Positions 1 to 64,000 of a stretch of 64,000 nt of DNA are shown here, piece after piece. The notes beneath the pieces were generated by a model. That model worked only from the letters and a program-made list of their open reading frames with translations, was not told where the DNA came from and made no database searches. Position 1 is the stretch's first letter; every line of letters starts with the position of its first letter. The stretch spans positions 6,655,501 through 6,719,500 of the forward strand of contig CP034537.1 of the NCBI GenBank assembly GCA_004000515.1, given 5' to 3'. The DNA is from Pseudomonas poae (GTDB lineage Bacteria > Pseudomonadota > Gammaproteobacteria > Pseudomonadales > Pseudomonadaceae). The position numbers and the translations under genes are program-made.

Positions 1-2710
1 AGCCGATGATGTCGAATTGCGTGCCGGTGATCAGCAGCGCCAGCAACGCGCCGAGCGCTGCCGACAGCAAGGTCGAGAGGATCGTCACCGGGTGCACGAA
101 ACTCTCATACAAAATCCCCAGCATCAGGTACACCACCACAATCGCCGCCAATACCAGGAACACCTGGTTGGACAGCGACGCCTGGAATGTGGCCGCCGCG
201 CCTTCAAGGTTGGCCTGTACCGACAGCGGCAAGCCAACCTTGGCCTCGATGTCCTGCAGGCGCGTGACCGCAGCGCCCAACGTCTGCCCGGGTGCCAGGT
301 TGAACGACACATCGGCGTAGGGGAATTGCCCCAGGCGGTTGATGGTGACCGGCGCACGCACTACGTCCATGGTCGCCATGCTCGACAACGGCGCCACCCC
401 GCCGCCGGGAATATCCACGTACAAACCCGTGAGCAAATCCGGCAGGTTGTGCGGCGGATGGTCGGTGGCGATCACCACGTGGTACTGGTTGAGCTGGGTG
501 TAGATGGTCGACACCTGGCGCTGGCCGAAGGCGTCGTACAGCACATCGTCGATAGCCTGTGGGGTAATGCCCAGGCGTGAAGCGGTAGCGCGGTCGAAGG
601 TCAGTTTGATCTGGTTGCCGAACTGCATGGCCTGGCTTTGCACGTCGGTGAACATCGGGTCTTGCTTGATCGCCGCCAGCAGTTTGGTGGTCCATTGCTC
701 CAGCTCATCCGGGTCGGTGGCTTGCAGGCCCAGGCGGTAGCTGGTGGTGGACACCGTGGCGTCCAGGGTCAGGTCCTGCACCGAGTGCAGGTACAGGCGG
801 ATGCCGGCGTCGTCGGCGTTGGCATCCGCGAGGCGGCGGATCACAGCGGTGCTGCTGTCACGTTCGCCGCGTGGCTTGAGATTGATCAGCAGGTTGCCTT
901 GGTTGATGGTGGGGTTGGTCTGGTCGATCCCGACGAACGACGACAGGCTCTGCACCGCCGGGTCCTTGAGGATGCGCGCGGCCAGGCGTTGTTGCTCCAC
1001 CTGCATCTGCTGGAACGAGATGGTTGGTGAAGCCTGGGAGATACCCTGGATCAGGCCGGTGTCCTGGTCGGGGAAAAAGCCCTTCGGCATGATCACCAAC
1101 GTGAACAAGGTCAGCGCGGCGGTAAGCACCACCGAGATCAGCGTGAGGGTGCGGTGTGCCAATACCCAGTCCAGACCGCGGACGTAATGGCGGTTGATAC
1201 GGTCGAAGAAATCTGGTCGGCGCTCTTCATGTTTAGACTTGAGCATGCGCGCGCACATCATCGGCGTCAGCGTCAGCGAAATCACCGCCGAAATCACAAT
1301 GGTCACCGCCACCGTCATGGCGAACTCCCGGAACAACCGCCCGACCACATCGCCCATGAACAACAACGGGATCATCACCGCGATCAGCGCGATGGACAGC
1401 GAAATGATGGTGAAGCCGATCTGCTCCGCGCCTTTGAGCGCCGCCTGTAACGGCGTGTCGCCGGCCTCCAGGTAACGGGTGATGTTTTCGATCATCACGA
1501 TCGCGTCATCCACCACGAACCCGATGGCGATGGTCAACGCCATCAGCGTCAGGTTGTTGAGGGAAAAGCCCAGCGCGTAGGCCACTGCCAACGTGCCAAT
1601 CAACGTCAGCGGGATGGTGACGGCGGGAATGATAGTCGCCGGGATATTGCGCAGGAAAATGAAGATCACGATGACGACCAACAGGATCGCCAGGCCCAGT
1701 TCGTACTGCACATCGGTCACTGAGGCGCGGATGGTCTGGGTGCGGTCGGTCAGCACCGCGACCTTCAGGGTACCCGGCAAGCTGGCACGCAATTTGGGCA
1801 GCAGTTGTTGCACCCGGTCGACTACCTGGATCACGTTGGCGCCAGGTTGACGCTGGATATTCAGCACGATGGACGGCGTGTCGTTTGTCCAGGCGGCCTG
1901 GCGTGGGTTCTCCGGGCCTTGGGTGGAACTGGCGATCTGCGACAGGCGAATCGGCGCGCCGTTCTTGTAGGCGATCACCAGGTCGCGGTATTCCTCGGCC
2001 GACTGCAACTGGTCGTTGGCACCGATGGAATACGCCTGGAACTTGCCATCGATATTGCCCTTGGCCTGGTTGACGTTGGCGTTGCCCAGCGAAGTGCGCA
2101 AATCATCCAGCGACAGCCCCAGGCTGTTCAGCGCCGAGGTGTTGGCCTCGACCCGCACTGCCGGGCGTTGGCCGCCACTGATGGTCACCAGGCCGACGCC
2201 GGTGATCTGCGAGATCTTCTGCGCCAGGCGCGTGTCGGCCAGGTCTTCGACCTTGGTCAGCGGCAGCACGTCGGAGGTCAGCGACAGGGTCAGTACCGGC
2301 GCATCCGCCGGGTTGACCTTGCTGTACACCGGCGGGTACGGCAAGTTGGCCGGCAGGAAAGTGCCCGCCGCGTTGATCGCCGCCTGCACTTCCTGCTCGG
2401 CCACATCCAGCGACAACGACAGGTCAAATTGCAACGTGACCACCGAGGCGCCATCGGAACTGGTGGAGTTCATCGACTTGAGCCCCGGCATTTCGCCGAG
2501 CTGGCGCTCCAGCGGTGCAGTGATCGAGGAACTGACCACGTCCGGGCTGGCGCCAGGGTATTGGGTGAAGACCTGGATGGTCGGGTAGTCGACTTCGGGC
2601 AGCGCCGACACCGACAGCAAGTGATAGCCCAACAGGCCAAGCAACAGCACCGCGACCATCATCAGGGTGGTAGCAACAGGACGTTCGATAAAGGGCCGCG
2701 AAATGTTCAT
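1..2710 (-). CDS. RND efflux permease, MdtB/MuxB type (partial)
   Basis: Inner-membrane proton-driven multidrug efflux subunit of the RND (HAE1) family. The frame is open from an ATG at 2710 to the window edge, about 903 residues, so roughly the last 130 residues of a ~1030-residue protein are missing. The N-terminus [19 protein letters not shown] followed by [10 protein letters not shown] is typical of MdtB/Mux[14 protein letters not shown], decoded near 1480-1530, is the TM4 motif with the paired Asp of the proton relay. It begins 13 bases after the adaptor stop, so the two are co-transcribed. MdtB/MuxB normally pairs with a second permease (MdtC/MuxC), expected just outside. Substrate cannot be read from sequence. 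Confidence 0.93.
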
Positions 2711-2723
2711 GTTCGACGACTCC

Positions 2724-3848
2724 TCACTGGGCGACGACCTTCACGGGCGATCCATCGTCCAGTTTGTCGGCCCCTTCGGTCACCACTTGCTCGCCCGGCT
2801 TGACGCCGTTGTCGAGGATCGCCGAAACATCGCCCATCGACGCGCCCGTCTTCACGTTGCGCAGGCTGGCCTTGTTGCCGTTGACCACAAACACGAAGTC
2901 GCCCTTGCTGCCGTGCTGGATCGCACGGGTGGGCACCACGGCCACCTGGCTCAAGGTGTCGGCTTTCAAGCGTGCGTTGACGAATTGGTTGGGAAACAGC
3001 GCATTGCCCGAGTCATCGAACTGCGCCTTGACCTTGATTGTGCCGGTGCTGGTGTCCACCTGGTTATCCAGCGCCAGCAGGTTGCCCGTGGCCAGCAGGG
3101 ACTTTTTATTGCGGTCGTACGCCAGCACCGTGACGCTGCCACGGGCCAGTGCCTGGTTGATCGCGCCAAGGTCATCCTCGGGCACGGCAAACACCACGGT
3201 GGCCGGGTTCATCTGGGTGATCACCACGATGCCAGTGGTGCTGGTGGTGGTGACGTAGTTTCCCGGGTCGACTTGGCGCAAACCGACCACGCCATCCACC
3301 GGCGAGGTGATGGTGCAGTAGCTCAGTTGCACTTCAAGGTTCTGCACATTGCCTTGGTCAGCGGCCACGGTGCCTTGTTGCTGCTGGACCAGGGAGGCCT
3401 GGGTGTCGAGGGTTTGTTGACTGGTGGAGCCGGCCTTGACCAGATCACGGTAGCGGGCAAGGTCGCGCTGGGCGTTGGCGAGTACCGCCTGGTCATGGGC
3501 CAAGGTGCCTTTGGCCACCGCCAGTTGCGCCTTGAGCGCGCGGTCGTCGATACGGGCGATCACCTGGCCCTTGCTGACGTGCTGGCCTTCCTTGAATTCG
3601 ACGCTGCTGAGGATGCCATCAACCTGGCTGACCACGGTGACACTGCGGGTTGGCGTCACGGTGCCAAGGGCGTCGATATAGACCGGCACGTCCTGCAACA
3701 CCACCGGCACCACAGCGACCGGCTCACCGGGAGACGGCGGTTTGGCTTTGGGCGCGCCGCCCAAAAAATGCAGGCCCAGGGCAATCACCAACACCACCAG
3801 CACGGCGCCGATGATCCAGGCGAACGTACGTCGTTTGCGTTTCTCCAC
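2724..3848 (-). CDS. RND efflux membrane fusion protein, MdtA/MuxA type
   Basis: Periplasmic adaptor (374 aa) linking the RND permease to an outer-membrane channel. It has an N-terminal membrane anchor (residues ~9-28, hydrophobic after a KRKRR stretch). A lipoyl/barrel-sandwich half follows with [16 protein letters not shown] near residue 65. Next come an alpha-hairpin rich in Gln/Ala (~100-170), the second lipoyl half ([16 protein letters not shown]) and a beta-barrel. The start is a GTG at 3848, the first possible codon giving the cytosolic basic segment. The gene is divergent from a TetR regulator and lies directly upstream of the permease gene. Length and motifs match MdtA/MuxA; the specific pump is not identified. 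Confidence 0.92.
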
Positions 3849-3943
3849 GGTTTCTCACTCGAAAGCCGAATACTAGGTTGACCTGAACTCTAGCAGCCTG
3901 CCCGACGCCTGCCTGTACTACCTTGAATGCGTTCAGCCTCAAG

Positions 3944-3958
3944 ACAGACGATGTCTGT
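3944..3958. promoter_or_regulatory. Perfect 6-3-6 inverted repeat, candidate TetR operator
   Basis: ACAGAC-GAT-GTCTGT lies in the intergenic region between the divergent adaptor and TetR genes, where an autoregulating TetR repressor would bind. Assignment to this regulator is inference from position and symmetry. Confidence 0.5.
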
Positions 3959-3963
3959 GTAAC

Positions 3964-3980
3964 GCCCGTGGTACACGGGC
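3964..3980. promoter_or_regulatory. Perfect 7-3-7 inverted repeat in the pump/regulator promoter region
   Basis: GCCCGTG-GTA-CACGGGC, six bases after the preceding palindrome. It could be a second operator half of the divergent promoter or an mRNA hairpin. Not assignable further by eye. Confidence 0.45.
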
Positions 3981-3997
3981 TGCGGCACGATTCTTGA

Positions 3998-4011
3998 GCG
4001 CTGCGCAGCGC
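3998..4011. promoter_or_regulatory. Perfect 14-bp palindrome just upstream of the TetR gene
   Basis: GCGCTGCGCAGCGC is self-complementary and ends 10 bases before the first possible ATG (4022) and 49 before the preferred one (4061). It may be an operator or a leader hairpin. Confidence 0.4.
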
Positions 4012-4060
4012 CGGTGCTACCATGCGCAACCGCCAGTCTTGGCAAGGAAATTCCAGGTTT

Positions 4061-4666
4061 ATGAGCAGCATTCGCGAGCGTAATAAAGAAAAAATCCTGC
4101 GGGCGGCGAGCGAGGAGTTTGCCGACAAGGGCTTCGCCGCGACCAAAACCAGCGACATCGCCGCCAAGGCCGGGCTGCCCAAGCCCAACGTCTATTACTA
4201 CTTCAAGTCCAAGGACAACCTCTACCGCGAGGTGCTCGAAAGCATTATCGAGCCGATCCTGGCCGCTTCCACGCCGTTCAACCCGGAGGGCGAGCCCAAG
4301 GAAGTGCTGAGCAATTACATCCGCTCAAAAATCCGCATTTCCCGCGACCTGCCGTTCGCCTCCAAGGTCTTTGCCAGCGAAATCATGCACGGCGCCCCGC
4401 ACCTCAGCGCTGACCAGGTCGAGCAACTCAACGCCCAGGCCAAGCACAACATCACGTGCATCCAGAACTGGGTAGATCGCGGCCTGATCGCGGCCATTGA
4501 CCCCAACCACTTGATGTTCAGCATCTGGGCGGCGACGCAGACGTATGCGGATTTTGACTGGCAGATTTCGGCAGTGACCGGGAAGGCCAAGCTGGATGAA
4601 GCGGATTATGAAGCGGCGGCGCAGACGATTATTCGGTTGGTGCTCAAAGGGTGTGAGCCGGACTGA
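4061..4666 (+). CDS. TetR-family transcriptional regulator (RutR-like)
   Basis: One-component repressor-type regulator of 201 aa. Residues ~10-55 form the TetR helix-turn-helix (KILRAASEEFADKGF, then TSDIAAKAGLPKPNVYYYF). The C-terminal half resembles the RutR/YcdC ligand-binding domain (QVEQLNAQAKHNITCIQNW, IWAATQTYADFDWQ). The start at 4061 (MSSIRERNKEK) is preferred because the TetR fold begins there and AAGGA lies upstream. An in-frame ATG at 4022 would add 13 residues with no visible family support. It is divergent from the RND pump genes, which suggests it controls them, but RutR-like proteins elsewhere respond to pyrimidines, so the effector is open. Confidence 0.85.
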   Translation: MSSIRERNKEKILRAASEEFADKGFAATKTSDIAAKAGLPKPNVYYYFKSKDNLYREVLESIIEPILAASTPFNPEGEPKEVLSNYIRSKIRISRDLPFASKVFASEIMHGAPHLSADQVEQLNAQAKHNITCIQNWVDRGLIAAIDPNHLMFSIWAATQTYADFDWQISAVTGKAKLDEADYEAAAQTIIRLVLKGCEPD

Positions 4667-4687
4667 GAGACCGGGGTGCCTGTGGGA

Positions 4688-4780
4688 TTCGCGAGCAAGC
4701 CCGCTCCCACATTTGATCCGCGCCAGACATAAATTGTCGAAACACTGGAGATCGAGTGTGGGAGCGGGCTTGCTCGCGAA
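4688..4780. repeat. REP pair (REPIN), upstream of the RAYT gene
   Basis: TTCGCGAGCAAGCCCGCTCC (4688-4712) and its inverted copy (4755-4780) lie about 40 bases apart, forming a long hairpin. The REP core GTGGGAGCGGGCTTGCTCGC is the family bracketing the transposase at 4877. Confidence 0.85.
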
Positions 4781-4876
4781 AGCGCCCTCCCAGACACATC
4801 CTGCCAAAAGCCTACCCATCAGCATCAACCACCCACATCTAGCCTCTCAGAACCCCCACTGAAGAGAGGCCATGGA

Positions 4877-5335
4877 ATGCCTGAACTTGCTACCTCATAC
4901 CGCCTGCGTATCGGGCGGTTCAGCGAACGCAATCGCATTTATCTGATCACCACCAACACCCACGAACGTGTGCCAATTTTCAGTAACTTTCATCTGGGCC
5001 GCTTGGTGGTTTGGCAATTTAGACTCGCTCACTATAAAGGCTTGGCGAACTCCTTGGCATGGGTGGTGATGCCTGACCATTTCCACTGGCTGGTCGAACT
5101 GCAAAAGGGCTCATTAGGCGATTTGATGTGCCAGGTGAAATCCAACAGTACCCGAAGTGTGAATGGCGCCACAGGCCGTAAAGGCCGCCTTTGGCAAACA
5201 AGCTTTCATGACCGGGCACTGCGAAAAGAGGATGACTTGGTGAAAATGGCTCGGTATGTGGTGGCCAATCCTTTGCGGGCAGGCTTGGTGAAGCGAGTTG
5301 GCGACTATCCGCTGTGGGATGCGATTTGGGTTTAG
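4877..5335 (+). CDS. REP-associated tyrosine transposase (RAYT)
   Basis: Single-strand DNA transposase-like protein of the IS200/IS605-related Y1 family that processes REP sequences; 152 aa. The HUH metal site is in MPDHFHWL (His68 and His70) and the catalytic tyrosine is Tyr127 in ARYVVANPLRAGLV, a context typical of RAYTs. GAGAGG sits just upstream of the ATG at 4877. The gene is a single copy flanked on each side by an inverted REP pair of the same type (4688-4780 and 5356-5429), the canonical arrangement of a RAYT with its cognate REPs. RAYTs are normally domesticated, non-spreading genes that help disperse REPINs. Confidence 0.93.
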   Translation: MPELATSYRLRIGRFSERNRIYLITTNTHERVPIFSNFHLGRLVVWQFRLAHYKGLANSLAWVVMPDHFHWLVELQKGSLGDLMCQVKSNSTRSVNGATGRKGRLWQTSFHDRALRKEDDLVKMARYVVANPLRAGLVKRVGDYPLWDAIWV

Positions 5336-5355
5336 AGCAGAGACCGAGTTGCCCC

Positions 5356-5429
5356 TTCGCGAGCAAGCCCGCTCCCACATTTGACCGAGTTTCAACTTTG
5401 AAATGCAGTCAAATGTGGGAGCGGGCTTA
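5356..5429. repeat. REP pair downstream of the RAYT gene
   Basis: A full REP (5356-5380) and an inverted, truncated copy (5413-5429, reading to GGGCTTA) flank the 3' side of the RAYT gene. The second copy abuts the 3' end of the glcG-like gene. Confidence 0.8.
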
Positions 5430-5442
5430 AGTCACATTACAA

Positions 5443-5882
5443 TCAAGCCGAAACCCCCGCATCCGCCAACAACCCCACCCCTCTATCGCCGTGATCGCAC
5501 ACTGCTCGTCAATATCCGACGTATCCCCGCTGATCCCGATCGCCCCCAGCACCACCCCATCCTGATTCCGAATCAACACCCCACCCGGTGCCGGCACCAC
5601 GCTGCCCTGCCCCAGGCTGTTCAACGCCGCGATAAATGCCGGGCGTTGCTGCGCGTCCAGTGCCAGCAAACGTGAGCCCTTGCCCAGCGCAATCGCGCCC
5701 CAGGCCTTGCCGATGGCGATCTGCGGGCGCAACAGGCTGGCGCCGTCTTCCCGTTGCAGGGTGACGAGATGGCCGCCGCTGTCGAGCACCGCAATGGTCA
5801 GCGGCGCCGCCGAAATGGTGCGCCCTGCGGTGAGGGCCTGGCTGGCCAGTTGGGTGGCAATTTTCAAGGTTAAAGCGCTCAT
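5443..5882 (-). CDS. GlcG/HbpS-like (DUF336) protein, frameshifted near its end
   Basis: Small (~146 aa) GlcG/HbpS-family protein; members bind haem or accompany glycolate/glyoxylate catabolism. Family motifs are IAVLDSGGHLVTLQREDGA, GKAWGAIALG and PAPGGVLIRNQDGVVLGAIG followed by the SGDTSDIDEQCA segment. As sequenced, the frame leaves the family at ...AIEGWGC and runs to 5427 into a REP. Adding one G in the run at 5478-5481 gives ...AIEGVGLLADAGVSA and a stop at 5443, clear of the REP, so a base is probably missing. The gene is divergent from gcl and shares its regulatory region. A role in the glyoxylate pathway is inferred from context. Confidence 0.85.
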
Positions 5883-5973
5883 GGTGCCGTCCTTATCTTG
5901 TTATGGAAAAACGGGTGGAGACCTAAAAGATCAGATGCTCGATCAAACAAATAGAACACAATGACATTTGTTT

Positions 5974-5983
5974 TTGTATACAA
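5974..5983. promoter_or_regulatory. TTGTATACAA palindrome, candidate GntR-type operator 1
   Basis: Perfect 10-bp palindrome in the glcG-gcl intergenic region, identical to a second copy 127 bases away (6101-6110). This short TGTATACA-centred symmetry is like operators of GntR/FCD regulators. The glyoxylate-carboligase regulator GclR of P. putida is, as I recall, a GntR-family protein. Confidence 0.55.
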
Positions 5984-6100
5984 TATTTTCGCACAAACCT
6001 TCCATACGTCGAAAAATGCCTTCCGACGAACGCAAAGGCCTGCCAATAAAATGGATTGACCTGCGCAGCTCGCCGTGAATACACTTTGTCCAGACACCAC

Positions 6101-6110
6101 TTGTATACAA
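6101..6110. promoter_or_regulatory. TTGTATACAA palindrome, candidate GntR-type operator 2
   Basis: Second identical copy, 27 bases before the gcl start codon. The centre-to-centre distance of 127 bp is close to a whole number of helical turns, which would suit looping by one repressor. Confidence 0.55.
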
Positions 6111-6137
6111 TTACAAAACGCAAGAGGCACCAAAACC

Positions 6138-7913
6138 ATGAGCAAAATGAGAGCAATCGAAGCCGCAGTCCTGGTGATGCGCCGTGAAGGCGTGGACACC
6201 GCCTTCGGTATCCCAGGCGCCGCGATCAACCCGCTGTACTCGGCCTTGCAGAAGGTGGGTGGCATCGATCACGTCCTTGCTCGCCACGTTGAAGGCGCCT
6301 CCCACATGGCCGAGGGTTACACCCGCACCAAGGCCGGCAACATCGGCGTGTGCATCGGTACTTCGGGCCCGGCGGGCACCGACATGGTCACCGGCCTGTA
6401 CAGCGCCTCGGCGGACTCGATTCCGATCCTGTGCATCACTGGCCAGGCCCCGCGTGCACGTATGCACAAGGAAGACTTCCAGGCCGTGGACATCACCAGC
6501 ATTGTCAAGCCGGTGACCAAGTGGGCAACCACTGTCTTGGAACCCGGCCAAGTGCCGTACGCGTTCCAGAAAGCCTTCTACGAAATGCGCTCCGGCCGCC
6601 CAGGCCCAGTGCTGATCGACCTGCCGTTCGACGTGCAGATGGCCGAGATCGAATTCGACATCGATGCCTACCAGCCGCTGCCCCTGGCCAAGCCATTGGC
6701 GACCCGCGTGCAGGTCGAGAAAGCCCTGGCCCTGCTCGACCAGGCTGAGCGCCCATTGCTGGTCAGCGGCGGTGGCGTGATCAACGCCGACGCCAGCGAG
6801 CTGCTGGTGGAGTTCGCTGAATTGACCGGCATTCCAGTGATCCCGACCCTGATGGGCTGGGGCACGATCCCCGACGATCACCCGCAGATGGTCGGCATGG
6901 TTGGCCTGCAAACCTCCCATCGCTACGGCAACGCGACGATGCTCAAGTCGGACGTGGTGCTGGGTATCGGTAACCGTTGGGCCAACCGTCACACCGGTTC
7001 GGTTGAGGTGTACACCGAAGGTCGCAAGTTCATTCACGTCGACATCGAGCCGACGCAAATCGGTCGCGTATTCACCCCGGACCTGGGCATCGTGTCCGAC
7101 GCCGGTTCCGCACTGACGATGTTCATCGAGGTCGCCCGCGAGTGGAAAGCCGCCGGCAAGCTCAAGGACCGCAGCGCCTGGTTGAACGACTGCCAGCAGC
7201 GCAAGGCCACCCTGCACCGCAAGACTCACTTCGACAACGTGCCGGTCAAGCCGCAACGCGTCTACGAAGAGATGAACCAAGTGTTCGGCAAAGACACCTG
7301 CTACGTCAGCACCATCGGCCTGTCGCAGATTGCCGGCGCGCAGTTCCTACACGTGTACAAGCCTCGCCATTGGATCAACTGCGGCCAGGCCGGCCCGCTG
7401 GGCTGGACCATTCCGGCCGCCCTCGGCGTGGTCAAGGCCGACCCGAGCCGCAAGGTGGTGGCACTGTCCGGCGACTATGACTTCCAGTTCATGATCGAAG
7501 AACTGGCCGTGGGCGCGCAGTTCAAGCTGCCGTACATCCACGTGGTGGTGAACAACTCCTACCTGGGGCTGATCCGCCAGGCGCAGCGTGGTTTCGAGAT
7601 GGATTACTGCGTGCAGCTGTCCTTCGACAACCTCAACGCACCGGAACTGAACGGCTATGGCGTCGACCACGTCGCCGTTGCCGAAGGCCTCGGTTGCAAG
7701 GCACTGCGTGTGTTTGAACCGGGCCAGATCCAGCCGGCCTTGCGCAAGGCACAAGAGATGATCGAAGAGTTCAAGGTGCCAGTGATCGTCGAGATCATCC
7801 TGGAGCGCGTGACCAATATTTCCATGGGCACCGAGATCAACGCCGTCAACGAATTCGAAGATCTGGCACTGGTGGGCAATGACGCGCCGACCGCTATTTC
7901 CCTGCTCGATTAA
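6138..7913 (+). CDS. gcl: Glyoxylate carboligase (tartronate-semialdehyde synthase)
   Basis: ThDP- and FAD-dependent enzyme that joins two glyoxylates into tartronate semialdehyde with CO2 release; 591 aa, as in E. coli (593). The N-terminal ThDP domain carries ARHVEGASH with Val51 in place of the usual catalytic Glu, a hallmark of Gcl. The C-terminal ThDP-binding region has [12 protein letters not shown] followed by [12 protein letters not shown]. The start at 6138 ([11 protein letters not shown], after AAGAGG) is chosen over an in-frame ATG at 6075 that adds 21 non-family residues spanning an operator. It is first gene of the gcl-hyi-glxR-ttuD-pykF operon that carries glyoxylate to pyruvate. 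Confidence 0.98.
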
Positions 7914-7923
7914 GGAGAACCCT

Positions 7924-8706
7924 ATGCCGCGTTTTGCCGCCAACCTGTCCATGCTGTTCACCGAGCAGGACTTTCTTGCTCGATTCAAAGCGGCCGCCGA
8001 GGCGGGCTTCGAAGGTGTCGAGTACCTGTTCCCCTACGAATTCAGCTCGGCTGAAATAAAGGCACATCTCGACGCCAACGGCCTGACCCAAGTGCTGTTC
8101 AACCTGCCGGCCGGTGACTGGGCCAAGGGCGAACGCGGCCTGGCATGCCACCCGGATCGGGTCGAGGAGTTCCGCGCCGGGGTCAACCTGGCCATCGCCT
8201 ACGCCCAAGTGCTGGGCAACACCCAGATCAACTGCCTGGCGGGTATTCGCCCTGCCGGTGTCGATGACGAAACCCTGGAAAAAACCTTCGTCGCCAACCT
8301 CAAGTACGCCGCCGACAAGCTGCAAGCGGTGGGGATCAAGCTGGTGATGGAGATGATCAACACCCGCGACATCCCGGGTTTCTACCTGAACAACACGGCC
8401 CAAGCCCTGTCGATTCGCGAGCAGGTGGGCAGCGCCAACCTGTTCCTGCAGTACGACATCTATCACATGCAAATCATGGAAGGCGACCTGGCCCGCACCA
8501 TGGCCGCGCACCTGGGTGAAATCAACCACATCCAGTTGGCGGATAACCCAGGGCGCAACGAGCCAGGCACCGGTGAGATCAACTATCGCTTCCTGTTCGA
8601 ACACTTGGACCGCATTGGTTACCAGGGCTGGGTGGGTTGCGAATACAAGCCGCTGACCACCACCGAAGCCGGCCTTGGCTGGCTCAAGACCCACAACGCG
8701 ATCTAA
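7924..8706 (+). CDS. hyi: Hydroxypyruvate isomerase
   Basis: Interconverts hydroxypyruvate and tartronate semialdehyde; 260 aa, close to the E. coli enzyme (258). TIM-barrel sugar-phosphate-isomerase-type fold with MPRFAANLSMLFTE at the start. Metal-ligand segments are visible: VMEMINTRDIPGFYL, LQYDIYHMQIMEGD, HIQLADNPGRNEPGTGEI and GCEYKPL. The ATG at 7924 follows AAGGAG with good spacing and lies 10 bases after the gcl stop; earlier in-frame codons lie within gcl. It sits between gcl and glxR, as in other pseudomonads. Confidence 0.96.
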   Translation: MPRFAANLSMLFTEQDFLARFKAAAEAGFEGVEYLFPYEFSSAEIKAHLDANGLTQVLFNLPAGDWAKGERGLACHPDRVEEFRAGVNLAIAYAQVLGNTQINCLAGIRPAGVDDETLEKTFVANLKYAADKLQAVGIKLVMEMINTRDIPGFYLNNTAQALSIREQVGSANLFLQYDIYHMQIMEGDLARTMAAHLGEINHIQLADNPGRNEPGTGEINYRFLFEHLDRIGYQGWVGCEYKPLTTTEAGLGWLKTHNAI

Positions 8707-8725
8707 CCGACACAACACAAAAAAA

Positions 8726-8814
8726 ATGTGGGAGCTGGCTTGCCTGCGATGCAGACACCTCGGTCTTCGCGTCGCACTGCGGTGATGCCATCGCAGGCAA
8801 GCCAGCTCCCACAT
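8726..8814. repeat. REP pair (REPIN) between hyi and glxR
   Basis: Inverted copies of ATGTGGGAGCTGGCTTGCCT extended by GCGATGC (8726-8752 and 8787-8814) form a long hairpin inside the gcl operon. The GCTGGCTTGCCTGCGAT variant differs from the REPs around the RAYT gene. Confidence 0.9.
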
Positions 8815-8831
8815 AACAAGAGGAATTTCTC

Positions 8832-9721
8832 ATGGCTAAAATCGGATTTATCGGCACCGGCATCATGGGCCAACCCATGGCCGCCAACCTGCAAAAAGCA
8901 GGTCACCAACTGTTCCTCTCCGAGCACCACGGCAAGGCCCCACAAGCGTTGATCGACGCCGGCGCCATCGCCTTGGCCAGCCCGCAGCAAGTGGCCCAGG
9001 AAGCCGAGTTCATCATCGTGATGGTGCCCGACACCCCGCAGGTCGATGATGTGCTGTTCCGCGCCGACGGAGTGGCCGCTGGCCTGTCGCCGAACAAAGT
9101 GGTGATCGACATGAGTTCGATCTCCCCACCGCCACCAAGGCATTTGCCGCCAAGATCAACGGGACCGGCGCCCAGTACCTGGACGCCCCAGTGTCCGGCG
9201 GTGAGGTCGGCGCCAAGGCTGGCAGCCTGAGCATCATGATCGGTGGCGAGCCGCAGACCTTCGAACGCGCCCTGCCGCTGTTCCAGGCCATGGGCAAGAA
9301 CATCACCCTGGTGGGCGGCAATGGCGACGGCCAGACCGCCAAGGTGGCCAACCAGATCATCGTTGCGCTGAACATCCAGGCGGTAGCCGAAGCGCTGCTG
9401 TTCGCCTCCAAGAACGGTTCGGATCCGGCCAAGGTGCGTGAAGCACTGATGGGTGGTTTTGCTTCGTCGAAGATTTTGGAAGTGCATGGCGAACGCATGA
9501 TCAAGGGCACCTTCGATCCGGGCTTCCGTATCAACCTGCACCAGAAGGATTTGAACCTGGCGTTGGCCGGTGCCAAGGAGCTGGGGATCAACCTGCCGAA
9601 CACCGCTGGCACACAACAGGTGTTCAGTACGTGCACGGCAATTGGTGGCGGCAATTGGGACCACTCGGCGCTGATCAAGGGCCTGGAACATATGGCCAAC
9701 TTCTCGATCCGCGATAAGTAA
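8832..9721 (+). CDS. glxR: Tartronate semialdehyde reductase, frameshifted
   Basis: NADH-dependent 2-hydroxy-3-oxopropionate reductase giving D-glycerate, ~296 aa, beta-hydroxyacid dehydrogenase family. The Rossmann motif GFIGTGIMGQPMA is at residues 5-17. The substrate-binding DAPVSGGEVGAKAG follows the break, and the catalytic Lys lies in GNGDGQTAKVANQ. The frame shifts at the C run 9124-9127: adding one C turns SPPPPRHLPP into SPTATKAFAAKINGTG and joins the two halves without loss. Start ATG 8832 follows AGAGGA. It lies between two REPINs in the gcl operon. A base missing from the sequence is likelier than true inactivation. Confidence 0.93.
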
Positions 9722-9743
9722 CACCCTCTGAAATGCAATCCAG

Positions 9744-9832
9744 TGTGGGAGCTGGCTTGCCTGCGATAGCGGTCTTTCAGCTAGACATTCATTGCCTGAC
9801 ACACCGCTATCGCAGGCAAGCCAGCTCCCACA
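9744..9832. repeat. REP pair (REPIN) between glxR and ttuD
   Basis: TGTGGGAGCTGGCTTGCCTG with GCGATAGCGG (9744-9772) and its inverted copy (9804-9832). Same REP variant as 8726-8814. Confidence 0.9.
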
Positions 9833-9888
9833 GTGGGTCCCCATTCCAAGTCTTACATCTAATAACAAGAATCCCCGGGAGCCCGCTT

Positions 9889-11166
9889 ATGTCGGTCGAT
9901 CCGCAACACCTGCTTCGCGAGCTGTTTGCCACAGCCATCGACGCCGCCCACCCCGGCAAGTCCTTGAACCTTATCTACCTGCCGACCGCAGTGGCCGTGT
10001 GATCGTGATCGGCGCCGGCAAAGCCGCCGCCGCCATGGCGCTGGTGGTGGAAAACTGCTGGCAAGGTGAAGTCACCGGCCTGGTGGTTACCCGCTATGGT
10101 CACGGCGCCCCTGCAAGAAAATCGAAGTGGTCGAAGCCTCGCACCCGGTGCCCGATGCCGCTGGCTTGGCCGTGGCCAAGCGCGTGCTGGAGCTGATCAG
10201 CAACCTGGGCGAAGACGACCGTGTGATCTTCCTGTTGTCCGGCGGTGGCTCTGCCCTGCTGGCGTTGCCGGCCGAAGGCATCACCCTGGCCGACAAACAG
10301 ACCATCAACAAAGCCTTGCTCAAATCCGGCGCCACCATTGGCGAGATGAACTGCGTGCGCAAGCATCTCTCGGCAATCAAAGGCGGGCGACTGGCCAAGG
10401 CCGCGTGGCCGGCTACGGTGTACACCTACGCGATTTCCGATGTGCCGGGCGACCAGGCCACGGTGATTGCGTCCGGCCCCACCGTCGGCGACCCGAGTAC
10501 CTCGGCGCAAGCCCTGGCGATCCTCAAGCGTTACAACATCGACGCCCCCGCCTCGGTGCGTAGCTGGTTGCAGAACCCCGCCTCGGAAACCGTCAAGCCC
10601 GGCGACCCGGTGCTCGCCCGCAGCCACTTCAACTGATCGCCCGCCCCCAGCAATCCCTGGAAGCGGTGGCGGTAAAAGTCCGCCAGGCCGGGTTCAGCCC
10701 GTTGATCCTCGGCGACCTCGAAGGCGAAGCACGGGACGTGGCCAAGGTGCACGCCGGCATCGCTCGCCAAATCGTGCAGCACGGCCAGCCATTGGCGGCG
10801 CCGTGCGTGATCCTGTCCGGCGGTGAAACCACCGTCACCGTGCGTGGCAATGGCCGTGGAGGGCGCAACGCCGAGTTCCTGCTGAGCCTCACCGACAGCC
10901 TCAAAGGCCTGCCCGGCGTGTACGCCCTGGCCGGTGACACCGACGGCATCGACGGCTCGGAAGACAACGCCGGCGCGATCATGACGCCGTGCAGCTACTC
11001 GCGCGCCGAAGCCCTCGGCCTGTCGGCCAGTGATGAGTTGGACAACAACAACGGCTACGGCTATTTCGCCGCCCTCGACGGGTTGATCGTCACCGAGCCG
11101 ACGCGCACCAACGTCAACGACTTCCGCGCCATTCTGATTCTTGGGAACCCGACACATGACGCCTGA
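9889..11166 (+). CDS. ttuD: Glycerate kinase type 2 / hydroxypyruvate reductase (TtuD), three frameshifts
   Basis: MOFRL-family glycerate kinase, often annotated hydroxypyruvate reductase in pseudomonads, taking glycerate from GlxR to phosphoglycerate; ~425 aa. Recognisable segments are VIVIGAGKAAAAMAL, LLSGGGSALLALPAEGI, IGEMNCVRKHLSAIKGGRL, SGPTVGDPS and LSGGETTVTVRGNGRGGRN. The gene is broken three times, each repaired by one base: near 9960 (AAG-TCC), in the C run 10108-10111, and near 10630 (CACTTC-AAC). The last 11 bases overlap the pykF start, a sign of translational coupling. Three independent breaks in a conserved operon gene point to sequence error. Confidence 0.88.
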
Positions 11167-12570
11167 CAAGAAGGTCAAGATCCTCGCCACCCTGGGCCCG
11201 GCCACCGACGGCATCGATGACATCCGTGAGCTGGTGGAAGCTGGGGTGAACATCTTCCGGCTCAATTTCAGCCATGGCGACCACGCCGATCACGCCCAGC
11301 GCTATCAGTGGATTCGCCAGGTGGAACGCCAGCTGAATTACCCGCTGGGCATCCTCATGGACCTGCAAGGGCCGAAGCTGCGCGTCGGGCGCTTTGCCGA
11401 GGGCAAGGTGCAATTGGTGCGCGGCCAGGCCTTGCGCCTGGACCTGGACGAAACGCCGGGTGATCAACGCCGGGTCAACCTGCCCCACCCGGAAATCATC
11501 GCAGCGCTGGAACCCGGCATGGACCTGCTGCTGGACGACGGCAAGCTGCGCCTGCGCGTCATCACCAAGCACGCTAATGCGATCGACACCACCGTGCTCA
11601 ACGGCGGCGAACTGTCGGACCGCAAAGGTGTGAACGTCCCGCAAGCCCTGCTGGAACTCAGCCCATTGACCGCCAAGGATCGGCGCGACTTGAGCTTTGG
11701 CCTGGAGCTGGGCGTGGACTGGGTGGCGTTGTCCTTTGTGCAGCGCCCGGAAGACATCCGCGAAGCCCGCGAGCTGATCGGCGACCGGGCGTTTTTGATG
11801 GCCAAGATCGAGAAGCCCTCGGCCGTGCAGCGCCTGCAGGAAATCGCCGAACTCAGCGACGCGATCATGGTCGCCAGAGGGACCTGGGCGTGGAAGTGCC
11901 GGCCGAGAGCGTGCCGCAGATCCAGAAAGACATCATCAGCACCTGTCGCCAGTTGGGTAAGCCCGTGGTGGTAGCGACGCAGATGCTTGAGTCGATGCGC
12001 TTCTCTCCGGCCCCCACCCGCGCCGAAGTCACTGATGTTGCCAATGCGGTGGCCGAAGGCGCGGATGCGGTGATGTTGTCGGCCGAAACCGCTTCGGGCG
12101 AGTACCCGCTGGAAGCCGTGCAGATGATGAGCAAGATCATCCGCCAGGTGGAAAACGGCCCGGACTACCAGGCGCAACTGGATGTCAGCCGGCCAAAAGC
12201 CGATGCCACGGTGTCGGACGCCATCAGCTGTGCGATCCGCCGTATCAGCAGCATCCTGCCGGTGGCGGTGCTGGTGAACTACAGCGAGTCGGGAAGCTCC
12301 AGCCTGCGCGCGGCACGGGAGCGGCCAGTGGCGCCGATTCTCAACCTCACGCCAAACCTGTCTACCGCCAGGCGCTTGAGCGTGGCGTGGGGCGTGCATT
12401 CGGTGGTGAACGATCGACTGCGCCAGGTGGATGAAGTGTGCTCGACGGCGTTGGAAATTGCCCAGGCCCAAGGCATGGCGCAGCGCGGGGATACGTTGGT
12501 GATTACTGCGGGGGTGCCGTTTGGGCAGCCGGGGTCGACCAATTCGCTGCGTATCGAGACGTTGATTTAG
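11156..12570 (+). CDS. pykF: Pyruvate kinase, frameshifted
   Basis: Converts phosphoenolpyruvate and ADP to pyruvate and ATP, last step of the glyoxylate-to-pyruvate operon; ~471 aa, standard length. Motifs in order: KILATLGPATDG, FRLNFSHGDHADH, LMDLQGPKLRVG, the active-site signature FLMAKIEKPSA, then after the break VVVATQMLESM and AVAEGADAVMLSAET. The frame shifts in the GGG at 11879-11881; one more G gives MVARGDLGVEVPAESVPQIQ. The start ATG at 11156 overlaps the end of ttuD. This is the gcl-cluster copy; another pyruvate kinase gene elsewhere is likely. Confidence 0.93.
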
Positions 12571-12584
12571 CGTCTGCCAGGGCC

Positions 12585-12660
12585 TCATCGCGGGCAAGCC
12601 CGCTCCCACATGGTGACGTGTGAATACAGTCGAGTGTGGGAGCTGGCTTGCCTGCGATAA
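12585..12660. repeat. REP pair after pykF
   Basis: A REP in one orientation (12585-12611, ATCGCGGGCAAGCCCGCTCC) and a different variant inverted (12634-12660, GAGCTGGCTTGCCTGCGATA). It is a mixed-type pair that closes the gcl operon. Confidence 0.8.
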
Positions 12661-12689
12661 GGGCAACTCGGTCTAACTGACTTACCCAA

Positions 12690-13565
12690 ATGCACAACCC
12701 AAACTGCCCCGACTGGGCCGAAGCCCTGCTCAACGGTTTCAGCCAGATTTTCCTGCAGCGCCAGCCGCTGTGCGGCCTGCTGTGCCTGCTGGCCATCCTG
12801 GTGGGCGCCCCGGCCTTGTTCGGCGGCGCACTGCTTGGTGGCGTTGCGGGTTTGCTCACGGCACAGCGCCGGGGCTATCCCAAGGCCGAGCGCCAGGCCG
12901 GGCTTTATAGCTACAACGGTGTGTTGCTGGGCCTGTTGATCAGCCAGCATTTCGATTGGTCGGCGCTGTTGCCACCGCTGATCCTGGCGTGCGGTGGCCT
13001 GGCGGCGATGCTGACGCGGCAATGGTTGAAACACGCCGGCCGTCCCGGTGACTTGCCCGCCTACACCGCGCCGTTTGTCGGCCTCGGCTGGCTGCTGCTG
13101 GGCAGCGTGCCGCCGAGCTCGTTTGCCCTGACCGAACCGGACATGTTGTCGCTCATCAGCGCGCCTTTCACCGGGATCGCCCAGATCATGCTGCTGGATC
13201 AACCCATGGCCGGTGTGTTGATCGCCGTTGGCCTGTGGCTGGCCAGCCCGCGCGCTGCCGTATGGGCACTTATCGGGGCCTGCGCGGGTGTATTGATCGC
13301 GCTGCTGCTCGGCGAACCCACCAGCGCCCTGCTCGGCCTGCACAGCTATAACCCGGCCTTGGCCGCGCTGGCCCTGAGCCAGACACGCCGCCAACCCTGG
13401 CCGCCATTGCTCGGCATCGGCCTGGCGATCAGCCTCACGCCGGGCTTCGCAGCCCTGCAGCTGCCCGCGCTGACCGCGCCGTTTATCCTCGCTTGCTGGC
13501 TGGTGCATGCTACCCACCGGATGCTGCGCAAACCCCGCATGGACAGCCCCTTCGAATCCCCCTAG
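12690..13565 (+). CDS. Urea transporter (UT family)
   Basis: Integral-membrane urea channel, 291 aa, about ten hydrophobic segments. UT signatures are visible in both halves: LYSYNGVLLGLLI and PAYTAPFVG in the first, GIAQIMLLDQPMAGVLI and LHSYNPALAALAL in the second, reflecting the internal duplication of the fold. ATG 12690 is the first start after the REP pair; no strong Shine-Dalgarno is seen. It follows the gcl operon as in other Pseudomonas. Allantoin/purine breakdown gives both glyoxylate (for Gcl) and urea, so the neighbourhood suggests purine-derived nitrogen and carbon use; that link is inference. Confidence 0.88.
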   Translation: MHNPNCPDWAEALLNGFSQIFLQRQPLCGLLCLLAILVGAPALFGGALLGGVAGLLTAQRRGYPKAERQAGLYSYNGVLLGLLISQHFDWSALLPPLILACGGLAAMLTRQWLKHAGRPGDLPAYTAPFVGLGWLLLGSVPPSSFALTEPDMLSLISAPFTGIAQIMLLDQPMAGVLIAVGLWLASPRAAVWALIGACAGVLIALLLGEPTSALLGLHSYNPALAALALSQTRRQPWPPLLGIGLAISLTPGFAALQLPALTAPFILACWLVHATHRMLRKPRMDSPFESP

Positions 13566-13596
13566 GCTTGCTCGATCTTCGATTCAGGCGATTTCC

Positions 13597-14418
13597 ATGG
13601 ACAGCAACAACTGGCGTCAACGGCTGTATGTAATGGTGTTCCAGAGCGACACCGTGGCCGGCCGACGCTTCGACTCCACCCTGCTGCTGATCATCCTCGC
13701 CAGCCTTGTGATCGTGATCCTCGACAGCATCCAGGAGGTGCACGACAACTACGCCGATGTGCTGGCCTACATCGAGTGGGGCTTCACCATCATCTTCGCC
13801 ATCGAGTATGGGTTGCGGCTGTATTGCTCGCCCAAGCCGTTGCGCTATGCGTTCAGCTTTTATGGGCTGGTGGATCTGCTGGCCATCGTGCCCGGTATCC
13901 TTGCGCTGTATTACAGCGACGCGCAGTACCTGCTGATCATTCGGATCATCCGGATGCTGCGGATCTTCCGTGTGCTCAAGCTAGGGCCGTACCTCAAGCA
14001 GGCCAACTACTTGATGGCGGCGCTGCGGGGCAGCAAGCAGAAGATCGTGGTGTTCCTGGTGAGTGTGTGCACGCTGGTGACCGTATTCGGCACCCTGATG
14101 TACGTGATCGAAGGCCCGGAACACGGGTTTACCAGCATTCCCAAGGGCATCTACTGGGCTATCGTGACCCTGACCACCGTGGGCTTTGGCGACATCGTGC
14201 CCAAGACCCCGCTGGGTCAGGTGATTTCGTCGCTGGTGATGATCACCGGTTATTCGATCATCGCCGTGCCCACCGGGATTTTCACCGCAGAACTGGCCAA
14301 CGCCATGCGCGGAGAACAGCTGCAACACGACTGCCCGGTGTGCAAGAAAGACAGCCACGAGCCCAACGCCGCTTTCTGTGCACGCTGTGGGAATAATCTT
14401 TTCAAGAAAATCGAATAA
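13597..14418 (+). CDS. Voltage-gated-type potassium channel with C-terminal zinc ribbon
   Basis: Six-TM ion channel, 273 aa. S1 is around residues 25-45, and the S4-like helix LLIIRIIRMLRIFRVLKLG carries regularly spaced Arg. The pore loop TLTTVGFGDIVP holds the K+ selectivity filter. The tail has CPVC (Cys246/249) and CARC (Cys261/264), a probable zinc ribbon that is not part of the usual Kch architecture. Start ATG 13597 (MDSNNWRQRLY) is chosen; an upstream frame at 13507 lies within the urea transporter gene. It begins 31 bases after that gene. PAO1 has a K+ channel gene in the matching position. Confidence 0.9.
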   Translation: MDSNNWRQRLYVMVFQSDTVAGRRFDSTLLLIILASLVIVILDSIQEVHDNYADVLAYIEWGFTIIFAIEYGLRLYCSPKPLRYAFSFYGLVDLLAIVPGILALYYSDAQYLLIIRIIRMLRIFRVLKLGPYLKQANYLMAALRGSKQKIVVFLVSVCTLVTVFGTLMYVIEGPEHGFTSIPKGIYWAIVTLTTVGFGDIVPKTPLGQVISSLVMITGYSIIAVPTGIFTAELANAMRGEQLQHDCPVCKKDSHEPNAAFCARCGNNLFKKIE

Positions 14419-14523
14419 GCAAAGAGCGTTTTAATCTTTAAACGTCTATGCGCTGCCCGTTATAGTCGATGGCAAATTGCCCCCACTCAATCAATAACCT
14501 TCTCGAACAACAAGGAATGAGCA

Positions 14524-15528
14524 GTGAAAAAACTCGTTAGCGCCTCTCTACTGGCCGCCGGCCTTGCCCTGGCGGGCGCCGTCCAGGCAGCCCCCGTCAC
14601 ACTGCTCAACGTCTCCTACGACGTGATGCGCGACTTCTACAAGGACTACAACGCCGCCTTCCAGAAGCACTGGGAAGCCGAGCACCCGAACGACAAGCTG
14701 ACCCTGCAGATGTCCTTCGGCGGTTCCAGCAAACAAGCGCGCTCGGTGATCGACGGCCTGCCGGCGGACGTGATCACCATGAACATGGCCACCGACATCA
14801 ACGCCCTGGTAGACAACGGCAAACTGGTGCCGGACAACTGGGTCACGCGCCTGCCGAACAACAGCGCCCCGTTCACTTCTGCCACCGTATTTATCGTGCG
14901 CAAAGGCAACCCAAAGGCCCTGAAAGACTGGCCGGACCTGCTCAAGGATGGCGTGCAAGTGATCGTGCCCAACCCGAAAACTTCGGGTAACGGCCGCTAC
15001 ACCTACCTGTCGGCCTGGGGCTACGTGCTGAAAAACGGCGGCGACGAGAACAAGGCCAAGGCCTTTGTCGGCAAGCTGTTCAAGCAAGCACCCGTACTCG
15101 ACACCGGTGGCCGTGCGGCGACCACTACCTTCATGACCAACCAGATCGGCGACGTGCTGGTGACCTTCGAAAACGAAGCGGAAATGATCGCCCGTGAATT
15201 CGGCCGTGATCAGTTCGAAGTGATCTACCCAAGCGTGTCCGCCGAAGCCGAGCCGCCAGTGTCGGTGGTCGACAAAGTGGTCGAGAAGAAAGGCACCCGC
15301 GTGGCAGCCGAAGACTACCTGAAATACCTGTGGTCGCCGGAAGGCCAGGAAATCGCCGCCAACAACTACCTGCGCCCACGTGATCCAAAAGTGCTGGCGA
15401 AGTACACCGATCGTTTCCCGAAAGTCGAGTTCCTGTCGGTCGAGAAGACCTTTGGTGACTGGCGTACCGTGCAGAAAACCCACTTCAATGATGGTGGTGT
15501 TTTCGACCAGATCTACAGCGGCCAGTAA
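14524..15528 (+). CDS. cysP: Periplasmic sulfate/thiosulfate-binding protein
   Basis: Solute-binding protein of a sulfate ABC importer, 334 aa. It has a signal peptide (residues 1-22, cut after AVQA) and then LLNVSYDVMRDFYKDYN. Sbp/CysP family motifs are SFGGSSKQARSVIDGLPADV and NPKTSGNGRYTYL. ATG 14524 follows AAGGA. No permease or ATPase genes (cysTWA) are adjacent, so this is a free-standing second binding protein, as at the corresponding PAO1 position annotated cysP. Expression control by CysB is expected from the family but no site was defined here. Confidence 0.92.
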   Translation: MKKLVSASLLAAGLALAGAVQAAPVTLLNVSYDVMRDFYKDYNAAFQKHWEAEHPNDKLTLQMSFGGSSKQARSVIDGLPADVITMNMATDINALVDNGKLVPDNWVTRLPNNSAPFTSATVFIVRKGNPKALKDWPDLLKDGVQVIVPNPKTSGNGRYTYLSAWGYVLKNGGDENKAKAFVGKLFKQAPVLDTGGRAATTTFMTNQIGDVLVTFENEAEMIAREFGRDQFEVIYPSVSAEAEPPVSVVDKVVEKKGTRVAAEDYLKYLWSPEGQEIAANNYLRPRDPKVLAKYTDRFPKVEFLSVEKTFGDWRTVQKTHFNDGGVFDQIYSGQ

Positions 15529-15556
15529 GCCGCTCTAGCAGAAAAAATGCAGTCCA

Positions 15557-15645
15557 GTGTGGGAGCTGGCTTGCCTGCGATGCAGGCACCTTGGTGGTTC
15601 AGGCAAACCGAGGTGATGCTATCCCAGGCAAGCCAGCTCCCACAT
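15557..15645. repeat. REP pair (REPIN) after cysP
   Basis: GTGTGGGAGCTGGCTTGCCT (15557-15583) and an inverted copy (15614-15645) with a TATCCCAGGC variant in place of ATCGCAGGC. It lies between the convergent cysP and DUF5666-like genes. Confidence 0.85.
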
Positions 15646-15664
15646 TGGGTTCTGGGCTCGGTCG

Positions 15665-16279
15665 TTACATCGGTGGCGTTACGCCATCCTTACCGGCTGA
15701 AATCGCTTGAGCCGTGATCGTCCCATCCGCCCCCTTCGCCGCAAACATCACCACCTTCACCCCCACCTTGAGCAAGCTGCGATCCCCCGGTTCCAGGTTC
15801 ACGATCGGCACGTCATCCGGCACCACGATCTTTTGCTCGCCGCCCTTGTACTTCACCGTCAACGTGCGTCCGTTACTCACCACCAAGTCGCCAACGGTGC
15901 CGTTGGTCATGCTGCTGCCTTCTTTCAAGTCGAACGCGCGATGCCCGTCGCCGGTGCCGGCCATGGCCGGTGGGAACACGTGCACTTCCAGCGCGGTCAG
16001 GGTGCCATCAGCATTGGGCATGGCGGCGGAGCCGATGTAGCTGCCCGGCTTGATCTCGTCAATCTTGGCCAGGGTGACGGCGCGAACCTGGGTGTCCTTG
16101 GTCAGGTGCACGGTGACGTCTTCCCCGCTGTTGACCTTGACGTGCATCGCATCGCCATCAATCGCCGTAATGGCGCCCCGCACACCCACGCGCGGCGCAT
16201 CAGCAGCGTGGGCCAAGCCAACGGCCATGGCGGCGGCGAGGGTTGAGGCCAGGAGCATCTTGTTCAGCGTGATCTTCAT
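15665..16279 (-). CDS. Secreted DUF5666-like protein
   Basis: Exported protein of 204 aa with a clear signal peptide (MKITLNKMLLASTLAAAMAV, cleavage after AHA). The mature part consists of repeated short beta-rich units: VGVRGAITAIDGDAMHVKVN, KPGSYIGSAAMP, GTVGDLVVSNGRTLTVKYKG and LLKVGVKVVMFAAKG. These resemble DUF5666/OB-like modules. Start at 16279 is chosen because the preceding 26 in-frame residues are not signal-like. No catalytic motif is visible and function is unknown. It is convergent with cysP across a REPIN and divergent from the MFS gene. Confidence 0.75.
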   Translation of the reverse strand: MKITLNKMLLASTLAAAMAVGLAHAADAPRVGVRGAITAIDGDAMHVKVNSGEDVTVHLTKDTQVRAVTLAKIDEIKPGSYIGSAAMPNADGTLTALEVHVFPPAMAGTGDGHRAFDLKEGSSMTNGTVGDLVVSNGRTLTVKYKGGEQKIVVPDDVPIVNLEPGDRSLLKVGVKVVMFAAKGADGTITAQAISAGKDGVTPPM

Positions 16280-16457
16280 GACAGTGGATTTCCTGTTTCG
16301 GCAGTTGTGTCTGAATGTATCATTGCCGTTCGACCCGAAAGTTAACGATTCAGTCATTAATTTGCGGCATGAGTGTTATCACTGCCAGCGGCCTACTGCG
16401 CACGGGGCGATGTCTTTACTCTCGCACGCCATCCTCCTTCGCTTTTATGAGAACACC

Positions 16458-17653
16458 ATGAACGCTACCCCACACGCTTCAAGCACCATGACCCGCGGGA
16501 TGGTGATGCTGTTTGCGTTCTGCTGCGGCGCCATCGTTGCCAACATCTACTATGCGCAACCGATCATCGAGCTGATCGCCCCGGACATCGGCCTCACACC
16601 GGCCATGGCCAGCCTGATCGTATCCCTGACGCAAATCGGCTACGCCATGGGCCTGTTCTTCCTGGTGCCACTGGGCGACCTGCTGGAAAACCGCAAGCTG
16701 ATGATCACCACCACCGTCGTGGCCATCGCCAGTTTGTTGGGGCGGCGTTTACCGAGCAACCGAACCTGTTCCTGCTGGTGTCGTTGCTGATCGGTTTCAG
16801 TTCGGTGTCGGTGCAGATCCTCATCCCATTGGCCGCGCACCTGGCGCCAGCCGAGTCCCGTGGGCGTGTGGTTGGCAGCATCATGGGTGGCCTGTTGCTG
16901 GGCATCCTGCTCGCGCGGCCCGTGTCCAGCGTGGTGGCCGATCACTTCGGCTGGCGTGCGATGTTCATGGCCGCCGCTGCGTTGATGGCCTTTATCAGCG
17001 TGGTGTTGCTGGTGACCATCCCCAAGCGCCAGCCCGATCACAGCGCCAGCTATGGCCAACTGTTGCGCTCGCTGGGCACGTTGCTGCGCAACCAGCCGGT
17101 ACTGCGTCAACGGGCGTTCTACCAAGGCTGCATGTTTGCCACATTCAGCCTGTTCTGGACCGCCGCCCCGCTGGAACTGGCACGTAACCACGGCCTTAGC
17201 CAAAGCGAGATCGCGCTGTTTGCCCTGGTCGGCGCGTTGGGCGCTATCGCCGCGCCTATCGCCGGTCGCCTGGCCGATGCGGGCCATACCCACCGCGCCT
17301 CGCTGCTGGCCATGCTGTTTGCCGCATTGAGCTTCCTTCCGGCCTTCGTACACCCGCTGTACAGCGTGATCGGCCTGGCCGTCACCGGCGTGGTCCTGGA
17401 CTTCTGCGTGCAGATGAACATGGTGCTCGGCCAACGCGCCATCTACGCCCTCGACGCCAACAGCCGCAGCCGCTTGAACGCGCTGTACATGACCAGCATC
17501 TTCATTGGCGGCGCCTTCGGCTCGGCGATTGCCAGCAGCGTGTTCGAACACGGCGGCTGGCTGGGCGTGATGTTGGTGGGCAGTGCATTCCCGCTGGTGG
17601 CGTTGTTGCGCTTCTTGAGCGCTTCGCGTGAAGCTGCCCCGGTAGCCGCGTAA
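16458..17653 (+). CDS. MFS transporter (sugar/drug exporter type), frameshifted
   Basis: Twelve-TM major facilitator, ~399 aa. The first part (MLFAFCCGAIVANIYYAQPI, MGLFFLVPLGDLLENRK with the MFS motif A-like loop) ends at TM3. The second part begins VSLLIGFSSVSVQILIPLAA and runs to the usual C-terminus. One G missing from the run at 16739-16742 explains the break; restored, the join reads IASLLGAAFTEQPNLFLLVS. ATG 16458 is the start with MNATPHASS. Similar to uncharacterised arabinose/sugar-efflux-like MFS members; substrate unknown. It is divergent from the secreted protein gene. Confidence 0.87.
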
Positions 17654-17681
17654 ACACATTATTGGTGGAAGTGGGCTTGCC

Positions 17682-18085
17682 TCACGAACGCACCAACTTC
17701 TCCAACGCCGCATCCGCCAGAAATGACGAGCGGCTTTTGACCTTGTGCTCGCGCACATACCGGTCAATTCGCTGGATGACATAACCGGGCAAGGTCACAT
17801 TGACCTTCTCGGTTTTGCCCAGATAGGGCGAGATGTCCAGCTCCAGCATCCCCAGCCCATCCCCGCGTAGTCTGCGTGGGCGTGATGATTGGCCACCGAG
17901 GTTGGCATCGGAATCGGCCCGCCCTCTGCAGCAATCTCTTGCAGCATGATGTGCGCAACTTCCACTGCGGCGTTGTACGCCTCTTCAAAACTGTCCCCGG
18001 CAGTGACTGCGCCTGGAATATCGGGGATCTGAATGCCGGTGGCGGTGAAGTCATCGCCCCATTCGATACAGATTGGGTATTGCAT
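17682..18085 (-). CDS. hicB: HicB-type antitoxin, frameshifted
   Basis: Antitoxin that neutralises HicA and represses the operon, ~134 aa. The N-terminal degenerate RNase H-like domain (YPICIEWGDDFTATGIQIPD, SFEEAYNAAVEVAHIML) is followed, after the break, by a DNA-binding tail with LPGYVIQRIDRYVREHK and SRSSFLADAALEKL (ribbon-helix-helix-like). One base is missing at the C run 17850-17853; with it the join reads GWGMLELDISPYLGKTEKVN. Start ATG 18085 follows AGGAGAGC, 12 bases after the corrected hicA stop. If the break were real, the repressor tail would be lost. Confidence 0.88.
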
Positions 18086-18096
18086 GAATGCTCTCC

Positions 18097-18286
18097 TTAA
18101 AAATCAAACAAGCCAGCACGCTTCCGAATGCTTTCTGACGGTGCCCAAGGGCAGGTCCTTTTTGGGATGGGGCACCGGAATCGTGTAGGGGTTATAGCGA
18201 TGGGTAAAAATATGATGACTGCCCGTAACCCGATCCAGCACCCAACCTGCCTCTTGCAGTTCCTTGATCAATAACCTGCTTTGCAC
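18097..18286 (-). CDS. hicA: HicA mRNA interferase toxin, frameshifted at its C-terminus
   Basis: Small dsRBD-like RNase toxin, ~62 aa. Catalytic His24 is in TGSHHIFTH, followed by VPHPKKDLPLGTVR. As sequenced, the end reads KHSEACWLV and stops at 18104. Removing one A from 18132-18134 gives TVRSIRKRAGLFDF with a TAA at 18097, the normal HicA ending. Start is a GTG at 18286 preceded by AAGGAGG. It is first in the operon with hicB, the usual order. Confidence 0.88.
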
Positions 18287-18312
18287 CGCCGCCTCCTTGG
18301 CTTGGCCTGAAT

Positions 18313-18336
18313 AAAAGTAACCCTAGAGTTATCTTT
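18313..18336. promoter_or_regulatory. Candidate HicB operator upstream of hicA
   Basis: AAAAGTAAC-CCTAGA-GTTATCTTT is an imperfect inverted repeat (core TAAC/GTTA) centred about 38 bases before the hicA start, the position of HicB-type autoregulatory sites. Binding is inferred. Confidence 0.4.
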
Positions 18337-18477
18337 ACTCAAGCACAAAATACGTGAGCCTGACTGACGGCTGTTTTACCGGATATTGAAAACTCATCGC
18401 CTCACTGCTGGAAACGCATGACACATCGAGGTCGTCGCCTTAGGCTTGAGCGCTGCCAAACCAGACAGGAACACCCG

Positions 18478-19375
18478 ATGGACCGCCTCACCGCCATGGA
18501 AACCTTTGTCCACGTGGTCGAAACCGGCTCGTTTTCCGCTGCCGCCAAACGCCTGGGCATTGGCCAACCGGCCGTCTCCAAGAGCATTGCGCAATTGGAA
18601 GCCCGCCTGGCCGTGCGGTTGGTGCTGCGTTCCACTCGCGGCCTCACCCCGACCGAAGCAGGCCTGGCCTATTTCGAGCGTGCAAAGCGTGCAATCGATG
18701 AGGCCAACCACGCCGACGATGTGGCCCGCAGCGTTGGCGCCGGGCTGTCGGGCAACTTGCGTGTGAGCGCCGGAGTCACGCTCTCGCGCATGCACATCAT
18801 CCCCACCTGGGCCCGTTCCTTGAACAACACCCCGGCCTGAACATCGACGTGATGCTCGATGACCGCAGGCTAAACCTTGTGGAGGAAGGCATCGACGTCG
18901 CCCTGCGCATCGGCAACCTGAGCGACTCAAGCCTCACGGCCCGGCGGATCGCGCAAAGCCCCTGCCGAATTTTCGGCACGCCGACGTATTTCGAGCGTTT
19001 TGGCGAGCCGCAAAGCCCGGCCGACATTCTCAACCACCAGGCGGTGATCTACAGCCTGGGGAGACGATTCGCTGGCCGTTCACACAAGGCACTCACGAAC
19101 AGCCCATCGCCGCGCACGGGCGTCTGCGCGTGACCTCTTCCGAGGGCATACGCGCTGGCGTGCTCGCCCATCACGGCCTGGCCATGACCGCCGAATGGAT
19201 GTTCACCCCGGAAATCGCCAGTGGTGAAGTCAGGGCCGTGTTGACGGACTGGGAACTGCCGCCACGGGATCTCTGGGCGGTGTTGCCGACGGGACGGATG
19301 GCGAGTGCCAAGGCGCGGGCGTTTGTGGAATATGTCGAGCAATTGCTGAGCGAGACGCCCTCCGCCAAACCATGA
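18478..19375 (+). CDS. LysR-family transcriptional regulator, two frameshifts
   Basis: LTTR of ~299 aa. The N-terminal winged HTH is MDRLTAMETFVHVVETGSFS ... KRLGIGQPAVSKSIAQLEAR. The substrate-binding domain follows with LRVSAGVTLSR, VEEGIDVALRIGNLSDSSL and the C-terminal GVLAHHGLAMTAEWMF. Breaks at TT 18816-18817 (restored ARFLEQHPGLNIDVML) and at GGGG 19058-19061 (restored YSLGETIRWPFTQGTHEQPI) are each one missing base. Start ATG 18478 is used; the ATG at 18418 adds 20 non-family residues. No target gene is obvious: upstream is hicAB, downstream is the convergent phnP. Confidence 0.85.
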
Positions 19376-19408
19376 CGTTCGCGTGTGGAAGTGGGCGCAC
19401 CGTCCACA

Positions 19409-20157
19409 TCAGAGCACCCGACCATCCCACCCCACGGTGACATGGGCCGGCAACGCGCCGCGATGCTCCAGCAGCCACGCATCCAACGTATGCCCCACAT
19501 GCGTCAGTACCCCCTGCTGCGCCCCCGTGTCCTCGATGCTCTGCAACGCCAATGTCAGGTCATTGTGATTGCGCGGTGCCTGGGGCTGTGGCGGCATCGA
19601 ACAATCCAGCACCAGCAGGTCCAGCGGCTCGCGGCGCAGCCATGCCAGTGTCGCCGGGGGAAGGCCAACGGTGTCGGTGAGGTAGGCGATGCGCCGCCCT
19701 GCCCTTCCAACAGGTAGCCCAACGTCAGTTTGGAATGCTGCAACGGCAACGCAGTGACGCTCAACGCGCCAAACTGCCGCGTCTCGAACTCGCTGAATGG
19801 CTGGCTGAAATCGAGGATGCCGGGGTGCTTGTAGAGGTCGGACAGCCCCTCTGGGTCCGCCGGACCATGCACGGGAATCACGAGCCCCTGCCCCCAGCGC
19901 AGGTGCAATAAACCCTGGGCATGATCGGCATGATAGTGAGTCTGGAAAATCCCGTTGAAGCTACGCGGCGGGAAACGTTCGGTGAGGTCGGGCAAGCCGC
20001 TGTCGATCAACCAGCGTTGCTCGCCGCATTCGATCAACGCGCTGCACGGTCGGCGCCGTAGGCGTTCATCGCTGCGGGCCAGGGCGCAGGCCGTGCACTC
20101 GCAGCCATACACCGGGACTTGCCGCGCGTCGCCAGTGCCCAGCAACGTCAGGCGCAT
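19409..20157 (-). CDS. phnP: PhnP phosphodiesterase (C-P lyase pathway), frameshifted
   Basis: Metallo-beta-lactamase-fold enzyme hydrolysing the 5-phosphoribosyl 1,2-cyclic phosphate left by C-P lyase; ~249 aa. The N-terminus MRLTLLGTGDARQVPVYGC with Cys-rich VYGCECTACA is the zinc-site feature of PhnP. FQTHYHADHAQGL is the HxHxDH metal motif. The break at the C run 19697-19699 (one C missing) restores EGQGRRIAYLTDT; the tail then reads LLVLDCSMPPQPQAPRNHND and VLTHVGHTLDAW. Start ATG 20157 overlaps the end of phnN by 10 bases. Last gene of the phn operon. Confidence 0.9.
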
Positions 20158-20719
20158 GCCGAGTGCCCATGGTCCAGGCAGCACAGCAGGCGCTCGACTG
20201 TGTGTGCCAACGGCCCGGAGTTGTCCAACACAAACAACCCCACGCCATTACCCGCGATCAACTCGGCCGTGAAGCGCGCATTGCGCGCCAGGCGCTCTTC
20301 GATATCCGCCAACGACTCACGCCCCGCGCGATCAAGCGCTGGCGCAGCACCGCCTGGTCAACCGTCAGCAGCAACACCAGCGACGTAGGATAGCGCGCGC
20401 GGGTTCGCGCCAGGTGCGCACGCGAGCCGTTGACCAACACGTCTTCTCCCGCCGCCAACCAATCGTCGATCTCGCGAGGAATGCCATAGCACAACCCATT
20501 CGCTCGCCAGCTGAGGGCAAACTGACCCTCGGCCTCCATCGCCGCAAACTGTTCCGGGCTTACACCTTGCGCCGCCTCACCCACAGCCTCCGCCGAACGG
20601 GTGATGACGCGGCGCACAATGCGGCAACCGCGCTCGGCCAAACGCGGGCGTGCGGCATCCAGCAGGCTGTCCTTGCCCGAGCCGGACGGCCCGATGAGAT
20701 AGATCAACCTGCCTGCCAT
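20148..20719 (-). CDS. phnN: Ribose 1,5-bisphosphokinase PhnN, frameshifted
   Basis: Phosphorylates ribose 1,5-bisphosphate to PRPP, joining phosphonate degradation to nucleotide synthesis; ~190 aa, guanylate-kinase-like fold. Walker A is LIGPSGSGKDSLL at residues ~8-20; other family segments are RVITRSAEAVGE and LSWRANGLCYGIP. One C is missing at 20322-20325: restored, the frame reads LIARGRESLADIEERLARN through LFVLDNSGPLAHTVERLL to a TGA at 20148, inside the phnP start. The start ATG at 20719 shares a base with the phnM stop (TGATG). Confidence 0.92.
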
Positions 20720-21864
20720 CAAAACACCCTCTTCGCTTGTCGCCACACTTGTTGCACTACGGGAAGCCCTTCGCGGCTGCGGGCTTGCACCAGGTCGGCG
20801 CGCAGGCCGATGGCGATTTCACCACGATCATTCAACCCCGCCGCTCGCGCAGGCGCCAGGCTGATCATCTTGACCGCGCGCGACAGGTCACCGCCGTCCT
20901 GCTGGTCGGCCAGCACAAAAGCCGCCTGCAACAGGCTGGCCGGGTAGTAGTCACTGGAAAGTATATCCAGCAATCCTTCGGCAGCCAGGCCGGCGGCGGC
21001 CACATTACCCGAGTGCGACCCCCCGCGCACCACGTTCGGCGCGCCCATCAGAACTTTCATGTTCAGCGCCTGGCAGCCCTTCGCTGCCTCGAGCGTGGTG
21101 GGGAATTCGGCGATGGTCATGCCGTAGCGTGCCGACTCTTCCACGTGCGCCAAGGTCGCGTCGTCATGGCTGGCGACCGACAAGCCTCGCCCCAGGCAAT
21201 GCTCGACGATGGCCGCACGATACCGGTCGCTATAGGCCTCGGAGTTGGCCTTTTGCAGCACGATGAACGCGTCCATGGTTTCGTCGTTCAGGTGGTACTT
21301 GCCCATGTAGTACTCACGGTACTTGGCTTCGAGCACGAACTGGCGCTGACCCGGCGAGTGGTCCATCACCGACACCAGGCGCACCAGCGGGTTTTCCACC
21401 AGGTCGCGGAAAACGCTGAGGGTGTCCGGGTGGCACAGCTCGCAACGCAGGTGCAGGTGGTGCTCGGCACGGGTCAGCCCGGCGCTTTCTGCCGAGGCGA
21501 TGGCATCGAGCATCGCTGGCAGCTTTTTCATGCGGTTGCCCTTGGGGTTCACGTCGCCGATGGACACCGCGTCGAACACTGTGGTGATGCCCGCCGCGAT
21601 GATCTGCGCGTCGTGGCTGAGCACCGCCGAGGTCGAGGGCCAGTCCACGCCGGGGCGTGGGGTCATGTGTTTTTCCAGGTTATCGGTGTGCAATTCCACC
21701 AGGCCCGGCAGCAGATAATCACCGCCCAGGTCCTGAGCCTGGGGCAACTGGCTGCGGCCTTCGGCGATGTCGACGATCTTGCCGTCGCGCAGCACCACGG
21801 TGCCAAGGAACATGCGATCAGCGGTCACCAGTTGGGCATTGCTGAGGATCTGTTCAGCGGACAT
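20719..21864 (-). CDS. phnM: RPnTP hydrolase PhnM
   Basis: Amidohydrolase-superfamily enzyme that removes pyrophosphate from alkylphosphonate-ribose triphosphate; 381 aa. The metal-binding [47 protein letters not shown] and [13 protein letters not shown] segments are intact, as is the late [15 protein letters not shown]. Start ATG 21864 ([11 protein letters not shown]) lies within the end of phnL, an 11-base overlap; an in-frame ATG at 21885 has no family support. Intact in frame. Downstream it is coupled to phnN. Confidence 0.96.
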
Positions 21865-22576
21865 GGGCGTATTCCTCTTGGGCAACGGGCATCGGGGTCA
21901 TGTCGAAATGGCGGTCGGCTACCGCCTCGCGGGCGGCGCGGTCGTGGAAGATGCCGATCAGCGCAGCGCCAGCCACCTTGGCTTCGTTCATCAGTTCCAG
22001 CACCACCTGCCGGTTGTTGTCGTCGAGGGACGCGGTGGGTTCGTCCAGCAACATCACTGGCCAGGCCACCATGAACCCCCGGGCGATATTCACGCGCTGC
22101 TGCTCACCACCAGAGAAGGTGCCGGGCGCCAGTTGCCACAAGCGTTGGGGGGATATTCAGGCGCGTCAGCAACTGTTCGGCACGCGCCTGGGCTTCGGCC
22201 TTCGACCAGCCACGGGCCAGGGCCGGCTCCATCACTACGTCCAGGCACGCCACGCGGGGATCACCCGCAGGAATTGGCTGACGTAACCGAGGGTTTGCTG
22301 GCGCACCTGCAAAATGTCCCGGGGATCGGCGCCCACTAGCTCCAGCCACTCACCGGCATGCCGCACCCGGATGCTGCCACCGGCCGGTAGATAGTTACCG
22401 TACAGCGTGCGCAACAAGGTGCTTTTACCCGCGCCGGACTGGCCGTGCAGCACCAGGCATTCACCGCCCTTCACGCTGAATTCGACGCCGCGCAGCACGT
22501 TGAGCACCACGCCGTTTTGCTGGTGCAGGGTGAAGGTTTTCGAGAGGTCACGGACCTCGATCAAGACGTCTGTCAT
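21854..22576 (-). CDS. phnL: C-P lyase ABC-type protein PhnL, two compensating frameshifts
   Basis: ABC ATPase-like subunit of the C-P lyase system, ~240 aa, thought to help PhnGHI form the ribose-phosphonate bond. Walker A is [13 protein letters not shown]. The ABC signature is [16 protein letters not shown] and Walker B is [13 protein letters not shown] missing base in the run 22256-22259 puts the middle third ([20 protein letters not shown]) out of frame. An extra base in the six-G run 22147-22152 returns it; corrected, the join is [13 protein letters not shown]. Start ATG 22576 overlaps the phnK stop. The compensating pair restores the normal C-terminus. Confidence 0.93.
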
Positions 22577-23346
22577 GGCTGCAATACCGAAGACACCAGC
22601 AGTTGAGAGTAAGGGTGCTGTGGATCGTCGAGGATCTGGTCAGTGAGCCCGGTTTCCACCACCCGCGAGCGACGCATCACCATCAGGCGATCCGCCAGCA
22701 GGCGCGCCACGGCGAGGTCGTGGGTGACGATCACCACCGCCAGGTCCAGCTCACGCACCAGGCCACGCAGCAGGTCCAGCAGACGCGCTTGCACCGACAC
22801 ATCCAGGCCGCCGGTGGGTTCGTCCATGAACACCAGACGCGGGCTGGAGACCAGGTTGCGGGCGATTTGCAGGCGCTGCTGCATCCCGCCAGAGAACGTG
22901 CGCGGCAAGTCATCGATGCGTTGCGGCTCGATTTCCACCTGGGCCAGCCACTCCAGGCCGGCACCGCGCAGCTGCGCGTAATTACGCACGCCTTGCGCCA
23001 TCAGCCGCTCGCCGATGTTGGCCCCGGCCGACACGCCCATTCGCAAACCGTCCCGCGGGTTCTGCTCGACAAACCCCCATTCGGTGCGCAGCAAGGTGCG
23101 GCGTTCGGCTTCACTGGCGCTGTACAGGTCCAGCCATTCGCCGTCCTGGCTGCGGTAGCCGATGCTGCCCGCCTGGGGTGGCAAACGCCCGCTCAGCAAC
23201 GAGAGCAAGGTGGACTTGCCCGAGCCGGACTCGCCGACAATCCCCAGCACTTCGCCGGGGTACAGATCAAAGCTCACGCCCTGGCAGCCCGTCTCCGGGC
23301 CGTACAACAGCGACAGGTCACGCACTTGAAGCAAAGGCTGGCTCAC
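22573..23346 (-). CDS. phnK: C-P lyase ABC-type protein PhnK
   Basis: ABC ATPase that docks on the PhnGHIJ core complex; 257 aa, usual length. Walker A is [17 protein letters not shown] near residue 37. The signature is [16 protein letters not shown], Walker B is [12 protein letters not shown], and the switch His is in VTHDL. The start is taken as a GTG at 23346 because it forms a GTGA overlap with the phnJ stop and begins [11 protein letters not shown], as in relatives; a farther ATG at 23394 would lie inside phnJ. Intact. Confidence 0.94.
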
Positions 23347-24185
23347 TGGTTGTTCTCCTTGACCCGCTGGGCGCAATACCACGTGTCGGAACACACAAAA
23401 CTCTGGGTGCCGGCATCGTCCAGAATCAGCTCATCGAGGAACGACTCATGGCTGCCGCAAATGGCGCAGTTGTGCGCCCACTGCTGCACTTCGAAGGGGT
23501 GGTCCTCAAAGTCGAGGCTGGTGACCTGGGTATACGGCGGCACCGCGTACAGGCGCTTTTCGCGACCGGCACCGAACAGCATCAGCGCCGGGCTCATGTC
23601 GAGTTTGGGGTTGTCGAATTTGGGGATCGGCGACGGGTCCATCACGTAGCGCTCGTCCACCATCACCGGATAGGCGTAGCTGGTGGCGATGTGGCCGAAG
23701 GTGGCGATGTCTTCGTAGAGCTTCACGTGCATCACCCCGTAATCGTTGAGGGCGTGCATGATGCGGGTCTCGGTTTCCGAGGGTTCGATAAAGCGCAGCG
23801 GCTCGGGAATCGGCACCTGGTAAACCATGATCTGGTCGGCCTGCAGCGGCGTTTCCGGGATGCGGTGACGGGTCTGGATGACTGTGGCCTCCGGCGTTGC
23901 CTCGGTGGTGGCAATGCCCGCGGTGCGCGCGAAAAAGCGGCGGATCGACACCGCGTTGGTGGTGTCGTCGGCGCCCTGGTCAATGACTTTAAGCACGTCA
24001 TCCGCGCCGAGGATCGCGGCGGTCAATTGCATGCCGCCGGTGCCCCAGCCGTAGGGCAAGGGCATCTCGCGGCCACCAAACGGCACCTGGTAACCGGGGA
24101 TCGCCACGGCCTTGAGCAGGGCACGGCGGATCATGCGTTTGGTCTGTTCGTCGAGGTAGGCGAAGTTGTAGGCGGCGTCATTCAT
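23343..24185 (-). CDS. phnJ: Alpha-D-ribose 1-methylphosphonate 5-phosphate C-P lyase PhnJ
   Basis: Radical-SAM-type enzyme that breaks the carbon-phosphorus bond; 280 aa against 281 in E. coli. The four conserved cysteines that carry or surround the Fe-S cluster are present as Cys240, Cys243 (NCAICGS), Cys265 and Cys271 (FVCSDTWYC). The Gly-rich PFGGREMPLPYGWGTGGMQL near residue 36 is also intact. The ATG at 24185 overlaps the phnI stop by 8 bases. Part of the PhnGHIJ core complex in the cytoplasm. Confidence 0.97.
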   Translation of the reverse strand: MNDAAYNFAYLDEQTKRMIRRALLKAVAIPGYQVPFGGREMPLPYGWGTGGMQLTAAILGADDVLKVIDQGADDTTNAVSIRRFFARTAGIATTEATPEATVIQTRHRIPETPLQADQIMVYQVPIPEPLRFIEPSETETRIMHALNDYGVMHVKLYEDIATFGHIATSYAYPVMVDERYVMDPSPIPKFDNPKLDMSPALMLFGAGREKRLYAVPPYTQVTSLDFEDHPFEVQQWAHNCAICGSHESFLDELILDDAGTQSFVCSDTWYCAQRVKENNQ

Positions 24186-25254
24186 GGCTCGGGCCCTCGG
24201 CCGGTTGGCGCAGTTTGCGGATCAGCTCCAGCTCGGACTGGAAGTCCACGTAGTGCGGTAACTTGAGGTGCGAGACAAAACCCGCCGCCTCGACGTTGTC
24301 GCAGTGGGCCAACACAAATTCCTCGCGCTGGGCCGGTGAGACGATTTCTTCGTTGTATTCCCCAGCGCGCAGCGAGCGGTCCACCAACGCCATGCCCATG
24401 GCCTTGCGCTCGGCATGCCCGAACGCCAAGCCGTAGCCCCGTGTGAACTGCGCAAGCTCGGTGGCCGAGCCGACGAACTGGTTGACCATCTCGCACTCGG
24501 TCACCTCGATACTGCCCAGGCAGATGGGGAAGCCCAGCTCTTCGGGATCGATCCACACCTCCACGTCGCCAATGCGGATCTCACCGGCAAACGGGTGGTT
24601 GCGCCCATAGCCACGTTGGGTCGAATAGCCCAGCGCCAACAGGAAACCTTCATCGCCACGGGCCAGGGCTTGCAGGCGCTCGGCACGGCTGGCGGGGTAT
24701 TCCAGCGGGTCGCGGGTGATGTCGGCGACGTTGGCGTTGTCGCAGGTTTCGGTCTTGATCAGGCCTTCTTTGGCGAGCAAACCGAGCACCCGCGGGCAGG
24801 CGTCGATGTGCGCATCCGGCGTGGTTTGCGGGCCGGGGTGTTCACCGTCGGCGAGCAACGCGAAATCCAGCAGGCGGTGGGTGTAGTCGAACGTCGGGCC
24901 GAGCAATTGGCCGCCGGGCACGTCCTTGAAGGTGGCCGACAAGCGCCGGCTCAGCAGCATTTGCGAGGTATCAATCGGCAGACTCGGGCTGAAGCGCGGC
25001 AGCGTGGTGCGGTAGGCACGCAGCAGGAAGATCGCTTCCACCAAATCCCCCGCCGCTTGCTTGATTGCCAGCGCAGCGAGTTCCTCGTCGAACAGCGAGC
25101 CTTCGGTCATCACCCGCGCCACGGCCAACGGCAGTTGCTGGCGGATTTGCGTCACGCTCAGTTCAGGAACGGCGGTATCACCCCGGCGTTTTTTGGCCAG
25201 CAGGCGGTGGGCATTGTCGATGGCTTGCTCGCCACCTTTGACGGCTACGTACAT
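24178..25254 (-). CDS. phnI: C-P lyase core subunit PhnI
   Basis: Nucleosidase-type subunit that, with PhnG, H and L, swaps the adenine of ATP for phosphonate; 358 aa (E. coli 354). Family segments: MYVAVKGGEQAIDNAHRLL at the start, GYSTQRGYGRNHPFAGEIR, CLGSIEVTECEMVNQF and GYGLAFGHAERKAM. ATG 25254 overlaps the corrected phnH stop as TGATG. Intact frame. Confidence 0.96.
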   Translation of the reverse strand: MYVAVKGGEQAIDNAHRLLAKKRRGDTAVPELSVTQIRQQLPLAVARVMTEGSLFDEELAALAIKQAAGDLVEAIFLLRAYRTTLPRFSPSLPIDTSQMLLSRRLSATFKDVPGGQLLGPTFDYTHRLLDFALLADGEHPGPQTTPDAHIDACPRVLGLLAKEGLIKTETCDNANVADITRDPLEYPASRAERLQALARGDEGFLLALGYSTQRGYGRNHPFAGEIRIGDVEVWIDPEELGFPICLGSIEVTECEMVNQFVGSATELAQFTRGYGLAFGHAERKAMGMALVDRSLRAGEYNEEIVSPAQREEFVLAHCDNVEAAGFVSHLKLPHYVDFQSELELIRKLRQPAEGPSHE

Positions 25255-25842
25255 CAGGTGCGCTCCTCTGCGACACGGCTGCTACGGGGCAGGCCGATCA
25301 GGTGATGGCCGGCGCTGAACAACACATCCAGGCCACGGGGAAGGCTTCACGGCGCTGGCGCTCTTGCCAGAAGGCTTGTGGCACCGGCAGGGTCACCCGG
25401 CGTTGGGCCTTGATGCCGGGGCCGCGCCAAGCCAGGCCGCGACCGGCTTCCAGGTCGGTGAGCTGGACGAGCAAGGTGCAGGACTGGTCGGGGTAACGGT
25501 CATTGCCGTGGTCGAAGCCGCTGAGGTCGAGCAGGTCCGCCTCCCCAGCAACGCGAATACCGCGTCCTCACGCGTGGGGGTCAGTGGGCAGCCGCAATGG
25601 AAGGCCAGGTTGGCGCGAATCAGCGGTGTGTCGAAACTCGGTGCCAGCCACAGCGGCGTGTCCACATCCAGCAACGCGAGGCACAGGGCATAGGTGGCTG
25701 GCGCCAGCCCGTCGAGGCGCGGCGCAGACGGCAGGTGCTGGATCAATCCGGGTTCGGCCAAGGCCTTGAGCGCTGCACGAAAACCGCGCTGGGCGTCCAG
25801 TACCGGGTCGACGAAAGCCGGTTGCAACAGGTGTGCGTTCAT
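25254..25842 (-). CDS. phnH: C-P lyase core subunit PhnH, two frameshifts
   Basis: Subunit of the PhnGHIJ complex, ~196 aa. The N-terminal part (LLQPAFVDPVLDAQRGFRAA, PTREDAVFALLG) is in frame. One missing base at the C run 25543-25546 and another at the G run 25337-25340 displace the rest. Restored, it reads GEADLLDLSGFDHGNDRYP, RGLAWRGPGIKAQRRVTL and FPRGLDVLFSAGHHLIGLPR, ending with a TGA that overlaps the phnI ATG. The family match across both joins makes sequencing loss far likelier than a dead gene in an otherwise complete operon. Confidence 0.92.
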
Positions 25843-26278
25843 CAGTTTTCTCCTCGCACAAGCGTGAAAAACTCGACTTTGGTGGCGGCGGTGTCGGCTT
25901 CTTTTGCGCGCGGCGTGTGGCCTGGGTATTGGCCAGCGTGGTGATCAATTCGCTGAGCCAGAGGCTCGGCTGGCTGCCCTGCAGATGCGCATCGGCCAAC
26001 GCAGCCAGTTCGGCGTGGACCTTGTCGCGCCCGGCCAGGTAGCTGTAGCCGGTGCGACCGTCGGCCAGGCGCACCACGCAGCGGGTCACGCTCATTTCGC
26101 CGACGTTGAACGCCGCACCCTCGCCGCCCATGCGGCCGCGCACCAGGGTCATGCCAATTTCCGGGGCGCGGATCACGTGGTACTCGGCGTCTTTCAAGGC
26201 GGCTTCGTGGGGTAGCAATTCACTGAGCTGGGCGCGGGCAAGCACGCCAATCCAATGCTGACGCGGGGACAGATTCAT
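25842..26278 (-). CDS. phnG: C-P lyase core subunit PhnG, frameshifted near the end
   Basis: Subunit of the PhnGHIJ complex, ~145 aa. Segments: MNLSPRQHWIGVLARAQLSE, VIRAPEIGMTLVRGRMGGEG, FNVGEMSVTRCVVRL and GYSYLAGRDKVHAELAALAD. One A is missing at 25902-25905. Restored, the tail is RRAQKEADTAATKVEFFTLV, then RGEN and a TGA sharing a base with the phnH ATG. The start at 26278 is preferred over 26290 because GGAG lies six bases before it. It follows phnF directly. Confidence 0.92.
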
Positions 26279-26290
26279 CGGGGTCTCCAT

Positions 26291-26994
26291 TCAAGTCACC
26301 ACTTGGTACTGGAAGCGATCCGAACGGCTGGTGGACTGCGCCAGCTCCACCGGGTGGCCATCGCGATCGCGGGAAAGGGTGAATACGGTGAGGGCCGGCA
26401 AGTGCCGAGGCATCATCAGCAGCGCGGCTTCATCACGATTGGGCAAGCGCGCACCGATCAGGCTGTGGTGCGGGTCAGCGGCAGGTCACGTTCGCGCAGG
26501 TACTGGCGCAAGGAACCGCCGGTGTAGTCGGCCAGCAACGGCGCGCGGCTGGCGCAGTAGCGATGGCGGATCAGGCTGACGGGCTGGTGGTCGAGCTTGC
26601 GCAGGGTTTGCAGCTCGATCATCGGCGCCATCTCGGCGATGCCCAGTTGCAGCGCCTCGTCGCGGCTGGCGTAGCAGTAGCGACGCTTGAGCAACACCGC
26701 CTCGACGCCAACGCCCTGGGCCGACAATGACTGGCTGTAGGACGTCTCGGCGCCCATCGGGTAGATCAGCGGGCGGTCAAGCACCTGGGTGCCCTTGCCC
26801 TGGCGGCGCAACAGGCTGCCTTCGAACACCAACTCATCGATGGCGCGGCGCAACGTGTGACGGTTGACGCCAAAGCGCTCGGCCATGTGCACCTCGCCGG
26901 GCAGGAACTCGCCGGCGCTGTAGCTGGCCAGTTCACGGCGCAGGATATCCGCGAGCTCGCGGTACACCGGTTCTTCTTGTCTAGACAACTGCAT
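26291..26994 (-). CDS. phnF: PhnF, GntR/HutC-family regulator, frameshifted
   Basis: Transcriptional regulator encoded inside the operon, ~234 aa. The winged HTH is at residues ~10-75 (EPVYRELADILRRELAS, MAERFGVNRHTLRRAIDELV, LLRRQGKGTQVLD). A UTRA/HutC effector domain follows. One base is missing at 26467-26468; corrected, the tail reads LTRTHSLIGARLPNRDEAAL to SRSDRFQYQVVT. Start ATG 26994 (MQLSRQEEPVYR). It sits between phnE and phnG as in E. coli. In other bacteria PhnF represses phn genes, so it probably adds a second layer to PhoB control. Confidence 0.9.
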
Positions 26995-27029
26995 GCTTAA
27001 AAAAGCGCCTCGCGGGCACCCCTCCGTCG

Positions 27030-27812
27030 TCAGATGAACTGCTTGCGCAGGCGTTGGGACAGCACGTCGATACAGCTCACCACCACGATGATCACCAGCA
27101 GCACCGCGCAGGTCTGGACGAATTGGAAAGCGCGGATGTTTTCCCACAGGATCACGCCGATCCCGCCCGCGCCGACCATGCCCACCACCGTGGCCGAGCG
27201 CACATTGGCTTCGAAGCGGTACAGCGCGTAGCTCACCCACAGCGGCATGACTTGGGGGATCACGCCGTAGATCACTTCTTGCAATGCGCTGGCGCCAGTC
27301 GCCCGCACGCCTTCAACAGGGCCTGGGTCGATGGCTTCGACGGCTTCGGCAAACAGCTTGGCGAGCACGCCGGTGGTGCTGATCCACAACGCCAGGACAC
27401 CGGCGAATGGGCCGAGGCCGACGGCGACCACAAACAACATGGCGAACACCATTTCATTGATCGAGCGGAACGCGTCCATCACGCGGCGCAGCGGTTGGTG
27501 CACCCACCACGGGGTGATGTTGTCGGCGCACAAGATGCCCAGCGGCACCGAGCAGACAATCGCCAACACCGTGCCCCACAAGGCGATCTGCACGGTGACG
27601 ATCATCTCCTTCAGGTAGGAGCGCCACTCGTGGAAGTCCGGCGGGAAGAAGTCGGCGGCGAAGGTCGCCATGTTTCCCGAGTAGCGGTACAGCGCCAGCG
27701 GGTTCATTTCCGCGCCGTGCCAGGCCCAGGCCAGCAGGACCAGGAACAGGCCCCAGCCGAGGTATTGCGGCCAGGTGCGTTTGCCCACGGCTTCAGCGTG
27801 CAGAGTTGTCAT
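27030..27812 (-). CDS. phnE: Phosphonate ABC transporter permease
   Basis: Inner-membrane permease of the PhnCDE phosphonate importer, 260 aa with about six TM helices. The first is around residues 17-30 ([14 protein letters not shown]). The cytoplasmic coupling loop is [20 protein letters not shown], the EAA-type motif that docks on PhnC. Motifs [15 protein letters not shown] and [19 protein letters not shown] agree with PhnE. ATG 27812 stands just after a REPIN that separates it from phnD. Confidence 0.95.
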
Positions 27813-27830
27813 GGTGGTCCTCGATCTGAA

Positions 27831-27920
27831 TGTGGGAGCGGGCTTGCCTGCGATGGCGGTCTGTCAGTCACAAATGTGCTAGCTGATACACCGCTATCGC
27901 AGGCAAGCCAGCTCCCACAG
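27831..27920. repeat. REP pair (REPIN) between phnD and phnE
   Basis: ATGTGGGAGCGGGCTTGCCT (27831-27860, with GCGATGGCGG) and an inverted GAGCTGGCTTGCCTGCGATA-type copy (27892-27920). It lies inside the phn operon directly after the phnD stop, where it would form a 3'-protective hairpin on phnCD mRNA. Confidence 0.88.
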
Positions 27921-27923
27921 GGG

Positions 27924-28925
27924 TTAGCCGTTTGCTGCCGTTTTCTTGTCGAGCTCAGAGATGCGTTGCTGCAGCTTCGCCAGGTCGGCATCGATATCGG
28001 CCAGCTTCTTGGCCTTGTCCGCCGCTTCCAGCTTGTCGTCGGCACTGATGGTGGTGCGCTGTTTGAACAGCTCCAACTGGCGGATCGGCAATAACTGGTC
28101 GTCGTTGGAGGCGAGGAATTTGCCCAGCTGCATGTTCTTCAACACCGCCTTCTCTTCATCGGTGTCGCCGTAGTGGGCGAAGAAATCGCGGATCTTGGTT
28201 TTCTCGCTGTCGCTCAGCGCCTTGCTCCACACCATTGGGTCGGCAGGGATCAACGGCGACTTCCAGATCACTTTGAGCATCGCGGCCTTGTCTGGCTGGG
28301 TGACTTCCAGGCGGTCCCAGCTTTCGGTGTTGAAGGTCGCGACGTCCAACTGCCCCTTGGCCACGCTCAAGGCGTTCACTTCATGGCTGGAGTTGAGGGT
28401 GCGTTTGAACGCGGTGGCGGCATCGACATTGTTCTTGGCGAACACGTAGTAACCGGGCACCAGGTAGCCCGAGGTGGAGTTCGGGTCACCGTTGCCAAAG
28501 GTCAGGTTCTTGGCGTTCTTGAGCATGTCGTCGACGTTGTTGATCGGGCTGTCCTTGCGCACGATCAGCACGCTCCAGTAACCGGCGGCACCGTTGGCTG
28601 CAGCGGTCTGGGCAAAGATCTCGCCGTTGGAGCGGTCCACCGCTTCCATCGCCGCCTTGTTGCCGAGCCAGGCCACATCGACCTTGTTAAAGCGCATGCC
28701 CTGGATCAGGCCGGCGTAGTCGGAGGCGAACGTAGCGTTGATGGTCAGGCCGGTCTTCTTGTGCATGTCATCCAGAAACGGCTGCCAGATGCTCTTGAGG
28801 TTCTGCGAAGACTCGGTGGACATGATGCCGAAGTTGATCGCCTTGTCCGCCGCCTGGGCATTGCCCATCGCGACACTGGCCAGCAACACCGCAGACAGAA
28901 AAACGTGACCGATACGGTTCAACAT
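27924..28925 (-). CDS. phnD: Periplasmic phosphonate-binding protein
   Basis: Solute-binding protein delivering alkylphosphonates to PhnCE, 333 aa. Signal peptide MLNRIGHVFLSAVLLASVAM with cleavage after AQA, then INFGIMSTESSQNLKSIWQP, a PhnD hallmark. Ligand-cleft segments are YWSVLIVRKDSPI and FGNGDPNSTSGYLVPGYYVF. The C-terminus is a charged coiled-coil stretch (LADIDADLAKLQQRISELDK). Start ATG 28925 is chosen over an in-frame ATG at 28961 because the signal peptide begins there. A REPIN begins immediately downstream. Confidence 0.96.
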   Translation of the reverse strand: MLNRIGHVFLSAVLLASVAMGNAQAADKAINFGIMSTESSQNLKSIWQPFLDDMHKKTGLTINATFASDYAGLIQGMRFNKVDVAWLGNKAAMEAVDRSNGEIFAQTAAANGAAGYWSVLIVRKDSPINNVDDMLKNAKNLTFGNGDPNSTSGYLVPGYYVFAKNNVDAATAFKRTLNSSHEVNALSVAKGQLDVATFNTESWDRLEVTQPDKAAMLKVIWKSPLIPADPMVWSKALSDSEKTKIRDFFAHYGDTDEEKAVLKNMQLGKFLASNDDQLLPIRQLELFKQRTTISADDKLEAADKAKKLADIDADLAKLQQRISELDKKTAANG

Positions 28926-28957
28926 GGAATGGATTCCTGTGGGTCGTGGGTAGGGTT

Positions 28958-29791
28958 TCAAGCGCGCGCCAGGGCCAGCCGAGGGGTGACTTCGGTACGA
29001 CGGGTCTGGTCGGAAAACATCAGGCTGGTGTCCACATCGGCACCGTACAAGTCATTGAGGAAGTGACTGCTCATGGCGCTGCCCTGCCCGTCGAAATGAA
29101 TGCGCCCGCCCTTGAGCGCCACGGCTCGGGGGCAATAGCGCATGGCGTAATCGACTTGATGCAGGGTCACCACCACGGTCTTGCCGTCGCGGCGGTTGAT
29201 GTCGGCGAGGATCTCCATGACCTTGCGCGCCGACTCCGGGTCCAGGGAGGCGATGGGTTCGTCGGCGAGGATCACTTCAGCACGCTGGGTCAACGCCCGG
29301 GCAATCGCCACGCGCTGCTGCTGGCCGCCGGACAAGGTGGATGCACGTTGCGCGGCCAGGTCGGCCAGGCCCACGCGGGCCAGGGATTCCAGGGCGAACG
29401 CCTTCTCTTCTGCATTGAACAAGCCCAGGTTGCCGCGCCAGCGCGGCATGCGGCCCAGGCAACCGAGCAGCACGTTGTCGAGCACGCTCAGGCGGTTGAC
29501 CAGGTTGAACTGCTGGAAGATGTAGCCAATGTCTGCGCGCAGCCGCCGTACCTTGCCATTCAAGCGGCCACTGGCCTGCACCTCCCGACCCAGCACCTTG
29601 ACGCTGCCACCGTTGCCCTTGTCGCAACACGCCAGGCCCGCCAAGTGGCGCAGCAACGTGGACTTGCCGGAACCGGAAGCGCCGATCAGCGCGACCATCT
29701 CGCCGGCGGCAATGGTGAGTTCGAGGTCGACCAACGCGGATTTCTTCGCAAAGGTCTTGTTCAAGTGATCGACATGGATAGCGTGAGTCAT
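28958..29791 (-). CDS. phnC: Phosphonate ABC transporter ATP-binding protein
   Basis: ATPase of the phosphonate importer, 277 aa, and first gene of phnCDEFGHIJKLMNP. Walker [20 protein letters not shown]-loop [15 protein letters not shown] signature [16 protein letters not shown], Walker [15 protein letters not shown] and switch His VTLHQVDYA are all intact. The start ATG at 29791 ([14 protein letters not shown]) is chosen; the 17 codons upstream are not family-like. The Pho-box array begins 71 bases before the start, so the operon should be phosphate-starvation induced. Confidence 0.96.
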
Positions 29792-29861
29792 GGGCTTCTC
29801 TGTCTTGTTTGAACAGCCGGGGATGGCTGCGGTTGAGTTCAAACGACAGTAGGCGCGGGCT

Positions 29862-29890
29862 GTGTCAGCCCTATGACTTGCACATGACTA
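29862..29890 (-). promoter_or_regulatory. Pho box (PhoB site), three 11-bp repeats
   Basis: On the minus strand the sequence reads TAGTCAT-GTGC-AAGTCAT-AGGG-CTGACAC. These are three 7-base units spaced by four, each matching CTGTCAT at five of seven positions. It is placed 71-99 bases upstream of phnC, correct for PhoB activation. Confidence 0.75.
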
Positions 29891-30170
29891 CAGGAGGGCG
29901 GCTGGATGAAGGTTTTATGAAAGGTTGGCGAGCGCCCGTACTGGGTGTACTGCCACAAGCGCATCGCATTGATTGGGCAAGATGCACTTGCGATTTTGCC
30001 GAACACGTCAGAACTTTTCCTACGGACCATTCTTGATCCGTTACGCATTATGCCGAACGAGTTGTACGCAGGCAGGCATACCCCTACCGGGTTTCCATCC
30101 CCCGGTCGCCCCGCCTGTGTGCAACTCAACCTTCGTGTCCGTTCACCCCCTCACCCATGCAGGCAAGCAC
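29891..30170. other. Intergenic region upstream of phnC and the unknown gene
   Basis: 280 bases between the phn Pho box and the start of an unrecognised gene. No RNA gene, REP or convincing ORF was found. It presumably carries the promoter of the downstream plus-strand gene, but no clear -35/-10 pair was identified. Confidence 0.5.
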
Positions 30171-31156
30171 ATGCCGAATCCAACACAAGAACAGATAAGG
30201 GATACCGCCCAAACCGAGGCAACCAAGGAGGACATGTTCTTCGCCACCTTGGCCGGCCTGGCTGGATTTCACGCCAGCATGTCGGCGATAGGTCTTGCCC
30301 GCAGTTATATGAAGGTCTGCGATAAAAGCGGGTTAAAGATGAACCCTTACTTTGTCGAGAACGGCAAGTGCGGCCCATCGCCGAAAACCGACAGAATGCT
30401 TGCCAACCGCAAGCTGAAGGGGTTGGGGTTGCTGGAGCCCGGGTTGGGCTTGCGGCGGTAAGGCCGGCTATCGCGCCGATCCCAACGCCCCTGGGTACCG
30501 TCCTGCACACATCGGCAACTGCCTCGACAGGTGTGCATCTGCATAAGCTTTCCAAACTGCTTGGCGCCTACACACCCTTTGCAACCGGTGACGAGCAAAT
30601 GGCAATGGCGGTCAAGTGGCTGCAACTGGCAATCGAAGTGAAGCTGCGAAAATTGGCGTTTCGAGGCACCGAAGCGGCACTGGCGACTACGTCGACGATT
30701 CTGTCGTTTACGGGTGTCGGTCTCGTGGGGCCCTACCGATCATCATGGTCAGCGTCCAACTTGAACTTGCCCGAATGGGTATCAGCAATAAATACGGCGT
30801 GCTGTGCAAGATCGCCGCGATGGAGTTGCAATGGGCGGCGTTTCTTGAAGTGAATGGCGACAGCGCAACGATGCCAACCATTAGTAATCCGCTGTTCCAC
30901 CAAGGCGCGGATATCAAGGCGCTGGAACAACGCACGACCGTGCTCGGCGCGGCAATTACCCAACAAGCGCGCAGGCGCGGGCTCGACGCTCAAACAGGCC
31001 ACAAGGGTTGGGGCCCGCCACGCGAATCATCAAGGAAATCATGGCCAAGCACACGCTCCAGGGGCAGTTTGTGGCGGGGCATGACTACCTGGCGATGATC
31101 GACGAGCCAGCGGGTTGGAATGCGATTGCGGCCAAGCTGATGAACATGTCCAGTCC
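30171..31156 (+). pseudogene. Unrecognised protein, three frameshifts, 3' end cut by an IS3-family element
   Basis: Not recognised. Starting at ATG 30171 (MPNPTQEQIRDTAQTEATKE), about 330 residues can be rebuilt. The three one-base gaps are near 30440-30460, in GGGGCCC at 30727-30733, and in GGGGCCC at 31010-31016. Readable parts are FATLAGLAGFHASMSAIGLA, AAVRPAIAPIPTPLGTVLHT, then a hydrophobic LSFTGVGLVGALPIIMVSVQ that could be a membrane segment. ELQWAAFLEVNGD and ATRIIKEIMAKHTLQGQFVA follow. The insertion sequence enters after AAKLMNMSS; past it, ..DETTFEKRRP and a stop fall in the terminator loop. Function unknown; possibly membrane-active. Confidence 0.55.
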
Positions 31157-31183
31157 TGAAATAGGTTTACACCTATTTCAGCC

Positions 31184-32054
31184 TCAAAACGCCCGATGCA
31201 CCGCATCGGGCGTTTTGTATTTCAGCGATAGATGTGGCCGCTCGCTGTTATAGATCTGCACCGATTGATCCACCATTCGCGCGGCTTCAGCCGCATCTTT
31301 GGGCCGATGCAAGAGAAACTCAGTTTTCAAAATCCCGTTCACTCGTTCGGCCAAAGCGTTTTGGTAGCAGTCGTAACCATCGGTCATTGAACACCGGATA
31401 CCGTGCTTTACATGCAGCCGCTGATAAAGCTCGGAGCAGTATTGGATGCCTCGATCTGAGTGATGAACAAGGTTTTGTTCTGTTGTTCTGCACTTGAGCG
31501 CTTTACTGAATGCCTGAATCACAGACTCCGTGTGCAAGCTTTCGTGAACATGATGCCCCACGATTTTCCGAGAGTAGGCGTCAGTCACCAAGCTCAGATA
31601 GGCCACGCCCGCTTGAGTCGGTAAGTAGGTGATATCGGCTACCCAAACTTGTTCTGGCGCCGTAGCAACTACCTGTGAAGGCCCTTCTTTCAGCAAGTTG
31701 GGGTGCCTGTGAAAGCGATGATGACTGTTTGTCGTTTTGTGATAGGCCCGCTTGCGAGGAACCAACTCTCGGCGACCCCGCAAAATGTCGAAAAGGCAGT
31801 CTCGACCGACCTTTACCGAGACTTCGGGCTCGCTATGCATGAGGTTATGAAGCTTTCGGGTTCCGAGCCTAGGTTGCCTGAGGCGCTTTTCGTGCACGAA
31901 CACCATCACCTCCTGAGCCTGGAGGGCTCGGGCATTACATGCTCGAATGCGTTTGTAATACGCCTGTCGGGAAATCCCGATGAACTGGCAAGCCCGGCTG
32001 ATACTCAGGTCTTGGACTTTCCTTTGGGAGAGGACTTGCCGGATCGCTTTTTTA
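31184..32054 (-). CDS. IS3-family transposase OrfB (DDE domain)
   Basis: Catalytic half of the transposase, ~290 residues, read in the -1 frame from the slippery site at 32047-32053. HTH_21-like start is KKAIRQVLSQRKVQDLSISR, then RLRQPRLGTRKLHNLM. The rve/integrase core has all three catalytic acids: Asp in VWVADITYLPT, Asp in LVHHSDRGIQYCSELY and Glu in NALAERVNGILKTEF. The frame is open and intact, ending ..YKTPDAVHRAF at 31184, very close to the left inverted repeat. Expected to be made only as an OrfAB fusion. Confidence 0.9.
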
Positions 32055-32405
32055 CGACAGAGACACCAAAGTCGTTCTTGAGTACATCAACAACAGCTTC
32101 GAAAAACTGAGCTTTCTGGTTGGCTTGAGCGAGTTGCTCTTCAAGCTCTTTGATTCGCTGCTCGGGCGTCAGCGGCTTGTTTGGCTCATCCATGGAAAGG
32201 GATCTCTTGGTACGAATAGACGCGCCTTGACTCCAGTTCTGTCGACCATGCCTGCGTAACCAGTTCAATACCGTCGATTTGCCCTGAATGCCGTAGCGCT
32301 CTTGAGCCTCTTTATAACTCAACTCGCCTTTTTCGACCTGGTCGACGACGGACAATTTAAAGGTCAGCGAGTAATCACGCTGACTGCGCCTTTTCCTGCA
32401 TTCAT
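32005..32405 (-). CDS. IS3-family transposase OrfA, frameshifted at its start
   Basis: DNA-binding half, ~133 aa. Helix-turn-helix: LSVVDQVEKGELSYKEAQER, YGIQGKSTVLNWLRRHG. A leucine-zipper-like stretch follows (EQRIKELEEQLAQANQKAQ). The ATG at 32403-32405 is one base out of frame with CRKRRSQRDYSLTF; one more A (ATGAAATGC) would give the usual MKCRKRRSQ start. Ends at 32005 after reading through the slippery site. Confidence 0.85.
32047..32053 (-). promoter_or_regulatory. Programmed -1 ribosomal frameshift site (A AAA AAG)
   Basis: OrfA codons GTA AAA AAG contain the canonical A_AAA_AAG heptamer in the correct phase. Slipping one base back continues directly into the OrfB frame (KKAIRQVL). 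Confidence 0.85.
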
Positions 32406-32465
32406 TACGCCCTCCTGAGATTGGGTCAGAAGGTGTAAACCTTATTCAGGACGAGACAACATTTG

Positions 32466-32496
32466 AAAAAAGGCGACCCTAAGGTCGCCTTTTTTC
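32466..32496. terminator. Bidirectional rho-independent terminator
   Basis: AAAAAAGGCGACC-CTAA-GGTCGCCTTTTTT: a 7-bp GC-rich stem with A and T tracts on both sides. It serves the convergent unknown gene and the ccm-end lipoprotein gene. Confidence 0.9.
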
Positions 32497-32888
32497 ATTG
32501 CGCGTACTTTTGCTCAACCCCGGCGGCACGCCCTGCACATTGGTTTCTTCCCACGGGCCGTTCGGGCTGATGGAGCGACTCCAGCCGTTGCTCCAGCGGT
32601 AGTAGGTGCGCTGGCGGTAGAAAGTGTCGGGCTGGTCGTCCAGCACGTAGACCTTCATGGTGCCGTCCCAGTGGCTGGCCGCGCCCGGTGGCGGGGCGAA
32701 GGTCGGCGACGAGGTGGGCACTGGTTTAGGCGGCGGAGTCACAGGGCCAGACGGTTTGGTGGTGGGCTGGGTCGACGGCCCCGACGGCGGGATGGTCGGG
32801 CCGGTTGGCGAAGGGGTGGCCGATGGACCGCACAAGCGCTCAAGCCCAATACCAGGCTGAGCAGGGTGATGCGTGCGAATGCGGTCAT
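32479..32888 (-). CDS. Proline-rich lipoprotein, frameshifted
   Basis: Small lipoprotein downstream of ccmI. The start at 32888 gives MTAFARITLLSLVLGLSAC, a lipoprotein signal with the lipid-modified Cys19. The frame then breaks: one missing base at 32830-32831 restores ..SACGGPSATPSPTGPTIPPS followed by a Pro/Thr/Ser linker to about residue 70. The C-terminal part has WDGTMKVYVLDDQPDTFYRQ and YYRWSNGWSRSISPNGPWEE, an apparent small globular domain. The 3' end reads into the terminator stem as sequenced; another lost base would give a stop before it (..KKYAQ). Function unknown. Confidence 0.7.
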
Positions 32889-32904
32889 GGGCGTTTCCTC
32901 GAAA

Positions 32905-34094
32905 TTACTGGTCCGGACTGTCGATGGTCAGCTGCTGCAATGCAGGGTGGTGCTGGCCAAGGGTTGGCTGCGGCCGATCCACTCACCAGCGGTCGGAAGA
33001 CCGGCCCGGGATATGCGCGCAACCAGTTGGACTTCGGGGAAGTTCGACAGTTTCAACTGCGGCATCATCGCGTCGGCATCGCCCAGTTCGACGGTTATCG
33101 GTAAGTCGGCAACGGTCACGCGCTTGGCCGCCAGAGGCGCCGGCGGGCCGGCGACGGCGCGGGCAAAGATGAACACGCTGTCGCCCGGCAAGGATTTGGC
33201 CTTCACGCCGGCCGACAAATCTACGCGGACTTTCAGAACAGCCTTGGGTGCCTGGGCGACCGTGCCACCGCTCTCCTTGAGTTTTTCGGCGGCGCGATCG
33301 ATACCGCCTTGCAGCGCGGCGCGGGAGCCGTCTTCCGGTGGTAGCTGGGCCAACAGGCGATTCCAGTAGTCGATGGCCTCCTGATACCGCTGGCCTTCGA
33401 ACGCGGCGATACCCAACAGGCCCAAGCTGGTGACTTCCTTCGGGTCGAGCTTCAGCGCTTCGTCCGTCAGGGCCTGCACCTTGGGCGACCACTGTTTGTT
33501 GTCGGCAAAGTACTGCGCCTGGGCCCATTGGCCGAGCAGCTCCGGCTGACGACCCGCCAACGCCACGGTGCGTTCAAACACCTTGGCCGCATCGGCAGAA
33601 CGGTCTTGGGCCATGTAGGCGCGGCCGAGGAAGTACAGGCCTTCGGCGGAGTCCGGCTGCGCGGCAGCGGCGCGCTCCAGGCGGTGGGTCATGTCTTCCA
33701 TGGACACCGGCGGCTGGGAGAATTCGCGGGTCAGTTCGACCTTGTCGCTGGCCCCGAAATGCAGGTACAGGGCAACGCCCAGCACGGGCACGAGGATCGC
33801 GGCGAACAACGGCAGCGGCTTGCCCAAACGCGATTCGCGGGGTTTTTCCACGCCTTCGGTGTCGGCCAGCAATTCGCGGGCGGCTTCGGCGCGACCGGTG
33901 TCGAGCTGGGTGGCATTGAGCACGCCTTCGTCTTGCTGCACTTGCAGCTCGGCGACACGTTCTTGGTACAGCGCCACGTTCAGTGCGGTGCGGTCCTCTT
34001 CACGCTGGGCACGGCGCACGCGCAGTACAGGGATCAACAGGAAACTCAGGGCAATCAGTAGCAGCAACCCGGCTGCCAGCCAAAAATCAATCAT
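32905..34094 (-). CDS. ccmI: Cytochrome c maturation protein CcmI (CycH), frameshifted at its end
   Basis: Apocytochrome chaperone of the heme-ligation complex, ~396 aa. Two membrane segments: residues ~5-24 ([20 protein letters not shown]) and ~95-115 ([20 protein letters not shown]). A periplasmic TPR domain follows with [20 protein letters not shown], then a C-terminal beta domain. At ~32938-32944 one base is missing; with it the tail is [11 protein letters not shown] and a TAA at 32905, instead of LHCSS. Start ATG 34094 (MIDFWLAAG) overlaps the end of ccmH. Confidence 0.93.
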
Positions 34095-34560
34095 CAGTCT
34101 TGGTGTCCAGCAATTGGTCGAGGCGTTTGCGCTCTTCAGGGGATAGCGCGTCGGAACCATCGGTCGGTGTGGCGCGGCGACGGCGCACGATCACGGCCAT
34201 CACCACCACGCCCGCCAGCAGCAGCCCGGCGGGGCCGAACCAGAGCAGCGCGGTCTTGCCGGTAAGCGCGGGTTTGTAGCGCACGAAATCACCGTAGCGG
34301 TCGACCATGAAGTCGATGATCTGCTGGTTGTCCTTGCCCTCCCCCAACATGCGAAAGATCTCTTTGCGCAGGTCGGCGGCAATCGGTGCGTTGGAATCGG
34401 CGATGTCCTGGTTCTGGCACTTGGGGCAGCGCAGTTCCTTGGTCAAATCGCGGAAACGTTCACGTTCGGCATCGTTGGCAAATTCGTAGGTGTCGATGGC
34501 GGCGTGGGCAACACCGGCCAAGCCCAGGGCCAATACAGCGGCGGCTAACAGACGCTTCAT
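34087..34560 (-). CDS. ccmH: Cytochrome c maturation thioredox protein CcmH
   Basis: Membrane-anchored periplasmic oxidoreductase that reduces or presents the apocytochrome CXXCH thiols; 157 aa. Signal peptide residues 1-20 ([12 protein letters not shown]). The invariant LRCPKCQNQ holds Cys45 and Cys48. A membrane helix lies near 105-122 ([20 protein letters not shown]), then a basic tail. Overlaps ccmG upstream (ATGAAG at 34560) and ccmI downstream. Confidence 0.96.
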
Positions 34561-35093
34561 GGCTTCGCCTCGTCGACCAGCGCCTGGTATTTGGCCGCGA
34601 GTTGCTCACGCCACACCACTTCGTCGATCACGCCGACGTACTTGTCACGGATCACGCCCTTGGCGTCGATGAAGAAGGTTTCCGGCGCGCCGTAGACACC
34701 AAGGTTCAAGCCCAGGTTGCCGTCTTCATCGCGAATATCCAACTGGTAGGGGTTGTGGAACTCTGCCAGCCACTTCAAGGCGGCGGCGTTGTCGTCCTTG
34801 TAGTTGATGCCGTAGATCACCACGCCCTTCTCGGCGAGTTTGTTCAGTACCGGGTGCTCGACGCGGCAGGAGATGCACCAGGTGCCCCACACGTTGACCA
34901 GCGCCGGCTTGCCCAGCAGGTCGGCCTGGGTCAGGGTCTTGTCACCCTGCACCGTCGGCAGGCTAAAGGCGGGGAACTGCTTGCCGATCATCGCCGAGGG
35001 CAACTCGGCCGGGTCCAGATACAAGCCGCGATACAGGAACACTGCCACCACCAGGAACAACGCCAGTGGCACAACCATCAACCAACGCTTCAT
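34557..35093 (-). CDS. ccmG: Thiol:disulfide interchange protein CcmG/DsbE
   Basis: Periplasmic thioredoxin-fold reductant of the cytochrome c maturation system, 178 aa, anchored by an N-terminal helix (residues 5-20). The active site is WGTWCISC with Cys73 and Cys76, and the cis-Pro region is GVYGAPETFFID. ATG 35093 overlaps the ccmF stop (ATGA-type). Takes electrons from DsbD. Confidence 0.96.
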   Translation of the reverse strand: MKRWLMVVPLALFLVVAVFLYRGLYLDPAELPSAMIGKQFPAFSLPTVQGDKTLTQADLLGKPALVNVWGTWCISCRVEHPVLNKLAEKGVVIYGINYKDDNAAALKWLAEFHNPYQLDIRDEDGNLGLNLGVYGAPETFFIDAKGVIRDKYVGVIDEVVWREQLAAKYQALVDEAKP

Positions 35094-37081
35094 ACCGCCG
35101 CTCCCTGCAGGCCGAGGGCTTCACGCACCCGGCTCTTGACCTTGACCCGATACCGCCGATCCAGCGCGGCCAGCAACCCACCAAAACCGGTAAGCAAGCC
35201 GCCGAACCAGATCCAGCGCACAAACGGCTTCACATGCACGCGTACCGCCCAGGCGCCATCGCCCAACGGTTCACCCAACGCCACATAGAGGTCGCGGGTG
35301 AAACCGGCGTCGATGCCGGCTTCGGTCATCATCGAGCTTTGCACGGTGTACAGGCGTTTTTCCGGGTGCAGCACGGCCACTTCCTTGCCGTTGCGCACCA
35401 CGCGCACGGTGCCTTTGTCGGAGGTAAAGTTAGGCCCTTCGAAGTGCTTGGCACCTTCGAAGATGAAGTGGTAACCGGCCAGGTCCATGGACTCGCCCGG
35501 TGCCAGGCGCAGGTCGCGCTCGGCACTGTTTTGGCTGGACAACACCACGCCCAGCGCGCACACGGCGATACCGATGTGGGCGATCTGCATGCCCCAGTAG
35601 CTGCGGGTCAGGCTTGGCAGACCTTTGATCAAACCTTTGTGGCGCGTCTTGTCGACGATATCGCGCGCACCGGCCAACAACACCCAGGCCGCCAACAGGA
35701 AGGTGGCCAGCACCGCCCAGTTGAAATCGCCGTAGGCAATACCGGCGATCACCGCCAGCGCCACACTGCCCAACAGGACCGGCATGAGCATGCCCACCAG
35801 CCATTTCACCGGGGTGTCTTTCCAGCGCACCAAAACACCGACTGCCATCACCACCATCAGCAGGCCCATCAGCGGGATGAACAACGCGTTGAAGTACGGC
35901 GGGCCTACCGACAGCTTGGCGCCGCTCAGGGCATCCAGCACCAACGGGTAAAGGGTGCCGAGCAGAATCATCGAAGCGGCCACCACCAGTACCAGGTTAT
36001 TGCCCAGCAACAGGGTTTCCCGCGACCACAGGTTGAAGCCGACCTGGCTCTTGACCACCGGCGCGCGCAAGGCGAACAGGGTCAAGGAACCGCCGACCAC
36101 AAACAGCAGGAAGATCAAGATGAACACGCCGCGCTCCGGGTCGGACGCGAACGCATGTACCGAGGTCAATACGCCCGAACGCACGAGGAAGGTGCCAAGC
36201 AGGCTGAGGGAAAACGCCGCGATGGCCAGCAATACGGTCCAGCTCTTGAACACGCCGCGTTTTTCGGTGACGGCCAGCGAGTGAATCAGCGCCGTGCCCA
36301 CCAGCCAAGGCATGAAGGAGGCGTTTTCCACCGGGTCCCAGAACCACCAGCCGCCCCAGCCGAGTTCGTAGTAGGCCCACCACGAACCGAGGGTGATGCC
36401 GATACCGAGGAAGGCCCAGGCAACGATGGTCCACGGCCGCGACCAGCGCGCCCAGGCGGCATCAAGACGCCCGCCGAGCAGTGCGGCGATGGCGAAGGCG
36501 AAGGCCACGGAGAAACCGACGTAGCCCATGTACAGCATCGGCGGGTGCACGATCAGGCCGATGTCTTGCAGCAGCGGGTTGAGGTCATGCCCGTTCGCAG
36601 GGATCTGCGGCAGGATGCGGCTGAACGGGTTGGAGGTCATGATCAGGAACAGCAGGAAACCGATGCTGATCATGCCCATCACCGCCAGCACCCGTGCCAG
36701 CATCACTTGCGGCAATTGGCGCGAGAACACCGACACCGCGAAGGTCCAGCCGCCGAGGATCAACGCCCACAGCAGCAGCGAGCCTTCGTGAGCGCCCCAC
36801 ACGGCGCTGAACTTGTAGTACCAGGGCAAGGCGGTGTTGGAGTTGTTGGCCACATAGGCGACGGAAAAATCGTCAGTCATGAAGGCGTAGGTCAGACAGC
36901 CGAAGGCGAACAGCAAAAACGCAAACTGCCCCCAGGCGGCCGGCTGCGCCAGGCTCATCCACAGGCGGTCGCCGCGCCAGGCACCGAGCAGCGGCACCAC
37001 GGCTTGCACGACGGCAAAACACAGGGCGAGGATCATCGCCAAGTGACCCAGTTCCGGAATAAACAGTGCGGACGTCATCAC
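35090..37081 (-). CDS. ccmF: Heme lyase CcmF
   Basis: Large polytopic membrane protein (663 aa, ~15 TM) that attaches heme to apocytochrome c with CcmH/I. The WWD heme-handling domain is intact: ELGWGGWWFWDPVENASFMP near residue 235. The helices flanking it hold conserved His. ATG 37081 follows the ccmE stop with no gap. Frame intact over the whole length. Confidence 0.97.
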   Translation of the reverse strand: MMTSALFIPELGHLAMILALCFAVVQAVVPLLGAWRGDRLWMSLAQPAAWGQFAFLLFAFGCLTYAFMTDDFSVAYVANNSNTALPWYYKFSAVWGAHEGSLLLWALILGGWTFAVSVFSRQLPQVMLARVLAVMGMISIGFLLFLIMTSNPFSRILPQIPANGHDLNPLLQDIGLIVHPPMLYMGYVGFSVAFAFAIAALLGGRLDAAWARWSRPWTIVAWAFLGIGITLGSWWAYYELGWGGWWFWDPVENASFMPWLVGTALIHSLAVTEKRGVFKSWTVLLAIAAFSLSLLGTFLVRSGVLTSVHAFASDPERGVFILIFLLFVVGGSLTLFALRAPVVKSQVGFNLWSRETLLLGNNLVLVVAASMILLGTLYPLVLDALSGAKLSVGPPYFNALFIPLMGLLMVVMAVGVLVRWKDTPVKWLVGMLMPVLLGSVALAVIAGIAYGDFNWAVLATFLLAAWVLLAGARDIVDKTRHKGLIKGLPSLTRSYWGMQIAHIGIAVCALGVVLSSQNSAERDLRLAPGESMDLAGYHFIFEGAKHFEGPNFTSDKGTVRVVRNGKEVAVLHPEKRLYTVQSSMMTEAGIDAGFTRDLYVALGEPLGDGAWAVRVHVKPFVRWIWFGGLLTGFGGLLAALDRRYRVKVKSRVREALGLQGAAV

Positions 37082-37537
37082 TTAACCCTCCTTGGCAGGC
37101 GTTGGCGCGGACTGGCCGCTGTCCTTGAGCGCCTTGGTGACTTCCGGCGGCATGTATTTTTCATCGTGCTTGGCCAGCACTTCATCCGCCACCACCACGC
37201 CGTCTGCGTTGAGTTTGCCCAGGGCGACGATGCCCTGGCCTTCGCGGAACAGGTCCGGGAGAATGCCGCGGTAGGTGATGGTCACGGCCTTGTTGAAGTC
37301 GGTGACCACAAAGGTCACGTCGAGGGAATCGGAAGAACGTTTGAGCGAGCCCTTCTCCACCATGCCGCCGGCGCGGATACGCGTGTCCAGCGGCGCTTCG
37401 CCGTTGGCGATCTGGGTCGGGGTGTAGAACAGGTTGATGTTCTGCTGCAGGGCGCTCAAGGCCAGGGCCACGGCAATGCCGACGCCGGCCAGGATGGCAA
37501 GGATGATCAACAGACGCTTTCTACGCAGCGGATTCAC
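37082..37537 (-). CDS. ccmE: Heme chaperone CcmE
   Basis: Periplasmic heme carrier, 151 aa, one N-terminal TM anchor (residues ~8-28). The heme-binding His124 sits in [14 protein letters not shown]. The OB-fold core is [20 protein letters not shown]. Start ATG 37537 overlaps the ccmD stop. Confidence 0.97.
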
Positions 37538-37710
37538 TTTTCGGTCTCCCGGCGCAGACGACGCGCCTCTTGTTGCAGGTAACGCTTGCGGGCCAGGATC
37601 GGCGCGGCGACGTTGAGGGCCAGCACCGCCAGGCAGATGCCGTAGGCCGTCCAGACATACAGGCCATGGTGGCCCATGGCGAGAAAATCACTGAAAGAAG
37701 CAAAACTCAT
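37534..37710 (-). CDS. ccmD: Heme exporter protein CcmD
   Basis: Small single-helix membrane protein of 58 aa that helps release holo-CcmE from the CcmABC complex. [20 protein letters not shown] then a TM segment ([18 protein letters not shown]) and the basic tail [18 protein letters not shown]. Start 37710 is chosen; upstream in-frame residues lie within ccmC. Overlaps both neighbours. Confidence 0.93.
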
Positions 37711-38462
37711 CCGCGCGCTCCCAGGCTGCTTTGCACTTCGGCCTTGACCCAACTGGCGCGGGCTTCACGCTTGAGCACTTCAAGGCGCATGCGCATCAAC
37801 AGCACAGCACCGAAGAAGCAGTAGAACCCCAGCACCATCAACAGCAACGGTGCCCACATTTCCACGGGCATCGCCGGTTTTTCGGTGAGGGTGAAGGTGG
37901 CGCCCTGGTGCAGGGTGTTCCACCACTCCACCGAGTATTTGATGATCGGGATGTTGATCACGCCAACAATCGCCAGCACCGCGCAGGCCTTGGCGGCGCT
38001 GTCACGATTACTGATCGCATTGCCCAGGGCAATCAGACCGAAGTACAGGAACAGCAGGATCAACATGGACGTTAGTCGCGCATCCCACACCCACCACGAA
38101 CCCCAGGTCGGTTTGCCCCAGATGGCACCCGTGACCAGCGCCACGGCGGTCATCCACGCCCCGATGGGTGCGGCGCATTGCAAGGCCACGTCGGCCAGCT
38201 TCATCTTCCACACCAGGCCGACAATGCCGCACACGGCCAACATCACGTAGCAGGACTGGGCCAGCATCGCGGCGGGCACGTGGATATAGATGATGCGAAA
38301 GCTGTTGCCTTGCTGGTAGTCCGGCGGCGCGAAGGCCAGGCCCCAGACCAGGCCGATGCCGATCAGCAATACGGCGGCGACGCTCAACCACGGCAGCAGT
38401 TTGCCACTGATGCCGTAGAACCATTTGGGCGAGCCGAGCTTGTGAAACCAGGTCCAGTTCAT
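37707..38462 (-). CDS. ccmC: Heme exporter protein CcmC
   Basis: Six-TM protein that delivers heme to CcmE, 251 aa. WWD motif: [20 protein letters not shown]. Conserved histidine segments are [12 protein letters not shown] and [11 protein letters not shown]. Start ATG 38462 ([12 protein letters not shown]) is preferred over one at 38477. It begins 82 bases after ccmB, with the A-rich ATGGAAACAGCA just ahead. Confidence 0.95.
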
Positions 38463-38543
38463 TGCTGTTTCCATCACGGGTGCTGCTTGTCAGTGCAAGC
38501 AGCTCAGGGTCTTTACTGGCCAACAGTGCGTGGCCAGACCTCA

Positions 38544-39212
38544 TTATTCGCCGACGCTGATCTTCAGGCCGGCCGCTATAGCAAAGGGTGTCAGGGTTAC
38601 CGCCAGGGCGGTCAGGCTACCAAGCCACAAGAGGTAACCGGTCGCCGGCATGCCCATGAGCGCGGCTTGCAATGCACCGCTGCCCAGGATCAATACCGGG
38701 ATATACAAAGGCAGAATCAACAGGGCCAGTAACAGGCCGCCACGCTTCAAGCCTACCGTCAACGCCGCCCCCACTGCGCCCAACAAACTGAGCACCGGCG
38801 TACCGAGCAACAGGCTCAGCAGCAGGATCGGCAGGCATTCGGTGGGCAGGCCCAACATCATCGCCAGCAGCGGCGAGAGCAAGACTAGCGCCAAGCCGGA
38901 AAAAGCCCAGTGTGCCAGTACCTTGGCCAGTACCAGTAGTGGCAGGGGGTGCGACGAAAGGACCCACTGTTCCAGGGAACCGTCTTCGAAATCACTGCGA
39001 AACAGCCCGTCCAGCGAGAGCAGAACCGATAAAAGTGCGGCGACCCACACCAGTCCCGGAGACAAGGTTTGCAACAGTTTAGTCTCGGGACCGACCGCCA
39101 ACGGGAACAACGCGATGACGATGGCGAAGAACACCAGCGGGTTGGCCAACTCCGCCGGGCGACGGCACAACAGCCGCGCTTCGCGGGCGACCAGCAGGGC
39201 GAACACACTCAT
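38544..39212 (-). CDS. ccmB: Heme exporter permease CcmB
   Basis: Six-TM permease-like partner of CcmA, 222 aa. [20 protein letters not shown] is the amphipathic start; the motif [20 protein letters not shown] is characteristic. The C-terminal helix is [20 protein letters not shown]. Start ATG 39212 overlaps the ccmA stop by four bases. Confidence 0.95.
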
Positions 39213-39844
39213 GCTGACCACCGGCCTAAATCAAGGTCGCGGTAGCCGACGGGCGTGCGATTGAGCGTGTGATGGGTGGTCAGCACGACCAGGCCGCCCC
39301 GCTCGCAGTGCTGGGCCAGGTGCTCTTCCAACTGGGCGACGCCTTGTTTATCGAGGGCAGTGAACGGCTCATCAAGTATCCACAACGGCGGGCCCGGCAA
39401 ATACAAACGGGCCAATGCCACGCGGCGCTGCTGGCCAGCGGACAGGGTGTGGCAGGGAACGTCTTCGAAACCCTTGAGGCCGACAGCCGCAAGGGCCTGC
39501 CAGATGGCGTCACGGGAAGCCGGATGATGCAGGGCGCTGAGCCAGCTGAGGTTTTCTTCAGCAGTGAGCACGTCCTTGATGCCGGCGGCGTGGCCGATCC
39601 ACACCAGGTTGCGCGCTAGTTCGGTGCGCTGTTCGTTCAGCGGCTTGCCATTGAGTCGAACCTCACCGGCCGTCGGCTGCATCAACCCGGCCAGCAGGCG
39701 CAGCAAACTGGTCTTGCCGCTGCCGTTGGGGCCGCTGACCTGCACCATGTCGCCGCCCGCCAGCCGCAGTTCGAGGTGTTCGAACAGCAGGCGCAGGTCG
39801 CGTTCACAGGAGAGCGCTACGGCTTCAAGAAGAGGGCTGGTCAA
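39209..39844 (-). CDS. ccmA: Cytochrome c biogenesis ATPase CcmA
   Basis: ABC ATPase that powers release of holo-CcmE, 211 aa, first gene of the ccm operon. Walker [17 protein letters not shown] (residues 37-52), signature [17 protein letters not shown], Walker [13 protein letters not shown], switch His TTHH. Upstream to 40044 is a 200-base region shared with the divergent fliK-like gene. Confidence 0.96.
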
Positions 39845-40044
39845 AAGATCGCGGGCCTTTACGGTTCAAGTCGGCGGTGCAGCGGCCGTTAAAGAGAAAT
39901 GCACAATAACGGCTTTGGCGACCGATTTTAGAGAGCTGGATCAAATAGTTGTGTTGTTTTTAGCGCTCTCTTTGCAGACGGGCGGCATTATACATGCGAT
40001 GCCCTACTCTAAAGAGGGCAATTTCCTTCGAGACGACGCGCGCG
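39845..40044. promoter_or_regulatory. Divergent promoter region, ccmA / fliK-like
   Basis: 200 bases with an AT-rich centre (AAATAGTTGTGTTGTTTTTA near 39945-39964) that should hold promoters for both operons. No operator could be named. The small palindromic TCTAAAGAGGGCAATT stretch near 40008 lies just ahead of the fliK-like start. Confidence 0.4.
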
Positions 40045-41623
40045 ATGACCGGTGAGATCAACCTTCCTACGCTTCCACCCGCTCCGGCGGCCGGGCCTGC
40101 CCCGCTGCCCCCGACAGGTGAATTGCTGAAACTGCTGGAGCCGCAAATCGGCCTGATCGAGCCGGGGAAAACCGCGAACGCCGAAGTGATCGCCCTGAAA
40201 CAAGGCGGTGAAGCCTTTCAGCTGTTGCTCAAGTTGACCCTGGACGGCGGCCGTCAGACGTTGGTGCAGGCCAGCAGCGCGCAACCCTTGCCACTGGGCA
40301 GCAATGTGGCAGTGAGCCAAACGCCTGCGGGCAACCTCACACTCACCCTGCAGCAAGCCTTGAGCGCCAATGTGGCCGCCCTCACCCGTATCGACACCAC
40401 CCAGATGCCGGTGGGCACGTTGCTGCAGGCCAAGGTACTGACCACCCAGATGCTGCCCCAGGGCACGGCGCAACCGGCGATCTACCGCTCGTTGGTGACG
40501 GTGCTCAACAACGCCTTGGCGGGCGCAACCCTGACCGTGGAAAGCCCACAACCGTTGCGGGTGGGCAGTTTGCTCAGCGCCGTGGTGCAAAACGCGCAAA
40601 CCCTGAATTTTGTGCCGCTGAGCGGGCTCAAGGATCAACTGGCCGTCACCCAGCAACTCACCACCCAGCAAAGCCGCCAAGGCTCCCTGGACGCGGTGTT
40701 CACCGCCTTGCAAAACCTGCCACGTGGCGACAGCACGTCGGCCGACCTGCGCGCAGCCGCCGACCGCTTGCTCGCCGCCTTGCCCGACCTGGCGCAAGTC
40801 AGCAACCCCAAGGTATTGGCGCAGGTGGTGCAGAACAGCGGCGCGTTTCTCGAGGCCAAGCTGCTCGCCGGGCAAAACCCGGGGGTTCCGCCGCTGGATA
40901 TGAAAGGCGCCCTGCTGCGCCTGGTCGCCGACTTGCTGCCCGCCCTACCCACCAGTACCAACCTGAATGCGATCCTGGCCGCCAATACCCTGGCCCAGGT
41001 GCTGCCCAACTTTGTGCGCAGCCCGTTGAACACCCTTGGCCAGGTCAGCGCCCGCCAGGCACCTGCTGGCTTCCCGCTGCCTGAACGGCTAATGGCGAAA
41101 CTCGAGGGCGAAGGTGACCTGGAAAACCTGCTGCGCCTGGCCGCCGGTGCCATCTCGCGCCTGCAAAGCCACCAGCTGTCGAGCCTGGAACAGACTGGCA
41201 CCACCGCCGACGGTCGCCTGCAAACCACCTGGCAGCTGGAAATCCCCATGCGTACGTTGCAAGACATCGTGCCGCTGCAGGTCAAGTTCCAGCGCGAGGA
41301 ACCGGCGCCGGACAAAGACCAGCCCGAACGCAAGGACCGTAAAGACCCCAAGCAGATGCTCTGGCGCGTCGAACTGGCCTTCGACATGGAGCCGCTGGGG
41401 CCGTTGCAGGTCCAGGCACAGTTGAGCCAGGGCAAGTTGTCGAGCCAGCTGTGGGCGACGCGCGCATTCACCGCGAGCCTGATCGAAAGCCACTTGGGCA
41501 ACTTGCGGGAACGCTTGGTGACCTCGGGTATCAACGTCGGCGACCTCGACTGCCACCTCGGCACCCCCGCCACGCGGGCCAAAAACCGGACTGGAGCAAC
41601 GCTGGGTGGATGAAACCGCATGA
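40045..41623 (+). CDS. FliK-like hook-length control domain protein, frameshifted at its end
   Basis: Protein of ~525 aa with a C-terminal Flg_hook/FliK-type domain. Residues ~370-525 include WQLEIPMRTLQDIVPLQVKF, WRVELAFDMEPLGPLQVQAQ and RAFTASLIESHLGNLRERLV. The long N-terminal part is rich in Gln, Leu and Ala with little structure. The A5 run at 41581-41585 appears to have one base too many: without it the tail is AKTGLEQRWVDETA with a TGA overlapping the next start (ATGA). Start ATG 40045 is chosen. It is outside any flagellar cluster and paired with a FlhB-C-like gene, like recalled PAO1 PA1474/PA1473. Confidence 0.83.
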
Positions 41624-41949
41624 AGAACCCAACCCCGCCACGCCAGGCGATTGCCCTCAAGTACGACGGCCAGCAAGCGCCCACGCTAACGGCCAAGGGC
41701 GACGACGCGCTGGCCGAGGAGATCCTGAAACTGGCGCGGGAAAATGAGGTGCCAATCTATGAGAACGCGGAGTTGGTAAAGCTGCTGGCGCGCATGGAAC
41801 TGGGGGACAGCATTCCCGAAGAGCTGTACCGCACGGTGGCGGAGATCATTGCGTTTGCCTGGACACTGAAGGGCAAATTCCCGGTGGGCTATGACCCGGA
41901 TGCGGGGCCGGTGGAGCGGGATGTGACGGAGCGAGGCGACGATTACTGA
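41620..41949 (+). CDS. Stand-alone FlhB C-terminal (FlhB-CC-like) protein
   Basis: 109-aa protein equivalent to the cytoplasmic C-terminal piece of FlhB/YscU export-switch proteins, with no membrane part. It begins MKNPTPPRQAIALKYDG, so the first codons coincide with the NPTH autocleavage site of FlhB, here NPTP. The rest, LTAKGDDALAEEILKLAREN, VPIYENAELVKLLARMELGD and SIPEELYRTVAEIIAFAW, is the FlhB-CC fold. Overlaps the fliK-like gene by four bases after correction. Probably acts with it in substrate-specificity switching or a related role; not shown. Confidence 0.88.
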   Translation: MKNPTPPRQAIALKYDGQQAPTLTAKGDDALAEEILKLARENEVPIYENAELVKLLARMELGDSIPEELYRTVAEIIAFAWTLKGKFPVGYDPDAGPVERDVTERGDDY

Positions 41950-41975
41950 GCAGTCCCAGCCAAGCACACATCCCA

Positions 41976-42065
41976 ATGTGGGAGCTGGCTTGCCTGCGAT
42001 AGCGGTGTGTCAGTCAACACATGGATGACTGTTAAAAGCTATCGCAGGCAAGCCAGCTCCCACAT
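41976..42065. repeat. REP pair (REPIN) between flhB-like gene and moeA
   Basis: AATGTGGGAGCTGGCTTGCC (to 42005, through GCGATAGCGG) and its inverted copy (42038-42065). Located between convergent genes. Confidence 0.9.
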
Positions 42066-42082
42066 CAGGTCTCCACTGTCAG

Positions 42083-43308
42083 TCAGTTCAGGACTTCACT
42101 CAGCGGGATGAAATTGACGGTATCCCCCATTGTTAGTGTCGTGCCTTCCAACACCTCCACAAACCCTTCCGCCCACGCTGCACTGCGCAGCACGCCGGAG
42201 CTTTGGTTGCGGTAGATGATCGCCTTGCCCTGCTCGATACGCCCACGCAGGTATTCGCGGCGGTTGCCCGGCTTGGGCCATTCGAACCCCACCGGCACTT
42301 CGAAACGCAACGGCTCGACGTCCGTCACACCTTGGCGACGCAGCAGATAGGGCCGCGCCAGCAGCGCAAAGGTCACCAGCGTCGAGGCCGGGTTGCCCGG
42401 CAGGCCGATCACCGGCACGCCGCGAAAATGCCCAAAGGTCAGCGGCTTGCCAGGCTTGATCGCGAGTTTCCAAAGCGCCAGCTCGCCTTCTTCGCGCAGG
42501 GCAATACCAAGGAAGTCCGCCTCGCCTACCGACACACCGCCCGTAGACAGGATCAGGTCGACACTGCCCAAGCCCCCAGGCGGGTGCGGGTCTGCTCGAG
42601 GTCATCGGGCAAGATGCCGGCGTCGATCACTTCGCAGCCCATGCGTTCAAGCCAGGAGCACAACACGCGACGGTTGCTGTTGTAGATCTGGCCGGGACCC
42701 AGCGGCAGGCCCGGTTCGATCAGCTCGTCACCGGTGGACAGCACCGCCACACGCGGGCGGCGTATGACATCCAGGCGGTCGTGGCCGAGGGAGGCGGCAA
42801 GGCCGAGTTCAATCGGGCCCAGGCGCGTGCCAGCTGTGAGCACCAACTCGCCGACGGTGGTTTCCTGGCCTTGAGGGCGGATGTTCTGGTCGACGTGCAA
42901 TGGCTCGGTGAAGCTCACACGCTCGTCGGCGTGGACCACGGCGTTTTCCTGCATTTCCACACAGTCGGCGCCTTCGGGGACCGGCGCACCGGTGAAGATG
43001 CGCACACAGGTACCGGCGGCCAAGGGCTGCGGCGCCTGCCCGGCGAAGATGCGCTGGCTGACCACCAGCGGCTCACCGTTCCAGTCCGCTACGCGCAGGG
43101 CGTAACCGTCCATGGCGCTGTTAGGCCAGGGAGGCAGATCGAGGGTGGACACCAAATCTTGCGCCAACACGCGGCCATCGCAATCAGCCAAGGGCAAGGC
43201 GTGCTGATCGCGGATCGGCGCGGCGGCGGCCATGTCCAGCAACTGTTGCAACGCCTGCTCTACCGGGATCAACGCACCGGTCTTGCCGGGCTTACCCACG
43301 GGATTCAC
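42083..43308 (-). CDS. moeA: Molybdopterin molybdenumtransferase MoeA, frameshifted
   Basis: Inserts molybdate into adenylylated molybdopterin; ~409 aa. Domain order: LIPVEQALQQLLDMAAAAPI, PWPNSAMDGYALRV (active-site region), IFTGAPVPEGADCV, then RVAVLSTGDELIEPG and, after the break, LILSTGGVSVGEADFL and GVPVIGLPGNPASTLVTFAL. One G is missing at 42573-42577; corrected the join is TRLGGLGSVDLIL. The start at 43308 overlaps the end of moaB by 17 bases. Operon with moaB. Confidence 0.94.
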
Positions 43309-43831
43309 AGGGTTGCGCCTGCTTCAAGTGCGGCACGAAATTGCACGGGCGGTGGCGGTTGTCCAACTGCTCGGCGAGGATGCCGTCCCAACCGGTGCGC
43401 ACCGCATTGGTGGAACCCGGCAGGCAGCACACCAGCGTGCCGTTCGCCAAGCCAGCCAGGGCGCGGGATTGCACGGTGGACGTGCCGATATCGGCCACGG
43501 AGATCTGGCGGAACAGTTCGCCGAAACCGTCGACTTGCTTGTCCAGCAGGCAACTCACGGCTTCGGGAGTGCTGTCACGACCGGTGAAGCCGGTGCCGCC
43601 GGTGATCAGCACCACCTGCACCACGTCTTCGGCGATCCAGTGGGCGACTTGGGCGCGAATCTTGTAGAGGTCGTCCTTGAGCAACACGCGCTCGGCCAGG
43701 TTGTGGCCGGCAGCGGTGAGGCGGTCGACGAAGACCTGGCCCGAGGTGTCGGTGTCCAGGGTGCGGGTGTCGCTGACGGTCAATACAGCGATATTCAGGG
43801 GTACGAAGGGCGCATCAGCCTTGGCTTTCAT
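43292..43831 (-). CDS. moaB: Molybdopterin adenylyltransferase-type protein MoaB
   Basis: MoaB/MogA-family enzyme of molybdenum cofactor synthesis, 179 aa, preparing adenylylated molybdopterin for MoeA. Motifs: [40 protein letters not shown], and the substrate loop [19 protein letters not shown] 43831 is 76 bases from the divergent mobA start, so a short shared promoter region serves both. Frame intact. Confidence 0.95.
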
Positions 43832-43907
43832 GGCACGGTCCGGTTGTCGAAGAAACAGGCCGGTGTTATATCACAGGGCCCTATTTGCCTGCCGCAGCGG
43901 AACCGCC

Positions 43908-44510
43908 ATGCCCTTCGATTCTTCGCCCCTGCCCTGTTCAATCCTGCTGCTGGCCGGTGGTCGCGGCCAACGCATGGGCGGCCAGGACAAAGGCCTGCTG
44001 GAATGGCAGGGCGAACCCTTGATCGCCCACTTGCAACGCCTGGCCCGGCCACTCACGGATGACTTGATCATTTCATGCAACCGAAATCATGAGCACTACG
44101 CCGCTTATGCCGACCAACTGGTGAGCGACGACAGCCCAGACTTTCCCGGCCCACTCGCTGGTATCCGTGCGGGACTTGCCGCTGCACGCCATGGGCACCT
44201 GCTGATCCTGCCGTGCGATGTACCCAACATCGATGCCGGACTGCTGGCCGGGCTGCGTAAGACCGCGCAACGCAACCCGCAGTTGCCGGTGATGGTGCGC
44301 CACGGCGAGTTCTGGGAGCCGCTGATTTGCATCATCCCCACCGCCCTGAGAGACGCAGTGGAACAGGCCTGGAGCGCTGGCGAGCGCAGCCCGCGCAAGA
44401 TCTTCCTGCAACTGGGCGGCGTAGGCCTTACGTGTTCGGCGGATGACCCGCGACTGGCCAACCTGAACACACCCGAGCTGTTACTCCCCAGGCCGGGCGT
44501 GTCAGAATGA
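43908..44510 (+). CDS. mobA: Molybdenum cofactor guanylyltransferase MobA
   Basis: Adds GMP to Mo-molybdopterin, giving the MGD cofactor; 200 aa. The nucleotide-binding N-terminus is [20 protein letters not shown] (residues 12-31). [17 protein letters not shown] and [15 protein letters not shown] carry the substrate loop and the metal Asp. The start ATG 43908 follows GCGGAACCGCC with a weak ribosome site. Divergent from moaB-moeA. Confidence 0.95.
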
Positions 44511-44589
44511 ACCTCGCACCCGGAACTTTGTCGGCGCCTCGCGCGTCACAAGGTCAGCATTTCAAAAGAATTCTTTCGGAGACAACACT

Positions 44590-44811
44590 ATGACTCAACG
44601 GACCATCGCCGCTCTCATGCTTGCACTGGGCCTCGCTACCCTCGCCGGTTGCGCCTCGCCTACAGTGATCACCCTGAATGACGGTCGCGAAATCCAGGCC
44701 GTCGACACCCCTAAATTCGACAAGGATTCGGGCTTCTACGAGTTCGAACAACTGGACGGCAAGCAGACCCGTATCAACAAGGATCAGGTCCGCACCGTTA
44801 AAGACCTGTAA
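44590..44811 (+). CDS. YgdI/YgdR-family small lipoprotein
   Basis: 73-aa outer-membrane lipoprotein. Signal MTQRTIAALMLALGLATLAG with lipidated Cys21 (LAGC), then the DUF903 fold: VITLNDGREIQAVDTPKFDK, FYEFEQLDGKQTRINKDQVR. Shine-Dalgarno CGGAGAC lies ahead of the ATG. A hairpin terminator follows. Function unknown; widespread in gammaproteobacteria. Confidence 0.92.
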   Translation: MTQRTIAALMLALGLATLAGCASPTVITLNDGREIQAVDTPKFDKDSGFYEFEQLDGKQTRINKDQVRTVKDL

Positions 44812-44828
44812 GTCTTAGCGTTTGCCAC

Positions 44829-44853
44829 CAAGGCCCGCCTCGCGCGGGCCTTG
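44829..44853 (+). terminator. Rho-independent-type hairpin after the ygdR-like gene
   Basis: AAGGCCCGC-CTCGC-GCGGGCCTT stem followed by GTCGTTTG, only weakly T-rich. It sits between convergent genes, so may act for both. Confidence 0.7.
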
Positions 44854-44866
44854 TCGTTTGCGGGGT

Positions 44867-45757
44867 TTACCAGTCGAGCGTGATTGCGCTGCGGAAACTG
44901 CGCTCCTCACCGCTGACCGGATCGACGAAGCGCACGCCCTGGGCCAGCAATTTGAGCGGGTTGGCGTAATCGTCCACGGCATCCTTGATCACGTCGGGAT
45001 AAAACGGGTCGTTGCAGATACTCGCCCCCAACGCCGTCATATGCACCCGCAACTGGTGTTTCTTGCCAGTCACAGGGAACAGGCCATAGCGCCACAGCTC
45101 GCCCTTTTTCTCACGCACCTCTACCGCCGTTTCGGTGTTGCTGGCGCCAGCGCCTTCCTGCATGCGAAAGAACGGCTCGCCATCCACCAGGCGACTTTTG
45201 TGCACCAATGGGAATGTCAGGCCCGGTAGGGCCGGAGCGATGGCTTCGTAGAATTTGTCGATTTTGCGCGTAGGAAACAACTGCTGATACGCCGAACGGC
45301 TTGCCGGATTGGCCGAGAACAACACCAGCCCCGCCGTATGCCGGTCGATGCGGTGCAACGGCACCAGCGCAGGGTTGTCCAGGCGGCGGATCAGGCGGCG
45401 CAACAGAGTTTGCTCCACGTATTCACCGGCAGGCGTCACGGGCAGGAAATGCGGTTTGTCGGCGACCACCAGGTGTTCATCGGCATACAGGATGGTTTCC
45501 TGCACCGGAATCACTTTTTCGTTCGGCACTTCGCGAAAGTAATAGATGCACAGGCCTTCCTTGTAGGCCAGACCGAGGCCTATGGGGTTACCGTTGATGT
45601 CCAGCACACGGCCACGGGCAACGCGGTCCAGCCAATGCTCACGACTGATCGCCGGAAAGTGATCGCACAGGCAATCGAGCACCGTCGCCCACGGGCCTGG
45701 TGGCAGGTACAAGGTGCTGGCTTGATGCTCGGAGGCGATAAAAACGGAAGTGGACAT
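44867..45757 (-). CDS. RluA-family pseudouridine synthase
   Basis: RNA-modifying enzyme isomerising uridine, 296 aa. Catalytic Asp lies in VPLHRIDRHTAGLVLFS, preceded by LYADEHLVVADKPHFLPVTP. TGKKHQLRVHMTALG is the second conserved RluA motif. The short N-terminal region HWLDRVARGRVLDINGNPIG resembles an S4-like domain. Start ATG 45757 (MSTSVFIASEHQAS) is chosen since the frame farther upstream is a shadow of the next gene. Exact target RNA unknown. Confidence 0.9.
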   Translation of the reverse strand: MSTSVFIASEHQASTLYLPPGPWATVLDCLCDHFPAISREHWLDRVARGRVLDINGNPIGLGLAYKEGLCIYYFREVPNEKVIPVQETILYADEHLVVADKPHFLPVTPAGEYVEQTLLRRLIRRLDNPALVPLHRIDRHTAGLVLFSANPASRSAYQQLFPTRKIDKFYEAIAPALPGLTFPLVHKSRLVDGEPFFRMQEGAGASNTETAVEVREKKGELWRYGLFPVTGKKHQLRVHMTALGASICNDPFYPDVIKDAVDDYANPLKLLAQGVRFVDPVSGEERSFRSAITLDW

Positions 45758-45800
45758 GCGTAAAGCCTGGAGAAAACCGGCGGGCATTATCCCGCATGGT

Positions 45801-46136
45801 TCAGGCCTTGGCCAATTGCGCCCGCAATACCGGCGAAGCACTGGCGGCCTCGGTGAATTCCTTGAGCCAGCGCAGCACGTCCACCGCTTCCCAGCGGCCA
45901 GGGTCGTACAACGCGTACAACAAGCCCTGATAACCCACCACATCCAGCTGCTTGTGGTAACCGGCGCGCTGGAACAGCGCCTCGATCTCCGCAAAGCAGG
46001 TATTGAAGTGCACTTTGTTAAAGGGCGTCTTGCCTTCCGTGACCAGGCCATCGAGGCGCAGCTCGTTCACCGCGTCGCGCACGACATCGGCGGACATGCG
46101 ATTGACGCTGCTTTTGAGTTGTTCAACATTCACCAC
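45801..46136 (-). CDS. Conserved hypothetical protein (111 aa)
   Basis: Not recognised by function. A soluble, helical-looking protein: MVNVEQLKSSVNRMSADVVR, then LRLDGLVTEGKTPFNKVHFN and QLDVVGYQGLLYALYDPGRW, with one Cys. No signal peptide. ATG 46136 is preceded by GAGGGAACGCCC. It sits between the pseudouridine synthase and a glutaredoxin-like gene on the same strand. Composition is like the surrounding core genes. Confidence 0.8.
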   Translation of the reverse strand: MVNVEQLKSSVNRMSADVVRDAVNELRLDGLVTEGKTPFNKVHFNTCFAEIEALFQRAGYHKQLDVVGYQGLLYALYDPGRWEAVDVLRWLKEFTEAASASPVLRAQLAKA

Positions 46137-46210
46137 GGGCGTTCCCTCTATTCAATCGCTGTACAAACATACAGTAACGTAATATTTGGAAACCCGCCAT
46201 CACGTAAACG

Positions 46211-46447
46211 TCAGAGCAGGAAGGACACCACTTGTTCGGTGTCGAACGGCCAGCCCAATTCGGCGCCGGTATCGACCCGGCGAAGCACCGGGATCCGCAG
46301 GCCGTAGGCCTCGAACAGGGCCTCCGAATCGGCGATATCTACCAACTCAACCAACAAGCCGTGTTCGACCAACGGCATGATTTCTTCCTCGGCGAGTTCA
46401 CATAAATGGCAGCCCAAAGTGGTAAACAACTGGCATTCAGGAGGCAT
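46211..46447 (-). CDS. Glutaredoxin-like protein (DUF836)
   Basis: 78-aa thioredoxin-fold protein, MPPECQLFTTLGCHLCELAE, with the active-site pair Cys13-His-Leu-Cys16. RIPVLRRVDTGAELGWPFD supplies the cis-Pro. Start at 46447 (ATG after a GAGG region) fits the fold; the ATG at 46477 adds ten residues. Likely a thiol redox protein; partner unknown. Confidence 0.88.
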   Translation of the reverse strand: MPPECQLFTTLGCHLCELAEEEIMPLVEHGLLVELVDIADSEALFEAYGLRIPVLRRVDTGAELGWPFDTEQVVSFLL

Positions 46448-46627
46448 GACAAAGTGACCTGATGGAAAGTAGGCCATTATTCTAAGCCCAACGAAAACCC
46501 GTGGCGAGGGAGCTGGCTGTAGCGAGGAACAGTCTCGCCCCGTGCAGGCCCCACAATAATCCTGACCCAGATCACCATGGCCTATAACTGATTCAGCGAT
46601 TCTCGCGGCTTTTTGTCTGCCCCTGCA

Positions 46628-48358
46628 ATGGAGATGCGTGTGTTTGCCAACCTGCTGATCATTCTGGCGTCATCCCTGGTGGTGATTGCGCTGTTTCGCC
46701 GGCTGCAATTGCCGCCTGTGCTCGGCTACCTGTGCGTCGGCCTGGCCGTGGGGCCCACCGCCCTCGATTGGGTAAATGACAGCGAAGAATTGCCCGACCT
46801 CGCCGAACTGGGCGTGGTGTTCCTGCTGTTCTCCCTGGGCCTGGAGTTCTCCCTGACCAAGATGCTCGCCCTGCGCCGCGTGGTGTTTGGCCTGGGCAGC
46901 CTGCAGGTGCTGGGCTGCGGGGTGCTGCTGGGCGTGCTGTTGATGATCCTGGGGGTGGCGCCAGGCATCGCCTTGCTGCTGGGCGTGGGACTGGCGTTGT
47001 CCTCCACCGCCATCGTCAGCAAGGAGCTGACCAGCCTCGGCGAGATTTTCAGCAGCCATGGCCAGAATGCGATTGGCGTGCTGCTGTTCCAGGATGTGGT
47101 GGCCGTGTTGCTGCTGACGCTGGTACCGGTATTTGCCGGCACCGGCGATCAGGCCTGGTATTGGGCGCTGCCGCTGACCCTGGGCAAAACCGTGGTGCTG
47201 TTTGTCGGCCTGTTGTTTGCCAGCCGCTGGTTGTTGCCGCGCTTGTTTCATGAAGTGGCGGCATCCCATTCGGCCGAGCTGTTTGTGCTGCTGGCATTGG
47301 TGATTGTCCTGTTGACTGCGTGGCTCACACATTTGCTGGGACTGTCCCCTGCCCTTGGCGCCTTCCTGGCCGGCATGCTGCTGGGAGAAAGTCATTACCG
47401 GCATCAGATCGAGGCGGACATTCGCCCGTTTCGCGACATTCTGCTGGGGCTGTTTTTCGTCAGCATCGGCATGCTCATCGACCTGCAATTGTTCGTCAGC
47501 CACAGCCTGTTGATTCTCGGCCTGACCCTCACCTTGATGCTGGTCAAAGGCTGCGTGGTGGCCGCGCTGGTCAAGTGGCGCGGCAGCGACAGCGAAACCG
47601 CCTGGCGCAGCGGCTTGGCCCTGGCCCAGGGCGGCGAGTTCTGCTTCGCGCTGATGGCGCAGATGCAACAGAGCCGGCTGATCCCGGACGAGTTCAACGG
47701 CTTGCTGCTCGCCGCTACCTTTTGCTCGATGTTGCTCACACCGTTGCTGCTGCGCGCCGCACCGGGCATCGCCCTGCGCCTGCACCGCAAGCCCAATCAG
47801 CAGGTGCAACTGGATGAAATCACCGCACTCAACGCCGAACTGCGGGGGCACGCAGTGATCTGCGGCTACGGCCGTGTCGGGCAATCCATCGGGCGTTTTC
47901 TGCGCCGCGAGCAACAGGCGTTTATCGCACTGGATGACGACCCGGAACGGGTGCAGGAAGCGGCCACCGAGGAGAGCAGCGTGCATTACGGTGACTGCCG
48001 TCGCGGTGCGCTGCTCAGTGCGGTGGGCCTGGAGCGCGCGCGGTTGGTGGTGATCGCCGTGGACAACACCGATGTGGCGCTGGTGGTGTTGAAGGAGGCG
48101 CGAAGGATCAACCCTGAGGTGCCGATCCTGGTGCGTACCCGCGATGACAGCCAACTGGCTGAGTTGAAAGCGGCGGGCGCCAGCGAAGTGGTGCCCGAGT
48201 TGTTGGAGTCGAGCCTGATGCTCGCTTCCCACGCGCTAGTCCTGCTGGGCCTGCCGGAGCAACAGGTGCAGGCGCGCGTCGACGAAGTACGGCACAACCG
48301 CTACCGCCTGCTGCACGGTTTTTACCCGCAGGCAGAGCCGCCGGTCAATCCTGACTGA
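46628..48358 (+). CDS. Kef/CPA2-type K+/H+ antiporter with RCK domain
   Basis: Membrane antiporter or K+ efflux protein, 576 aa. Twelve or so TM helices cover residues ~1-385, with LGVGLALSSTAIVSKELTSL and LGAFLAGMLLGESHYRHQIE typical of CPA2. The cytoplasmic RCK/TrkA-N domain follows: HAVICGYGRVGQSIGRFLRR with a GxGxxG nucleotide fold and FIALDDDPERVQEA. The C-terminus stays short, with no TrkA-C visible. Start: ATG 46628 or 46634 (MEMRVFANL). Close to KefB/KefC and YbaL; a separate ancillary protein (KefF/G) is not adjacent. Confidence 0.9.
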   Translation: MEMRVFANLLIILASSLVVIALFRRLQLPPVLGYLCVGLAVGPTALDWVNDSEELPDLAELGVVFLLFSLGLEFSLTKMLALRRVVFGLGSLQVLGCGVLLGVLLMILGVAPGIALLLGVGLALSSTAIVSKELTSLGEIFSSHGQNAIGVLLFQDVVAVLLLTLVPVFAGTGDQAWYWALPLTLGKTVVLFVGLLFASRWLLPRLFHEVAASHSAELFVLLALVIVLLTAWLTHLLGLSPALGAFLAGMLLGESHYRHQIEADIRPFRDILLGLFFVSIGMLIDLQLFVSHSLLILGLTLTLMLVKGCVVAALVKWRGSDSETAWRSGLALAQGGEFCFALMAQMQQSRLIPDEFNGLLLAATFCSMLLTPLLLRAAPGIALRLHRKPNQQVQLDEITALNAELRGHAVICGYGRVGQSIGRFLRREQQAFIALDDDPERVQEAATEESSVHYGDCRRGALLSAVGLERARLVVIAVDNTDVALVVLKEARRINPEVPILVRTRDDSQLAELKAAGASEVVPELLESSLMLASHALVLLGLPEQQVQARVDEVRHNRYRLLHGFYPQAEPPVNPD

Positions 48359-49553
48359 CCGCGCCGATCTTGTGGATCGACAGGTCTGCGCCGTAATACT
48401 CCTCCTCCTGGCTCAGGCGAAGCCCGTGCACGCGCTTGATCACGCCGTACACCAACAGGCCGCCCCCAGCGCCACTACCACGCCCAGGCCTGTGCCGATC
48501 AACTGGCTGATCAAGCTGACGCCGCCCAGGCCGCCCAGCGCGGTCTGGCCGAAGATCCCGCAGGCAATGCCGCCCCACACGCCGCACAGGCCGTGCAAAG
48601 GCCACACGCCGAGCACGTCATCGATCTTCCAGCGGTCCTGGGCTGCGATAAAGCACCATACAAACAAAGCACCGGCAACGGCGCCCGTGACCAGCGCGCC
48701 CACTGGGTGCATCAGGTCGGAGCCGGCGCAAATCGCAACCAGCCCGGCCAATGGGCCGTTGTGCAGGAAGCCAGGGTCATTACGACCGATGATCAGCGCC
48801 GCCACCGTGCCACCGACCATCGCCATCAGCGAATTGACCGCCACCAGACCACTGACGCCGTTCAGGGTTTGCGCGCTCATTACGTTAAAACCAAACCAGC
48901 CGACAATCAGAATCCACGACCCCAAGGCCAGGAACGGGATGCTGGACGGCGCAAACGCTACCAGCCGCCCTTCGCGGTAGCGCCCGTTGCGCGGGCCCAG
49001 CAACAGCACCGCCGCCAGCGCCAGCCAACCGCCCATGGCGTGCACCACCACGGAACCGGCGAAGTCATGGAAGCTGGCGCCGAACGTCGCCAGCAACCAG
49101 GCTTGCAAGCCGAAATTACCGTTCCACACCATGCCTTCGAAAAACGGGTAGATAAACGCTACGATCAACGCGGTAGCGCACAACTGCGGAACAAAACGTG
49201 CACGCTCGGCGATGCCGCCGGAGATGATCGCAGGGATCGCCGCCGCGAAGGTCAGCAGGAAGAAAAAACTTCACCAGGCCATAGCCATGATCGTCGCTGA
49301 TCACTGCCGCCGGCTGCATGAAGCTGACGCCGTAGGAGATCCAATAGCCTATAAAGAAATAGGCCAAGGTGGAGATGGCGAAGTCGCTGAGGATCTTCGA
49401 CAGTGCGTTGACCTGGTTCTTCTGGCGCACAGTGCCGACTTCCAGGAACGCGAAACCGGCGTGCATGGCCAGGACCATGACCGCACCGATCAAGATAAAC
49501 AGGGTGTTGGAGCTGTGGACGAGGGTGTCCACTGCACTTTGCAAATTTTCCAT
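48345..49553 (-). CDS. amtB: Ammonium transporter AmtB, two frameshifts
   Basis: Trimeric ammonium channel, ~402 aa. Readable: NTLFILIGAVMVLAMHAGFA, LEVGTVRQKNQVNALSKI, DFAISTLAYFFIGYWISYG, FHDFAGSVVVHAMGGWLALA (first pore His), GALVTGAVAGALFVWC and HGLCGVWGGIACGIFG (second His). An extra base in the A6 run 49263-49268 and a missing base in the C run 48463-48467 break the frame. Corrected joins read LVKFFFLLTFAAAIPAIISG and VVALGGGLLVYGVIKRVHG. Start ATG 49553 (MENLQSAVDTLVHSS). No glnK (PII) gene is adjacent, unlike the usual glnK-amtB pair. Confidence 0.92.
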
Positions 49554-49590
49554 GGAGGTTGGCAGGCCTGCAATAAAGGCAAAAAGCACC

Positions 49591-49669
49591 AAAGCGGTTC
49601 AAGCCAGGGTTTCGCGCACTAATTTGGCACCACCGGTCCCACCCCTCTGCAGTGGGCGTGAACCGCTTT
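49591..49669. repeat. 11-bp inverted repeat in the amtB leader region
   Basis: AAAGCGGTTCA (49591-49601) and TGAACCGCTTT (49659-49669) are exact reverse complements, 57 bases apart, about 40-115 bases upstream of the amtB start. They may form a leader stem or be two operator halves. Confidence 0.55.
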
Positions 49670-49899
49670 AGCGCAGCGATCAACACAAAAGGCTGTTGCC
49701 GATAGGGTTTTTCCGCGAATTTCAGTTATTTGGGGTAAGGTTTTTAAAGGCTTCCTGCCCGACCGCCCGGATTCAGCGCAGCCCTCAGGGCACGCGCACC
49801 AAGGCAAAGCAAAAGCTGTACCAGACAATTGCACTGAACCTTCACCGATGCCGGTGACTCGAAAACAAATGTAAAGATCAGCCAATCACGGAGATAACC
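49670..49899. other. Intergenic region between amtB and the DUF883 gene
   Basis: 230 bases holding divergent promoters; with the preceding leader, the gene-free stretch is about 346 bases. No REP, RNA gene or clear sigma-54 element for amtB was found by eye. GTTTTTCCGCGAATTTCAGT and TTTTTAAAGGC stretches are AT-rich. Confidence 0.4.
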
Positions 49900-50213
49900 A
49901 TGGCCAGAAGAACTGCAAAGACTGCTCAAGAAATACTGCTGGCGGATTTTCAAACCCTGGTCAGTGACACCGAAAAACTGCTGGATGACACCAAGGTGTT
50001 GGCCGGGGACCAGGCCGACGAGCTGCGGACCAAGATCCATGACAGCCTGCTCAAGGCCCGTGAAACCTTGCAACTGACCGAAGACTCCCTGCGCGAACGC
50101 GGCCAAGCGGCCGTCACCGCCACCGAGGACTACGTGCAGGCCAACCCCTGGCAGTCGGTGGGTATTGCCGCCGGCGTGGGCTTTTGATCGGCCTGCTGGC
50201 TACAAGGCGCTAA
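49900..50213 (+). CDS. DUF883 (ElaB/YqjD-like) membrane-anchored protein, frameshifted at its end
   Basis: ~104-aa inner-membrane, possibly ribosome-associated protein. It has a helical charged body (LLADFQTLVSDTEKLLDDTK, ALRTKIHDSLLKARETLQLT-type) and the family tail VQANPWQSVGIAAGVGF. One base is missing at the T run 50182-50185; corrected, the tail continues LIGLLATRR with a TAA at 50211, a typical C-terminal anchor. The start ATG follows GGAGATAACC. Operon with the next two genes. Confidence 0.9.
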
Positions 50214-50217
50214 TCCT

Positions 50218-50601
50218 ATGTCTATCGGCGAAACCGGCTCGTCTACGGGCACAACCTCAAGGCGTCTGGGCGCAGCCGTGCTGGGCTTGCTGCACAGCCA
50301 CGTCGAACTGTTTGGCATCGAACTGCAGGAACAGAAAGCACGCACCGTCAGCCTGTTGCTGTTCGCCGGCCTGGCGCTGGTGTTTGCGCTGTTGCTGCTG
50401 GTGGGGTTGTCGACCTTGGTAATGATCCTGGTGTGGGACACCGGCTACCGTCTTACGGGGATCATTTGCCTCTGCGTGTTCTACACCCTGGCCGCAGCGT
50501 TTTGCGGAGTGCGTTTGAAAGCGGCGGTATTCGATGAATCCACCCCGTTCCACGCCACTCTCGAAGAGCTGGCCAATGACCGGGAGCGCCTGCTGCCATG
50601 A
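50218..50601 (+). CDS. YqjE-like phage-holin-family membrane protein
   Basis: 127-aa membrane protein of the Actinobacterial-holin-X/YqjE family. Two hydrophobic hairpin segments: LLLFAGLALVFALLLLVGL and GIICLCVFYTLAAAFCGVRL. The N-terminal amphipathic LGLLHSHVELFGIELQEQKA precedes them. The ATG at 50218 follows the corrected DUF883 stop by four bases. Not a phage gene here: it lies in the usual yqjD-yqjE order. Confidence 0.88.
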   Translation: MSIGETGSSTGTTSRRLGAAVLGLLHSHVELFGIELQEQKARTVSLLLFAGLALVFALLLLVGLSTLVMILVWDTGYRLTGIICLCVFYTLAAAFCGVRLKAAVFDESTPFHATLEELANDRERLLP

Positions 50602-50940
50602 GCCTGACTGAGATGCCGAAAAACACGTCACGGCGGGAAATGCGCAAGGCGCTCATCCGCCTGCGCATGGAAATGCACCGTCAAGAGATCCGCCACGAGT
50701 CTCAGCAACTGCTGGTGCCGCTGACCAAGGTGCGCAACCTGGGTCAAAACTGGCAGGGCAGCCTGGGCATCAAGCACGCGCCGCTGTGGGGCGTGGCCGC
50801 GGTCACCCTGATGGGCTTTTTTTACCGGCAAGGGCGCCAAGGGCGGAAGTATCAGCAGCCTGACCCGCCTGGTGCGGCTCGGTGCCGGCCTAATCCCGCT
50901 GATCAAATTAGCCATGCAGGGTACGTCGCGCAAAAGTTGA
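50598..50940 (+). CDS. YqjK-like small protein, frameshifted
   Basis: ~113-aa protein, third member of the yqjD-E-K-like operon. It starts MSLTEMPKNTSRREMRKALI and is basic and helical (LRMEMHRQEIRHESQQLLVP). A hydrophobic stretch GVAAVTLMGFF follows. The seven-T run at 50817-50823 has one base too many; with six the tail is FFTGKGAKGGSISSLTRLVR, LGAGLIPLIKLAMQGTSRKS and a TGA at 50940. Its ATG overlaps the yqjE-like stop. Function unknown. Confidence 0.82.
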
Positions 50941-50971
50941 GCCTGACTGGCTGCATTCTTGCTAACAGAAT

Positions 50972-51006
50972 CGGCCCGGCCCTTGTTTTGAGGCCGGGCC
51001 TTTTTT
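50972..51006 (+). terminator. Rho-independent terminator after the yqjD-E-K-like operon
   Basis: GGCCCGGCC-CTTGTTTTGA-GGCCGGGCC followed by TTTTTT: a 9-bp GC stem with a T tract. Confidence 0.93.
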
Positions 51007-51030
51007 CGCCACCACTCTTAAGGAGGCCCT

Positions 51031-52194
51031 GTGATCGACGGGCAACCGCTCGCCTGCTTCCAGCCGTTTATCGACACGGCCACTGGCCGTATCGCCGGCG
51101 TCGAGGCTCTCGGCCGCCTGCGCCAGGCTGACGGCCGCTTGCAGTCTGTAGGCCCGTTGTTCGCCGACCCACGGACCCCAAGCGTGACATTGCGCCGCCT
51201 CGACCGGCAGATTCGCGACAACGCCTTGAGCCGCTTGCATGAAGCTCCCGAAGATTGGTTCCTGAGCCTGAACATCTCACCGCGCTGGATCAACCGGCTG
51301 CGCCCGGGCCAGGCACTGCCGAGCCTCAAGCAGATTCACAACCACGGGGTGGACCCGCGGCGCATCGTGTTCGAGATCACCGAACTGGGCGGCGATATCC
51401 GGCGTTTGGCGGATGTAGTGGCGCGTTACCGTGAGGCCGGCGCGCGTATCGCCATCGATGACTTCGGCGCAGGTTATTCACAGTTGGACCGGGTGCTGGC
51501 GTTGCAGCCGGACATTCTCAAGCTGGACATGCGCCTGTTCCAGGAAGCTGCGCGGGGCGGGCCGAGCAGTGAGGTGGTACGAGCGCTGGCACAGATGGCC
51601 GAGAAGACGGGCTGCTGGATCATCGCCGAAGGCGTGGAAACCGAAGCGCAGTTGAGCTTTGCCCTGGAGTGCGGCTCGCGTTATGTACAGGGTTATCTGT
51701 TTGCACAGGCGCAGCTGGATTGGTTCGCCGCCGACGCTTTCGTGCCACGCTTTGCCGAACTGCGCGGCGAATACGTCCAGCAAAAACTGGCGGAGCGAGG
51801 GCGAGTCATGCACTTGCGGGAACAATTGGCCGAGCTGATGAACATCCTGCAAGCCTGGGCCCAGGCTCAGGCACCACTGAGCCAATTACCCCAACTGCCG
51901 GCCTTTCCCTGGCTGCTGCGGTTTTACCAATGCGACCCCCATGGCACCCAACTGACCCCCAACTTCGAGTGGCGCCAGGATGCCTGGCAGGCCGACAGCC
52001 GCTACCTGGGGCACAACTGGTCATGGCGCCCATACTTCTATCACCTGCTCGCCGAGGGCTGGGAAGAGCGACGCCTGACCCTGTCGTCGACCTACCGTGA
52101 TGCAACGAGCAATCAGTACTGCCTCACCGCCGGACAATTCTTCGATAACGGTCAGCGCTTGCTGTTAATCGATATCGACGCCGCCGGGCTGTAG
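51031..52194 (+). CDS. EAL-domain c-di-GMP phosphodiesterase with C-terminal sensor-like domain
   Basis: 387 aa. The EAL domain fills residues ~1-240. It keeps GVEALGRLR (an EAL variant with Gly after EAL), SLNISPRWI, VFEITELGG, IAIDDFGAGYSQLDR, LKLDMRLFQE, IAEGVETEAQLSFAL and YVQGYLFAQ, so the catalytic Glu, Asn, Asp-Asp, Lys and Glu are present and activity is likely. After a helical linker (REQLAELMNILQAWAQAQA), the C-terminal ~110 residues, with WSWRPYFYHLLAEGW and LSSTYRDATSNQYCLTAGQF, look like a PDC/Cache ligand domain without membrane helices. Start GTG 51031 follows AAGGAGG. Confidence 0.88.
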   Translation: MIDGQPLACFQPFIDTATGRIAGVEALGRLRQADGRLQSVGPLFADPRTPSVTLRRLDRQIRDNALSRLHEAPEDWFLSLNISPRWINRLRPGQALPSLKQIHNHGVDPRRIVFEITELGGDIRRLADVVARYREAGARIAIDDFGAGYSQLDRVLALQPDILKLDMRLFQEAARGGPSSEVVRALAQMAEKTGCWIIAEGVETEAQLSFALECGSRYVQGYLFAQAQLDWFAADAFVPRFAELRGEYVQQKLAERGRVMHLREQLAELMNILQAWAQAQAPLSQLPQLPAFPWLLRFYQCDPHGTQLTPNFEWRQDAWQADSRYLGHNWSWRPYFYHLLAEGWEERRLTLSSTYRDATSNQYCLTAGQFFDNGQRLLLIDIDAAGL

Positions 52195-52263
52195 ATTTTC
52201 GCTTGCCCAGGCCGAGCTGAACCGGGAAGCTGGGGGTCATTCACCGCACGGAGAGTACTCGCC

Positions 52264-53595
52264 TTGGATTGGCCCACCCTGCTTACCCGCGAACGCCTTG
52301 GAAAGCCCCTGCACAGCCCGGAAGAACTGGGCCGCAGCCCCTTTCACAAAGACCATGACCGCATCATTTTCTCCGGCGCGTTTCGCCGCCTGGGCCGCAA
52401 GACCCAAGTGCACCCGGTGTCCAGCAACGACCATATCCATACGCGCCTGACCCACTCCCTGGAAGTCAGCTGCGTGGGCCGCTCCCTCGGCATGCGCGTG
52501 GGTGAAACCCTGCGCGACGCCCTGCCCGACTGGTGCGACCCGAGCGACCTGGGCATGGTGGTGCAATCGGCTTGCCTGGCCCATGACATCGGCAACCCAC
52601 CGTTCGGGCACTCCGGCGAAGACGCGATTCGCCACTGGTTCCAACAGGCGGCAGGGCGCGGCTGGCTGGACGACATGAGCACCGCTGAACGCAATGACTT
52701 CCTCAACTTCGAAGGCAATGCCCAGGGTTTCCGCGTGCTGACCCAGCTGGAGTACCACCAGTTTGATGGCGGTACGCGGTTGACCTACGCCACCTTGGGC
52801 ACTTACCTGAAATACCCCTGGACAGCGCGCCACGCTGATTCGCTGGGCTACAAGAAACACAAGTTCGGCTGCTACCAGAGTGAGCTGCCGATTCTTGAGC
52901 AGATCGCCCACAAACTTGGTCTGCCGCAACTGGAAGAACAGCGTTGGGCCCGCCATCCGCTGGTGTATCTGATGGAGGCCGCGGATGACATCTGCTACGC
53001 CTTGATCGATCTGGAAGACGGCCTGGAAATGGACCTTTTGGAGTACGCCGAAGTCGAGTCGTTGCTGCTCGACTTGGTGGGCGATGACTTGCCGCAGACT
53101 TATCGGCAGCTCGGCTCCCAGGACTCTCGCCGGCGCAAGCTGGCGATCCTGCGCGGCAAAGCCATTGAACATTTGACCAACGCGGCGGCCCGGGCCTTTG
53201 TCGAGCAGCAGGATACCCTGCTGGCCGGCTCACTGCCTGGCGACTTGGTGGAGCACATGCACGGCCCCGCCAAACGCTGTGTGCTGGATGCCAAGGACAT
53301 GGCCCGCAAGAAAATCTTCCAGGACAAGCGCAAGACGCTACATGAAATCGGCGCCTACACCACCCTGGAAATCCTCTTGAACGCCTTCTGCGGAGCGGCC
53401 CTGGAGCAGCATGGCGGGCGTACGCCATCGTTCAAGAACCGGCGCATTCTCGACTTGCTGGGCAATAACGCACCGAACCCCGCATGGCCGTTGCACGCCT
53501 CGTTCCTGCGCATGATCGACTTTATTGCCGGGATGACCGACAGCTATGCCACCGAGATGGCGCGAGAAATGACCGGACGCTCCAGCCCACAATAA
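52264..53595 (+). CDS. dgt: dGTPase-like deoxynucleotide triphosphohydrolase
   Basis: HD-domain enzyme hydrolysing dNTPs to nucleosides and triphosphate, 443 aa. The HD residues are in [20 protein letters not shown] and [20 protein letters not shown], with [20 protein letters not shown] as the later Asp motif. The N-terminal [20 protein letters not shown] is family-typical. Start is a TTG at 52264 ([11 protein letters not shown]), chosen because GGAGAGT lies ahead and no ATG occurs before the conserved RSPF segment. Intact frame. Confidence 0.95.
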
Positions 53596-53759
53596 CTACC
53601 TGCTCTGTCACGCTGCCTGTTCCTGAAAAGAATCTCCCTACGGTGGGAACAGAGCGGCCTGATCGAATTCGCACACCTAGCCGAAGAATAATCACGCACG
53701 TTCCGGGCGTATGCCTCCTACACGCCCCTCATCGATGTTTGACTCACTGTGTACCCTCT

Positions 53760-54155
53760 ATGCCCAGATACCCCCTCAGCATCCTATTGGTGGAGGACCA
53801 TCCCTTTCAACTGCTGGCCACCCAATGTCTGCTCAGAAGCTTTGGCTTCGACCAACTGACCCCTGCGGAAAATGCAGAACAGGCGATCCGCTCGATGACG
53901 CAGACCGAAACTCCTTTCGACATCATCCTATGCGATCAATGCCTGCCTGATCTTCCCGGTCTCGAATTGATTGAGATTGCCAGCCGCCGGCGCTTTATCA
54001 ATTACGCCATCCTTCTCAGCGGACTGCCTACCGAAGAGCTGGTGACCCTGGAATTCCAGGCGCTCAAACGCGAACTACCCCTGCTGGGCTATTTATCGAA
54101 GCCTTTGAATAAAGATGCACTTATAGCGTTGATCAAGCCGTTACTTAGGTCGTAA
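53760..54155 (+). CDS. Stand-alone receiver protein (RocR-receiver-like)
   Basis: 131-aa single CheY-like receiver. The acidic pair is Glu12-Asp13 in ILLVEDHPFQLLATQ, the phospho-acceptor Asp59 is in DIILCDQCLPDLPGLEL, the Ser/Thr switch is in ILLSG, and the Lys is in LGYLSKPLN. The sequence resembles the N-terminal receiver of RocR (EDEPFQR, ICDLQM, LGKPF) but no output domain follows: the next 250 bases are non-coding and AT-richer. It lies before a LuxR-type regulator and a BvgS-like kinase, so is probably a competing or side phospho-acceptor. Confidence 0.85.
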   Translation: MPRYPLSILLVEDHPFQLLATQCLLRSFGFDQLTPAENAEQAIRSMTQTETPFDIILCDQCLPDLPGLELIEIASRRRFINYAILLSGLPTEELVTLEFQALKRELPLLGYLSKPLNKDALIALIKPLLRS

Positions 54156-54404
54156 ATGTAGGACTTTAAACGTTACACGCCAGGAAAATCACCTGAAGGA
54201 ATATCGTTAATTCCCTTTACTCACTCCTAAGCCTGCGCAGCTTCGAATTGTTTATATGCCGCTTCCCAAAGCCTTACCAACCAGTAGGCCTATACCTTTT
54301 TTTATGTAGGATATTTCCTGTTTTATATCCACTCCCCCTCAGCTTCATGCTCACCCCTCTTCTTCTGAGCTAATGTGCCCGCTTTATTTGCACTTGCATG
54401 GAAT
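54156..54404. other. AT-rich intergenic region ahead of the BvgA-like gene
   Basis: About 250 bases visibly lower in GC than the surroundings (AATTGTTTATATGCC, TTTTTTTATGTAGG, TTTTATATCC). No ORF or RNA gene seen. It probably contains the promoter of the regulator-kinase pair; possible sign of transferred DNA. Confidence 0.5.
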
Positions 54405-54410
54405 ATGATC

Positions 54411-55037
54411 ATGAACACAGTTTTTATTATTGATGACCACCCGGTTATACGGCTTGCGATTCGAATGTTGCTAGAACACGAAGGCTACAAAGTGGTGGGT
54501 GAAACGGATAACGGATGCGACGCCATACAAATGGTCCGCGAATGTCTGCCTGATCTCATCATTCTGGATATCAGTATTCCGAAATTGGATGGACTCGAAG
54601 TGCTATGCCGTTTCAACGCGATGAATACGCCGATGAAAACACTGATACTGACAGCCCAGTCCCCGACCCTGTTCGCCACACGTTGCATGCGCTCGGGTGC
54701 CGATGGCTACGTGTGCAAGGAAGGTGACCTGAGCGAGCTGCTCAGCGCCATTCGTGCGGTGCTGTCCGGCTACAACTACTTCCCCAGCCAGGCCTTGAGT
54801 GCGGGTGGTGTCGACGGCGTCGAAGCCCAGGAACTTGAACTGTTCAAGAGCGTCAACGACAGGGAACTAATGGTCTTGCAACTTTTTGCACAAGGTCGCA
54901 CCAATAAGGAAATTGCCAAAGGCATGTTCCTCAGTAACAAAACCGTCAGCACTTATAAAAAGAGGCTCATGCAAAAACTTCAAGCCAAATCCTTGGTAGA
55001 ACTTATCGAGATGGCAAAACGAAACGCGCTAGTGTGA
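54411..55037 (+). CDS. BvgA/RocA-like LuxR-type response regulator
   Basis: 208-aa (or 210 from ATG 54405) two-domain regulator. The receiver (residues ~1-120) has VFIIDDHPVIRLAIRMLLEH, phospho-Asp in LIILDISIPKLDGL, the switch Thr in LILTAQ and the Lys in YVCKEGDL. The LuxR/FixJ HTH at the C-terminus is VNDRELMVLQLFAQGRTNKE, IAKGMFLSNKTVSTYKKRLM. It precedes the BvgS-like kinase by two bases, so the two form an operon and a cognate pair. Codon use is more AT-rich at the start than in neighbours. Confidence 0.92.
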   Translation: MNTVFIIDDHPVIRLAIRMLLEHEGYKVVGETDNGCDAIQMVRECLPDLIILDISIPKLDGLEVLCRFNAMNTPMKTLILTAQSPTLFATRCMRSGADGYVCKEGDLSELLSAIRAVLSGYNYFPSQALSAGGVDGVEAQELELFKSVNDRELMVLQLFAQGRTNKEIAKGMFLSNKTVSTYKKRLMQKLQAKSLVELIEMAKRNALV

Positions 55038-55039
55038 GA

Positions 55040-58000
55040 ATGCGGATGCCCAGGCGTATAAAGGACTATCTGTTTACATTGAGTGCCGGCTTGTGCTTTA
55101 GCACTGCCGTGCTCGCGAACCATCAAACGGGCCCGGAACATTTCACCTTATTGAGCCGCTCAGGCTCCGTCCAACTGGATACCCATCTGGACAAGACACA
55201 ACGCCAATGGCTGCAAAACAAGCGCGAATTGGTGCTGGGCACTGCCTCACCTGACTACCCTCCCTTTGACCTCACCTCCAGCGGTCGTGATTATGAGGGC
55301 CTTACCGCCGACTATGCTGGCCTGCTGGCCAAAGTTCTGGCTTTGCCAGTGAAAGTACTGCGCTATCCTTCAAGGGAGGCAGCCATCCATGCCCTTGAGG
55401 CGGGGGGAAATTGATTTACTGGGCTCCTCCAACGGCTTTGAAGCAGAAAACCAGAACCTCACCTTGTCCAAGCCGTATGCCGTAGACCAGCCCGTACTGG
55501 TGACCCGTGAAGGTGAAACCCGCAGCCTCAGCGACGGACTGGCCGGGATGCGCCTGGCCCTGGTCTATCACTATTTGCCCATGAGTGAAGTGGAAAAGCT
55601 CTACCCCGAAGCGATCATCCGTGCCTACCCCTCTTATCAAAATGCGTTAAATGCCGTGGCATTCGACCAGGCAGACGTGTTCCTCGGCGATACCATTTCC
55701 ACTCACTACATGATCAACAAGGGCTACCTCAAAAACATTCGAATGGCCAACTTCGGCAAACACGAGGCGTACGGGTTCAGCTTTGCCATGCTCCGGCATC
55801 AAACAAACCTCATAGGCATCATCGACGCCGTGCTGACGGCCGTACCCACCAATGAACGGGAAACGATCGCCAAACGCTGGAGTGCTGGCAGCGATATCTT
55901 GCTGACCGACAAGAAGTTGCAACTGAGCCCACGCGAGGAGCGTTGGCTGAAAGACCATCCGGTGGTCAAAGTGATCGTGAATGAAACCTTCGCCCCGCTG
56001 ACCTTCTTCGACGCGGACGGCAACTTTCGCGGCATCACCGCCGACCTGCTGGAACTGGTTCGCCTGCGTACGGGGTTACGCTTCGAGATTCAGCGCGAGC
56101 GCGTTGTTCAGACGATGATCGAACAGGTCGACGCCGGGAAGGCAGACATCATTGGCGCCATCGTACCCAGTACAGAACGGGAGGCTCGATTGAATTTCAG
56201 TCGTCCCTACCTGGAAAACTCCTATGTGATGTTGACGCGCAAGGACAACCACGCACCGACCAGCCTGGAGGAAATGCAAGGCAAGCGCCTGGCCGTCACG
56301 CAAGGCAGCCCCATGACAACGTTTCTGCGAGAAAATTTTCCGACTATTCAATTGGTAGAAACAGGCGACAATTTCAAATCCGCTGAACTGCTTGTACAAG
56401 GGCACGTCGACGGCGCCGTAAATACATTGGTCATCGCCAACTATTTCCTCTCCTCCCCAACGTTCCTGGACAAGATTCAAATCAGCTTCAGCGTCGGCAC
56501 GATGCCCGCCATCTTTTCATTAGCCACCTCACGTCGAGCCACCGAACTCAGCTCGATTCTGGACAAGGCGTTACTGAGCATCGCCCCCGATGAGCTGGGT
56601 GTGATCAATAGCCGCTGGCGCGGCTACACCGCGGCCTCCGACAGTTATTGGCGCAACTACCACCAACTGATTACCCAAATCATCATCGGTACCGGGTTGC
56701 TGCTGCTGATTTCCCTGACCTGGAACGCCTACATGCGCCGCCAGATCAAACACCGCAAGATGGCCGAGCGCGCCCTGAATGATCAGTTTGAATTCATGCG
56801 CGCACTGGTCAATGAAACGCCACACCCCATCTACGTACGCGATCGCAAAGGCTTGCTGCAGACCTGCAACGACAGCTACCTGCAAGTTTTCAATGTGAAA
56901 CGCGAAGAGGTGATCGGCAAAAGCGCGATCCGGATGAGCGCGGTACTGGAAACGGATGCGGCGAAACTTCATGCCGACTACCAACGCGTGATGGCCGAAG
57001 GCAATCCGATGATCCTGGATCGGACCCTGAATATTCGCGGAAAAAACTCACGATCTACCACTGGATCCTGCCGTACCGCGACTCCATCGGCGAAGTCCAA
57101 GGCATCATCGGTGGCTGGATCGACATCAGTGAACGACGCCAGTTGTTCGACGAAATTCGCGCCGCCAAGGAGCGCGCCGACGAAGCCAACCGAGCCAAGA
57201 GTACGTTCCTTGCGACCATGAGTCATGAAATCCGTACGCCGATGAACGCGGTGATCGGCATGCTGGAGCTGACCCTGAAGCGGGCCGACCAAGGTCATCT
57301 CGATCGCCCGGCCATCGAGGTGGCCTATAGCTCGGCGAAGGACCTGCTGGAACTGATCGGCGACATTCTCGACATCGCGCGCATTGAGTCGGGCCGTCTG
57401 AGCCTGGCACCCGAACGCGTCAACCTGCGGGAGGTGATCGCGTCGGTGGTCCGTGTTTTCGACGGCCTGGCACGCCAGAAAACCCTCAGCTTGCTGCTGG
57501 AGTTCCAGCCCGACCTGGACAACACCGAAGTGCTGATCGACCCGCTGCGTTTCAAGCAGGTGTTGTCCAACCTGATCAGCAACGCGATCAAGTTCACCGA
57601 GCGCGGCCAAGTAAAAATCAAAGTGGAAGTATTGCCCACCGAACTGGCACAGCAAATCGAAATGAAACTGGTAGTGGAAGACACCGGCATAGGCATCAGT
57701 CGGGATGACCAGTTGCGCCTGTTTGAACCCTTTGCCCAGGCTGACAATTCCGGGCATTTGGCCAGGAGTGGTGCCGGCCTGGGGCTGGTGATCTGCCGTA
57801 GCTTGTGCGCAATGATGGGCGGGCAATTGAGCTTGAGCAGTGTGCCAATGGTGGGCACCCAGGTGCATATCAGCCTGAAAATGACCCGACTGCAACCCAT
57901 GCGCGCGGTGGAGGAAATCAAGCCCGTGGCACAAGTCGCCGCGCCGGTATTGAATGTGTTAGTCGTGGACGATCATCCGGCGAACCGCCTGTTGATGTGC

Positions 58001-58691
58001 CAGCAACTGGCTTACCTGGGACACCAGTTCACTGCGGCCAACCACGGCGCGGCGGGGTTCCTGGCATGGCGTCACGAACACTTCGACTTGGTCATAGCTG
58101 ACTGCAACATGCCCATCATGAATGGCTACGAATTGAGCCGCTCGATCCGCGAGTATGAACAGCGTGAACAACTGACACCGTGCATGGTGCTGGGCTTTAC
58201 CGCCAACGCTCAGCCCGAAGAAAAACTCCGCTGCGTACAAGCAGGCATGAACGATTGCCTGTTCAAGCCCATCAGCCTCACTGCATTGGAACAGCAACTG
58301 GGACAAATCGCCCCGCAACCTACCAGCCTGGCTCTGGACCTCCGCGATTTCGAGGCCCTTACCGGCGGCGATGCACAGATGAGCCGACGCCTGCTGGAAG
58401 AACTGTTGAACAGCAGCCGCCATGATCGCCTGGAACTGCTCGGGCTGATGGCCAGGCAGGCATCCCCCAGGACATCATCGAACAGGCCCACAAAATAAAA
58501 GGCGCGGCCCGTATCGTTCAGGCGAGCTCACTGGCTGCGCACTGCGAGACCCTGGAACAAGCCTGTACCCGCGACGAGGACCGGCCTCTGATCGAGGCTG
58601 GGGTGAAGTCACTGGAAAAAACTCATGCTGGAACTGGAGCGCGCTCTGCAGGTACAGCTTCAAGACCTGGACAACAAAAAAGGGGAGCTAG
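55040..58691 (+). CDS. BvgS/RocS-like hybrid sensor histidine kinase, four frameshifts
   Basis: ~1215-aa unorthodox kinase. Order: N-terminal signal (residues ~5-28); two periplasmic SBP_bac_3 domains (VLGTASPDYPPFDLTSSG..., then VVKVIVNETFAPLTFFDADG...); TM helix IIIGTGLLLLISLTW; PAS (FMRALVNETPHPIYVRDRKG); HisKA (FLATMSHEIRTPMNAVIGML); HATPase (EDTGIGISRDDQ, SGAGLGLVICRSL); receiver (LNVLVVDDHPANRL, VIADCNMPIMNG); Hpt (AHKIKGAARIV). Breaks: extra G in 55402-55407, missing A in 57051-57056, missing G at 58459-58460, extra A in 58616-58621. The exact C-terminus is uncertain. Senses an unknown periplasmic ligand and feeds the LuxR-type regulator upstream. Confidence 0.88.
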
Positions 58692-58702
58692 CCCCCCTTA
58701 GT
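58674..58702. terminator. Bidirectional hairpin between the BvgS-like gene and fRMsr gene
   Basis: AAAAAAGGGG-AGCTAG-CCCC followed by CCTTAG: a short GC stem flanked by an A tract, between convergent genes. Confidence 0.6.
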
Positions 58703-58706
58703 CGAA

Positions 58707-59189
58707 TCAGCAGTTGGTCAGGCGCAGGAAAATCGCCGCCAACTGTTCGATGCCCGCCTGGTCCTGCGCGGTAAAGCGGGCCAGTGACGGGCTATCGAGG
58801 TCAAGCACACCCACCAGTTTGCCATCCTTGACCAGCGGTACCACCAGTTCACTGTTAGAGGCGCTGTCACAGGCAATATGCCCGGGAAAGGCATGCACAT
58901 CTTCGACCCGCTGGGTCTGCCGCGATGCAGCAGCCGCGCCGCACACTCCACGGCCGAAGGGAATGCGCACGCAGGCGATCTGGCCCTGGAACGGCCCCAA
59001 TACCAGCTCTTCATTGCGGTTGAGGTAGAAACCAGCCCAGTTCAGGTCGTCCAACTGATTGAACAGAAACGCAGAGAACTGCGCGCTGTTGGCAATAAAG
59101 TCGCGCTCGTCGGCCAGCAGCGATTCCAGCTGCGCGCAGAGCATGGCATAGCCATCCAGGCCGGTGCCGGCGTGTTGTAGGTCGATCAT
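58707..59189 (-). CDS. msrC: Free methionine-(R)-sulfoxide reductase (GAF-type)
   Basis: Reduces free Met-R-sulfoxide; 160 aa GAF-fold enzyme. The three redox cysteines are Cys73 (GQIACVRIPFG), Cys83 (GRGVCGAAA) and Cys107 (GHIACDSASNSELVVPLV), spaced as in E. coli YebR. Start ATG 59189 (MIDLQHAGTGLDGY) overlaps the stop of the DUF815 gene (ATGA); the frame extends farther upstream only as a shadow. Fits with msrB, gpx and ospR nearby as an oxidative-damage group. Confidence 0.93.
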   Translation of the reverse strand: MIDLQHAGTGLDGYAMLCAQLESLLADERDFIANSAQFSAFLFNQLDDLNWAGFYLNRNEELVLGPFQGQIACVRIPFGRGVCGAAAASRQTQRVEDVHAFPGHIACDSASNSELVVPLVKDGKLVGVLDLDSPSLARFTAQDQAGIEQLAAIFLRLTNC

Positions 59190-60076
59190 GGTTGACGCTC
59201 CAGCAATTTGAGTCCCACCCAGTAACGGGCGAATTGATACGCGCAACGACCGTTGCGGTTGCCACGCCCGGTCGCCCAGCGCACGGCAAGAATGTCGAGG
59301 GCTTCATCGCGCTGCCACTGCAAACCGGCCTTGTTCGCCAGTTCACCGATCCAGTGCTCCACCACATCCAGGAAGTGCTCCTGGGTGAACGGATAGAACG
59401 ACAGCCACAGACCAAAACGGTCGGACAAGGCAATCTTGTCTTCCACCGCTTCGCTGGGATGCAACTCGCCATCCACGCGCTTCCAATTGTCGTTGTCGCT
59501 TTGGTTTTCCGGCACCAGGTGGCGGCGGTTGGAGGTGGCATACAGCAAGACGTTTTCCGGGGCCTGCTCCAGCGAGCCATCCAGCACGCTTTTGAGCACG
59601 CGGTAGTCGCCTTCGCCCGCTTCAAACGACAAGTCATCGCAGAACAAGACAAAACGTTGCGGCAGCTTGAGCAGTTGCTCGACCACACGCGGTAAATCGG
59701 CCAGGTGATCACGCTCGATTTCGATCAGGCGCAAACCGGCCTTGGCGTGCTGGGCCAGCAGGGCACGCACCATCGACGACTTACCGGTGCCGCGCGATCC
59801 CCACAGCAGCGCATGGTTGGCGGGCAGGCCATCAAGGAATTGCTGCGTGTTACGAGCCAGTTGCTCACGTTGCTTGTCCACGCCGATCAGGTCGGACAGG
59901 CGCATGTCCAGGCTCACTTCAAGCGGCAACAGGAAGCCGGCACGGCCTTCTCGCTGCCAACGGGCAGCCAGGCAGTGGTCCCAGTCGATGGCTTGACGAG
60001 GCGCGGGCAACAAGGGTTCCAGGCGTGCGAGTACTGCGTCGGCCCGTTCAAGAAAGGCATTCAATCGACTATCCAC
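59186..60076 (-). CDS. DUF815 AAA-type ATPase
   Basis: P-loop ATPase of ~296 aa, unknown role. Walker A is LLWGSRGTGKSSMVRALL, Walker B is RFVLFCDDLSFEAGEGDYR, sensor-type YATSNRRHLVPE and SDRFGLWLSFYPF follow, all typical of DUF815. The start is taken as a GTG at 60076 (VDSRLNAFLERADA) with GAGGAA six bases before it. The alternative ATG at 60163 adds Cys-rich residues within the region upstream of the kinase gene. Coupled to msrC. Confidence 0.88.
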   Translation of the reverse strand: MDSRLNAFLERADAVLARLEPLLPAPRQAIDWDHCLAARWQREGRAGFLLPLEVSLDMRLSDLIGVDKQREQLARNTQQFLDGLPANHALLWGSRGTGKSSMVRALLAQHAKAGLRLIEIERDHLADLPRVVEQLLKLPQRFVLFCDDLSFEAGEGDYRVLKSVLDGSLEQAPENVLLYATSNRRHLVPENQSDNDNWKRVDGELHPSEAVEDKIALSDRFGLWLSFYPFTQEHFLDVVEHWIGELANKAGLQWQRDEALDILAVRWATGRGNRNGRCAYQFARYWVGLKLLERQP

Positions 60077-60239
60077 GATGATTCCTCTGGCAAGTTCTTG
60101 CAAAGATGGCGTATTGGCAGCCCTGCGGCAGACCGCACAAGGCTGCATAAAAAAACGATTCATGCCGGGAAAGCCAGAGCCTGTGGATGTTCAGCTATGC
60201 TTGCCGGGCGAAGGGAAACGTGAAGTGGCTCAACACTCG

Positions 60240-62549
60240 ATGGATATCAAGTTCGCCCACCGCTTGTCTTATAAACAAGCCAGATTGACTGTGCTGGTCG
60301 GTTTCGTCTTGGGAACCTTGCTCAGCCTGATCCAAATCGGCATTGATTATGCCAGCGAAGACGCATCCATCAACCGTGAAATTGCTTCGCTGCTGGAAAT
60401 CAGCCACAACCCGGCGTCACGCATCGCCTACAACATCGACGCCGAACTAGCCCAGGAGTTGACCCTTGGCCTGTTGCGCTCCCCTGCGATCATTCACGCA
60501 CGGTTGATCGACAACAATGGCGTGGTACTGGCGGATGTCGACCGGCCACGTAAGGAAAGCGCCTACCGCCCCATCAGTGACTTCCTGTTTGGTGCCAACC
60601 GGCAGTTCGAAGACCGTCTGTTCCTGAGCCATATGCCCAATGAATCCCTGGGCGTACTGCGCCTCGACGTGGACACCTACGCCTTTGGCAGCCGCTTCCT
60701 GCACCGTGCCGAAATCACCTTGCTCAACGGATTCGCCCGCAGCCTGCTGCTGACCGGCATCCTGCTAGCGCTGTTCTACGTCATGCTCACCCAGCCTTTG
60801 GTGCGCGTGATCCGTGAACTGAGCAATCGCAAACAGGCGCGCCTGGACTGCCCTCCCGGGCACGAGCATGACGAAATCGGCGTACTGGTCAACGTCGCCA
60901 ACCAGCAGTTCGAAAACATGGAGACAGAAATCCAGCAACGGCGTCACGCCGAAGACCGGCTGACCGAGTACCTGGGACAGTTGGAAGACATCGTCTCTGC
61001 CCGTACGCTCGAACTTAAAGCCAGTAACCAGCGCCTGAGCCAGTCCAACGATGAGCTGGAAGCGGCGAAGGTAAATGCATTGGCCATGGCTCAGGCGCGG
61101 GCGGCGTTCCTGGCGAACATGAGCCATGAAATCCGCACGCCGCTCAACGGCCTGTTGGGCATGATCGCCCTGTCGCTGGACAGCCCGCTCAACGCCGAGC
61201 AACGCCAGCAACTGTCCATTGCCCATGACTCGGGCAAGGTGCTGGTGGAGTTGCTCAACGATATCCTCGATCTGTCCAAGTTCGATGCAGGTCAGCTGGA
61301 GCTGGAGCGCATCCCGTTCGACTTGGGCGCACAAGTGGAAGACACTGCCAACCTGCTGTCGCAGAACGCCGCGCCGAGTGTCGAGTTGACCTGCCTGATC
61401 GACCCGCAATTTCCAGCCCAGGTGCTGGGTGACCCGACCCGGGTGCGACAGATCGTCAGCAACCTGTTGTCCAACGCCCTGAAGTTCACGCGTTTCGGTC
61501 GGGTGGATGTGCGCCTCAGCAGCGCGGACGGCCGGGTCCGCATTGAAGTGTGCGATACCGGCATCGGCATCGCGCAGGAAGCCCAGGTGAAGATCTTCCA
61601 GCCGTTCACACAGGCTGGCGCCGGTATCACCCGCCAGTTCGGTGGCACAGGACTGGGCCTGGCGCTGACGCATAACCTGTGCGAGGCAATGAACGGCCGC
61701 TTGAGCATCAGTTCTGAGGTGGGCTTTGGCAGCCAGTTCTGCGCCGAACTGCCGCTGCCGACTCACTTGCCCGCCGTGCGGTTGACGCCACTCCAGGGCG
61801 AGGTGATCGCCATTACCAGCGCCGACAGCGGCCTGACGGAACTGCTCACCACCCTGCTCCCCCACTGGGGACTGACGCCCCGCTGTTACCCGCGCGACGA
61901 AGATGTCAGTGGGCAAACGCCAGACTTATTGATCACTGACTGCCCGCAATGCCTGTTTAGCCTACGCCCCAGCATCACCGCACCGATCCTGCTGGTAACG
62001 GCTTATGGCAATTTCATGCCCAGCGAAGAGGTGGCGGCACTGGCGCCGTTGCAGCAACAGGCGCGACCGCTGAGCCGCAACGCGCTGTACCAGATCCTGC
62101 AACGCAATTTGCGCAGCGAAGCCCAATTGATCCTCGACCCGATCCAAATGGAAGCCGCCCCGCTGGCACACCGCGCGCGGATCCTGTTGGTGGAAGACAA
62201 TCCCGTCAACCAACTGGTGGCCAAGGGCATGCTCAGCAAGCTGGGGTGTGAAGTGATTGTGGCGGCTCACGGTGGCGAGGCGCTCAAACGACTTGAGGAA
62301 CAACCTTTCGACATGGTGTTGATGGACTGCAACATGCCGGTGATGGATGGCTACGAAGCCAGTCGGCAGATTCGCCGCAGTGGACGCTGGCCGGACCTGC
62401 CGATCGTCGCCCTGACCGCCAACGCCCTGTCCGAAGAACGCGAGCGTTGCCGGGCGGCGGGAATGAACGACTACCTGGCCAAACCGTTCCGTCGCGAAGA
62501 ACTTAACGGGCTGCTGGATCTGTGGGTGCCGAAGGCGACAAATCTTTGA
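60240..62549 (+). CDS. sagS: SagS-like hybrid sensor histidine kinase
   Basis: 769-aa hybrid kinase. N-terminal TM (LTVLVGFVLGTLLSLIQIGI), a periplasmic HmsP-like sensor (IAYNIDAELAQELTLGLLRS, ARLIDNNGVVLADVDRPRKE), a second TM (LLLTGILLALFYVML), and a HAMP-like helix. HisKA follows (FLANMSHEIRTPLNGLLGM), then HATPase (EVCDTGIGIAQEAQ, FGGTGLGLALTHN). The C-terminal receiver has ILLVEDNPVNQLVAKGML and MVLMDCNMPVMDGYEASRQI. The order kinase-ospR-gpx-msrB is that recalled for PAO1 PA2824 (SagS), which switches biofilm and virulence via HptB and BfiSR. Start ATG 60240 (MDIKFAHRLSYK). Its 3' end overlaps ospR antisense by 47 bases. Confidence 0.88.
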   Translation: MDIKFAHRLSYKQARLTVLVGFVLGTLLSLIQIGIDYASEDASINREIASLLEISHNPASRIAYNIDAELAQELTLGLLRSPAIIHARLIDNNGVVLADVDRPRKESAYRPISDFLFGANRQFEDRLFLSHMPNESLGVLRLDVDTYAFGSRFLHRAEITLLNGFARSLLLTGILLALFYVMLTQPLVRVIRELSNRKQARLDCPPGHEHDEIGVLVNVANQQFENMETEIQQRRHAEDRLTEYLGQLEDIVSARTLELKASNQRLSQSNDELEAAKVNALAMAQARAAFLANMSHEIRTPLNGLLGMIALSLDSPLNAEQRQQLSIAHDSGKVLVELLNDILDLSKFDAGQLELERIPFDLGAQVEDTANLLSQNAAPSVELTCLIDPQFPAQVLGDPTRVRQIVSNLLSNALKFTRFGRVDVRLSSADGRVRIEVCDTGIGIAQEAQVKIFQPFTQAGAGITRQFGGTGLGLALTHNLCEAMNGRLSISSEVGFGSQFCAELPLPTHLPAVRLTPLQGEVIAITSADSGLTELLTTLLPHWGLTPRCYPRDEDVSGQTPDLLITDCPQCLFSLRPSITAPILLVTAYGNFMPSEEVAALAPLQQQARPLSRNALYQILQRNLRSEAQLILDPIQMEAAPLAHRARILLVEDNPVNQLVAKGMLSKLGCEVIVAAHGGEALKRLEEQPFDMVLMDCNMPVMDGYEASRQIRRSGRWPDLPIVALTANALSEERERCRAAGMNDYLAKPFRREELNGLLDLWVPKATNL

Positions 62550-62994
62550 TCTGCCGGAGCAACTGATCCAGGCCCGCGCGCAAGGCATCGGCCTGGTTCA
62601 GGTCGATACCACTGTCGCACAACAAACGGGTCTTTAGGCCGTGGGTCTCGTCGCGCAGTTGCACACCGGCTTCACTCAGGCTCAGGTGCACTTCCCGCTC
62701 ATCCTTGGCACTGCGGCGGCGGCGCACCCATTCGAGCTGCTCCAGGCGTTTAAGCAATGGCGTCAATGTGCCCGAGTCGAGCATCAGGCGTTCGCCCAAC
62801 GCCTTGACGGTGGGTTGCGACGGGCTCGTGTCATGCCACTCCCACAGCACCAGCATCACCACGTATTGCGGGTAGGTCAGGCCCAGTTGGTCCAGCATCG
62901 GCTTGTACGCACGGGTCACCGCCCGGGACGCGGCGTAGAGCTTGAAACACAGCTGGTCGTCGAGGGCCAGGGAGATGTTGGGCTGGTCGGTCAT
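62503..62994 (-). CDS. ospR: MarR/OhrR-type thiol peroxide sensor, OspR-like
   Basis: 163-aa winged-HTH repressor that senses peroxides by cysteine oxidation. Reactive Cys16 is in LDDQLCFKLYAASRAV and a second Cys126 in LLCDSGIDL, as in two-Cys OhrR/OspR proteins. The HTH is VKALGERLMLDSGTLTPLLK, the wing is WVRRRRSAKDEREVHLSLSE. ATG 62994 overlaps the gpx stop (ATGA), so the two are co-transcribed. OspR controls gpx in P. aeruginosa. Its C-terminus reads into the end of sagS on the other strand. Confidence 0.93.
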   Translation of the reverse strand: MTDQPNISLALDDQLCFKLYAASRAVTRAYKPMLDQLGLTYPQYVVMLVLWEWHDTSPSQPTVKALGERLMLDSGTLTPLLKRLEQLEWVRRRRSAKDEREVHLSLSEAGVQLRDETHGLKTRLLCDSGIDLNQADALRAGLDQLLRQIKDLSPSAPTDPAAR

Positions 62995-63476
62995 TTGAGC
63001 AGGGCTTCGATCTCTTGGGTCAGGTCCTGGGGCTTGGTGGTCGGGGCGAAGCGCTTGACGACTCGACCGTCGCGACCGATCAGGAACTTGGTGAAATTCC
63101 ACTTGATGCCCTTGGAGCCCAGCAGGCCCGGCGCCTGTTTTTTCAACTGCACAAACAGTGGGTGGGCATCGCTGCCGTTCACGTCGATCTTCTTGAACAG
63201 CGGGAAGCTGACACCGAAGTTCAGCTCACAGAATTCGGAAATCGCGCCTTCGTTACCCGGCTCCTGCTTGCCGAACTGGTTGCAGGGAAAACCCAGCACC
63301 ACCAGGCCCTGATCCTTGTACTGCTGCCAGAGCGCTTCCAGCCCCTTGTACTGCGGGGTGAAGCCGCACTTGCTGGCCGTATTGACCACCAGAATGGCCT
63401 TGCCGGAAAAGTCGGCCAAGGTCTTTTGCTCACCTTTGATGGTGGTACAAGGGATGCTCAGCAGGTTGTTGCTCAT
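62991..63476 (-). CDS. gpx: Glutathione peroxidase-family thiol peroxidase
   Basis: 161-aa peroxide-reducing enzyme. Peroxidatic Cys37 is in LVVNTASKCGFTPQYKGLE; the Gln and Trp of the catalytic tetrad are in GFPCNQFGKQEPG and KWNFTKFLI. Cysteine, not selenocysteine, is at the active site, so thioredoxin is the probable donor. Start ATG 63476 (MSNNLLSIPC) is chosen over 63512. First gene before ospR in a two-gene operon. Confidence 0.95.
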   Translation of the reverse strand: MSNNLLSIPCTTIKGEQKTLADFSGKAILVVNTASKCGFTPQYKGLEALWQQYKDQGLVVLGFPCNQFGKQEPGNEGAISEFCELNFGVSFPLFKKIDVNGSDAHPLFVQLKKQAPGLLGSKGIKWNFTKFLIGRDGRVVKRFAPTTKPQDLTQEIEALLK

Positions 63477-63555
63477 GGCAGTACCTCGGTAACAAGGGGG
63501 GAAAGAGGACAAACATAGCGCTCAATTCAATTGCACGCAATTTAATAACGCGCTC

Positions 63556-63686
63556 TTGTAGTGAGCGGGCTTGTCCCGCGCGGGGGCAACCGCGGTGTTT
63601 CAGAAAATACCGAGGTGCCTGGATTTAGGGCGGCTTCGCCCCCCAGCGCGGGCGGTGCGACGATTCGACAAGCCCGCTCACTACAA
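63556..63686. repeat. Second-type REP inverted pair upstream of gpx
   Basis: TTGTAGTGAGCGGGCTTGTC (from 63556) and its inverted end GACAAGCCCGCTCACTACAA (63667-63686) enclose about 90 bases with inner CCGCGCGGGGG and GGGCGGCTTCGCCCCC hairpins. The GTAGTGAGCGGGCTTGTCCC core differs from all other REPs in the window. Confidence 0.85.
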
Positions 63687-64000
63687 CTAGCGTGGTACGA
63701 AGTCCAGGCAGACCGAATTGATGCAGTAACGCAGGCCGGTCGGCGGCGGGCCGTCCGGGAACACATGGCCCAGGTGCGCGTCGCACTTGGCGCAGGTGAC
63801 TTCGGTTCGGATCATGCCGTGGCTGACGTCACGGATCTCGATCATTGCACTGTCGGCAATCGGTTCGTAAAAGCTGGGCCAGCCGCAGCCAGCATCGAAT
63901 TTGGTCTTGGAGTCGAACAGCGGCTCGTTGCAGCAAATACAGTGGTAGACGCCGTCGGCAGTGGTGGCGTTGTACTTTCCGGAGAACGGGCGCTCGGTGC
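63687..64000 (-). CDS. msrB: Peptide methionine-(R)-sulfoxide reductase MsrB (partial)
   Basis: The C-terminal ~104 residues are present; the N-terminus lies beyond the window edge. CICCNEPLF and [12 protein letters not shown] hold the four zinc-binding cysteines. [11 protein letters not shown] is the substrate pocket, and [16 protein letters not shown] contains the catalytic Cys (RYCIN) and the end of the protein, with a TAG at 63687-63689. Frame intact. Repairs Met-R-sulfoxide in proteins; with msrC and gpx nearby it fits an oxidative-stress neighbourhood. Confidence 0.95.

Follow-up and report, generated by a model that had tools for sequence, protein, structure and literature searches.

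Within the 64,000-nucleotide stretch of Pseudomonas poae DNA analysed here (the window), a signaling locus lies on the forward strand next to a conserved upstream gene that we take to be dgt (52264–53595), which stands outside the system and served as a synteny anchor. The first gene of the locus (53760–54155) encodes a 131-residue protein with one Response_reg domain (Pfam, E = 1.8e-12) and no match to any other Pfam family. It is followed by the gene for a RocA/BvgA/EvgA-like LuxR-type response regulator (54405–55037; Response_reg and GerE) and by a sensor kinase. On the far side of dgt, also on the forward strand, the nearest EAL protein (51031–52194) combines EAL and YkuI_C domains and has no receiver. 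In these respects the gene content agrees with the initial annotation.

The stand-alone receiver is of the RocR/PvrR type. Its best NCBIfam model is PvrR (54.7 bits, residues 4–127), a score far under the equivalog cut-off of 580 bits, which is set for the whole protein. In phylogenetic analysis it groups with RocR/PvrR, apart from unrelated CheY proteins, as had been proposed; it thus belongs to this family by lineage but lacks the C-terminal EAL domain of the PvrR/RocR regulators. A start of the form E-D-x-P-F-Q and a long stretch preceding the KP motif are common to most of the rows compared. In a sequence comparison against PDB, RocR (3sy8) was matched with E = 0.0014, other receivers being ranked ahead of it. 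The phosphoacceptor site is intact, in keeping with a phosphate-sink single-domain receiver: the acidic pair E12/D13, the phosphoacceptor D59, S87 and K114 are unchanged in all 94 alignment rows.

The top NCBIfam matches of the LuxR-type regulator are EvgA and FimZ, both below the equivalog cut-offs. With its Response_reg and GerE domains it corresponds to the NarL/LuxR-type regulator of a Roc system, the sequence compared being the regulator of locus B in the same genome (53% identity). Altogether, the genome contains four RocA-like genes at E ≤ 1e-60. The spacer between the receiver and luxR genes (54156–54404) is indeed AT-rich (43% G+C versus 61% for the whole window). It had been regarded as a sign of transfer or rearrangement, an idea that we discarded because the spacer is AT-rich and carries a common motif in relatives as well (38–54% G+C in the 92 measured, values that take in a few last codons since measuring began where the receiver match stops). 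This DNA upstream of luxR is conserved and contains an inverted repeat, GTAGGA-N3-TTCCT (54306–54319, forward strand), a candidate operator for RocA-like regulators. The strict form of the repeat occurs in 69 of 92 receiver-bearing and 0 of 15 receiver-less loci. A link between the strict motif and receiver presence was nevertheless dropped, and the contrast is read as clade differences, since the looser GTAGGA-N4-TC is found in all 92 and all 15 loci. Several RocA-like regulator genes here share one upstream motif, which may be compared with the highly similar binding sequences of RocA1/2/3 described in PMC12051241.

In this assembly the kinase is spread over several reading frames (ORFs 55034–55414, 55389–57221 and 57143–58498, all on the forward strand), in the order 2, 3, 2 against an intact orthologue. 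The first piece (55034–55414) covers the N-terminus and the start of the first periplasmic domain and has no Pfam match on its own; the second (55389–57044, its ORF continuing to 57221) contains SBP_bac_3 and PAS; the third (57041–58498, its ORF listed from 57143) contains HisKA, HATPase_c and Response_reg. The third ORF stops short of the end of the Hpt region, which is out of frame with it and lies at approximately 58440–58690, as judged by eye against an orthologue. Orthologues of dgt and luxR together with all three pieces of the kinase were detected at 92 loci, and at 84 of these the kinase occupies a single ORF. Two such orthologues (L058 and L103), on which the Hpt call was made, show the full unorthodox architecture of two SBP_bac_3 domains, PAS, HisKA, HATPase_c, Response_reg and Hpt. 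The earlier domain description of a BvgS/RocS-like kinase is therefore right for the family, but there is no intact single gene here. Since frame changes occur at another Roc-like locus of this genome too, assembly indels are a likelier cause than a real pseudogene.

We then considered how the receiver is distributed. Matches at E ≤ 1e-11 are present in 150 of 298 genomes of the genus, 122 of them at E ≤ 1.2e-20 (counting P. poae itself and a split copy in G128). The order dgt–receiver–luxR is observed in 92 of 107 tabulated related Pseudomonas loci; these were picked as 92 with and 15 without the receiver, so that the ratio is not a frequency. The receiver is under purifying selection (median dN/dS 0.106 over 15 pairs), a constraint weaker than that on the neighboring luxR (0.030) and dgt (0.017). 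It is also dispensable. Some lineages have the luxR–kinase pair without it. Such loci form three groups on the tree, and two of them (L127 and L139) contain decayed receiver remnants; losses of the receiver are thus the simplest reading. In another locus (L138) the receiver gene is split. Two genomes show the genes apart: in G121 luxR is about 80 kb away from receiver and dgt, and in G254 the receiver lies with dgt on one contig and luxR on another. The receiver is an old, conserved accessory of the sensor system in many Pseudomonas and no freshly broken gene. The simplest reading is that its position between dgt and the RocS/RocA-like pair predates the split of the species carrying it.

What might such a receiver do? 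Most likely, it would accept phosphate from the Hpt of the adjoining kinase and thereby compete with the LuxR-type regulator; it would be an optional brake or buffer on the kinase–regulator pair, working independently of c-di-GMP. We give this reading of the sequence data about an even chance of being right; both the phosphotransfer and competition as its output are inferred. The conserved gene order, RocR-type kinship, intact phosphorylation residues and purifying selection speak for it. That luxR and kinase persist without a receiver in three tree groups, with remnants at two of the loci, is what one would expect of a modulator, and the phosphate-sink type of role suggested initially seems reasonable. 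According to PMC3083521, the receiver domain of P. aeruginosa RocR, when isolated, binds to the Hpt of both RocS1 and RocS2, and the cupC expression activated by RocA1 is opposed by RocR.

Some observations sit less easily with a brake. Constraint on the receiver is weaker than on the genes around it, it can be dispensed with, and in the two genomes mentioned it is separated from luxR. In relatives, 236–431 bases lie between the end of the receiver match and the luxR match, and co-transcription of the two genes would be an assumption. The data would agree equally well with binding to some partner besides the Hpt. According to PMC12051241 (section 2.4), RocR itself probably works via c-di-GMP breakdown and not by competition.

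In an alternative that we consider unlikely, the receiver does not compete for phosphate but, once phosphorylated, binds to and controls some other protein in the manner of CheY, whether an EAL enzyme or a different target. Segments V11–Q17 and L57–P63 are invariant or nearly so and L86, S87 and L89 are invariant, suggesting a conserved surface, and the RocR-type kinship points in the same direction. On the other hand, the EAL gene across dgt shows no association with the receiver in its distribution (58/22 versus 12/3; Fisher p = 0.75), and the proposal that the receiver is an adaptor for its product was rejected on this basis. The search for other fixed neighbors of the receiver covered those proteins of the window that served as queries, so an unlinked partner is conceivable. 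Locus B (L147), read in pieces, also encodes an EAL protein without a receiver. A split RocR, with the receiver here and its EAL-only partner at locus B, was dropped since the EAL gene was not found at that place in the other loci read with the locus-B LuxR as query.

It is also possible, though rather improbable, that the receiver works with another kinase, encoded at some other place in the genome, and that its location here is incidental. Wide cross-talk in Roc-type networks, described in PMC3083521 and PMC12051241, would allow this, as would the four RocA-like genes and the separation from luxR in G121 and G254. However, the place beside luxR is retained in 92 loci, and sister stand-alone receivers adjoin a RocA-like gene in both contexts read. 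In one (L140) the order is kinase, LuxR, receiver–EAL and stand-alone receiver; in the other (L141) the receiver and LuxR genes are convergent.

The initial annotation had pictured a local loss, in which the RocR of this lineage was stripped of its EAL output at the present site; we consider this very unlikely. It is favored by the RocR/PvrR type of the receiver and by two other stand-alone receivers (L024 and L152) that nest inside receiver–EAL proteins, so that EAL losses of this kind seem to happen. In the rooted tree, moreover, the stand-alone receivers are placed among those of receiver–EAL proteins, so a very old loss is conceivable; the rooting (AU p = 0.477) allows a distant ancestor either with or without an EAL domain. 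As a recent local event, the loss is already contradicted: none of 107 receiver ORFs of the stand-alone type has an EAL domain, the stand-alone receivers form one clade of their own (support 100/99, 19 rows), and no receiver–EAL fusion was found at the dgt–luxR site in the loci read. Nor do the spacers hold a remnant. In the window, the best match to EAL after the receiver is a chance one of 13 residues on the opposite strand (E = 1.1), and no EAL similarity at E ≤ 1 turned up between dgt and luxR in relatives, whether in the 92 with the receiver or the 15 lacking it, which also speaks against an EAL masked by a frameshift after 54155. A decaying receiver or an EAL missing through a sequencing artefact is hardly credible and already contradicted by relatives, the broken kinase of this assembly and the split copy and remnants elsewhere notwithstanding, given the invariant phosphorylation residues, a dN/dS of about 0.1, relatives' ORFs without EAL, and the best 120 database matches listed, all single-domain proteins of 126–174 residues.

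The favored reading, an optional phosphoacceptor competing at the kinase Hpt, can be set against known systems. BvgS resembles the kinase family here in architecture, and BvgR, an EAL protein, is the third partner of BvgAS; unlike BvgAS and EvgAS, the present locus has an extra stand-alone receiver. The receiver presumably differs in lineage from MrrA and LovR of Caulobacter and, unlike them, is bound to one kinase locus. It shares their receiver-only form; as described in PMC5964349, both re-route phosphate and MrrA participates in phosphotransfer. Among the closest parallels is the Roc system of P. aeruginosa (RocS1/RocS2, RocA1/2/3, RocR, RocR3), with the kinase architecture of the orthologues here, a NarL-type regulator and an adjoining second receiver protein of RocR type. 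Here, in contrast, no receiver–EAL phosphodiesterase is encoded alongside, the second receiver forms its own clade without EAL and the locus is anchored at dgt. Single-REC proteins occur throughout the tree of PMC12051241, in whose consulted part neither fluorescens nor dgt appears. Among the literature titles listed, none concerned this stand-alone receiver. Six RocA/Bvg/Evg names are absent from the consulted main text of a TF-binding atlas (PMC8041468), although a literature listing counts RocA1 twice.

Tentatively, and with less than even confidence, we propose that an EAL-free lineage of RocR/PvrR type may brake its Roc-like pair purely by phosphate competition. This would represent the antagonist role of RocR freed from c-di-GMP, acquired or retained a single time, then lost more than once within Pseudomonas, and in loci such as L140 standing beside a full receiver–EAL protein. 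Two roles, phosphate competition and c-di-GMP breakdown, come apart where a Roc-like locus naturally carries a conserved RocR-type receiver without EAL, and since related species with and without the receiver exist in nature, a direct test is possible.

The receiver ORF (53760–54155) begins with ATG and encodes 131 aa with a single Response_reg domain, no second Pfam family being detected in it. It is followed by the gene for a LuxR-type response regulator (54405–55037; Response_reg and GerE) and by a sensor kinase. Judged by sequence, the receiver is of the RocR/PvrR type, in agreement with the initial annotation: its best NCBIfam model is that of the receiver-EAL protein PvrR (54.7 bits over residues 4–127, far under the full-protein cut-off). 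In the genome searches, clear orthologues were followed by a few stand-alone or degenerate receivers (loci L140, L141, L150 and L151) and then mostly by proteins of ~405–475 residues, 29–38% identical to the receiver; an EAL domain was found in 21 ORFs extracted with receiver queries. P. aeruginosa RocR (3sy8) was a weak PDB match (E = 0.0014) outranked by other receivers, and PDB comparison alone is therefore too weak to reveal this kinship.

It had also been proposed that the receiver lost its EAL output at this very place. The comparison with relatives points instead to an old stand-alone lineage. None of the 107 receiver ORFs with >50% identity (one per locus, the window's copy and two fragments of 83 and 109 residues among them) carries an EAL domain. 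A first tree, in which 67 of 68 rows were placed, put 28 dgt-type and 12 sister-set stand-alone receivers on a single branch, joined there by two degenerate rows (98/95). A smaller tree of 45 rows, with more outgroup rows, five long or degenerate rows omitted, dgt-type receivers thinned to 11 and eight of the sister set used, recovered the stand-alone receivers of both sets as one clade (100/99). This clade could lie inside or beside the receivers of receiver-EAL proteins, for the latter can be forced into one group at a cost of just 0.11 log units (AU p = 0.477). L024 and L152 are further stand-alone receivers, both nested among the receiver-EAL ones.

The best 80 of 215 loci in the named-genome scan all belonged to Pseudomonas. 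In an even draw of 298 genomes of the genus, a receiver match at E ≤ 1e-11 was present in 150, with 122 reaching E ≤ 1.2e-20 (a manual count that includes the own genome and a split copy in G128) and the remaining 28 being weaker kin. We tabulated 107 loci in which a dgt orthologue is flanked by one of luxR, 92 with and 15 without the receiver, a ratio that is not a frequency, since receiver-less loci were fetched on purpose and some strains were seen via two collections.

The receiver is optional and, by its sequence, functional. Residues E12, D13, D59, S87 and K114 do not vary among 94 distinct rows (each ≥125 residues long, the one from the window among them; split and short copies set aside). 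Median dN/dS over 15 pairs was 0.106 for the receiver vs 0.030 for luxR and 0.017 for dgt, the values being rough because the dS of the receiver is 1.0–2.8. Two RocR-like receivers elsewhere (L150, 5257–5628; L151, 5614–5985) have CS instead of CD at the phosphoacceptor position and are likely dead.

A tree built by a quick method from dgt, LuxR and kinase segments covered 45 of the 84 loci with data, after thinning of those that bear the receiver. On it, presence, absence and the split copy of L138 need four changes; for the receiver-less group there are three, which the starred branches force as well. A dgt and LuxR tree (63 rows, with six more distant receiver-less loci) also gave four changes, of which starred branches force only one. 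Such counts do not distinguish gain from loss. Decayed receiver sequence is retained, though, in receiver-less L127 (E = 2e-28) and L139 (E = 3e-9), and L138 holds its split copy, so that the pattern is most simply explained by at least three losses. The six distant loci are compatible with a receiver either gained once or older.

The kinase had been described as unorthodox, with two periplasmic binding domains and an Hpt. Its domain set is borne out by two orthologues (two SBP_bac_3 stretches, PAS, HisKA, HATPase_c, Response_reg and Hpt), but in the window it is not a single gene: it spans ORFs 55034–55414, 55389–57221 and 57143–58498, in frames 2, 3 and 2 of an alignment to an intact orthologue, and by eye the Hpt end is out of frame again. 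With relatives' genes called by tblastn and stop-to-stop ORFs, all three kinase pieces were detected in 99 loci, of which 90 have one ORF of >1,100 residues; setting aside seven that are not dgt–luxR loci leaves 84 of 92, and contig ends may cut some of the other eight. Intact copies exist in relatives. The second Roc-like locus of the genome (L147) is frame-changed too, and a neighbouring ammonium-transporter-like gene (named by eye; 48440–49592, minus strand) looks split over two frames; we therefore lean towards assembly indels.

The receiver–luxR spacer reads as a promoter region. Its low G+C (43%) had been taken as a sign of transfer or rearrangement, a view that is not supported: spacers of 92 relatives average 46% (38–54%), the dgt–luxR gap of receiver-less loci has 48%, and a motif is common to all. 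GTAGGA-N4-TC occurs within the last 250 bases upstream of the luxR match in 107/107 loci (0.24 expected from mononucleotide shuffles), and the stricter inverted repeat GTAGGA-N3-TTCCT in 69/92 receiver-bearing and 0/15 receiver-less loci. The window has an exact copy at 54306–54319; allowing one mismatch, it holds two matches vs 0.33 expected (5 of the 100 shuffles gave as many), and the whole genome 106 vs 36 for the reversed control, both strands being summed so that some near-palindromic places count twice. With up to one mismatch, the repeat (at G000:C1:103512, 4312599, 6211827 and 6709806) lies upstream of each of the four luxR genes that the L147 query detected at E ≤ 1e-60, at ~85 bases in the window, 52 in L147 (one mismatch), and 240 (gene start estimated) and 120 (one mismatch) before two further RocA-like genes. 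As P. aeruginosa RocA1, RocA2 and RocA3 are reported to have highly similar binding sequences (PMC12051241), the four regulators may share an operator. RocA3 is described there as an activator of its own gene. A tandem pair of repeats, one exact and one with a mismatch, lies at L248:4009–4043 (G000:C1:531000–539000), upstream of a minus-strand ORF starting near L248:3880 that by eye looks outer-membrane or autotransporter-like.

What the receiver does can be approached through its partners. Control of another protein by binding seems rather unlikely. An adaptor role for the EAL protein across dgt (51031–52194) is not supported by its distribution, for the gene lies next to dgt in 58/80 receiver-bearing and 12/15 receiver-less loci (Fisher p = 0.75; at least 1.4 kb upstream of dgt needed, 12 receiver-bearing loci being too short), and we do not regard this protein as the receiver's partner. 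Arrangements vary among Roc-like loci: L147 (4650–5601; 4.31 Mb on C1) has a receiver-less EAL protein, with an internal frame change, before regulator and kinase, and in L196 (G032) the LuxR–kinase pair is flanked on each side by a receiver-EAL gene. Sister stand-alone receivers adjoin a RocA-like gene and, in L140 (5485–11899, minus strand), also a full receiver-EAL protein, the order being kinase, LuxR, receiver-EAL, stand-alone receiver; the last has a 100% match in a Pseudomonas arsenicoxydans protein. These settings of the sister receivers fit an independent modulator better than a broken RocR.

Such a modulator would be expected to compete at the Hpt domain, since two-hybrid assays showed the isolated RocR receiver domain interacting with the Hpt domains of both RocS1 and RocS2, and since RocA1-activated expression of cupC is lowered by RocR (PMC3083521). 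Receivers are also described in phosphate traffic, MrrA as a hub and LovK with LovR as a sink (PMC5964349). We propose that the receiver, having no output domain, would take phosphate from the Hpt domain of the adjoining RocS-like kinase and, by competition, would lower the share that reaches the RocA-like regulator.
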